From: a virus
Direction: 5' to 3' (one strand)
Virus record (IMG/VR): IMGVR_UViG_3300031857_000883
Location: 1 to 31,289 of that record
Length of the DNA: 31,289 bases
This document shows, piece after piece, positions 1 through 31,289 of the stretch. Position numbers and translations under genes: made by a program. Each line of letters starts with the position of its first letter. The first letter of the stretch is position 1. Below the pieces are notes generated by a model. The model ran no database searches, had not been told where the DNA came from, and saw nothing but the letters and a program-made list of their open reading frames with translations.

Positions 1-66
1 CTTTAACAATCGGCAACGCATTTCAGCATTGTCGGCTTATATGAAAAGTTGCTTTTGATAAATGCC

Positions 67-1599
67 TTACCGCACCGGCATGATATTGGACCAGATGCTG
101 TCGCTTCCGCTGGCCATGACTCCGGCATATAGGCTGACCAGGATATAATCGAATGTATCGCTCAGGTGAGTCGCAAACTCCTGTTGAATGTTCTGGCTTT
201 CGCTGCGTTTATCCTTGGTATAATTATCCCGGATTGGTGCATTCATTATGGACATGATCAATGCTCTGCATTGGTTCGCATTAATCATCAATACCGGGTA
301 TCGTGCATCGTTTCTCCTTAGTATGTTGTTGATCAATATATGTCGCATCTCATGACCTGGTAACCGATTGGATGCTTTAATGACTCCCTGCCAGCCATGA
401 TGGCGCAATCGACTTACTGCCTGTTCAAATAATGGCGGCGCACCCAGCCGCCGATTATTACCTGATGCATCGCCATACAGTTCAACTACCTTGATCGGAT
501 GGTGGTGGTATTTGGAACAGAACTGGTCCACCAACCGATCGATCAACATCTCGCCATCTTTATCATTCAGTGGATCCGGCTTAGAAAACAAATTATCGCA
601 TATCCGGAATTCAGTAAACTGAGCCTGGGGAATCTGCTGGCAAATTATCATGCAGGTGAATGTAATGTTGAAATCCAGCGATAACAGCAATGGTTTATCC
701 CGGTGCAAAAACGAATCTCTTTTGATGGTCATCCGGCCACCCGAATCCCAATCGTAATCGTAGGTAATAATGGTGGTATGTTTTTCTTCGCTGAACGATG
801 GGTAATAACCGCCACCTGGTTGGCGATCCATCCGGCCATTAAGTACCTCAACATAATATTCCAGCGGCGATAAACTATTTTTGAGGTTCTCGATATAATC
901 CTCACCAAGAATTGCCAGATTATCCGTGGTTTTCCCAGACATAAAGAAATATTTATCCGGCATCTCCTGAGCCAACTTTTCCCACTTAAAAACCCATTGA
1001 CCCTCCGGAGACCATGGAGCAGATGTAAAATGGCAGATGCTTTGGTGCATAAAATTTATTTTCGGGTCGAATGCACCTGGTCCGATGGTGCGGCCACGGA
1101 CTGATGTAACAAATATTTTATTCCAGACATCCTCTTTAAATAATGCCGATTCATCACCACACAATGCATCGTAACTGCCACCCCTAAATCGGTCTTTTAC
1201 CTCCAGACTTCCCAACTCGATTACATGGCCATTAATAAAGAAATAACAATACTCCGGATTCTTTGGCATTTTATACGGCCGGGCGAAATGACCAGGTGGC
1301 CGTTTCCCAAAAACCCACTGTCCAGTTTTTTTCTTATCATCCCACTCTGTCAATCCGTATTCCTTCCAGGCAGACTCCATTTCCGGACAAGTCTTTGTCA
1401 GCAGCTGGTAATAAGTGGATGAAACTGCCAGCGATTTACCGGTCGGTAAATTTCTGAACAGTCGGTAAACATGATGCCCCATCACATGGGTTTTTCCAAA
1501 TCCACGGCCAGCGATTAATGCCTTGCGTTTCTGCCTGGCATTTAAAAACTCAGCCTGTTTGGGAGTCAGATAAATTATCTGGACTTGTTGTTTCTTCAT
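67..1599 (-). CDS. terL: Terminase large subunit (packaging ATPase/nuclease)
   Basis: This is the motor that pumps phage DNA into the prohead and cuts it. The 510-aa length is normal for the family. A Walker A-type loop GRGFGKT lies at residues 31-37 and a Walker B-like acidic pair (CGDE, D149/E150) follows after a hydrophobic strand. The C-terminal half looks like the RNase H-fold nuclease: LLSLDF with D309, YGDASG with D377, and a late acidic DTFD at 481-484. The ATG at 1599 is fixed by the closeness of Walker A to the N-terminus. The start lies inside the small-terminase gene, a 50-nt overlap that suggests translational coupling. It is the last gene before the left edge. Recognition is by motifs and context, and is strong. 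Confidence 0.93.
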   Translation of the reverse strand: MKKQQVQIIYLTPKQAEFLNARQKRKALIAGRGFGKTHVMGHHVYRLFRNLPTGKSLAVSSTYYQLLTKTCPEMESAWKEYGLTEWDDKKKTGQWVFGKRPPGHFARPYKMPKNPEYCYFFINGHVIELGSLEVKDRFRGGSYDALCGDESALFKEDVWNKIFVTSVRGRTIGPGAFDPKINFMHQSICHFTSAPWSPEGQWVFKWEKLAQEMPDKYFFMSGKTTDNLAILGEDYIENLKNSLSPLEYYVEVLNGRMDRQPGGGYYPSFSEEKHTTIITYDYDWDSGGRMTIKRDSFLHRDKPLLLSLDFNITFTCMIICQQIPQAQFTEFRICDNLFSKPDPLNDKDGEMLIDRLVDQFCSKYHHHPIKVVELYGDASGNNRRLGAPPLFEQAVSRLRHHGWQGVIKASNRLPGHEMRHILINNILRRNDARYPVLMINANQCRALIMSIMNAPIRDNYTKDKRSESQNIQQEFATHLSDTFDYILVSLYAGVMASGSDSIWSNIMPVR

Positions 1600-2101
1600 C
1601 GTTGATTATCTCTGCATCCTCCGATTCAACCGTGATAATTTTATTGGCATTTTCCAAAACAGCCGGATCCGTTATAATTACGAATCCATCTGGCCGCATC
1701 CATTCTGCATTGTTTTCCAGATGCTCCTCTGAATCACCAACCAATCCCAGCAATTCATTTGCATCCTTAATCAGCAATCTGGCCGTGCCATACTCGCCTC
1801 GTTCTTCGCATTTTTTCGCCAGTTTCATCAGCCTTTCATAATTCGCAGCCTTCATACCTTTCTTACTGAATTTGGCCGCATCCCCAAAAATGGCGATTGA
1901 ATCCCGGACAATTCTCAATCCCATCGTGGTTCCGCAATCAAATTCCTTCATCAATTCATGCGCCACTTGCATTGGGGTCCATCCTTCGCATAATAGTGAA
2001 AAACCATGCCTGTATTTCACCAGCATTTCACGCTGTTTGGCTGTGCCAGGTATAATGCCCAATACGATTTGCCGATAACGGTCAATTTTTGCGCCTTCCA
2101 T
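1550..2101 (-). CDS. terS: Probable terminase small subunit
   Basis: The gene lies directly upstream of and overlaps the large terminase, the usual place for the DNA-recognition subunit of the packaging machine. From the ATG at 2101 the product is 183 aa; the frame stays open upstream to a TTG at 2179, but that extension seems less likely. The N-terminal part is helical and basic (REMLVKYRHG, then a segment around VAHELMKEFDCG that could be a helix-turn-helix). A middle helical stretch (YERLMKLAKKCEERGEY) could form the oligomerisation region. The tail is acidic and disordered-looking. There is no sequence motif as firm as in the large subunit, so the call rests mainly on position, length and architecture. 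Confidence 0.68.
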   Translation of the reverse strand: MEGAKIDRYRQIVLGIIPGTAKQREMLVKYRHGFSLLCEGWTPMQVAHELMKEFDCGTTMGLRIVRDSIAIFGDAAKFSKKGMKAANYERLMKLAKKCEERGEYGTARLLIKDANELLGLVGDSEEHLENNAEWMRPDGFVIITDPAVLENANKIITVESEDAEIINDEETTSPDNLSDSQTG

Positions 2102-2124
2102 TGCCCAAATATAATAATTGATTA

Positions 2125-2484
2125 TTAAGGCTTTTGCGACCGGTTGCCGAATGCAACCGGTATGCCTAAATGCTGACAAATGTCAGTGGCCAAGGCAAAT
2201 GATTCAAAAACCGAATCTTCTCGGCTTATTATCATGAATTCATCGATTTCCTGAATGCCAGTGCGCAAAACCCGGTGCAAATCATAATCACCCTCCATCA
2301 TTTTCATATTGATGCACAAAAACGGCTTTTTCCGCCTTTTATCGTATCCTGTGATGTAGAAAAAAAAGATGGCCTCCGATTTATGAATTCCTCTGATACT
2401 CGATGTCCTCAAGTGATCATATAAATCGCCTGGATGCCCGGCAAAATATAAATCCAGCTGTGGCAAATCATGCCGAATCAGCAT
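2125..2484 (-). CDS. Hypothetical protein in the packaging module
   Basis: I do not recognise this protein. From the ATG at 2484 it is about 119 aa with mixed alpha/beta character (hydrophobic strands AIFFFYITGY and PFLCIN) and no obvious catalytic motif or membrane segment. The start is uncertain: in-frame ATGs also occur at 2514 and 2544, and the frame stays open to 2598, but these need 47-77 nt or more of overlap with the upstream gene. The 2484 start leaves a 17-nt overlap. It sits between a lysine-rich hypothetical and the small terminase, so a role in packaging or head assembly is possible but is inference only. Confidence 0.55.
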   Translation of the reverse strand: MLIRHDLPQLDLYFAGHPGDLYDHLRTSSIRGIHKSEAIFFFYITGYDKRRKKPFLCINMKMMEGDYDLHRVLRTGIQEIDEFMIISREDSVFESFALATDICQHLGIPVAFGNRSQKP

Positions 2485-3199
2485 CTTCAACAGATGTCTG
2501 AACGGATAATGCATCACGCTGGTAAATGAGTTCTTTAAGTTCATGGAGTTTTTTTTGATAATCCTCGGCATACCGAAGATTTTCCGGATGCCTTTCAAAT
2601 TTCTGCCGGGCCTTGGTTACATAGGTCTTTTGATTGTTAATTTTCTTTTTGATTTCAGCAATCGAGTTTTTCCGTTGTTCCTGATCCGGTTTTTCATCGT
2701 GCTTAACCGGAAGACTGCCATACTTCCAATAATGCTCAATTTTTGAATCTACTGCTTTAATAAATTCATCCAGTTCCAAAATGCATTTAACTTTTTCCTG
2801 AACCGATTTTGGTATTACGGTCTGGTCCTTAGTATCATCTTGAACCTCTTGGCTTAATTTATTGCGCTCCATGAAAAATTTACGCTTTTGGGTAAATAGT
2901 TTTTGAACCGGATCAGGCAGTGAATTGAAATCAAATTCTGTCTTTTCGATGGGTTTGGTTTCAATTGGTTTTTCTTTGGCAACCTTAATTGGCTCCGCTG
3001 GCTTAATCGGCTGGTAATTAACCTTTAAATAGTTCGATAACTCATAGTTGATTTTATCGAGGTGTTTATGGTTTTGCTTTTTACCAAGGTTCATTACCAG
3101 AACCTTGTTTCTACTCACCTTTTGAAGCAATGACAACCCGGTATAAAAATCCTTATCGCTGGAATCCAGCCATGCCCTAATCTGATCGTTTAATTCCAT
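2468..3199 (-). CDS. Conserved-looking hypothetical, charged and coiled-coil rich
   Basis: The product is 243 aa, strongly charged and helical. The N-terminus (IRAWLDSSDKDFYTGLSLLQK, then NKVLVMNLG) resembles a domain I associate with small proteins upstream of terminases in Bacteroidota phages, with a W-x-Y-x-x-G-x-x-L pattern. A Lys/Pro/Glu-rich linker spans roughly residues 62-90 and the C-terminal half is probably coiled coil. No enzyme motif is visible. Its ATG lies only a few bases after the T-tract of a rho-independent terminator, so expression probably depends on read-through or on termination control. Function is unknown. Confidence 0.7.
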   Translation of the reverse strand: MELNDQIRAWLDSSDKDFYTGLSLLQKVSRNKVLVMNLGKKQNHKHLDKINYELSNYLKVNYQPIKPAEPIKVAKEKPIETKPIEKTEFDFNSLPDPVQKLFTQKRKFFMERNKLSQEVQDDTKDQTVIPKSVQEKVKCILELDEFIKAVDSKIEHYWKYGSLPVKHDEKPDQEQRKNSIAEIKKKINNQKTYVTKARQKFERHPENLRYAEDYQKKLHELKELIYQRDALSVQTSVEDADSA

Positions 3200-3204
3200 G
3201 GCAC

Positions 3205-3228
3205 AAAAAAAAGGGCATTGCTGCCCTT
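3205..3228 (-). terminator. Rho-independent terminator between capsid and terminase genes
   Basis: Read on the minus strand there is a perfect 7-bp stem AAGGGCA / TGCCCTT with a 4-nt loop, followed by an uninterrupted T run. It lies 26 nt after the stop of the 182-aa gene and immediately before the ATG at 3199. It probably reduces terminase-module transcription relative to the capsid genes. Confidence 0.85.
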
Positions 3229-3253
3229 CTTTTTAAGACCGAAAAATTATCGG

Positions 3254-3802
3254 TTAGTCATTCAGACCTACGGTCTGCAAATCATCGACATCGCCATCGT
3301 ATTCGACCATTCCAGTGGCAGACTTGAAATAAAATTCAAGTTCCTGAACATTGGCCACCTCCAAATCGTTTCCAAATTTGCGGTTGTACTTACGCAGAAT
3401 TGCCGGAGTGCTTGGAGTACCAATCAGGAAAATCTGTCCGGTATTCATCACAGCGGCAAGCACACCACGAAATCCCTGGCGAACCTCATTCAGGTATGCA
3501 CGGTTCACAGCTGAGTTACCCTTAACGGCCATCGTTACAATCGTTTCGTAAGCCGGTGATTGAGGAGTTCCGATATCGTTCTCATCAATACCAGCCTTAC
3601 CACCTTCGGAGTTTTTCACGAAATCAAATTCACGCATCACACCGGTTGGCGAAAAAACCAAACCAGATTGAGGAACTTTTTTGCTAGTTCCATCGATTGC
3701 GGCGATACTGGCCACATCTTCAGATTTGATGGCAAAAAGCCGGGCGATACCACCAGCTGCACTCTCGCAGCTGGCGGACATATCAATTAGAGTTACACAC
3801 AT
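3254..3802 (-). CDS. Probable small virion structural protein
   Basis: The product is 182 aa and follows the major capsid gene by 23 nt in the same transcription unit. It begins MCVTLIDMSASCESAAGG and looks rich in beta strands, with a mix of small and aromatic residues (VFSPTGVMREFDFV, GQIFLIGTP). No catalytic motif or membrane segment is visible. Position right after the capsid gene and before a terminator suggests an abundant virion component, for example a head decoration protein or the tail-tube subunit; no other clear tail-tube gene is seen in the window. The exact role is inference. Confidence 0.6.
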   Translation of the reverse strand: MCVTLIDMSASCESAAGGIARLFAIKSEDVASIAAIDGTSKKVPQSGLVFSPTGVMREFDFVKNSEGGKAGIDENDIGTPQSPAYETIVTMAVKGNSAVNRAYLNEVRQGFRGVLAAVMNTGQIFLIGTPSTPAILRKYNRKFGNDLEVANVQELEFYFKSATGMVEYDGDVDDLQTVGLND

Positions 3803-3825
3803 AATCTATGTTCAGTTTAAGGTGA

Positions 3826-4773
3826 TTACTCGTTATCGTTGCACCAGATTACACCACCATCACGGAAGTTTACACCGGCACGGAAATCCATCATCACCTT
3901 GATTGTACGGTTGTACTCCTGAGTGATAATATTAGAGGCTGCACCTTCGATGTCATATCCGAAAACCAGATTCTCCTTTGGAGTGATCAAGATGCGGTCT
4001 GAATCAGGACCAACCATTCCAGGGATTGCCACCAGCTGAGTCTGGGTTCCTTCGATTAACACCTGATTGTAATCACGGTTGTATACTACGGAACCAACAG
4101 ATGCCTGGTAATCGTCCATGTAATTGTCAAAATTAGCCACGCTGAGGAAACAATACATTGGCTTATTGCGATATTGAGGAGCGATTTTTGAGCGAACCAA
4201 TTTAACCTGGTCCAATGCATTGGTTGAACTTATCGCAGTGTAGGTGCTTACATTATCACCGGGGATTTCGCCGGATGTTACAGCAGCCTTAACTAACTGG
4301 AGGATACCATCCATTGTGTCAACGGAGGTGGTTCCGGTATTATCGTAAAGACCATTCCAGATTGCACCCTCAAGATCATCCTGCGCCTGCTTGGCGATGG
4401 CATCCATAATGAACTGTTCAAATGGAATGTCGAATGGAGATGCCGGAGGTGCGCCAGCCAATTGACCCAACCATGAATTGTAAAGGTCAAGAGGAACAAC
4501 TTCCACATCGGCAGATATGCGCCGGGCATTCAGGATTCGTGCGCCGAACTGGAGTGCATCATCGGTTGGATCGAATCCACCACCGGGAGCATATGGTTTC
4601 AAAATTGAACCGGTAACCAATTTTGCCAAAGGTAACTGGTCAATTGCGCCGGTTACTGTGGTGAAATATTGGGCGGTTGATTCACGCAGAATTTTGTTGA
4701 AGATATCAACCTTGTTCTGCCGGGCATAAGCACCAAGGGCGGTGTTTAATGCGGTAATGTTTACTGATGCCAT
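3826..4773 (-). CDS. Major capsid protein (HK97-fold type)
   Basis: The 315-aa product is very likely the coat subunit. It follows the protease-scaffold gene and precedes a small structural gene, the classical order. Typical features are a helical N-terminus (LGAYARQNKVDIFNKILRES), a mid region with DIPFEQFIMDAIAKQAQDDLEGAIWNG resembling the spine helix, a segment with PMYCFLSVANFDNYMDDYQ, and the C-terminal beta-rich part (LVAIPGMVG, ILITPKENLVFGYD, VMMDFRAGVNFRDGGVIW). The start ATG is preceded by an A-rich leader, typical of Bacteroidota translation signals, with no Shine-Dalgarno. Assignment is by architecture and context. Confidence 0.85.
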   Translation of the reverse strand: MASVNITALNTALGAYARQNKVDIFNKILRESTAQYFTTVTGAIDQLPLAKLVTGSILKPYAPGGGFDPTDDALQFGARILNARRISADVEVVPLDLYNSWLGQLAGAPPASPFDIPFEQFIMDAIAKQAQDDLEGAIWNGLYDNTGTTSVDTMDGILQLVKAAVTSGEIPGDNVSTYTAISSTNALDQVKLVRSKIAPQYRNKPMYCFLSVANFDNYMDDYQASVGSVVYNRDYNQVLIEGTQTQLVAIPGMVGPDSDRILITPKENLVFGYDIEGAASNIITQEYNRTIKVMMDFRAGVNFRDGGVIWCNDNE

Positions 4774-4804
4774 TTTTACTTATATGGATTAAATTTTTAA
4801 CTAC

Positions 4805-6199
4805 TTATTTTTTAGTGGACATGATCCTGCGACGCTCGGCCTCCCATGGAGTCAGGTCAGCATCGTTGCCACGAAGATTTGATACATTCACATCTTGGCT
4901 GGCAAATACCCGGGCTGCCAATGGCGCATTGCGCATTGCGTTTACCTGACTGGTCAGGCTCTTTACTGATTCAGTAAGGCTATCCAAAATGTCTTGCTGT
5001 TTTTCAACTACATTAACCAGAGCCTCAATTGAACGGTTGGCCTCTTCCAATTGCGCTGAATTTTCAACAACCACCACATCCTCCATAACCGGAGCAGTTT
5101 CTGGCTCAACAGATTCGCCACCTGGTTCAACAACGGCCGTAATTACACCAGCCTCATCAGTAGTGATCACCCAACCATCATAATCGCCGGTCAGTGTATG
5201 CTCACCAGCTGGTGCAGTTTCTGTGCTGCCAGCAATGAATACCACATCACCCACGGCTGGGTATTCGGCATCGGTCTGAATAGATATGGCCACGCCGTCT
5301 GCGGTAGTGGCATCGATTGATTTTTGAACGGCAAAAACTGCCTCCAGTGCCGACTTGGCCCTCTGTAACAGGCTGCCGGTTTTTTTTTCGGTCTTATTCA
5401 TTTTATAGTTTCGATAATTTTCGTAACGGTTTAAAAAACGCTCAACAATTTCCGGCTGATTGGCCAGAATTTCCCATACTTCCGGATTTGTGTCTAAAAA
5501 TTGAAATGCCCGATCGGATAATAATTCATTGCCTCGGCTATCACGAAATAAATCCGTGGTATTGGCTCCCTGATCGACAAAATCGGTATAATGCCAATCT
5601 ACAACAGTTTCAAAAATTACCCGATCAGTATCCGGCAATTCTGCCATGTATTTTACCTGATGTTCATCTCCGGTCCATATTTCACGATCACCATCGGCAT
5701 TAATGTACCAGTGATCGCCCGGAGTGAATACAATCGACATCATGATGGCCTCGGAGTCTTCGCTGGCCAAATCCAAAATATACTGTCTTAAATTGCCCTT
5801 TCCTGGAGCATTTTCACTTGCTGGGGATAGGTGAATATCTCCGATGGCCTGATTACCACGAAGTCGGATATTTTTGGCACGGCCAGCATAAGTACCCAGC
5901 ACCTGGTCGCACATTCCCGGATGGCCGAATCTTACCTGATGGCCATTTTCGCCATGGGATTTTGCCAGTTTAACTAATTTGGTAATAAATTCCACCGGAG
6001 TTTTGATGGTTACCGGAAGCACTTCCGTTTCCGTTTCAATGTATGATTCGCCAGCTGCACCCCTTGGCTGCATTGCCTGGCACAATACTACATCGTAAAG
6101 AATGCCTTTATCATGGTCAATTTTTGAACCAGTCAGCATCCCGGCAATAGACCTGGTGGCCCAGCCTTTAGAGTTTACCCGAATCAGGCGATTATTCAT
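4805..6199 (-). CDS. Prohead protease with C-terminal scaffold domain
   Basis: From the ATG at 6199 the protein is 464 aa; an upstream TTG at 6214 is less likely. Residues 1-266 look like a head maturation protease: RFGHPG (H93), then LGTYAGRAKNIRLRG, GDIHLS, and a strand with AIMMSIVF (S155), the spacing of His and Ser seen in phage prohead proteases, followed by DFVDQGA and a TDLF motif. Residues 267-464 are acidic and low-complexity, ending in a coiled-coil-like stretch (SAQLEEANRSIEALVNVVEKQQDILDS region), as expected for a scaffold. An in-frame ATG at 5401 (MNKTEKK) could start a separate scaffold. The gene lies 31 nt upstream of the capsid gene. Confidence 0.78.
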   Translation of the reverse strand: MNNRLIRVNSKGWATRSIAGMLTGSKIDHDKGILYDVVLCQAMQPRGAAGESYIETETEVLPVTIKTPVEFITKLVKLAKSHGENGHQVRFGHPGMCDQVLGTYAGRAKNIRLRGNQAIGDIHLSPASENAPGKGNLRQYILDLASEDSEAIMMSIVFTPGDHWYINADGDREIWTGDEHQVKYMAELPDTDRVIFETVVDWHYTDFVDQGANTTDLFRDSRGNELLSDRAFQFLDTNPEVWEILANQPEIVERFLNRYENYRNYKMNKTEKKTGSLLQRAKSALEAVFAVQKSIDATTADGVAISIQTDAEYPAVGDVVFIAGSTETAPAGEHTLTGDYDGWVITTDEAGVITAVVEPGGESVEPETAPVMEDVVVVENSAQLEEANRSIEALVNVVEKQQDILDSLTESVKSLTSQVNAMRNAPLAARVFASQDVNVSNLRGNDADLTPWEAERRRIMSTKK

Positions 6200-6251
6200 G
6201 ATGCAAAAATCCAATCTGAATTCAGGTATTTATTAGGACTTGCGGCAATGA

Positions 6252-6743
6252 TTACGGTGGCGGTGGAGCCGGTGGTTCGTACTTAATTAACGGCCGTAAT
6301 TGGCTGGATGTTAGTTCAACATCATAACCCTGAGCCTCACCCGGAGATTTGCCAGTTATATATTCGTAATTAAGGTAATAAGGCAATGCATTGGATCCAG
6401 TAACATACCATTGAAATCCTTTAAGGAACACAATGAAAAATGGCCGTTCCTTATTTTGAAATAGCCATTCACTTATTTCCTTAGTTATTCGAAAAGTCAG
6501 GCTGTTATCATAATTTACACCTGGATCAGTAAGTCGCATCCGGCTTTTGAAATTACATGATTGATAATCGAAATCAATTTCAATGGCCGTGGCATCTGTA
6601 ATAATGTCTGTGATGGTTTCCGGCTCAAAAATGAATATCTGGCTGGTGTCAGCCGGTATCAAATAAAGTTCATCAATCCCGGCGATTTCTACATCGCACC
6701 CGGAAATGGTGTCCGCACCATCGATTAAATCATCCAAGTTCAT
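6252..6743 (-). CDS. Hypothetical, probable virion-associated protein
   Basis: I do not recognise the family with certainty. The 163-aa product is acidic at the N-terminus (MNLDDLIDGADT), appears beta-rich in the middle (YDNSLTFRITKEI, PFFIVFLKGFQWYVTG) and ends in a proline run (YEPPAPPPP). The segment FQWYVTGSNALPYYLNYEYITGKSPGEAQGYDVELTS resembles small structural proteins of Bacteroidota phages that may form part of the virion. It lies 52 nt upstream of the protease-scaffold gene and overlaps the preceding gene by 14 nt, so it belongs to the head module. Confidence 0.6.
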   Translation of the reverse strand: MNLDDLIDGADTISGCDVEIAGIDELYLIPADTSQIFIFEPETITDIITDATAIEIDFDYQSCNFKSRMRLTDPGVNYDNSLTFRITKEISEWLFQNKERPFFIVFLKGFQWYVTGSNALPYYLNYEYITGKSPGEAQGYDVELTSSQLRPLIKYEPPAPPPP

Positions 6744-7209
6744 ATAACTTCAATTGTACTTGATTCAAATTAACTGGTAATTCCTGATCCGGATTGCGGA
6801 CTTTAGTCGGATTCAGATATTTATCCTTTCGCCGCTGCCAGGTGCGGTATGCTGAATCGAGATCATATTCATCGGGAGTAATTCCATACATCGCCAAAAA
6901 ATCCCGGGCCGCTTCTCTGGCTGGTATGCCCTTATGTACTGCATAAGCCATTACACTGAATAATTTATCCCTGAATTCCTGTGCCAATGTGTTGTGGAGT
7001 GAATACAATGTGTAAAGACTTGCCGCATTCATTTCAACCATAATGAATGAGGTAGAATCATTGCACTTTTCAAAGAATTTGGTGACCTGAGTTTTATCTC
7101 GGATGGTACGCACCACTCGGTTTTTTATCCGCAAAACACCCCGGTTGGAAAGGTCAGGCGCAACATACTTCCGGACATAAGGTTTACAGGGTAATTTATG
7201 CAGCTTCAT
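6730..7209 (-). CDS. Hypothetical basic protein, first gene of head module
   Basis: The product is 159 aa, basic and mainly helical, with no recognised motif. The N-terminus (LPCKPYVRKYVAPDL, then GVLRIKNRVVRTIRDK) is rich in Arg/Lys, and residues about 100-130 (KGIPAREAARDFLAMYGITPDEYDLDSAYRTWQRRK) look like a compact helical domain that could bind DNA. It is the first gene after the 7210-7632 control region and has a good promoter candidate about 110 nt upstream of its ATG. A role in regulating the late head/packaging operon is possible but unproven. Confidence 0.6.
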   Translation of the reverse strand: MKLHKLPCKPYVRKYVAPDLSNRGVLRIKNRVVRTIRDKTQVTKFFEKCNDSTSFIMVEMNAASLYTLYSLHNTLAQEFRDKLFSVMAYAVHKGIPAREAARDFLAMYGITPDEYDLDSAYRTWQRRKDKYLNPTKVRNPDQELPVNLNQVQLKLYELG

Positions 7210-7317
7210 GATCGGTAATTTGATAGGTAAAATGCCATCCGCAAAGATGGACTAAAAAGGACATAAATACTATAATTATCAATTATTTAGGTCGCTTCTA
7301 AGCCGGTCTGGCAAGGA

Positions 7318-7347
7318 CAAAATTATAACGATTTTTGATACCGCAAA
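7318..7347 (-). promoter_or_regulatory. Candidate Bacteroidota-type promoter for head/packaging operon
   Basis: On the minus strand a TTTG box (7347-7344) is followed after 18 nt by TAATTTTG (7325-7318), an exact match to the TAnnTTTG -7 element known for Bacteroidota primary sigma factors. It points into the operon that starts at 7209, leaving a leader of roughly 100 nt. A short hairpin with CCATC / GATGG arms lies in the leader. Confidence 0.6.
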
Positions 7348-7389
7348 TTTGATTTTTTGAAACGCTTTGACGCTCGATGGCCTAAAATC

Positions 7390-7514
7390 GTTCCAACCGT
7401 TCCAACCAACCTTAGCAATGAAACCAAACCAATTCTAAATCAACAAAATAACGGTTGGAATGGCCGGTCCAACTTTTCCAACTTTGTGCAAAATATTGCA
7501 CACTTGGTTGGAAC
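7390..7514. repeat. GTTCCAACC / GGTTGGAAC iteron cluster (left copy)
   Basis: Two perfect tandem 9-bp units GTTCCAACC occupy 7390-7407. GGTTGGAA follows in the opposite orientation at 7453-7460, partial units (GGTCCAAC, TTTTCCAAC) lie at 7466-7482, and a full GGTTGGAAC is at 7506-7514. The same 9-mer is found in tandem in the other gene-free region at 30899-31055. Iterons of this kind usually bind a replication initiator or a regulator; which one applies here is inference. Confidence 0.8.
7485..7502. promoter_or_regulatory. 18-bp dyad operator candidate (copy 1)
   Basis: TGTGCAA-AATA-TTGCACA is a perfect 7-bp inverted repeat with a 4-nt spacer. The same arms with the same spacing occur at 19773-19790, upstream of the small-gene operon that encodes the XRE regulator. 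It is a plausible binding site for a dimeric repressor. Confidence 0.65.
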
Positions 7515-7632
7515 GGTTTTTTACGGCATTTTGGCATTTTTGCCGTTAATCTGTGCATTTAACCCTGGTGATTTAGATAAATTACTGCCCCAATCTAATT
7601 TCTTGAAAATTGTACTTTTCCAAGATTTTACA

Positions 7633-8028
7633 TTAAAACCATTCGGCTAAATTGGATTTTAAAAAGTAATTCTGGTAAATCCATTCTGCCTCCAATTCGG
7701 CCCAGCTGATTGCTTCTTCCTCCTCTTTTTCCAGGTCAAACATCAACCAGGCAATGTGCATGGTTTCATGCATAATTGCCAGTGCATCACGGTAATCACC
7801 AACCATTCTGAATGAATTCAAAAACAAAAATGGAAATCCATTGTCTGGCCTCAAGTTCGCCCAGCCATGAATATAAACTCCCGGTGTTCCTGGTGTCGAT
7901 GGCTCTGGATGCCGGATGCATTCATCCAGGCTTAATCCGTGCATGGCCTCAATCGAAAAAAAATCAAAAATGGATCGGCTGGATTCGCCAATCATCAAAT
8001 CATAATGTTCACGGTGTTCAACTATCAT
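7633..8028 (-). CDS. Putative zinc metallopeptidase-like protein (HETMH)
   Basis: The product is 131 aa. At residues 87-91 it has HETMH, a HExxH zinc-binding signature in a hydrophobic helix (AIMHETMHIAWLMF), and downstream acidic residues in EEAISWAELEAEWIY that could give the third ligand, a gluzincin-like layout. The N-terminal part (YDLMIGESSRSIFDFFSIEAM) is helical. I recall similar small HExxH proteins in Bacteroidota phages, with no established role. Substrate is unknown: head protein processing, an anti-host function or a purely structural zinc site are all possible. Its ATG overlaps the stop of the 41-aa gene by 4 nt, and it is the last gene before the 7210-7632 region. Confidence 0.68.
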   Translation of the reverse strand: MIVEHREHYDLMIGESSRSIFDFFSIEAMHGLSLDECIRHPEPSTPGTPGVYIHGWANLRPDNGFPFLFLNSFRMVGDYRDALAIMHETMHIAWLMFDLEKEEEEAISWAELEAEWIYQNYFLKSNLAEWF

Positions 8029-8150
8029 CTGCCCTGGCCTTTATATTTTTTTACTGATTTATTTTTCGGCCCGGCAAATTTTGAGTGCTTGCCCTCCCGG
8101 CGGCGGCCAAATGATTTTTTGGCGGCCGGTTCTGATTTTTTTGTTTTCAT
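8025..8150 (-). CDS. Small basic protein (41 aa)
   Basis: This short gene starts at the ATG at 8150 and ends in a TGA that overlaps the next ATG (ATGA). The peptide is extremely basic: it begins MKTKKSEPAAKKSFGRRR, continues EGKHSKFAGPKNKSVKKYKGQGR and has almost no acidic residues. Such Lys/Arg-rich peptides with an FGRRR-GKHS pattern look like small nucleic-acid-binding proteins carried by Bacteroidota phages. The tight overlap with a real gene, the consistent composition and the placement just after two terminators support it. The function, perhaps DNA or RNA binding, is inference. Confidence 0.72.
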   Translation of the reverse strand: MKTKKSEPAAKKSFGRRREGKHSKFAGPKNKSVKKYKGQGR

Positions 8151-8187
8151 GCCTTAAAATTGGCAATGGTGTTTTGCTGTAGTTAGG

Positions 8188-8214
8188 AAAAAAAAGCCAC
8201 CATAAAATGGTGGC
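8188..8214 (-). terminator. Rho-independent terminator
   Basis: On the minus strand a perfect 8-bp stem GCCACCAT / ATGGTGGC with a 3-nt loop is followed by eight Ts. It lies 46 nt upstream of the 41-aa gene and forms a tandem pair with the hairpin at 8268-8296. Confidence 0.85.
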
Positions 8215-8267
8215 CGTTTTAATCAAAAAAAACAAACAATCATGAATACAAATCTTGCCACAAATCT

Positions 8268-8296
8268 AAAAAAAAACAGCCGGGATGCCCAGCTGT
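8268..8296 (-). terminator. Rho-independent terminator of the small-gene/primase operon
   Basis: On the minus strand, CAGCTGGG-CAT-CCCGGCTG forms a stem with one mismatch and an added closing A-T pair, followed by a run of about nine Ts. It lies 24 nt after the stop of the gene at 8320-8613 and closes the operon. Confidence 0.8.
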
Positions 8297-8319
8297 GTTT
8301 TTTCACCTAACTCTCTAAA

Positions 8320-8613
8320 TCAAATTTTTTTTGGCGGCCTGATAAAGGATTCCTGTTTTGCATAATGACCCTCCGGTGGTGTTTTTTTTGGTGATCGCCA
8401 ATGGCGGCAGAAATTATTCCATCCCAAATCTCGCAAACGATTTCTGTAATCGATTTCCTCAGCATGGGTATATGCCCAAAATCTCATTTTGTCATATTTC
8501 TGAAATGGCGGTTTTGAATTGCGGTAATAAACATAAACAATCCGTTTATGGTATCGAGGAACCCGAAGTTCCCTTTCCAGTAATTTCATGTCTAAATCTG
8601 AAAATCTCCTCAT
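8320..8613 (-). CDS. Hypothetical basic protein
   Basis: The product is 97 aa, basic and aromatic (VPRYHKRIVYVYYRN, DKMRFWAYTHAEEIDYRNRLRDLGWNNFCRHWR) with a Lys/Pro-rich C-terminus ending in RPPKKI. No family is recognised and there is no membrane segment. It is the last gene of an operon of small early-type genes and overlaps the preceding gene by 4 nt, followed by a terminator. Nucleic-acid binding is conceivable from its charge but is not shown. Confidence 0.62.
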   Translation of the reverse strand: MRRFSDLDMKLLERELRVPRYHKRIVYVYYRNSKPPFQKYDKMRFWAYTHAEEIDYRNRLRDLGWNNFCRHWRSPKKTPPEGHYAKQESFIRPPKKI

Positions 8614-8888
8614 AACATCTCTAATTCTTGAAGTGAAATTGTTCGTTCCTTTTTATAATAATCCTGAATATGATTGATAAATGATTCACCCTGTTCATCC
8701 ATCAGTATCCGGCCATTTTTTAAATCATAATCATTACCCATTCTAATTTGAAATGGATCATCTGATTCTGAATTATAATGAATAACTATTTCCAAATCTT
8801 TTTTCTGGTCCAATAATTTGATCCAGGTTTCCAATAGTCGCAATCTTGATTCAATCTGCATCGCTCTACCAATATTTTCCCGTTTCAT
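8610..8888 (-). CDS. Hypothetical protein
   Basis: The 92-aa product has a helical N-terminus (AMQIESRLRLLETWIKLLDQKKDLEI), a short beta-like middle (IVIHYNSE, FQIRMGNDYDL) and a helical C-terminus. No motif or family is recognised. The start ATG overlaps the stop of the upstream gene (ATGA) and its stop overlaps the next ATG in the same way, so it is firmly embedded in the operon and probably translationally coupled. Confidence 0.62.
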   Translation of the reverse strand: MKRENIGRAMQIESRLRLLETWIKLLDQKKDLEIVIHYNSESDDPFQIRMGNDYDLKNGRILMDEQGESFINHIQDYYKKERTISLQELEML

Positions 8889-9262
8889 TTTATTTTTATG
8901 TAAAAAAATTGTTTCGTTATCTGTAAACTATCCAAAATTCTTTTGCAATCTCCAATTGTCCATGCCCGATGAGGTCGCAATTTTTCCAGACTGTGTTGAA
9001 TTTGCCTGTAATCTGATGGCCGGAAAAATTTTAATTCGACTAAATCATAACGATCCTGAATTCCTTCCGGAAAATAACACGATTCTGCTTTATCTCCGCA
9101 TTTTGAACAACTGATTTTAAAAGGTGCTGTCCATTCGGGTATTACCGGTTCGCTCGTAAATGTATAGTGCCGGTTGTGGCACAGATAAACATTTATTTTT
9201 TGAATTTCATTTTCAGCCTCCATAATTTGAATGGTAAAATTTTTCAGATTCAGATTGTTCAT
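8885..9262 (-). CDS. Hypothetical protein with a Cys zinc-knuckle motif
   Basis: From the ATG at 9262 the protein is 125 aa. That ATG has a rare good Shine-Dalgarno (GGAGG, 8 nt upstream), which favours it over the in-frame ATG at 9283. The middle contains CSKCGDKAESC, a CxxC knuckle with a further Cys, preceded by an earlier CHNRHY that might supply additional ligands, so a small zinc-binding fold is likely. The rest is helical. It overlaps the upstream gene by 50 nt. Function is unknown; zinc knuckles of this kind usually stabilise small nucleic-acid or protein-binding domains. Confidence 0.62.
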   Translation of the reverse strand: MNNLNLKNFTIQIMEAENEIQKINVYLCHNRHYTFTSEPVIPEWTAPFKISCSKCGDKAESCYFPEGIQDRYDLVELKFFRPSDYRQIQHSLEKLRPHRAWTIGDCKRILDSLQITKQFFYIKIK

Positions 9263-9449
9263 TGTAATCGCCTCCCAATACATGAGGGTAATTCATGCCT
9301 CGGCGATATGCATTTATTAATTGGTTCCTTTCCATTATTTTGGCCGCATCAATTATGGATTGCCAAGTGAGTTTATCCTTTGGCTCTTCCCATAGTTTTT
9401 CAAACATCCAATCAACGGCGGTCTTAGTCTTCTCGTTTTGTTTTGGCAT
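9213..9449 (-). CDS. Small conserved phage protein, paralogue-like to the upstream gene
   Basis: The true start is probably the ATG at 9449, 4 nt after the preceding stop, giving 78 aa; the longer frame to 9527 would need a GTG. The pattern TAVDWMFEKLWEEP, then IIDAAKIMERNQLINAYRRG and a Tyr/Gly/Asp-rich tail, matches a family of small proteins I associate with Bacteroidota phages and prophages. The adjacent gene at 9454-9657 shares the same framework, so the two look like a diverged tandem duplication. Function is unknown. Confidence 0.68.
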   Translation of the reverse strand: MPKQNEKTKTAVDWMFEKLWEEPKDKLTWQSIIDAAKIMERNQLINAYRRGMNYPHVLGGDYNEQSESEKFYHSNYGG

Positions 9450-9453
9450 AATT

Positions 9454-9657
9454 TTATTGATAGTTGTTTTCTTCCTGGTCAATTTCTTCACCATATTTAC
9501 CCTGATTGTACCCCTCAGTAAATCCACAATTAAATTCCTGATCCAATCGTTGTTTTTCGATTTCTTTGGCCTTATTATAAATTCTCCAAAATTCTGATGG
9601 ATAGCTATCCATCGGGATTGAATTCATAAAGTAATCCACCGCTGATTGCTTTTCCAT
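9454..9657 (-). CDS. Small conserved phage protein
   Basis: The 67-aa product begins MEKQSAVDYFMNSIPMDSYPSEFW and continues with a helix IYNKAKEIEKQRLDQEFNCGF and an acidic/Tyr-rich tail. The AVD-aromatic start, a Trp, an (A)KxxE helix and a Gly at its end are shared with the next gene, suggesting duplication. It starts 1 nt after the preceding stop. No catalytic residues are visible and the role is unknown. Confidence 0.66.
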   Translation of the reverse strand: MEKQSAVDYFMNSIPMDSYPSEFWRIYNKAKEIEKQRLDQEFNCGFTEGYNQGKYGEEIDQEENNYQ

Positions 9658-9658
9658 A

Positions 9659-9889
9659 TTAACTTATAAGTGAATCCATATTTATATCCAGTTCAAGCAA
9701 TATATCATTAACCTCGGTTTGCAAATTAATTCCATCGATTGTTTTTCCATTTTCGGATGTATCCAATGCCCGGTTAATTACTTTACCGATGTACATTATC
9801 GCCAAAGCCATGTCCAATGCTTTAATGCACCTCATGTGGCTCTGACGCTGATCAGGTTCTTCCAAGTCAAATTTCAAAATCGCTTTCAT
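9659..9889 (-). CDS. Small conserved phage protein
   Basis: The 76-aa product starts MKAILKFDLEEPDQRQSHMRCIKALDMALAIMYIGK. A short beta strand ending in DLEEP followed by a helix with KALDMALAI is a pattern I recall from many small phage proteins encoded beside recombination or replication genes. The function is not established. It overlaps the 63-aa upstream gene by 23 nt and is followed by the next ATG after 1 nt. Confidence 0.68.
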   Translation of the reverse strand: MKAILKFDLEEPDQRQSHMRCIKALDMALAIMYIGKVINRALDTSENGKTIDGINLQTEVNDILLELDINMDSLIS

Positions 9890-10058
9890 AATCGTTTGTA
9901 AATATGTTTTTGTCTAAAATAAAAAATTCGCAATTTCCATCATCATCCGGTTCGAATTCAGAATAGGCTTGCCGAAATTCATCCGGTTGTGCCTTAAATC
10001 GGTAACATTGTTCGGATAGTGGGCAAATTTTGTTTTTGCAAAGTGAAATGTCTGGCAT
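9867..10058 (-). CDS. Small Cys-containing conserved phage protein
   Basis: The 63-aa product, MPDISLCKNKICPLSEQCYRFKA, has four cysteines (C7, C12, C18 and C43), the last in a DDDGNCEFF motif. This arrangement suggests a compact zinc- or iron-binding fold. I recall near-identical short proteins in many phages of diverse bacteria, without a known role. It is the first gene of the small-gene operon that follows the primase-helicase, directly downstream of a gap carrying an 18-bp direct repeat. Confidence 0.72.
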   Translation of the reverse strand: MPDISLCKNKICPLSEQCYRFKAQPDEFRQAYSEFEPDDDGNCEFFILDKNIFTNDYESDFEI

Positions 10059-10077
10059 AGTTTATGTGCAATTTATT

Positions 10078-10135
10078 TGAATGACTTATCATACCTTATG
10101 GGTATAATTATAGTTAGTGAATGATATATCATACC
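10078..10135. promoter_or_regulatory. Paired 18-bp direct repeats upstream of the small-gene operon
   Basis: TGAATGACTTATCATACC (10078-10095) and TGAATGATATATCATACC (10118-10135) are 16/18 identical and exactly 40 bp apart, about four helical turns. The second contains the palindrome TGATATATCA. Between them is an AT-rich GGTATAATTATA. A half-site TGTGCAA of the other dyad lies nearby at 10065-10071. This looks like a cooperative operator for the genes starting at 10058. Confidence 0.55.
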
Positions 10136-10142
10136 CAGCAAT

Positions 10143-13043
10143 TTAAAATGGAACATAATTTCGGTCATCCGAAATTTCTACTTCAACCGCATCCGGAACG
10201 GATAACTGGCTCTCGCTCGTATCGCTCATATAACTGATTTTCCGCAACCCAAAATCATCCTTGAGCATGGTATAATTAAAGACCATTGCGGATGAATTTG
10301 ATTCCCCGAATTTCATCGATTTTTTCTCGCCAATGTAAGCCGGTGAATTTTTAAGGTAACTGCGCAGTGTATCCGAATCCATGTACCGCTGGCCTCGCTG
10401 CCGCATTTCTTTGGCATATACAGGCTGAATTTGATTCAACCGGATAAACATCATTTCTGTCAGCTGCGGAAACTGCACAATGCTTTCGGATTTGGCGGCA
10501 TCACGGCGAACCGCAATGGTCTGCAATTCTCTGAATGTAAATTGCCGATTTTCATCCAGAATTCCGGCATGGACCAGGTAGGCCATCGCCTCCCAGAATT
10601 GACTGGATTCCTCCGAATTCTGCATCATGCCGTTTTGTGCCTCCGCAATTTTTTCCAGACTGTACTGCAATTCGTTTTCCAGAAATGGAAAATTCAATTT
10701 TCCGGATAATGTCTGATAAATTGCCATCACAATGGCGCAATGCTGGCCAATCCGGCTGACATTCGTACCAACAAATCGTTTTGCATATTTCTTTTTCCAT
10801 TGCCGGTAATTGGTTGCGTAGTTTTCTTCCATTTCCGGCCGGTGCTTCAAAATCGAAATCGCAATTTGAGTAAGGGATTCATTTTGCAGCGATTTCAGAT
10901 CGCTGATAAGTTCCATGCTTTCTTCTGAAAATCCATCATTTTTGAAAAACTGCAAAAGAATAACCCTGGTAAATAGTGCCACATCAGCCACCGGCAAATG
11001 CTGGCCGGTGATCACCACGCTGGATTCAATCTGGTGGCTTACCGTGCGGTTGGATGTGTTCGACTGACTGCTGTCGGCCTTCAGATAGGCATCACGATTC
11101 CAGATTTGCTTTAGGATTTCCACCTGCTTAGTGTCCAATTCATTGTTGTATTCCTCCAGCAACACCATGCCATTCCGCACCTGACCCAATTTCCGGAACA
11201 ATGCAGCCATCGATACTGAATTGATATTTGATCCTACGGATTTGCCCTCAGTTTTGTGGAGCAATGACAAAATGGAATATGCCATGGTAGATTTCCCAGA
11301 CTCCGGTTTTCCGTACAGATAAAGCATCGGGAAAAATCCATCGGTTTTAAAGACGATATCCGAAAACATAGCCATGCAACAATACATCAATCCAATCCGG
11401 CCGTTTTCGCCATATACTTTGCAAAATAATTCGGCCCAGCTGCTGAATGCGATATTGCGCCCGACATGAATGAATTCACGCTCCGACTGATAGCGCATTC
11501 GATTGTTGCGATAAATGTCTGATAATGCCGGGAAAAAATAGTTTTTCTTTTTCAGATTCACGATTCCAAGGTTGTTGATTTCGTGAAATTTGCCATCTGA
11601 AAAAATGCCATTGGAAAATGCAAAAAAGCCATCTTCCTGTTGGCCCAATGTGCTGATTTCTTTGGCCGCCGGTGTTACCTCGTACAGCCATGATTTAACT
11701 TTAACCCATTCCCGGCGGTCAAATAGCGACCAGAAATTACCACGCTCCACATACTTGGCAAATGCATCCACGGAAACAAATGCATCGGTTGTAATGTGGT
11801 CAATTCTCCGCTCGTTTTTGATGTTTGTAAACTCGATTATCCTGGTGGTGTTTCCCTCCTCATCGGTAACCAGGTAATGTGGTTTCATCGAGAAATTGGA
11901 TTTGGCTTCAAATGTCATTTCCCCATCTCGGATTTTACCGATGTAAGTGATATTCTTCCAGCTGAGAAACCCAAATTTCCGGACAAACTCGCCGCATTCG
12001 GCTTCCTCTGATTTAGTCAATTTTACCGGCCAGCGGATGGCCAGAACATTACTGATTTGCTGGCCTGAATCATTTTCTTGTTCTTCCGAATTCACCCTAC
12101 TTTTCTCCCTACTTTTCTCCCTACTTTTCTCCGAACCAACCAATTCGGTTCGGAGAAATTTACGCATATCGCAGCCAGCCTTTTTTGCCTGGCCCAAAAA
12201 ATAACCGGGTTCCCTCCATGTAGTGGTGCGCAGACAATTATCAAATTTCAGGTCAGTTTCCTTTTGATTGTAATCCTGATTTACCTGGCTTATTTGATGA
12301 AATAATGATCGACCGGATTCTCCAAGGCTGGCCAGCGAAAATCCGATTTTCAGCCATTCATTATAACCTGATGTAAGGTCAATTGCTCGGGCCGATACCT
12401 GATCGGCGATACCACGCAAATATTCCATTTCATCAACCGGCTGGAATGGCTTGAATTGTCGAACCGATTCGATTACCTCACCGGTTTCCATATCCACCTC
12501 CATTTCTATATCAGGCAAATAAACGCTGGATGCCTCGTTTATATAAATGTTTTCATCAATGGATTCAAAACAGGCCCGGCAAACATCCTTACCAGATGCA
12601 TCCAATTCCAATCCGTACTTATGATAGAAATATTTGGCCAGCGAATTAAACGATTCCAGATGCCGGTCTGGGTCAATTTTTGCCAATGCTTTCAATCCTT
12701 CGCCTCCGGTGGAGCGGAACATCACCATAATGTAACGGTCTTCCATCAGCTGCATGGCTACGGCCTCCACATCTCCGACATTATCAAAATCCAGAGTAAT
12801 TAACCCCGAATGCTGGACCAGGCTATTTGCGTTTCTGGCTGAAAAAGTGCCGGAAAAAGTAAAATAGGAACATCGTTTTTTCAATTCCTTTTTCTTTTTT
12901 TCATCCGTTTCCACCCGAACTGGCCGGATGGTCGCATAACCTTTTCCGTTGCGGATATAATCAATTGCCCATTCCAGGCTTACGGTCTGGGTTGGTTTGG
13001 TAACCTGAATGCCACCTTCAAAAAAACTAATTTGCTGTTTCAT
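10143..13043 (-). CDS. Primase-helicase (VirE-N / PriCT-2 / P-loop ATPase)
   Basis: The 966-aa product probably starts phage DNA synthesis. Residues about 1-185 match the VirE N-terminal/BT4734-like primase fold (HSGLITLDFDNVGD with D85 and D87, then STGGEGLKAL). Residues about 208-305 look like a PriCT-2 helical domain (GYNEWLKIGFSLASLGESG). A linker holds three REKS repeats. The C-terminal part is a P-loop ATPase with Walker A GKPESGKST (588-596) and Walker B MVLLEEYNN (636-644), plus a sensor-like VVITGQHLP. It overlaps the upstream 71-aa gene by 4 nt. Alternatives such as a DUF927-type helicase do not change the replication role. Confidence 0.85.
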   Translation of the reverse strand: MKQQISFFEGGIQVTKPTQTVSLEWAIDYIRNGKGYATIRPVRVETDEKKKKELKKRCSYFTFSGTFSARNANSLVQHSGLITLDFDNVGDVEAVAMQLMEDRYIMVMFRSTGGEGLKALAKIDPDRHLESFNSLAKYFYHKYGLELDASGKDVCRACFESIDENIYINEASSVYLPDIEMEVDMETGEVIESVRQFKPFQPVDEMEYLRGIADQVSARAIDLTSGYNEWLKIGFSLASLGESGRSLFHQISQVNQDYNQKETDLKFDNCLRTTTWREPGYFLGQAKKAGCDMRKFLRTELVGSEKSREKSREKSRVNSEEQENDSGQQISNVLAIRWPVKLTKSEEAECGEFVRKFGFLSWKNITYIGKIRDGEMTFEAKSNFSMKPHYLVTDEEGNTTRIIEFTNIKNERRIDHITTDAFVSVDAFAKYVERGNFWSLFDRREWVKVKSWLYEVTPAAKEISTLGQQEDGFFAFSNGIFSDGKFHEINNLGIVNLKKKNYFFPALSDIYRNNRMRYQSEREFIHVGRNIAFSSWAELFCKVYGENGRIGLMYCCMAMFSDIVFKTDGFFPMLYLYGKPESGKSTMAYSILSLLHKTEGKSVGSNINSVSMAALFRKLGQVRNGMVLLEEYNNELDTKQVEILKQIWNRDAYLKADSSQSNTSNRTVSHQIESSVVITGQHLPVADVALFTRVILLQFFKNDGFSEESMELISDLKSLQNESLTQIAISILKHRPEMEENYATNYRQWKKKYAKRFVGTNVSRIGQHCAIVMAIYQTLSGKLNFPFLENELQYSLEKIAEAQNGMMQNSEESSQFWEAMAYLVHAGILDENRQFTFRELQTIAVRRDAAKSESIVQFPQLTEMMFIRLNQIQPVYAKEMRQRGQRYMDSDTLRSYLKNSPAYIGEKKSMKFGESNSSAMVFNYTMLKDDFGLRKISYMSDTSESQLSVPDAVEVEISDDRNYVPF
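12095..12130. repeat. Three perfect 12-bp tandem repeats within the primase-helicase gene
   Basis: The unit CCCTACTTTTCT occurs three times without mismatch. Being 12 bp it keeps the reading frame and encodes the peptide repeat (REKS)n in the linker between PriCT-2 and ATPase domains. Copy-number change would only vary linker length. Confidence 0.85.
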
Positions 13044-13255
13044 ATTTCCTCGGCCAAAACGGTCTTTATTTTATCCAAAATAAACTGATCCTTTAGTTGG
13101 CCGGAAATTACCCGGTAAACCACTTTTCGATTTACCTCTCTCCCTGATTTTCGGCAGTTATCCACTACCCTGTCGGCATATCCAAAAAAGGTATTCTGCC
13201 GAATCTCATTTAATTCGGCCAAATATTGTGGCCGATCTTTTCGCCTAATTGCCAT
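13040..13255 (-). CDS. Small basic protein upstream of primase
   Basis: The 71-aa product (MAIRRKDRPQYLAELNEIRQNTFFGYADRVVDNCRKSGREVNRKVVYRVISGQLKD) is basic and helical. The segment around REVNRKVVYRVISGQ resembles a helix-turn-helix, as in small regulators that begin replication operons. Its stop overlaps the primase-helicase ATG by 4 nt, so it is co-translated. A promoter candidate lies just upstream (13278-13309). DNA binding is inferred from charge and pattern only. Confidence 0.65.
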   Translation of the reverse strand: MAIRRKDRPQYLAELNEIRQNTFFGYADRVVDNCRKSGREVNRKVVYRVISGQLKDQFILDKIKTVLAEEI

Positions 13256-13277
13256 GATTGTTGTTTTTAAATTTCTG

Positions 13278-13309
13278 CAACTTTATTTCAGTTTTTTTCA
13301 GTTTCCAAA
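13278..13309 (-). promoter_or_regulatory. Candidate promoter for replication operon
   Basis: On the minus strand TTTG (13309-13306) is followed after 20 nt by TAAAGTTG (13285-13278), one mismatch from the Bacteroidota TAnnTTTG box. The spacer contains a direct repeat of AACTGAAA. It lies between the tape-measure terminator and the ATG at 13255. Confidence 0.5.
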
Positions 13310-13314
13310 TTAAA

Positions 13315-13350
13315 TATAAAAACAAACCACAGCCATGATGACTGTGGTTT
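13315..13350 (-). terminator. Rho-independent terminator after tape-measure gene
   Basis: On the minus strand a perfect 9-bp stem AAACCACAG / CTGTGGTTT with a 9-nt loop is followed by a T-rich tract (TGTTTTTATATTT). It is 33 nt after the stop at 13384 and closes the tail-length operon. Confidence 0.8.
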
Positions 13351-13383
13351 ACAAATAAGGTAAATATTTAGGATATGTAAACT

Positions 13384-15936
13384 TTATCCATTGGCTCGGC
13401 TCTCAATTCGGGCCGCTTCTTGTTGCTGTTTTTGTGCTTGCTCATAAACCACAACCGCTGATAATTGTTTGGGGAATGCCGAAAATGCTTCATTCAATCT
13501 TCGCATTTCGGCAATCTGCGCTTGAGCCAGTGTCGCATTCACAGCGGCAGAATCGCCTCCTGGTCCAGACTTGGTTCCCAGATCAATCATACCGCCATCG
13601 GCATATTTACGGCCCTCAATCGGCGCACCGCCACGGTACAGGCTGGCATTTAATAGGGCATCAATCGTTGATTTATTATTCTGGTATGCGGTCCGGCTGA
13701 ATACAGTTAAAAATTCACCCCTTTCCACCTCTCCCAAGTGCTGGCCATTGCGGCCATCCATCAGGTGAATGCCTCCTTCGCTATGTCGGCCTCCGCTGGA
13801 TAGGTAACCGCCCTTTGGAGTGATCATTCCACCTTGTTCAAATGTAACTCCGGCGGCTTTAGTAACGGCAAAGGTTGTTCTGGTGGCGGCAAATGCTGAC
13901 TGAATGGCCGCAAATGCCGGACCCCATCCAGGAATCACTGCATTTAGCGCATTCATATTGGCATTTGACCAGATGCCCTGAATTTCTTTGGTCCCTGATA
14001 ATATCAATTCGGCGATGGTCAATGCTTTAATAATGCCAGAAAATTTCCGGCGATTGGTTTCATCCTCGGCCAATGCTGCTTTAATACCAGTAACTGTGTT
14101 TTTAAACAAATCCAATCGGGCCGCATTTAATTGTTCCTCGGTGGCTTTGGTCTTTTTAGCCAATTCAATCCGTTTGTTCGCCTGATCAACATCCAGTTTT
14201 TCGATGGCCAATCCGATTTTTTTGGCCTCGGTGGTTTCACCCTGCCCGGCATCCACCAGTAATTTGAGCCTCCGTTCCAACCCGGCTTTTTTAACCTGAT
14301 ATTGTTTTTCTTCCTTAATGGTTTCGGCGGCAATTAATCTATCAATGGCGATATTTTGTCGCTCCTCATCCAGCGCAATTTGTTCTTCCGCTTCCTTCAT
14401 GGCCTGTTCCTGGTCCGCTTTTTTCTTATCCTCTTTTGCTTTTTCCCTCGCCTTCTGATTTTCGGCTAACAAAGCATCCTGTTTTTTCTCTAATTCAGCC
14501 ACCAGTTCTACCCTTAATATACCTTGGGCCATCAATTGATTTAATTCACGCTCAAATGCCAGCATAATTTCGGCATCTTTTCGCTCAAATTCATCCTGAA
14601 TGTTGGCCACCTTGGCATCGGTTAGTTTTTGCGCATAGGTTAGTTCTGCCTTATCTAATGCCTCTTGCTTTCTTCTCGCTTCCTCCGCTGCTTTTTCCCG
14701 TTGTTGCTGGCGTTTTTCGGCCGCCTGTCTGGCCTGTTCGGCTGCTTTTTCTCTGGCGGCCTGATCTTTGGCCTCTTTATCTCTTATTTCATCCAATAAT
14801 GCATTTTGTCGATTGCTGATTTTCTCCTGTAATGTCAGTGATTCGCCTTGCAACCTAATTTCATCCGCTTTTGCTTGTTTAAATTTCCGGTATGCGGCAT
14901 CGTATTCGGCTGATGTCTTTTTAATTTGATCTAATTCAATGGCGGCAATTTTTGTTTTTTGCGCCGCAATTCTCAAATCATTATCCAATCGCTCCTTTTC
15001 CAACCGGCTGGCCTCCCGAAGTAATGCCAATCGGTCCAAATCTGTTTTGCTTCGGTCTTTAGATTGTACTATTAGTTTGGCAATGCTGGTTTCCAGCTGC
15101 GCATTTCGAACCAAATTATTGGATTCATCCTCATCCAATTGGTCATTCAATTGCGCCAATTGGCGGCCAACCTCGATGGCATTCTGCAATTCGTCGGCCA
15201 TTACTTTTGCCTTCTCCGATGCATTTTCAACACCAGTGGATAATTGAATAATTCCATCGTTCAATTTGGTCAGGTCAGCATTCATAATGGCATCAATGAT
15301 TACTCCGAATGCCTTAATTCGATTCATCAGGTTTTCCATGATGAAATTTCCAAGTTCTTTGGCCGCCTCTAATGGATTTGTAAACATTTTGACGATAAAT
15401 CCACCGACTTCAGCCACCACCTGAGTTAATGCCTCCATGACAATGCCCAACCCTTTCATGGCGGCCTCAAGCGCAATGGCTCCTTCCTCCGTTTTTGTGA
15501 AATAGGTAAATAAGGCAGTAACAGCCAGCACCAGTGCGCCTATACCAGTGGCGGCAATGGCCACTCTCATTACTCCCATCGCAGCCACATTGGCCATAAT
15601 TGCACCACGCATGGCTACAAATGATGCCTGGAATCCTTGAATCATTTGTCCGACCGGAGTCATAGCCAGCAAATCGGCCCTTGCCTGCTTCGCAGTATCG
15701 CCAACATTGGCCATCTGTTGGCGCACTTGTCTGGTTGCATCTCTGACCTCATTCAATCGGTTGGTTGCAGTACCTAATTCTTTGGCTTTATCAGCAAATT
15801 CCTGACTTCCAACCGGCAGCATTCGCATTTCTCGGTTTAGATTTTTCACATCATTTTCGAGTTCACGAATTGTTTTGGCCGCCACCTCGCCGTTTATTTT
15901 CAACCCAATCTGGGTTTCAGTCTTATTTCCAGCCAT
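13384..15936 (-). CDS. Tail tape measure protein
   Basis: The 850-aa product sets tail length and is probably released with DNA during infection. Its start (KTETQIGLKINGEVAAKTIRELENDVKNLNREMR) is typical of tape measures. A hydrophobic segment around residues 110-145 (MGVMRVAIAATGIGALVLAVTALFTYF) fits a membrane-inserting region. Residues about 230-630 are a long charged coiled coil rich in Ala/Lys/Glu/Gln. The C-terminal part has Gly-rich turns (FEQGGMITPKGGYLSSGGRHSEGGIHLM) common in these proteins. The neck-like gene lies 4 nt upstream. It is unusual that it is separated from the other tail genes by the accessory block at 16.6-19.7 kb. Confidence 0.88.
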   Translation of the reverse strand: MAGNKTETQIGLKINGEVAAKTIRELENDVKNLNREMRMLPVGSQEFADKAKELGTATNRLNEVRDATRQVRQQMANVGDTAKQARADLLAMTPVGQMIQGFQASFVAMRGAIMANVAAMGVMRVAIAATGIGALVLAVTALFTYFTKTEEGAIALEAAMKGLGIVMEALTQVVAEVGGFIVKMFTNPLEAAKELGNFIMENLMNRIKAFGVIIDAIMNADLTKLNDGIIQLSTGVENASEKAKVMADELQNAIEVGRQLAQLNDQLDEDESNNLVRNAQLETSIAKLIVQSKDRSKTDLDRLALLREASRLEKERLDNDLRIAAQKTKIAAIELDQIKKTSAEYDAAYRKFKQAKADEIRLQGESLTLQEKISNRQNALLDEIRDKEAKDQAAREKAAEQARQAAEKRQQQREKAAEEARRKQEALDKAELTYAQKLTDAKVANIQDEFERKDAEIMLAFERELNQLMAQGILRVELVAELEKKQDALLAENQKAREKAKEDKKKADQEQAMKEAEEQIALDEERQNIAIDRLIAAETIKEEKQYQVKKAGLERRLKLLVDAGQGETTEAKKIGLAIEKLDVDQANKRIELAKKTKATEEQLNAARLDLFKNTVTGIKAALAEDETNRRKFSGIIKALTIAELILSGTKEIQGIWSNANMNALNAVIPGWGPAFAAIQSAFAATRTTFAVTKAAGVTFEQGGMITPKGGYLSSGGRHSEGGIHLMDGRNGQHLGEVERGEFLTVFSRTAYQNNKSTIDALLNASLYRGGAPIEGRKYADGGMIDLGTKSGPGGDSAAVNATLAQAQIAEMRRLNEAFSAFPKQLSAVVVYEQAQKQQQEAARIESRANG

Positions 15937-15940
15937 AGTA

Positions 15941-16483
15941 TTAAAATTCAGTGTCTAAATTCCCTTCAAATATTTTTGTCGATGTAAATCCAATAGTATC
16001 CCGGCTCACCTGAATCAATTGTGCGATCAATGGACCATACATCAATTTGGCAAACCACGGTTTTTTCCGGCCATATCCTCGCTGATATCGCCGGATGGCC
16101 ACTCCCCAGGCAATGCGCCTGGCAGCAACCTGATCAGATAATTTTTTTGGCGAATTCTGGTAACCTGGAACATATTTAAATTTTCCAATGCCCTTCCCAA
16201 GTACCCATTCAGTCAATAATTCAACTGGAGGGAGTGAACTATATTTCACATTGCGCCGGTAATCGGCAAATCTGGCCGAATTTTTGAAATCAATCAGTAC
16301 ATCAACCTGACCCTCGGCCGTGGCCACCATCCGGGCCGCAATAGATTGAATAGATTCACCGGTATTATTTAACTTCTTATCCGATGCATTTTTTTTCAAC
16401 CGGTCCAGGGCCATCTGCATCCATGCGGCCACCGCATCTTTCAATTCTTCAACCATTTCGGCTGATAATTCCCGTGCTGCCAT
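15941..16483 (-). CDS. Probable neck/tail completion protein (HK97 gp10-like)
   Basis: From the ATG at 16483 the product is 180 aa; a TTG at 16528 is a weaker alternative and its extension reads through an inverted repeat. The pattern of an N-terminal helix (AEMVEELKDAVAAWMQMALDRLKK), then ARFADYRRNVKYSSLPPVELLTEWV, a conserved-looking PGYQNSPKKL region and RIAWGVAIRRYQRGYG matches small basic neck proteins of siphoviruses, which connect head and tail or complete the tail. It is 4 nt upstream of the tape measure gene. The exact slot in the neck is inference. Confidence 0.6.
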   Translation of the reverse strand: MAARELSAEMVEELKDAVAAWMQMALDRLKKNASDKKLNNTGESIQSIAARMVATAEGQVDVLIDFKNSARFADYRRNVKYSSLPPVELLTEWVLGKGIGKFKYVPGYQNSPKKLSDQVAARRIAWGVAIRRYQRGYGRKKPWFAKLMYGPLIAQLIQVSRDTIGFTSTKIFEGNLDTEF

Positions 16484-16510
16484 GTCGCAATTATCGTAAC
16501 AATTTGCGAC
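16484..16510. promoter_or_regulatory. Inverted repeat immediately before the neck-protein start
   Basis: GTCGCAA (16484-16490) and TTGCGAC (16504-16510) are perfect 7-bp arms separated by 13 nt. On the minus strand the repeat ends directly against the ATG at 16483, so in RNA it would fold over the start, and as DNA it could be an operator. It sits just downstream of a terminator. Confidence 0.5.
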
Positions 16511-16525
16511 CGCATTTAGGACAAA

Positions 16526-16550
16526 CAAAAACGGCAGTCATTGACTGCCG
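16526..16550 (-). terminator. Rho-independent terminator of the accessory operon
   Basis: On the minus strand CGGCAGTC-AAT-GACTGCCG is a perfect 8-bp stem with a 3-nt loop, followed by TTTTTGTTTG. It lies about 43 nt after the stop of the gene at 16594-16797. Confidence 0.87.
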
Positions 16551-16593
16551 CATTTAGAATTTATGTTCAACTTCAATTAACCAAATTTACTTC

Positions 16594-16797
16594 TCACCAT
16601 TTTAACCCCTCAAATATAGCTTTTTGGTTTTTCATGAAACAAAAAGCCAGATTTTTATAATTACTGGATTGCTTTAAAATTTCTAAACATAAATCCTGAT
16701 TCCAGGTCTGCCGGGTAATTCCAGCCTGTTCCAGTTTAATTGCAATGATTGGAATCAATACTTCAAATTTATCTGATGTTGGCCGGATATACCGCAT
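16594..16797 (-). CDS. Hypothetical protein
   Basis: From the ATG at 16797 the product is 67 aa (MRYIRPTSDKFEVLIPIIAIKLEQAG and onward); the frame extends to 16827 but then overlaps the membrane-protein gene. The start lies 1 nt after the preceding stop. It is helical with no motif and no membrane segment. Last gene before a terminator. Function unknown. Confidence 0.55.
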   Translation of the reverse strand: MRYIRPTSDKFEVLIPIIAIKLEQAGITRQTWNQDLCLEILKQSSNYKNLAFCFMKNQKAIFEGLKW

Positions 16798-16798
16798 C

Positions 16799-17050
16799 TC
16801 AAATGCCGAAAAAAAGTAAATAACCAATCCAATACCCGACCAATCCAGATATAACTACTTCAAATCGTTCTCGCCAGGATTCAATCGATAAAACGAAAAT
16901 GGCGCAAAATGGCAATAATAGCATCGGGCCAATAAACCACATATAAAAACTGTACAACCAATCAGCAATCATTTTTTTTTCATGCATCTGAACCGCAATG
17001 CCCATCAATAACATGATGGCAAAACCGGATATATTATTCCACTGCCTCAT
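16799..17050 (-). CDS. Small integral membrane protein
   Basis: The 83-aa product has three likely membrane segments: ISGFAIMLLMGIAVQM (7-22), SFYMWFIGPMLLLPFCAIFVLSI (34-56) and VVISGLVGYWIGYLLFFGI (65-83). It overlaps the upstream gene by 4 nt. It is far from the endolysin, so a holin role is less likely than superinfection exclusion or another host-envelope function, but nothing shows which. No family recognised. Confidence 0.6.
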   Translation of the reverse strand: MRQWNNISGFAIMLLMGIAVQMHEKKMIADWLYSFYMWFIGPMLLLPFCAIFVLSIESWRERFEVVISGLVGYWIGYLLFFGI

Positions 17051-17268
17051 TTTAATTCGATTTGTTTTGATTCAGGAATGAAATTTGTTCCATTATTTCC
17101 GGTGAGCCTCATATAATCCACTTCAACCTTGGCTGAATTAATAACTACCTGGGCCACCTCGGCCACCGCTTTGGCTCGTTCCAAATCCATCGGATTATCC
17201 GGGTCGGTTAATGCTTCCAGTGTTGCGAACAGATGGTTTCGCAAATCTTCAATCTTATTTCTTGGCAT
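17047..17268 (-). CDS. Conserved small phage protein
   Basis: The 73-aa product MPRNKIEDLRNHLFATLEALTDPDNPMDLERAKAVAEVAQVVINSAKVEVDYMRLTG strongly resembles a small helical protein conserved across phages of many bacteria, often next to HNH or regulatory genes. Its molecular role is not established to my knowledge. It follows the HNH-like gene with a 14-nt overlap and overlaps the membrane-protein start by 4 nt. Confidence 0.75.
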   Translation of the reverse strand: MPRNKIEDLRNHLFATLEALTDPDNPMDLERAKAVAEVAQVVINSAKVEVDYMRLTGNNGTNFIPESKQIELK

Positions 17269-17872
17269 CGATTTGTTTGTTTATTTTATTTTTCAACTTT
17301 ATAACCTCCTGAATTTCTACCGGCCAATTGTGCCTGGTGTTCAACTTCATTAAATCTGCCCGGCTGATTAACATCAGATTTTTTACCGTGCAATTCAACG
17401 GATTCCCATCAATAAATTTCAGCACCTTATCTTTTGGAACCAGACCATGCTCTAATTCCCAGACCAATTTGTGTTTTTGAACATATTTACCGGCCCGGAT
17501 GCGGACCTCAATATATCCATCTTTGGAAATCCGTTCATGGCCAGCTGGTTTTGTATTATGCGGCTGATGGCCTTTCGGGAAAAAAGTCGCTTTTACCTTT
17601 TCCTTTACCGAATCAGGCATTTTTTTTCCTTTGTTCCAGGATACTTGACCTTTTTTGAATTGATAACGCTTCCCGTTATGCTGTAATTTCTGCGCCAGCT
17701 GCATCGTTACTTCAAATATGTAAGCCGGATCCTTTTTTAATCCCAATCTGGTGGCCCTCTGCGCCACCGATGAATAGGATTTTCCCAGTTTATCACAAAT
17801 GTCTATGGTTGGAGTTTTTGAAAATAACTCCATCAATAATTCATCTTGTTCACTTGTCCAAAATTCTCTCAT
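17255..17872 (-). CDS. HNH-type protein with Myb/SANT-like N-terminus (degenerate HNH)
   Basis: The 205-aa product has an N-terminal DNA-binding helix-turn-helix of Myb/GcrA type (FWTSEQDELLMELFSKTPTIDICDKLG, residues 4-45). A NUMOD3-like motif QVSWNKGKKM (76-85) follows, then an HNH-type fold: GYIEVRIRAGKYVQKHKLVWELEHG (119-143) and VLKFIDGNPLNCTVKNLMLIS (150-170). The His normally seen in V-x-H-x-D-G is replaced by Phe (F153), so the catalytic base may be lost. I recall a widespread subfamily with the same substitution. It could be a site-specific DNA-binding protein or a weak nuclease. It overlaps the upstream gene by 23 nt. Confidence 0.75.
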   Translation of the reverse strand: MREFWTSEQDELLMELFSKTPTIDICDKLGKSYSSVAQRATRLGLKKDPAYIFEVTMQLAQKLQHNGKRYQFKKGQVSWNKGKKMPDSVKEKVKATFFPKGHQPHNTKPAGHERISKDGYIEVRIRAGKYVQKHKLVWELEHGLVPKDKVLKFIDGNPLNCTVKNLMLISRADLMKLNTRHNWPVEIQEVIKLKNKINKQIDAKK

Positions 17873-18038
17873 CTTGTATTGATTGTTTTATTGATTTTCT
17901 AATAAATTCACTCCAGCCGGTCGGACCTACATGGTTTTTAAACTCCACAAAATCTTCTTTTGGCAATTTAAAGCAGATTTGATGGTATAATTTCTCGGCA
18001 TATTTCTGCGCATTTTTATTTCCGATTGGTGCTGGCAT
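17850..18038 (-). CDS. Small MPAPIGNKNA-type protein
   Basis: The 62-aa product begins MPAPIGNKNAQKYAEKLYHQICFKLPKEDFVEFKNHVG and ends with a Lys-rich helix (WSEFIRKSIKQSIQDE). The N-terminal sequence is a common signature in small phage proteins with DNA-binding or regulatory roles, and the C-terminal part could be ribbon-helix-helix-like. It overlaps both neighbours by about 23 nt. Function is unknown. Confidence 0.62.
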   Translation of the reverse strand: MPAPIGNKNAQKYAEKLYHQICFKLPKEDFVEFKNHVGPTGWSEFIRKSIKQSIQDERILDK

Positions 18039-18321
18039 TTTGACTTAAATAAATGTGTTCTAAGATCAGGGAATAGCATTGCAAATCACGCAATGTGTCT
18101 GTGATGCTTTCAAAATTGGGATTTTTACCAGATTCAGACAGATTGCGGAGCCGCATAATTTTGGTGGCAATAAATACCTGGCAAACTCCGGCCATATCCA
18201 GGTCCAGCAATTGGCCAACTTGGCGAAAAACTTTCAACACATCTTCATTACCGGAATAATCTTCGCCTTTTCGGCCAAGAATTTTGGTTATTTCAGACCA
18301 CTGGTGATCCAGTATTTCCAT
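18016..18321 (-). CDS. DUF1599/Nmad1-like protein
   Basis: A Shine-Dalgarno-like AGGAG 6 nt upstream favours the ATG at 18321, giving 101 aa; another ATG is at 18339. The sequence KGEDYSGNEDVLKVFRQ, followed by IATKIMRLRNLSESGKNPNFESITDTLRDLQCYSLIL, fits the all-helical DUF1599 family (nucleotide modification associated domain 1). That family occurs in phages and near nucleotide metabolism genes and may bind or hydrolyse nucleotides. No modification enzyme is seen elsewhere in the window, so its partner is unknown. Confidence 0.65.
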   Translation of the reverse strand: MEILDHQWSEITKILGRKGEDYSGNEDVLKVFRQVGQLLDLDMAGVCQVFIATKIMRLRNLSESGKNPNFESITDTLRDLQCYSLILEHIYLSQNASTNRK

Positions 18322-18622
18322 TTGATTCTCCTGTGTCATATTCAAATTTGTTGATATATTCTAAAAATCTTTCCCGGTCCTCTGGCTTCATTTCAAAAAT
18401 CTGCCAAACCAGATTGCATATGCCTGAATTTATATCATCTTCCTGATTAGCCATTTCTCCAATTTCCTGATGGATGAATTTCTCAAACATATTACAGGCA
18501 TTTTTTACCCGGTAAAAATGATGCTTAACATCAAATCGCAATTGCTTCCCGGAATAATGAACTACATCGGCAGTAATAAGGGTGCATTTCACGAATGCGC
18601 AAAATTTATTAAAATCATTCAT
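18293..18622 (-). CDS. Hypothetical protein
   Basis: The 109-aa product is helical and acidic toward the C-terminus. It has NKFCAFVKCTLITADVV, then a His/Phe-rich stretch (VKHHFYRVKNACNMFEKFIHQ) and a terminal low-complexity tail (DTGESNGNTGSPVV). No family is recognised. It overlaps the upstream gene by 4 nt (ATGA) and the downstream one by about 29 nt. Confidence 0.58.
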   Translation of the reverse strand: MNDFNKFCAFVKCTLITADVVHYSGKQLRFDVKHHFYRVKNACNMFEKFIHQEIGEMANQEDDINSGICNLVWQIFEMKPEDRERFLEYINKFEYDTGESNGNTGSPVV

Positions 18623-18936
18623 AGGATAGAATGCATCATTGTGTACATAATCTTGTTTTCATTCAGCAATTCCAGCACTTTGGATTCGTTTTCTTCTATT
18701 TTCCGGCTGTAATACTCTTTCATCGCCTCATCGGCACATGTAAATAAAAATGTAGCCGGGTCTTTTTCTGTGGCCATTAAAAAACTGTTTCCATCGTCAT
18801 CTTGAAATAAATCAAACCCCATGTGCATTTGGTGAAATCGAACCAACCAGGGCCGAACAAATTTTTCATGGCTTCCGGTTGGAGGCATGATGGTCCAATA
18901 TTTCAGACCTAATCCAATTTTAAAATCCTTTTTCAT
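18619..18936 (-). CDS. Hypothetical protein
   Basis: The ATG at 18936 is chosen because the longer open frame to 19122 would run through the XRE gene in another frame. The 105-aa product has a compact N-terminal part (GLGLKYWTIMPPTGSHEKFVRPWLVRFHQMHMGFDLF) and a helical, charged C-terminus (YYSRKIEENESKVLELLNENK). No motif recognised. It overlaps the XRE gene end by 17 nt, so it may be co-translated with the regulator. Confidence 0.55.
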   Translation of the reverse strand: MKKDFKIGLGLKYWTIMPPTGSHEKFVRPWLVRFHQMHMGFDLFQDDDGNSFLMATEKDPATFLFTCADEAMKEYYSRKIEENESKVLELLNENKIMYTMMHSIL

Positions 18937-19165
18937 CTGTAATCTTGATTCTCTGACCCAAAATTTCGGCAAATTCAACCGTTCGATAAATGCTGATATT
19001 GGCTCCAGCTTCCATCTTAGATATGGCAGAACGGTCCACTCCCATTCGCTGGGCGATTTCCATCTGTGATTTTCCTTGTCGGATTCGCTCAGATTTAAGC
19101 GATGCGAAAATTGATTTAACATGATCTAAATGTTTTTGCTGTGCTGTATTTTTTCCCATTTTCAT
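18920..19165 (-). CDS. XRE-family helix-turn-helix transcriptional regulator
   Basis: From ATG 19165 (or 19159) the product is about 81 aa. The centre is a classical Cro/CI-type HTH: LKSERIRQGKSQMEIAQRMGVDRSAISKMEAGANISIYRTVEFAEILG, with the recognition helix in DRSAISKMEAG. It would bind DNA as a dimer. The only clear regulator of this class in the window, it is a candidate reader of the dyads at 7485-7502 and 19773-19790. The latter lies upstream of its own operon, which would permit autoregulation. The start overlaps the upstream gene by about 50 nt. Confidence 0.85.
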   Translation of the reverse strand: MKMGKNTAQQKHLDHVKSIFASLKSERIRQGKSQMEIAQRMGVDRSAISKMEAGANISIYRTVEFAEILGQRIKITDEKGF

Positions 19166-19343
19166 AAAATTCGTGTCTGATGCTTTGAATCCGGCCGGAA
19201 ACACCGGGCCGGACATTGATCCAATCTCCAACCTTATTATTGGCCGCTGGCCGGTTGAATTCATAACTGAATTTCAAGTTCATAAATGAAACGGACCGGG
19301 TAACTCCATCCCGGTCCTGAATCTGATATGTGGTAATTACCAT
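19116..19343 (-). CDS. Hypothetical protein
   Basis: The ATG at 19343 overlaps the end of the 43-aa gene (ATGGTAA), which supports it over the upstream in-frame start at 19367. The 75-aa product (MVITTYQIQDRDGVTRSVSFMNLKFSYEFNRP and on) looks beta-rich, with a WINVRPGVSGRIQSIRHEFYENGKKY stretch. No family recognised. Confidence 0.55.
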   Translation of the reverse strand: MVITTYQIQDRDGVTRSVSFMNLKFSYEFNRPAANNKVGDWINVRPGVSGRIQSIRHEFYENGKKYSTAKTFRSC

Positions 19344-19468
19344 TTTAATGAATTTAGAATGGCCCAATCAGCCAAATATCGCTGGCCGTGTAATTCGTAA
19401 AACCATTCAACAAGGTATTGAACCCCTATCGGAGTTTTTACCATTTTTACTTTTGTAAACTTTTTCAT
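19337..19468 (-). CDS. Small hypothetical protein (43 aa)
   Basis: This short frame starts at the ATG at 19468 and ends at a TAA at 19337. The peptide (MKKFTKVKMVKTPIGVQYL then VEWFYELHGQRYLADWAILNSLKW) is basic and aromatic. The stop overlaps the start of the next gene and an A-rich leader precedes it, as for other genes here. It fills an otherwise empty 144-nt gap. No family recognised. Confidence 0.5.
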   Translation of the reverse strand: MKKFTKVKMVKTPIGVQYLVEWFYELHGQRYLADWAILNSLKW

Positions 19469-19487
19469 GATTGTTAAAAATTAAATA

Positions 19488-19727
19488 TTAACGAAGATTG
19501 TTTTTGCGCTTGCACTCTTCCCATAAAGACTTGAGAGCATCTTTCTGAGTATAGATTCCTTTAAAATACGGCCCTTTTGCAGTATCATCATCATGACGAT
19601 CTATTGCTGGTGCATTATTGGTAATGCATGAATACTTTTTATTCCGGTATTCAATAGTAACTTTAAAATGGCCATAGGAAGTAGTGCTTACTACATCAAT
19701 GCGCTGTGATAATTGTGTTGTTGTCAT
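19488..19727 (-). CDS. Conserved-looking small protein, first gene of accessory operon
   Basis: The 79-aa product contains TSYGHFKVTIEYRNKKYSCITNNAPAIDRHDDDTAKGPYFKGIYTQKDALKSLWEECKRKNN. A beta strand IEYRNKKYSCITNN, an acidic IDRHDDD and a C-terminal helix with K.AL.SLW.ECKRKN form a pattern I associate with small proteins of Bacteroidota and their phages. The role is unknown. It is preceded by an A/C-rich leader (CAACAACAA) and by the dyad at 19773-19790. Confidence 0.65.
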   Translation of the reverse strand: MTTTQLSQRIDVVSTTSYGHFKVTIEYRNKKYSCITNNAPAIDRHDDDTAKGPYFKGIYTQKDALKSLWEECKRKNNLR

Positions 19728-19772
19728 AATTGTTGTTGTTTGATGTTGTAAAGGAAACAGATGGATTTGATA

Positions 19773-19790
19773 TGTGCAAATACTTGCACA
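19773..19790. promoter_or_regulatory. 18-bp dyad operator candidate (copy 2)
   Basis: TGTGCAA-ATAC-TTGCACA has the same 7-bp arms and 4-nt spacing as the site at 7485-7502. It lies 46 nt upstream of the ATG at 19727, in the only intergenic gap before the operon with the XRE gene. An AT-only inverted repeat (ACTTTTTT / AAAAAAGT, 19790-19818) abuts it and may act as a weak terminator of the upstream tail operon. Confidence 0.65.
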
Positions 19791-19832
19791 CTTTTTTATA
19801 AAAAAATTTTAAAAAAGTTTTGAATCTTGTGT

Positions 19833-20051
19833 TTAGGCGATTTCTTTTTGGAAAAAATTCAGCAATTCTTGGCCATCGGCAAATTCTTGACCATTGATCC
19901 TGGTATTTTTTGCGAAAAAAGTCATCCATACCGGGTTCCCGTGTGAATCCATCATAACATCCACTGAATCCGGGCCTGATAGTTTTACTGATTTCACCCG
20001 AAAATGGCTGGCAACTATGGTAAGCAATCTGCGTTTCAATTTGATATTCAT
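19833..20051 (-). CDS. Small hypothetical protein, paralogue of the next gene upstream
   Basis: The 72-aa product aligns over nearly its whole length with the 71-aa protein at 20048-20263. Shared points are LTI, KS(I/V), a GN..W.T.F strand, INGxxF and a terminal E(L/M)L(N/D)F helix. It therefore looks like a tandem duplicate. It follows the tail-fibre-like gene and is the last gene of the tail operon, where fibre chaperones or small virion proteins are often found. Overlap with its neighbour is 4 nt. Role unknown. Confidence 0.66.
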   Translation of the reverse strand: MNIKLKRRLLTIVASHFRVKSVKLSGPDSVDVMMDSHGNPVWMTFFAKNTRINGQEFADGQELLNFFQKEIA

Positions 20052-20263
20052 TCTGACTTTAGAAAATCAAGCATTTCAACGCTGGATTCAAAAATTAACC
20101 CGTTAATCGATATTGAATCGATATTAAAACTGGTTGTCCATAAATTTCCTTGTCTTTCCAATTCCAAATCGATCGCAAATGTGTCAGCAATAGCAATTGA
20201 TTTTATTGAATAATCATGGCCGTAAATCGTTAGGATTCCAGGCTGAAATAAAACATTCATCAT
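20048..20263 (-). CDS. Small hypothetical protein (tandem paralogue)
   Basis: The 71-aa product has alternating polar/hydrophobic strands (GILTIYGHDYSIKSIAIADTFAIDLELE) and a C-terminal helix (SSVEMLDFLKSE). It shares a core pattern with the following 72-aa protein. It overlaps the tail-fibre-like gene stop by 4 nt. Position suggests a fibre-associated or assembly role, but no evidence beyond location. Confidence 0.66.
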   Translation of the reverse strand: MMNVLFQPGILTIYGHDYSIKSIAIADTFAIDLELERQGNLWTTSFNIDSISINGLIFESSVEMLDFLKSE

Positions 20264-21546
20264 AATGGAGTAATGGTTAATGATGCTGGTTTTTGCGACT
20301 CACCAGTGGTCGCAGTACCGGCCAAAATTATATATTGAGCCACGGTCCAGTCGATTGTTGTAATTTCTGAAAAACTAATACCGAATGCCTCATCATCATT
20401 GTTCGCAGTTCCAATCGCTGTTGTTGGAATTGTGGTTGTGGTTCCATTAATGGATAATGTTTTGGCGATTGATCCAGGCAATGCGCCTGAACCCAATGTA
20501 CCATTGGCCAGAATCGTTGGTGAACCTGATGTTGGACTATTCGTTGTGTTAATTACGATTCGGATATTGGTGGTTGTCCCGGTTGGAGTCAATCTTTGAG
20601 ACCGGCTCACAATTCGGAAAACATCACCTGACCCAAATGTATTGGCTGGAATCAGCAATGAAATCATTGTGGTAACTGTACCAACCGGACCGGTTAATGT
20701 AGTACCAGTAGTAGCCTTAATATACTGATTGCTCCTATTTCCACCGTTGTTTACCCAGGATAATGACCCCGAACCATTGGTCTGAATAACTTGGCCGCTG
20801 GTTCCATCGCTACCCAGAGCAGCAATGATAACTTGAGCCAGTGATTTATTTTTCCACAGACTGGTTGCAGATTCATATTGCAGCAATTGATTATTGGCAA
20901 TGCTGGAAATGGCCACATTGTGTAATTCCTCAAGTTCAAATCCGTTTTGAACTTTTACGAAAATTTCCCCATTGACCGACTGCGACCTGGTAACAATACC
21001 AATGAATACCATGTGATTGGGTGCTGATGGTTTATTTGCCAAGCCATATAATAGATTCCCATCATCGCCCAGCCACACCGGATCACCGGCAGTGGCCGCA
21101 CTGGTATTCAATCCGGCCAAAAGACCTTCAGTGACTACAAATCCAAAATCATTTGCAGCCAATGTCTGGGCAATCAGACCCATTGTTTTACTGGATGTCG
21201 ATTCCACTGAATAATCAGCCTTACCAACAATCATATTGGTTCCCGAACCTCCGGTGGACCCGGTAACATAAACCGCCTGACCTTTAGTCAATGCAACCCC
21301 GGCTTTGACCTCGTGTTTAACCGTACTGGTAAAATTGTCAATCCATTCGGCATTGTAATCTACTGAATCGATTTTGGCCAAAATTTGTCCAGCTGTTCCA
21401 CCAACCGGTAACCCATCACCGCCGCCACCTCCAGTCTGTTCATCAATTAGAACCACCGCATCAATCACGGCGGCCAATTGTTCGTGCGTTACCAGACCGG
21501 GTGATTTGCGTAAATCTCGCAGCCTTATTCGTTTTGGTGATGGCAT
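20260..21546 (-). CDS. Tail fibre / receptor-binding-like protein
   Basis: The 428-aa product has a basic N-terminus (MPSPKRIRLRDLRKSPG), a Gly run (TGGGGGDGLPVGGTAGQILAKID) of the kind used in phage fibres and appendages, then a repeated-strand region (KAGVALTKGQAVYVTGSTGGSG, then NFGFVV-like segments) and a Thr/Ser/Gly-rich C-terminal half (TTGTTLTGPVGTVTTMISLLIP and on) that would form the host-contact end. It starts 1 nt after the stop of the 825-aa tail protein. Receptor-binding is inferred from composition and position at the end of the tail cluster. Confidence 0.68.
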   Translation of the reverse strand: MPSPKRIRLRDLRKSPGLVTHEQLAAVIDAVVLIDEQTGGGGGDGLPVGGTAGQILAKIDSVDYNAEWIDNFTSTVKHEVKAGVALTKGQAVYVTGSTGGSGTNMIVGKADYSVESTSSKTMGLIAQTLAANDFGFVVTEGLLAGLNTSAATAGDPVWLGDDGNLLYGLANKPSAPNHMVFIGIVTRSQSVNGEIFVKVQNGFELEELHNVAISSIANNQLLQYESATSLWKNKSLAQVIIAALGSDGTSGQVIQTNGSGSLSWVNNGGNRSNQYIKATTGTTLTGPVGTVTTMISLLIPANTFGSGDVFRIVSRSQRLTPTGTTTNIRIVINTTNSPTSGSPTILANGTLGSGALPGSIAKTLSINGTTTTIPTTAIGTANNDDEAFGISFSEITTIDWTVAQYIILAGTATTGESQKPASLTITPL

Positions 21547-21547
21547 T

Positions 21548-24025
21548 TTAATTTATCGAATAAAGGGTTAATTGAGCCATTCCGTTTTCCATCGGAAATG
21601 ATGTTTTCATTTCTGAATAAAGGTAATATTGATTGTGAATCTTAATCAACCGGTCCGGTCTTAATTCCTGTAATAGCGATTCATTCATTGGGATTTGAAT
21701 TGATGTGCGCTTGCGTTTCTGGCAAAATTCAATCCATTCCTTTCCCCACATCTGATATAAACCATAATCCCCTTCCCATTTCAATGATCCGGATGTGGAT
21801 GCATCGTTGGTGGCAAATGGATATTCTTCCGAACCGACTTCGATATTACCTATCATGCCGGCATAATAGATAAACCTCAAAGTACATTTTGTTTTTTCCT
21901 TAAATGTCTTGGAATTCCGGGTAATGCTCGTCATCGGGTATTTGACAAATTCAAATGTCCGAGCCGCCCAATAGGTGGCATTGGTCAATGGTTGATTTGA
22001 ATGCTCAACAAGGCATTCATAATAATCACCGTTTTCATCGATAATGTAATCCCCAACCCGGTAGGTAATTTCTGTCGATTGAATAAAAAATGCCGGAAAA
22101 TATTTTGGCCCTTCCATCCAATCTGGGCCATTGTACATCAACAATGTTGATGCTTTCGGTTGGTAAATGGTCAGAGTATTATTATCATCATCCGGGATTT
22201 CTAACCCGTACAGATTTTTGGAAAAATATTTCCATTCAATCGTGGCATCGTTAATTCGGGTTGCCAGATAATATTGATCCTCATCAATAACCAAGCACAA
22301 ATCATTTTCACCGGGTGATCCTGGCAATGATGCATAATCGCCCACCGGAGTCAATAATGTAAATTCATTATTGTAAATATCATTCGTGAATTTCTGAATC
22401 AATTCATCGCCTGGATCATTTGTGTAATTCAGGAAAAATCCTTTCGGATTTTCGTAAACGATTTCCTGAAATTGACCGGCGGAATCAGTTATGTCATACG
22501 CATTGGCGAAATCGGTAAGTACATCAGCCAACTTTCGGTATTTGACTTTCGTACTAAAGAAATCGAAAAAGACTCCAAGAAAAAAATAATTCCTAAATCC
22601 GTTGATGAAATCTCCAATCGATATTTGCGGCAAATATTGGCTTACATTTAAGACATTGGCTCCCAAATCTGATTCCTTCCAGCCACCGGAATTGAACCGG
22701 GTAAACCGGTCGGCTGAATAATTTGAATAAATATAAAGTCCGACAATTAAAGTATTGTCGGAAATATTTGGCATATCCGCAGAAAAATCAAATTCATTCG
22801 CCAAATAATCGTGTAACTTCTGAACAGCATATAATGCATTAACTGATATGGAGTGCGCATGGGTTTGATAATCTCCGAAATCATAATCATTACCCCAGAA
22901 ACCGCCATTCTTCCAATAATTGACAATGCCGCAATAATCCGGATGCAACGAAAAAGTTGGATTTAGGTGCGGAAAAGCAATAAAATTCTCTCCCGGTGCT
23001 GCCTGTTTTACTTTTTTGGTCAGGTAAATTGGCAAATAATCATTGTAAATATTGGCATCCGGATAAGTGTAATTGATACCTCCAAGAAATGACCAATACC
23101 CGACATTGTTATTTTGATCAAGAAATTGATTGAATGAATCAAAATTCAATGTGTAGGATGGCCCGGTGTATTCGTACAGTGTTACTGAATTACCGTTTGA
23201 AAATGCCCTGAAACTTTTGTTGGCCAAAAACAAATCATACTTCCACCAGTTCCGGTTGTCCAGCGCAGAATTATATTCTGCCCTCTTAGTTGGCCAATCA
23301 GCCTTAGTGCAGAGAAAATTCCAAGTTGCCCCAGTAATCGCATTGTTCAGATTGTTGTCCTGATCGCTGGCATATATATCCTCGGTCGCCGGATCCATCG
23401 CCAAATCAAATTCATTGTAGGTTGTTGCGGCATTCCAGTTAGTTATTGGCCGGTAAATATTAATCTGTTCCGCAATCGCAATCATTAACTCGGATTCGGT
23501 TTGGCCAGTGTATTCAATGCCATAAACATATTCATCGTAGGTCGGCCCGGCGGTTTCATACCGCACGGTCGCATACAGGTAATCATTCATTGCCGGTGGA
23601 GCCAGCAATGTCAGCCGGTAGGCGGCAAATTGAATATTATCTTTAACCTGAATTGTTTCCGTGCTGATGTCCGTCATCATTTTTTCCTTCAGCAAATCGG
23701 CCATCCGGCCGGATGCCAGGTATAGACTGACATTAAATCCATCCTGATTAATCGAATCCAGCGATAGGGTGCATGGCATTTCGATGATACCGGATTTGAA
23801 TTTCATCCCGGTGTACTCCTTCTGATATGTTGCCAGTGAGTTTATGTGATCGCTAAATCCAAAAAATATTTTATTGGTTGCGGAAAGCGGAATCGCAAAT
23901 GTATAGGTATAACTGCCTCGCAGCACTTCATTGCTGAATATTGAATTGAAGAAATTAACCTGAACAACCGTTCCAGGGTTCAGGTCTAATTCCGTTCCAT
24001 CACTTGCGATTAAACTTAGATTCAT
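21548..24025 (-). CDS. Large tail-tip/baseplate protein
   Basis: The 825-aa product begins MNLSLIASDGTELDLNPGTVVQVNFFNS and continues GSYTYTFAIPLSATN, a beta-rich N-terminus typical of baseplate or tail-associated proteins of Bacteroidota phages. The rest is rich in Tyr, Asn, Asp and Trp (many solvent-facing loops) and includes a stretch with ATYWAARTFEFVKYPMTSITRN and a C-terminal KIHNQYYLYSEMKTSFPMENGMAQLTLYS. It overlaps the upstream tail gene by 4 nt. No lysozyme or peptidase motif is visible. It probably forms the tail tip that carries the fibre encoded next. Confidence 0.7.
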   Translation of the reverse strand: MNLSLIASDGTELDLNPGTVVQVNFFNSIFSNEVLRGSYTYTFAIPLSATNKIFFGFSDHINSLATYQKEYTGMKFKSGIIEMPCTLSLDSINQDGFNVSLYLASGRMADLLKEKMMTDISTETIQVKDNIQFAAYRLTLLAPPAMNDYLYATVRYETAGPTYDEYVYGIEYTGQTESELMIAIAEQINIYRPITNWNAATTYNEFDLAMDPATEDIYASDQDNNLNNAITGATWNFLCTKADWPTKRAEYNSALDNRNWWKYDLFLANKSFRAFSNGNSVTLYEYTGPSYTLNFDSFNQFLDQNNNVGYWSFLGGINYTYPDANIYNDYLPIYLTKKVKQAAPGENFIAFPHLNPTFSLHPDYCGIVNYWKNGGFWGNDYDFGDYQTHAHSISVNALYAVQKLHDYLANEFDFSADMPNISDNTLIVGLYIYSNYSADRFTRFNSGGWKESDLGANVLNVSQYLPQISIGDFINGFRNYFFLGVFFDFFSTKVKYRKLADVLTDFANAYDITDSAGQFQEIVYENPKGFFLNYTNDPGDELIQKFTNDIYNNEFTLLTPVGDYASLPGSPGENDLCLVIDEDQYYLATRINDATIEWKYFSKNLYGLEIPDDDNNTLTIYQPKASTLLMYNGPDWMEGPKYFPAFFIQSTEITYRVGDYIIDENGDYYECLVEHSNQPLTNATYWAARTFEFVKYPMTSITRNSKTFKEKTKCTLRFIYYAGMIGNIEVGSEEYPFATNDASTSGSLKWEGDYGLYQMWGKEWIEFCQKRKRTSIQIPMNESLLQELRPDRLIKIHNQYYLYSEMKTSFPMENGMAQLTLYSIN

Positions 24026-25116
24026 ATTGCTGATGGTTGATTATTGTCAAATGCCAGCCTGTATTCAAACGAAAATGATTTCAATCCTTTTCGGCCAGTG
24101 TTTAGGTATTCGACCGATTTTGTGTTTACAATAACCGGGATAAATTTTTCCAGATTCGCATCCCACTTAAATTTTTTCGGACTTAACAAAAAGTCCTGGA
24201 GCAATTGTTCAATCATTGATTCGGGAAGAAACCCGGTGGCCACCTTGTATTTTTTACTGCCAAGCGACCGCCATACCTCGCTGGTAGATATGTTGGCATT
24301 ATTATAATATTCGTGCTGTTGCTGGGTTTCATATGTATTTTGCGCCACTTCAATGATGGCCGACAAATTACCGGTGCATCCTAATGATCGCCACCCGTTG
24401 CGCAGACTGAGGAAAACAAAATCCTCCTGTTGTTCATGTGGATAGGTGTCATGGATAATTGTTCCAGTCAATTCTGATGCGCCAAGGTCGATTGTAATAA
24501 TTGATTTATAAGTTCCAGCCGGATTTCCAATTGGAATTTTCACAACCGAAAATAACCCGGTTGTAGTAAATGAATCGGTTTCACTACCATTGAATCCACC
24601 TGAATACTCGCTGTGTTCGACCGTGTAATTGTAAGTATCCGCTGTTTCAATCAATGCATAAAATGCGCCATCAATCACATAAGCAGCAAAATCATTATCG
24701 TTGGTGCGCAGCATCTGGCTTGTCAATTCCAAATTACCAGACTCGACCTCCTCATAACCTCGGCCTCCAAAAATTACTTGGTGCTGGTCTTCATCGGTCC
24801 AGCTGGACCAGGTTCCCGAATCATAATGTCGATGGCTGATATACCAGGTTAATGTATGTTTCAGCAATTCTTCAAAAAGACCATCATTGTTTGGAATGGA
24901 TTGTTTCAGCACCCGGATGCAATGCGCATCCAATACACTGGCAATGTCTTGGTTTACTTCGCTGGCTGAATCGCTTATGAATCGAAAAACTCCCAAACTG
25001 GTAAATGTCGGTGAACCACTTTCGGAGTTTGCAAAAATTTGAATCTCCGTAGTATTAAATGCCCCGGTGGTTACCACCTGAACATTGATTGGATTTTTAG
25101 AATAGTAACAAGCCAT
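24022..25116 (-). CDS. Tail structural protein (distal-tail/tip type)
   Basis: The 364-aa product is beta-rich with many aromatic and Thr/Ser residues (FNTTEIQIFANSESGSPTFTSLGVFRFI, then WSSWTDEDQHQVIFGGRGYEEVESGN). Its C-terminal part KKYKVATGFLPESMIEQLLQDFLLSPKKFKWDANLEKFIPVIVNTKS looks like a structural domain of a tail-tip or adaptor protein. No catalytic motif. It lies between the small terminator-like protein and the 825-aa tail-tip protein, the slot for a distal tail adaptor. Exact identity is inference. Confidence 0.62.
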   Translation of the reverse strand: MACYYSKNPINVQVVTTGAFNTTEIQIFANSESGSPTFTSLGVFRFISDSASEVNQDIASVLDAHCIRVLKQSIPNNDGLFEELLKHTLTWYISHRHYDSGTWSSWTDEDQHQVIFGGRGYEEVESGNLELTSQMLRTNDNDFAAYVIDGAFYALIETADTYNYTVEHSEYSGGFNGSETDSFTTTGLFSVVKIPIGNPAGTYKSIITIDLGASELTGTIIHDTYPHEQQEDFVFLSLRNGWRSLGCTGNLSAIIEVAQNTYETQQQHEYYNNANISTSEVWRSLGSKKYKVATGFLPESMIEQLLQDFLLSPKKFKWDANLEKFIPVIVNTKSVEYLNTGRKGLKSFSFEYRLAFDNNQPSAI

Positions 25117-25118
25117 AA

Positions 25119-25589
25119 TCAGGTCCAGTTTTCGGCATTAAAACAAATATTGATTGCATTGGTAATGGTGAACTCAAACCGCCATCCGATGCAGTTATCA
25201 ATTAATAATGGATCAATCGGATCGAGGTCGCATTCAGAAATATTGATTTTGTGAATACCATCAACGGCATCCTTTCGCAATTTGGCAATTACATCCAGAG
25301 CAATACCCTCCAATAAATCAAGATTATCATCCTGGTCCTCTTCCGTATCATTGTTGGAATTCATCTTGCCAAGAATAACAATGGCTGATTTCTTGTTCGC
25401 CAATATTGCGGAACCGGAATGATAAATTTCAATCGATGGGGTTTCAAACCACATTAAAGGGTATTTTTTTTTCGATAACACATCGGCCCGAAGTTTAGAC
25501 AAACCACCATGAACGAAATTGCCCTGAAGCAAAATATGACTGTCGGCCAGACTTTGGAAATATTGTTTTAAAGCCAAAAAATTATTCAT
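25119..25589 (-). CDS. Probable tail terminator/neck protein
   Basis: The 156-aa product has a helix (FLALKQYFQSLADSHILLQGN), central strands (YPLMWFETPSIEIYHSGSAIL, KKSAIVILGKMN), an acidic stretch (NDTEEDQDDNLDLLEG) and ends DPIDPLLIDNCIGWRFEFTITNAI. The alternating helix-strand layout and the late PLL-D-GWRFEF strand resemble small tail-terminator or neck proteins of Bacteroidota siphoviruses. It overlaps the 255-aa gene by 4 nt and is 2 nt from the next gene. Role by context only. Confidence 0.6.
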   Translation of the reverse strand: MNNFLALKQYFQSLADSHILLQGNFVHGGLSKLRADVLSKKKYPLMWFETPSIEIYHSGSAILANKKSAIVILGKMNSNNDTEEDQDDNLDLLEGIALDVIAKLRKDAVDGIHKINISECDLDPIDPLLIDNCIGWRFEFTITNAINICFNAENWT

Positions 25590-26353
25590 GCGCTTTTTGC
25601 CTTATTGTTTTGCAAGTTTAAATATTTGATCACTGTCGAAAACGGTGTTTGCATGGTTTGTTCAAAATTGCCGAATAAACCACGCTCTGAAATTTCCATT
25701 GCTGCCTCCACCCAATCGCCACCAGATTTTCCGCTGCCGGAAAAAAGCATCTGGTTGGTTCGCTGGACTTCCCACCGCAGCTGCACTACCCACCAGACTA
25801 CCATTAATCTGAGATGCAGAGGAACCTTGGCAATTTTTGGTGATCGGTCCTCGGCAATTGCTGAATGGAATTTTTCCCTGACATCACCATTCCATTTCAG
25901 ATTGAACTTTTTCCAAAATGGAAACAGTTGAATCCACCATTTTTTCGGGCGGCATATTGTGGCCACCAGTTGGTTTAAAAAAATTTCGTTTCCGGTTGTT
26001 AAAAATGCTTTCACCAATTTTTCGGAAAATGCCCAATCTGCCAGCAAGATATTGCCACGATCCGGTAAGTAATACGACCGAAATCCAATGCGAAACAATC
26101 GCATGGATTTTAACTTAACCGGTTGTTGCATAAAATCAGTCAATGGCAGCAATGCCAGCAATTCATCATCGGAAAGATTAACCCAAACCGATGGATGCAC
26201 TGTAGGGGTCAGCATTCTGATAATCATATATTGCAGACCTGGATTCCAGTCATGCAATAATATGTGGCCAACCCGGATAAAATCGGCCGGAGTTAGTTCT
26301 TCCCATTTTTCAGGAAAACTAATTTTTGTTTTCCCGATTTCGATCTGAACCAC
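25586..26353 (-). CDS. Tail assembly chaperone-like protein
   Basis: The 255-aa product opens IGKTKISFPEKWEELTPADFIRVGHIL, a beginning I associate with tail chaperone-type proteins in Bacteroidota phages, and ends GGDWVEAAMEISERGLFGNFEQTMQTPFSTVIKYLNLQNN. The first codon is a GTG at 26353; no ATG is close, and the next is 42 codons in, so GTG is likely used. It is helical with many Trp and has no catalytic motif. It overlaps the 89-aa membrane gene by 35 nt. No programmed frameshift signal was found. It lies far from the tape measure gene, unusual for a chaperone. Confidence 0.5.
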   Translation of the reverse strand: MVQIEIGKTKISFPEKWEELTPADFIRVGHILLHDWNPGLQYMIIRMLTPTVHPSVWVNLSDDELLALLPLTDFMQQPVKLKSMRLFRIGFRSYYLPDRGNILLADWAFSEKLVKAFLTTGNEIFLNQLVATICRPKKWWIQLFPFWKKFNLKWNGDVREKFHSAIAEDRSPKIAKVPLHLRLMVVWWVVQLRWEVQRTNQMLFSGSGKSGGDWVEAAMEISERGLFGNFEQTMQTPFSTVIKYLNLQNNKAKSA

Positions 26354-26588
26354 CCAGCCAATATAATGCCTTATGAACTAAATAAATAAAAACCCATGCC
26401 AAAGTTATTGGCACCATAAAAAAATTGGCCTGTTCAAAAATGGATTCCATCGGAATAAATTTTTCAGCCATAAACCAAAACACTACTGTCCAAAAACCCA
26501 TTCCGGAAAAATAGATGAACAGAACATCGACCCAAAAATTTCCGGTAATACCTGGTCTGTAATTCAATTTATTTTTAGGTTCCACCAT
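26319..26588 (-). CDS. Small membrane protein, holin candidate
   Basis: The 89-aa product has two membrane segments, WVDVLFIYFSGMGFWTVVFWFMA (19-41) and FFMVPITLAWVFIYLVHKALYWL (56-78), with a charged C-terminus (GGSDRNRENKN). It follows the endolysin gene with a 25-nt overlap, a typical place for a class II-type holin or antiholin. Two other membrane proteins in the same cassette compete for the role. Confidence 0.62.
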   Translation of the reverse strand: MVEPKNKLNYRPGITGNFWVDVLFIYFSGMGFWTVVFWFMAEKFIPMESIFEQANFFMVPITLAWVFIYLVHKALYWLGGSDRNRENKN

Positions 26589-27088
26589 CTGGCAAAGTTA
26601 TAAATGGATTTAATTGGTCTGGTTAATCGATGCACTCCGGCTCCATCTCTACTGCCGGTGGTTCCGGTATTTCCTTCAATAGTAACGATAAATTTTCCAT
26701 TCGGCAAAATCTGTTCAATTATGCCGATGTGGGCAATGCGTCTTTTCTCGTTATTCCAGATTGAAAATACATCACCAGGAACCTGATTGTTTTTGATCAA
26801 CCTACCAGGAATGAACCAACTCGGCGAATAACCGGATGCAGCCTGACGGCCGCACTTCACATGAATATACCTTTGGAAATATGCGCACCATGCCTGACCG
26901 GGTTTACCTCCGGCAAAAATTATAATTCGCTCCACATCCGGGCCTCGGTTGTTTCCACCCTGTTCCCGGACATACAACAGACTCCGTGCCTTATCCAGTA
27001 GGCACTGCGCATCCATCTGGAATTGTTGATTTACAACAGGGCCGTTAATGCCCAAATTGAAAATCCATAATAAAGAAAATAGATGCAT
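26564..27088 (-). CDS. Endolysin: CHAP/NlpC-type peptidoglycan hydrolase
   Basis: The enzyme would cut peptidoglycan at lysis. Cys68 in GQAWCAYF, His120 in RRIAHIGIIE and E138/N140 in TIEGNT give the order expected for a Cys-His-Glu/Asn amidase or endopeptidase, and LLDKARSLLYVREQGGNNRGP resembles the start of known CHAP-type phage lysins. With the ATG at 27088 the protein is 174 aa and starts with a hydrophobic leader (FSLLWIFNLGI) that could be a signal or anchor, but this needs a 58-nt overlap. The ATG at 27016 would give a 150-aa protein without it. Confidence 0.8.
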   Translation of the reverse strand: MHLFSLLWIFNLGINGPVVNQQFQMDAQCLLDKARSLLYVREQGGNNRGPDVERIIIFAGGKPGQAWCAYFQRYIHVKCGRQAASGYSPSWFIPGRLIKNNQVPGDVFSIWNNEKRRIAHIGIIEQILPNGKFIVTIEGNTGTTGSRDGAGVHRLTRPIKSIYNFARWWNLKIN

Positions 27089-27468
27089 AGTCCGGTAATG
27101 GTCTGGCTATTAAATGGACCCGAATGCAAAAAAATAATCTGGTAAAATTTCGGGAAATTAAATTTAGTGGACATCGTGGCCATCATGCCGGAAAGATACA
27201 TGATCATGGCTCCGGCCAATATATTGGTGAAATAACCTGGAGGAATCAACCCGGCTTCCGCTCCAAATTGCTGATAAACCAAGTAATACCCGGCAAAAAA
27301 AATCAGCATCGCCAGCGGCGATAATACCAATTCATTCCAAATGCGCCACCACTTATTCAGCGCGGCATAACGCTGAGGTTCTTCAATGTATCCAATCTGG
27401 AATTCGGGTTCATGATAATCAGATTGAACCTTTTTTCTCTTTTTCTGAACAGGTGTTTCAACTTCCAT
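27031..27468 (-). CDS. Membrane protein, holin candidate
   Basis: The 145-aa product has a hydrophilic, lysine-rich N-terminus (PVQKKRKKVQ) and three membrane segments (about 48-68 LVLSPLAMLIFFAGYYLVY, 79-99 TNILAGAMIMYLSGMMATMS, 123-145 LCIYFLYYGFSIWALTALL). This is the topology of a class I holin. It sits immediately upstream of the endolysin. It overlaps the preceding spanin-like gene by 112 nt, the largest overlap in the window. The next in-frame Met (about residue 54, 27309) lies within the first membrane segment, so the long overlap appears real. Confidence 0.6.
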   Translation of the reverse strand: MEVETPVQKKRKKVQSDYHEPEFQIGYIEEPQRYAALNKWWRIWNELVLSPLAMLIFFAGYYLVYQQFGAEAGLIPPGYFTNILAGAMIMYLSGMMATMSTKFNFPKFYQIIFLHSGPFNSQTITGLCIYFLYYGFSIWALTALL

Positions 27469-27974
27469 TTTTCTCGATCTTCTATTATGTAAAACGAATT
27501 TATTGTGCTATCAACTTTAATGGCTTCCCGGCCTTTTACGGTAATTTGACTGGACCCAAATTTATCGCTGAATCTAAAAACCATTACGGTATCCAGTTTA
27601 GGTGCAGCGGTTGAATCGAAGTGCCAAACCATCACAGTGTCTTTACCATAAATTTTCTGCTTGGTAATTGTCTTTACCGACAACTCAGTAATTGACTCGA
27701 TTCGATTAAACCTGGTATTCAACCGGTCCTCCAGTTTATCAATCTTATCTCCCATCAGCTGATTCATCGTTTCCCGGCTCACTTCAATTTTTGGCTGCCT
27801 CACTATCGTTTCTCCGGAATCTCCTTTCGATTCCTGATTTTTTGCAGTTATAAATTTCAACAAATTTTCGTTGGAATAAATGAGTCGCTTCACATTTTTT
27901 TCCCGGTAAAAAATGTATGCACCCATGCCAGCCATCATAAGCATTGCAATGATGGGCATGGCTAAGTTTTTCAC
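27357..27974 (-). CDS. Membrane-anchored coiled-coil protein, spanin-like
   Basis: The 205-aa product has an N-terminal membrane anchor (MPIIAMLMMAGMGAYIFY), then a charged region with a coiled-coil-like stretch (ETMNQLMGDKIDKLEDRLNTRFNRIESI), strands with repeated DTVMVWHF/DTVMVFRF, and a basic tail. The architecture resembles the inner-membrane member of a spanin pair that disrupts the outer membrane, or a DUF6808-type protein. The start is probably the GTG at 27974, giving a GTGA 4-nt overlap; an ATG lies at 27959. It is part of the lysis cassette. Confidence 0.58.
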   Translation of the reverse strand: MKNLAMPIIAMLMMAGMGAYIFYREKNVKRLIYSNENLLKFITAKNQESKGDSGETIVRQPKIEVSRETMNQLMGDKIDKLEDRLNTRFNRIESITELSVKTITKQKIYGKDTVMVWHFDSTAAPKLDTVMVFRFSDKFGSSQITVKGREAIKVDSTINSFYIIEDREKWKLKHLFRKREKRFNLIIMNPNSRLDTLKNLSVMPR

Positions 27975-28222
27975 GATTTTGGAAAATTTTGATGTGCTTC
28001 CAAAAATCCGGATAGCCGCTGAATGCTTAATGCCAGATTATGCAATACTTTGGTTTGTTCCTTTCTTTCCGCTGCATCAACCCGACCTTGTTCTTCCAGC
28101 TGTGCAATTTTTTCATCGATTACAGAAACCTTGGCATTCAGCTGGATGTATACTCCAATGATGGATGCCAGAATACCAAATGCAATGGCAATGATGGTGG
28201 CGATAATTTCGGGAGACATCAT
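27971..28222 (-). CDS. Small single-span membrane protein, XhlA-like
   Basis: From the ATG at 28222 the product is 83 aa with one membrane segment (IIATIIAIAFGILASIIGVYI) followed by a coiled coil (VSVIDEKIAQLEEQGRVDAAERKEQTKVLHNLALSIQRL). This shape resembles XhlA-type haemolysin or holin-accessory proteins of phages. It overlaps the upstream gene by 1 nt (TGATG). It is probably a lysis accessory protein, with the exact role inferred. Confidence 0.58.
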   Translation of the reverse strand: MMSPEIIATIIAIAFGILASIIGVYIQLNAKVSVIDEKIAQLEEQGRVDAAERKEQTKVLHNLALSIQRLSGFLEAHQNFPKS

Positions 28223-29211
28223 CAAAAACGGAATGATTTTTTAAATGTATTGTCCGGAATGGTAAATGCTGCACCCGGATCTGTCGGTAAAACCGGAACT
28301 TCAAACAATGGGTAATCTGAATAATTATCATTCAGGAATTTTCGCAATAATCCCTCGTATGTGGTGGCATTTCCCCGATATTGGGTAACAATGCCATGCT
28401 GTGTATCATCTACGGTTCTGGTCCTCTGAACATCGGATGCATTCAGCACCTTAATTCCGGATGCCCCAACGGAAACGGTCATATTCGGAAGACAATCAAC
28501 CATCGAATGATAAGCCACAACTGGCCTGATTTTAGAAACCAGCAATTCATTTTCGATGGTTAATGTTCCGGCTGCCATCTGAGTTTTTAATTCATCGAAT
28601 AAAGCTGGGCCAATCATTTCCTGGATCACCAATGTTTCAATTTTATTAATGCTTGGAACCATGCCCAAATAAAACCGCCGTGGTTCGGTCATCGGTATAA
28701 ACTCAACCAATCGTTTTCCGGAATCCAGAAAAAGTTTTCGCTGATTCTGCCTTGATTCCGATTCATCCCAAAATGGATAATCGGCCGCATTGCTTTCCAG
28801 ATAGAATAACAAATTTTCCGCAAAGGTGTCCGCTGATTGACTCAGGTATTCAATCAGGTTGTTGTATATAAATGGCCGAACAGGTGTTGTTCCATCGGTT
28901 GTTTTTTCAGTCAATCCATTATCGCCCAAATCCAATGCCATTACCGGTGCGGCATCTAGCATCGTGTAATAAACCAATGCCCGTTGAATGTGGGCCAGCA
29001 ATTTTGAATTTACCAAATCAACCGGATCGGTTGTTGTACCATCCCACCCATCATACCAGGTTTCCATTTCATCAACAGATTCCTGACCAATTAACGGCTG
29101 GATGTACTTGATGGTGGCATCAGCAATGAATGAACTGAATGATTCGAAATCAGAATTAACATTCAGCCGGGAGTAATACCCTTTTATTTCTTCTATGTTA
29201 GATAGTAACAT
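28222..29211 (-). CDS. Head-tail connector-like protein (DUF6712-type)
   Basis: The 329-aa product follows the portal gene with a 14-nt overlap, the slot for connector proteins. It shows two repeats of the same plan: YIQPLIGQESVDEM then LLAHIQRALVYYTMLDAAPVMALDLGDNGL, and LVIQEMIGPALFDEL then LLVSKIRPVVAYHSMVDCLPNMTVSVGASGIKV. That suggests an internal duplication of an all-helical connector fold. I associate this pattern with the DUF6712 family of Bacteroidota phages. The function is deduced from context. Confidence 0.66.
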   Translation of the reverse strand: MLLSNIEEIKGYYSRLNVNSDFESFSSFIADATIKYIQPLIGQESVDEMETWYDGWDGTTTDPVDLVNSKLLAHIQRALVYYTMLDAAPVMALDLGDNGLTEKTTDGTTPVRPFIYNNLIEYLSQSADTFAENLLFYLESNAADYPFWDESESRQNQRKLFLDSGKRLVEFIPMTEPRRFYLGMVPSINKIETLVIQEMIGPALFDELKTQMAAGTLTIENELLVSKIRPVVAYHSMVDCLPNMTVSVGASGIKVLNASDVQRTRTVDDTQHGIVTQYRGNATTYEGLLRKFLNDNYSDYPLFEVPVLPTDPGAAFTIPDNTFKKSFRF

Positions 29212-30478
29212 TTGACATTACGGTTTGTTGCCCTGTCGGGTTGTTATCCAATGTAGTCAATTCAAAATCTTTTGGCGCAATAAATAAATCGGGAGCGAAT
29301 CCCATCAGTTTCATTGCGATTTTTATCGGCTGCAAAATCAGTGTGCGTGGAATCGGAGTCCGCAGTGCGGTGTGCAATTGTGCCGCCACTCGCATTTCGC
29401 TGGCCGAACCACCCAATTTACCACCAGTGTCCACATTCGCCAGACCCGGATGGATACCAACTGAACTGGCCGCATTCACCCGAAAATCTTTACTCAGTGC
29501 CAAATACTGTTCATCGGTCTTAACTTGTTGCAGCGGAACAATATCGAATCCAGGCAATGGCTTATTCGATACCGGGTCAATAAAAAATTTAGTCATTACG
29601 GTCTTGTTCACATTGTTCACTCCGCACAGCTGGTCATCCATTGCATCTTGTAAATCTCGCCATGCCTTATCTTTTTCTTCCTGGCTCCCGAATTGATCCA
29701 GGTATAAACTCGGAACCTTGACATGATACTTTACATTGTAACCATTGTCAATACCGGACCCATGAAATTTTGGAACCCGGTTCAGAACCTTGATTGTTTC
29801 CAGTGCGCCATACCAAATTGGTAATCCATAAATAGCCTGACCGGAGGTCGGCATTTTGGCATGGTAAATAAATTGTGGGTAATCATTCTGGATACCGGTG
29901 TAGTACCTTGGTAATGCCTGAACCTTTATTTTATTGTCATCAACTATTCTTTCGCCGAAAAGTAGATATTGATTAATCTGGCCGGTGGCTTCATCGACTT
30001 GTTCGGCTCTGACTGTGGACCAATCATAAATATTCATTTCGACCGGTTGGCCGGAAATATTCAAATTGAATCCGGTGTACACATTGGCGCCGGTTACAAA
30101 TTGAATGCAAGCCTTTAGCCAATAATCAGAAATATGAACCTGATCCATCCAGTCTTCAACTGCTGAATCCATAACCGGTTCAATCACTTCTTTAGCCGGG
30201 AGCATTGCGGTTCCAGGTATAATCCGGCGGCGATAAACTCCCAATCCAGCACCGTGTAAAAATGCCGCCTCCGTATGAAGCAGCTGCGGCATGAAATCAT
30301 TTTCCCAAATGGCAGTCAAAATTTCATCCGGCAGTTTATCATCGGCTCCAAACTTTTCGAATTTAAAACCATCCAGATTTCCCTGGTTTTTAGTTCGCAG
30401 AACATTTTTGGTGTTTGTCAGTGTCATAACCGACCGGCTTTTATTGAGGAAAGCCACCAGGTGTTTATCATTTTTCAT
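29198..30478 (-). CDS. Portal protein
   Basis: From the ATG at 30478 the product is 426 aa; a TTG at 30493 is the longer alternative. It is the dodecameric channel at the prohead vertex through which DNA enters. Features include the N-terminal region (ADDKLPDEILTAIWENDFMPQLLHTEAAFLHGAGLGVYRRR), a typical clip/stem-like segment (YGLPIWYGALETIKVLNRVPKFHGSGIDNG) and a C-terminal helical part with ASSVGIHPGLANVDTGGKLGGSASEMR, characteristic of many portals. The overlap with the upstream 115-aa gene is 11 nt. It is followed by a connector-like gene. Confidence 0.8.
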   Translation of the reverse strand: MKNDKHLVAFLNKSRSVMTLTNTKNVLRTKNQGNLDGFKFEKFGADDKLPDEILTAIWENDFMPQLLHTEAAFLHGAGLGVYRRRIIPGTAMLPAKEVIEPVMDSAVEDWMDQVHISDYWLKACIQFVTGANVYTGFNLNISGQPVEMNIYDWSTVRAEQVDEATGQINQYLLFGERIVDDNKIKVQALPRYYTGIQNDYPQFIYHAKMPTSGQAIYGLPIWYGALETIKVLNRVPKFHGSGIDNGYNVKYHVKVPSLYLDQFGSQEEKDKAWRDLQDAMDDQLCGVNNVNKTVMTKFFIDPVSNKPLPGFDIVPLQQVKTDEQYLALSKDFRVNAASSVGIHPGLANVDTGGKLGGSASEMRVAAQLHTALRTPIPRTLILQPIKIAMKLMGFAPDLFIAPKDFELTTLDNNPTGQQTVMSNVTI

Positions 30479-30815
30479 TTGACCAGCGCACAAGCATTTT
30501 GTTAAAACTCATTAAAAGTGCAATTTTTATTTCAAATGGCCTTTTCTTTTCCACATCATAAAGCAAAAGGTTATGCTGCCGGTTGATATTGTGGCCCCAA
30601 CTTTTTTTTTCGACTTGGTTCCGACTTAGTTCCGACTTGGTTCCGACTTGGTTACCTTTTAAATTTTCCAATGCTGATTTTTTAACCGGAGTTCCCAACC
30701 GGACCCTTGGCTTTATCACTCGCTCACTTCCATCCTTGCGGATAAATTCAATCTCGAATTCATCCATGCAAGTATTGATCATGGTCAGTGCCTGGTTAAT
30801 TCTCAATTCAGCCAT
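30468..30815 (-). CDS. Small hypothetical protein with tandem repeat
   Basis: The 115-aa product is the first gene of the portal-tail operon. The N-terminus (MAELRINQALTMINTCMDEFEIEFIRKDGSERVIKPRVRLG) is followed by a Lys/Ser/Gln-rich linker encoded by 11-bp tandem repeats (30610-30653), then a basic helical C-terminus. I do not recognise the family. Portal-adjacent position suggests a small head or packaging protein, but nothing else supports that. Confidence 0.55.
   Translation of the reverse strand: MAELRINQALTMINTCMDEFEIEFIRKDGSERVIKPRVRLGTPVKKSALENLKGNQVGTKSELSRNQVEKKSWGHNINRQHNLLLYDVEKKRPFEIKIALLMSFNKMLVRWSNEK
30610..30653. repeat. 11-bp tandem repeat (CCGACTTGGTT, about four units)
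   Basis: Four consecutive units, the first lacking one base and the second carrying G to A, run through the 115-aa gene. The unit of 11 bp is close to one helical turn and not a multiple of three, so each unit is read in a different frame. Slippage by one unit would shift the reading frame. Confidence 0.8.
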
Positions 30816-30876
30816 TTCGAAAACAAATAAACTATGGCCATTCCGGTTAATTTAGGACAACCATTTTGAACATTTA

Positions 30877-30888
30877 CCCGATATCGGG
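30877..30888. promoter_or_regulatory. 12-bp perfect palindrome
   Basis: CCCGATATCGGG is a perfect palindrome, flanked by TTT and AAA that extend the symmetry after one mismatch. It lies 62 nt upstream of the ATG at 30815 and next to the iterons, so it could be an operator. Confidence 0.45.
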
Positions 30889-30898
30889 AAAATGATTC

Positions 30899-31055
30899 GG
30901 TTGGAACTGGTTGGCACAGGTTGGAATGGTGTTCCAACCGGAAAATCCGGGTTCCGGACATGGTCTGCCGTGCATAACTGCCTCATATATATATTATTAT
31001 CATAAGGAAAAAATATATATATATGACTGGTTGGAGCGGTTGGAACGGTTGGAAC
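30899..31055. repeat. GGTTGGAAC iteron cluster (right copy)
   Basis: GGTTGGAAC is at 30899-30907, GGTTGGCAC at 30909-30917, an inverted pair GGTTGGAA-N5-TTCCAACC at 30919-30939 and three abutting 9-bp units (GGTTGGAGC, GGTTGGAAC, GGTTGGAAC) at 31029-31055. An AT tract lies between the two groups. The same unit occurs at 7390-7514 in the other intergenic region. Confidence 0.85.
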
Positions 31056-31117
31056 AAAAATAGGTGGGGTGTTCTAAATTTTTCGCTGGCATTAAAGCGG
31101 AATCATGGTATTATTTT

Positions 31118-31155
31118 AGTCTAACGGTATGTTAGAATTGTACAATTCTTAGACT
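31118..31155. promoter_or_regulatory. Nested inverted repeats
   Basis: AGTCTAA (31118-31124) pairs with TTAGACT (31149-31155). Inside lies the perfect 16-bp palindrome AGAATTGTACAATTCT (31134-31149). A further AATTGTAC copy follows at 31159-31166 and within AAAATTGTACT at 7606-7616. This is a candidate binding site or hairpin. Confidence 0.55.
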
Positions 31156-31289
31156 TAAAATTGTACTATTTTTAGAATAAATATAATTATTCCTTTAAAA
31201 CACAAAGCAAAACCACAATGAATCCGGCATCCACCAGAAAAATTGGTTTAGCAAGTAGATAAATATGACCCCATGGGCCGGATGAAAAC

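Follow-up and report, generated by a model that had tools for sequence, protein, structure and literature searches.

Phage P4 carries two separate clusters of one repeat, ori and crr, and crr serves as an accessory cis site for ori. The P4 alpha protein combines primase, helicase and winged-helix iteron binding in a single protein (PMC4234260). SaPI Rep recognizes iterons, and SCCmec Cch2 direct repeats, through a C-terminal domain (PMC7581432). The Rep proteins of SaPIbov1 and SaPI5 (PriRep1) belong to a class of self-loading hexameric helicases whose iterons lie beside an AT-rich tract.

We analyzed a phage of roughly 31 kb with a probable Bacteroidetes host; the window is all 31,289 nt of IMG/VR record IMGVR_UViG_3300031857_000883. 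Judged from sequence comparison and a structural model, SaPI-Rep replicons are its closest relatives in kind. The phage encodes a primase-helicase that appears to belong to the same self-loading class and whose predicted fold agrees with that of SaPIbov1 Rep (8tch) and more weakly with that of PriRep1 (7pds). The iterons of the phage also lie beside an AT-rich tract. The phage differs from the SaPIs in having two iteron clusters, one of them near a genome end, and a proposed origin that is not directly downstream of the helicase gene. Because this last feature sets it apart, we regard the system as a variant of the SaPI-Rep replicons. SCCmec Cch (5dgk) is the best structural match to the phage helicase, but Cch2 has as its sites three AAGTG repeats immediately behind the gene. 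The window resembles P4 in carrying one iteron in two separate clusters, whereas P4 differs in its Toprim-type primase domain and in its repeat. The C-terminal helicase is also homologous (25-27% identity) to those of the Duneviridae Cellulophaga phage Ingeline and Flavobacterium phage 1H. In Ingeline, which also has a homologous portal, repeats of the GTTCCAAC type surround an AT-rich stretch downstream of the primase, but only one cluster was found in this phage and none near the genome ends. No iteron cluster was found in phage 1H.

Two clusters of one iteron

A preliminary description of this DNA reported GGTTGGAAC-type repeats in two gene-free regions and saw no comparable cluster elsewhere, and both statements held in a whole-window scan allowing at most one mismatch. 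The scan found 20 copies of GGTTGGAAC, compared to 7.2 expected from dinucleotide shuffles (mean 7.2, sd 2.9, maximum 15). Eleven of these 20 copies fall in two gaps outside the listed genes: seven at 30899-31055 (six on the plus strand and one on the minus strand) and four at 7390-7514 (two on each strand), which we term clusters A and B. The other nine are isolated and scattered, close to the chance level of 7.2, and include an exact GGTTGGAAC at 14274 within the tape-measure gene. Coding DNA carries the unit at about chance frequency and not at the frequency of the gaps, a difference on which the preliminary description had staked its reading. No report of the GGTTGGAAC iteron was found in the open-access library searched, where the best-ranked 20 of 174 papers containing the string concern other subjects, judged by their titles. 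The preliminary description also proposed a check of cumulative GC skew. The skew declines steadily along the whole window because all genes are on the minus strand, so this trend says nothing about an origin.

Cluster A contains seven units with at most one mismatch (30899-31055). Three direct iterons with 10-bp spacing (GGTTGGAAC, GGTTGGCAC and GGTTGGAAT; 30899-30927, plus strand) are followed by a single inverted iteron (30931-30939, minus strand). Next comes a motif that is conserved in alignment, GAGGCAGTTATGCAC (30970-30984, minus strand; GAGNNAGTTACGCAC in relatives), which adjoins an AT-rich tract at about 30985-31024. The motif is the string most like a DnaA box in cluster A, but agrees with it at 8/9 positions only. 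Three more direct iterons, with 9-bp spacing, lie on the other side of the tract (31029-31055, plus strand). Thus, the right cluster does flank an AT tract as originally described. The tract is 93% AT over 40 bp, the highest value among all 40-bp windows of the genome, and we propose that it is an unwinding element. With the genes written on the plus strand, cluster A reads "−−−[AT]+−−−", a layout with iterons on both flanks of the tract that is common to the origins of other primase-helicase elements. These features give good support, at the level of sequence, to cluster A as an origin for a phage-encoded initiator.

Cluster B (7390-7514) begins with two abutting exact iterons (7390-7407, minus strand), followed by an iteron of the form GGTTGGAAT (7453-7461, plus strand) and two degenerate units AGTTGGAAAAGTTGGAC (7468-7483, minus strand), which are invariant in six genomes except near the last base. 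A dyad GTGCAAAATATTGCAC (7486-7501), whose arms are kept in six genomes, and an exact iteron (7506-7514, plus strand) complete the cluster. Its layout with genes on the plus strand is "−−[75% AT]++", plus the dyad and the two degenerate units, and no AT-rich tract was found within it (65-75% AT). The cluster lies about 2.6 kb downstream of the primase-helicase gene and about 7.5 kb from the inferred cos site. One of two possibilities put forward for the clusters was that they are paired replication origins. The right cluster is retained here as a probable origin, but not as one of an equal pair, given that it alone has an AT tract. Cluster B is probably a remnant or a cis element, in either case a second site. 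The neighboring gene at 7633-8028 encodes a 131-aa protein with an HExxH-type string (MHETMHIAW) and no Pfam or PHROG match.

The left cluster had also been described as lying beside a promoter and a dyad. The dyad is GTGCAAAATATTGCAC, and the head operon is preceded by a promoter-like TAnnTTTG site (7318-7325, minus strand), which is a consensus match only. These elements bear on the possibility that both clusters are operators through which one phage regulator controls the portal/tail and head operons, with no role in replication. Each of these operons does have a cluster upstream of its first gene. Cluster B is followed by the TAnnTTTG site, and in relatives a conserved string resembling TTGTCCTAAA comes after cluster A. 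However, TAnnTTTG occurs 17 times on the same strand, so a single match carries little weight. The AT tract and origin layout of cluster A also argue against operators, as does the recurrence of such clusters downstream of primase-helicase genes in unrelated genomes, and a more distant relative (G005, below) keeps related operons without the clusters. We consider it unlikely that the clusters are operators and nothing else. The part of the operator proposal that stands is the position of the left cluster upstream of the promoter-like site and the head operon, and cluster B is possibly an operator as well, whereas the right cluster is favored as an origin.

The primase-helicase and iterons beside helicase genes elsewhere

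The likely initiator, as judged from sequence and a structural model, is a primase-helicase of 966 aa (10143-13043, minus strand) with BT4734-like_N and PriCT_2 domains. A single-sequence fold of the whole protein (pLDDT 31) was set aside. Residues 352-966 were modeled with 39 aligned homologues, giving a mean pLDDT of 85 and a predicted D5/SaPI-Rep-like AAA+ helicase fold with a C-terminal winged helix at residues 869-923 (10275-10439, minus strand), the proposed iteron-binding domain. The best PDB matches of this model were SCCmec Cch (5dgk, E 3e-13) and SaPIbov1 Rep (8tch, E 1e-12), with a target TM of 0.65, followed by poxvirus E5 and PriRep1; amino-acid identity within the structural match is only about 10%. 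A PDB sequence search with the full primase-helicase gave no match. Rep-family initiators of the RepA/TrfA type found in iteron plasmids had no match among the window proteins scanned, which were a subset of those listed.

Homologues of the primase-helicase are associated with iteron clusters across many phages. Within 6.5 kb downstream, 30 of 40 homologues have six or more units clustered on both strands, compared to 0/40 for shuffled sequences and 0/19 for upstream stretches; four of the 40 have no cluster of at least five units in the 6.5 kb downstream. The units often take the form TGTWGnAC, such as TGTTGGAAC, and a "−− [AT-rich] ++" layout is shared by most of the related origins examined. 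Of the protein regions compared, the winged helix gave the strongest correlation with unit similarity (Mantel rho 0.33, reached in 0/2000 permutations), a value that still includes shared ancestry, and other regions correlate less.

We then scanned viral and genome contigs with 18-mers for GGTTGGAAC-unit loci, counting those in which a 300-bp stretch contains five or more units and both strands are represented, and excluding the window's own relatives. About eight distinct elements among these two-strand loci have a VapE-family (PF05272) helicase gene adjoining the cluster, and one further locus (L104) has a D5-type gene. The sole exception is a two-strand GGTTGGAAC cluster in a Deltaproteobacteria MAG (L090, 3700-3877) with no helicase gene in the 8 kb of locus sequence covered. 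At one VapE locus (L098), unlike the others, the cluster overlaps the 3' part of the open frame. Whole contigs of the viral loci share no detectable protein with the window. A gapped pattern scan of viral contigs returned G014 only. In a survey of VapE genes from three phyla, made without a shuffle control, many but not all had their own repeat family just downstream. Profile comparison gave no match between VapE C-terminal regions and the window protein, and the helicase parts matched weakly in the Walker A region only. In the absence of detectable C-terminal homology, the 9-mer shared with VapE elements would reflect either convergence or very remote kinship. Many 18-mer matches were set aside because they form tandem arrays on one strand or isolated pairs, and the stretch covered contains no VapE gene. 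The one-strand tandem GGTTGGAAC arrays at L094, L107, L065 (G018) and L071-L073 (G020) also lack a VapE gene in the stretch covered, are minisatellite-like and appear to be unrelated.

The preliminary description named both the primase-helicase and a 71-aa basic protein as candidate iteron binders. We favor the primase-helicase on the basis of its association with clusters and its SaPI-Rep-like model, and do not favor the 71-aa protein. In principle, the iterons could form an origin recognized by a separate protein that recruits the primase-helicase, whether the 71-aa protein, a different small protein of the phage or one from the host. Iteron origins of this kind exist, as with RepC of RSF1010 (PMC4234260), and the 71-aa gene is conserved directly upstream of the primase-helicase gene. 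On the other hand, G005 has a homologue of the 71-aa protein without GGTTGGAAC iterons, and the unrelated VapE-type elements carry GGTTGGAAC with no homologue of any window protein, the 71-aa protein included. The helicase also has a predicted winged helix of its own within a SaPI-Rep-like fold, which makes a separate recognition protein quite improbable. Cluster A is best read, from its sequence, as most likely the origin, which the phage's primase-helicase would itself bind and melt.

Relatives of the phage and the inferred cos site

The window genes considered run from portal through large terminase, all on the minus strand. Four close relatives are available as whole genomes (G001-G004), with portal proteins about 90% identical at the amino-acid level and DNA about 74% identical. 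Loss of the clusters from close relatives would have weighed against the preliminary description, but both clusters are kept in all four. The number, order and orientation of units are the same and the spacing is near-identical, while the flanks diverge; some single units in these relatives fall below the one-mismatch cut-off. A fifth, partial relative (L045) spans only cluster B, which is also kept.

Several contigs in this group stop at the same place. The relatives G003 and G004 have end overlaps of 127 and 123 bp, as in circular assemblies, and run across the terminase-portal junction (...AAAG GGCGCCCCCGCT GT...). The window contig lacks the 12 nt between its ends, which are GGCGCCCCCGCT in the circular relatives. 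The window and G002 stop at the borders of this stretch on both sides, as do G001 at its start and L045 at its end. That six ends from four contigs coincide in this way indicates physical genome ends, and we infer that GGCGCCCCCGCT is a 12-nt cos site. The absence of these 12 nt could be explained if they formed a 3' overhang that was removed in library preparation. Position 31289 of the window is thus the inferred right cos end, 234 bp from the start of cluster A, and the left contig end (1-66, minus strand) lies on the other side. Near the right end, the sequences of G001 and the window differ too much for alignment to fix the exact base, but the distance from the right end to the first iteron is equal in both. 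In the Polaribacter phage Leef, 3' cos ends were predicted by PhageTerm (PMC8776804). The Leef portal is a distant homologue of the window portal.

In five genomes, the inferred cos cut and the first base of cluster A are 230-234 bp apart. This distance would suit a cosB-like packaging signal bound by the terminase small subunit. However, related TerS and TerL are present in the more distant relatives G005, G006, G007 and the sister phage G727, and their terminase-portal gap contains a cos-like motif (the full GGGCGCC in G006, G007 and G727) but no iterons. Moreover, cluster B lies far from cos, and GGTTGGAAC marks sites beside helicase genes elsewhere. A packaging signal is highly improbable, and we dropped the cosB-like site because the iterons are not retained with cos and the terminase genes in these four phages. 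Unusually, cluster A, the best-formed of the proposed origins, lies about 230 bases from an apparent physical genome end. It is about 10 kb from the primase-helicase gene, across the genome ends.

More distant relatives bear on how this arrangement arose. The primase of G727 is about 44% identical to that of the window, and its sole origin of this type, with the unit TGTAGGTCG and an AT tract, is at the site of cluster B. The TerS, TerL, portal and capsid genes of G005 are related to those of the window, but this phage has neither GGTTGGAAC cluster and no detectable primase homologue; it carries its own repeats, TTTGGACCG, 3' of helicase-region genes, which were named helicase-like by eye from sequence. 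Given the single origin of G727 at the cluster B site and the lack of clusters in G005, cluster A looks like an origin that was gained or moved next to cos. By comparison with G727, cluster B would mark the older origin site. Cluster B is still conserved and so is probably functional, be it as an accessory cis site, as a minor origin or as an operator.

An integrase-like and a repressor-like gene were also recognized by eye in G005. Similar copies of three adjacent genes lie near both ends of the G005 contig (L040/L041), which may reflect assembly redundancy or a duplication.

Proposed mechanism

Together, the sequence comparisons and the model make it very probable that cluster A is a SaPI-Rep-type origin used by the primase-helicase, and that cluster B is bound by the same protein at the site of an ancestral origin. 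The C-terminal winged helix would bind the iterons on both sides of the cluster A tract, allowing the primase-helicase to assemble there, melt the AT tract and load itself as the replicative helicase, while its N-terminal primase domain would make primers. The same protein would bind cluster B, where the ancestral origin would have lain. With its AT tract apparently lost, cluster B would now most likely act as an accessory cis site, or else as a minor second origin.

A broader proposal is that the initiator sites were moved or duplicated to about 230 bp from cos, and that one primase-helicase binds both there and upstream of the head operon, tying the start of replication to late transcription or packaging. 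In this proposal GGTTGGAAC would be a recognition word common to several helicase families whose C-terminal domains show no detectable kinship. We put this forward tentatively and regard it as doubtful in its full form. If the origin does adjoin cos, the question arises of how replication and packaging share one genome end.

For this group of Bacteroidetes phages and related ones, the analysis proposes where replication starts and which protein starts it. It also suggests a rule for finding other origins, namely to look downstream of a primase-helicase gene for repeats clustered on both strands next to an AT-rich tract. One word found across separate helicase families, along with units that track the winged helix, provides a data set on how initiators read DNA.

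Two other features of the window are recorded here. The small genes include one for an HNH endonuclease (17255-17872; PF13392, E 3e-12), a possible homing or packaging nuclease. A gene for a 115-aa protein (30468-30815) contains four 11-bp tandem repeats (30608-30651); the protein is longer than those of relatives (105-109 aa), with the extra residues at the region of the 11-bp repeats.
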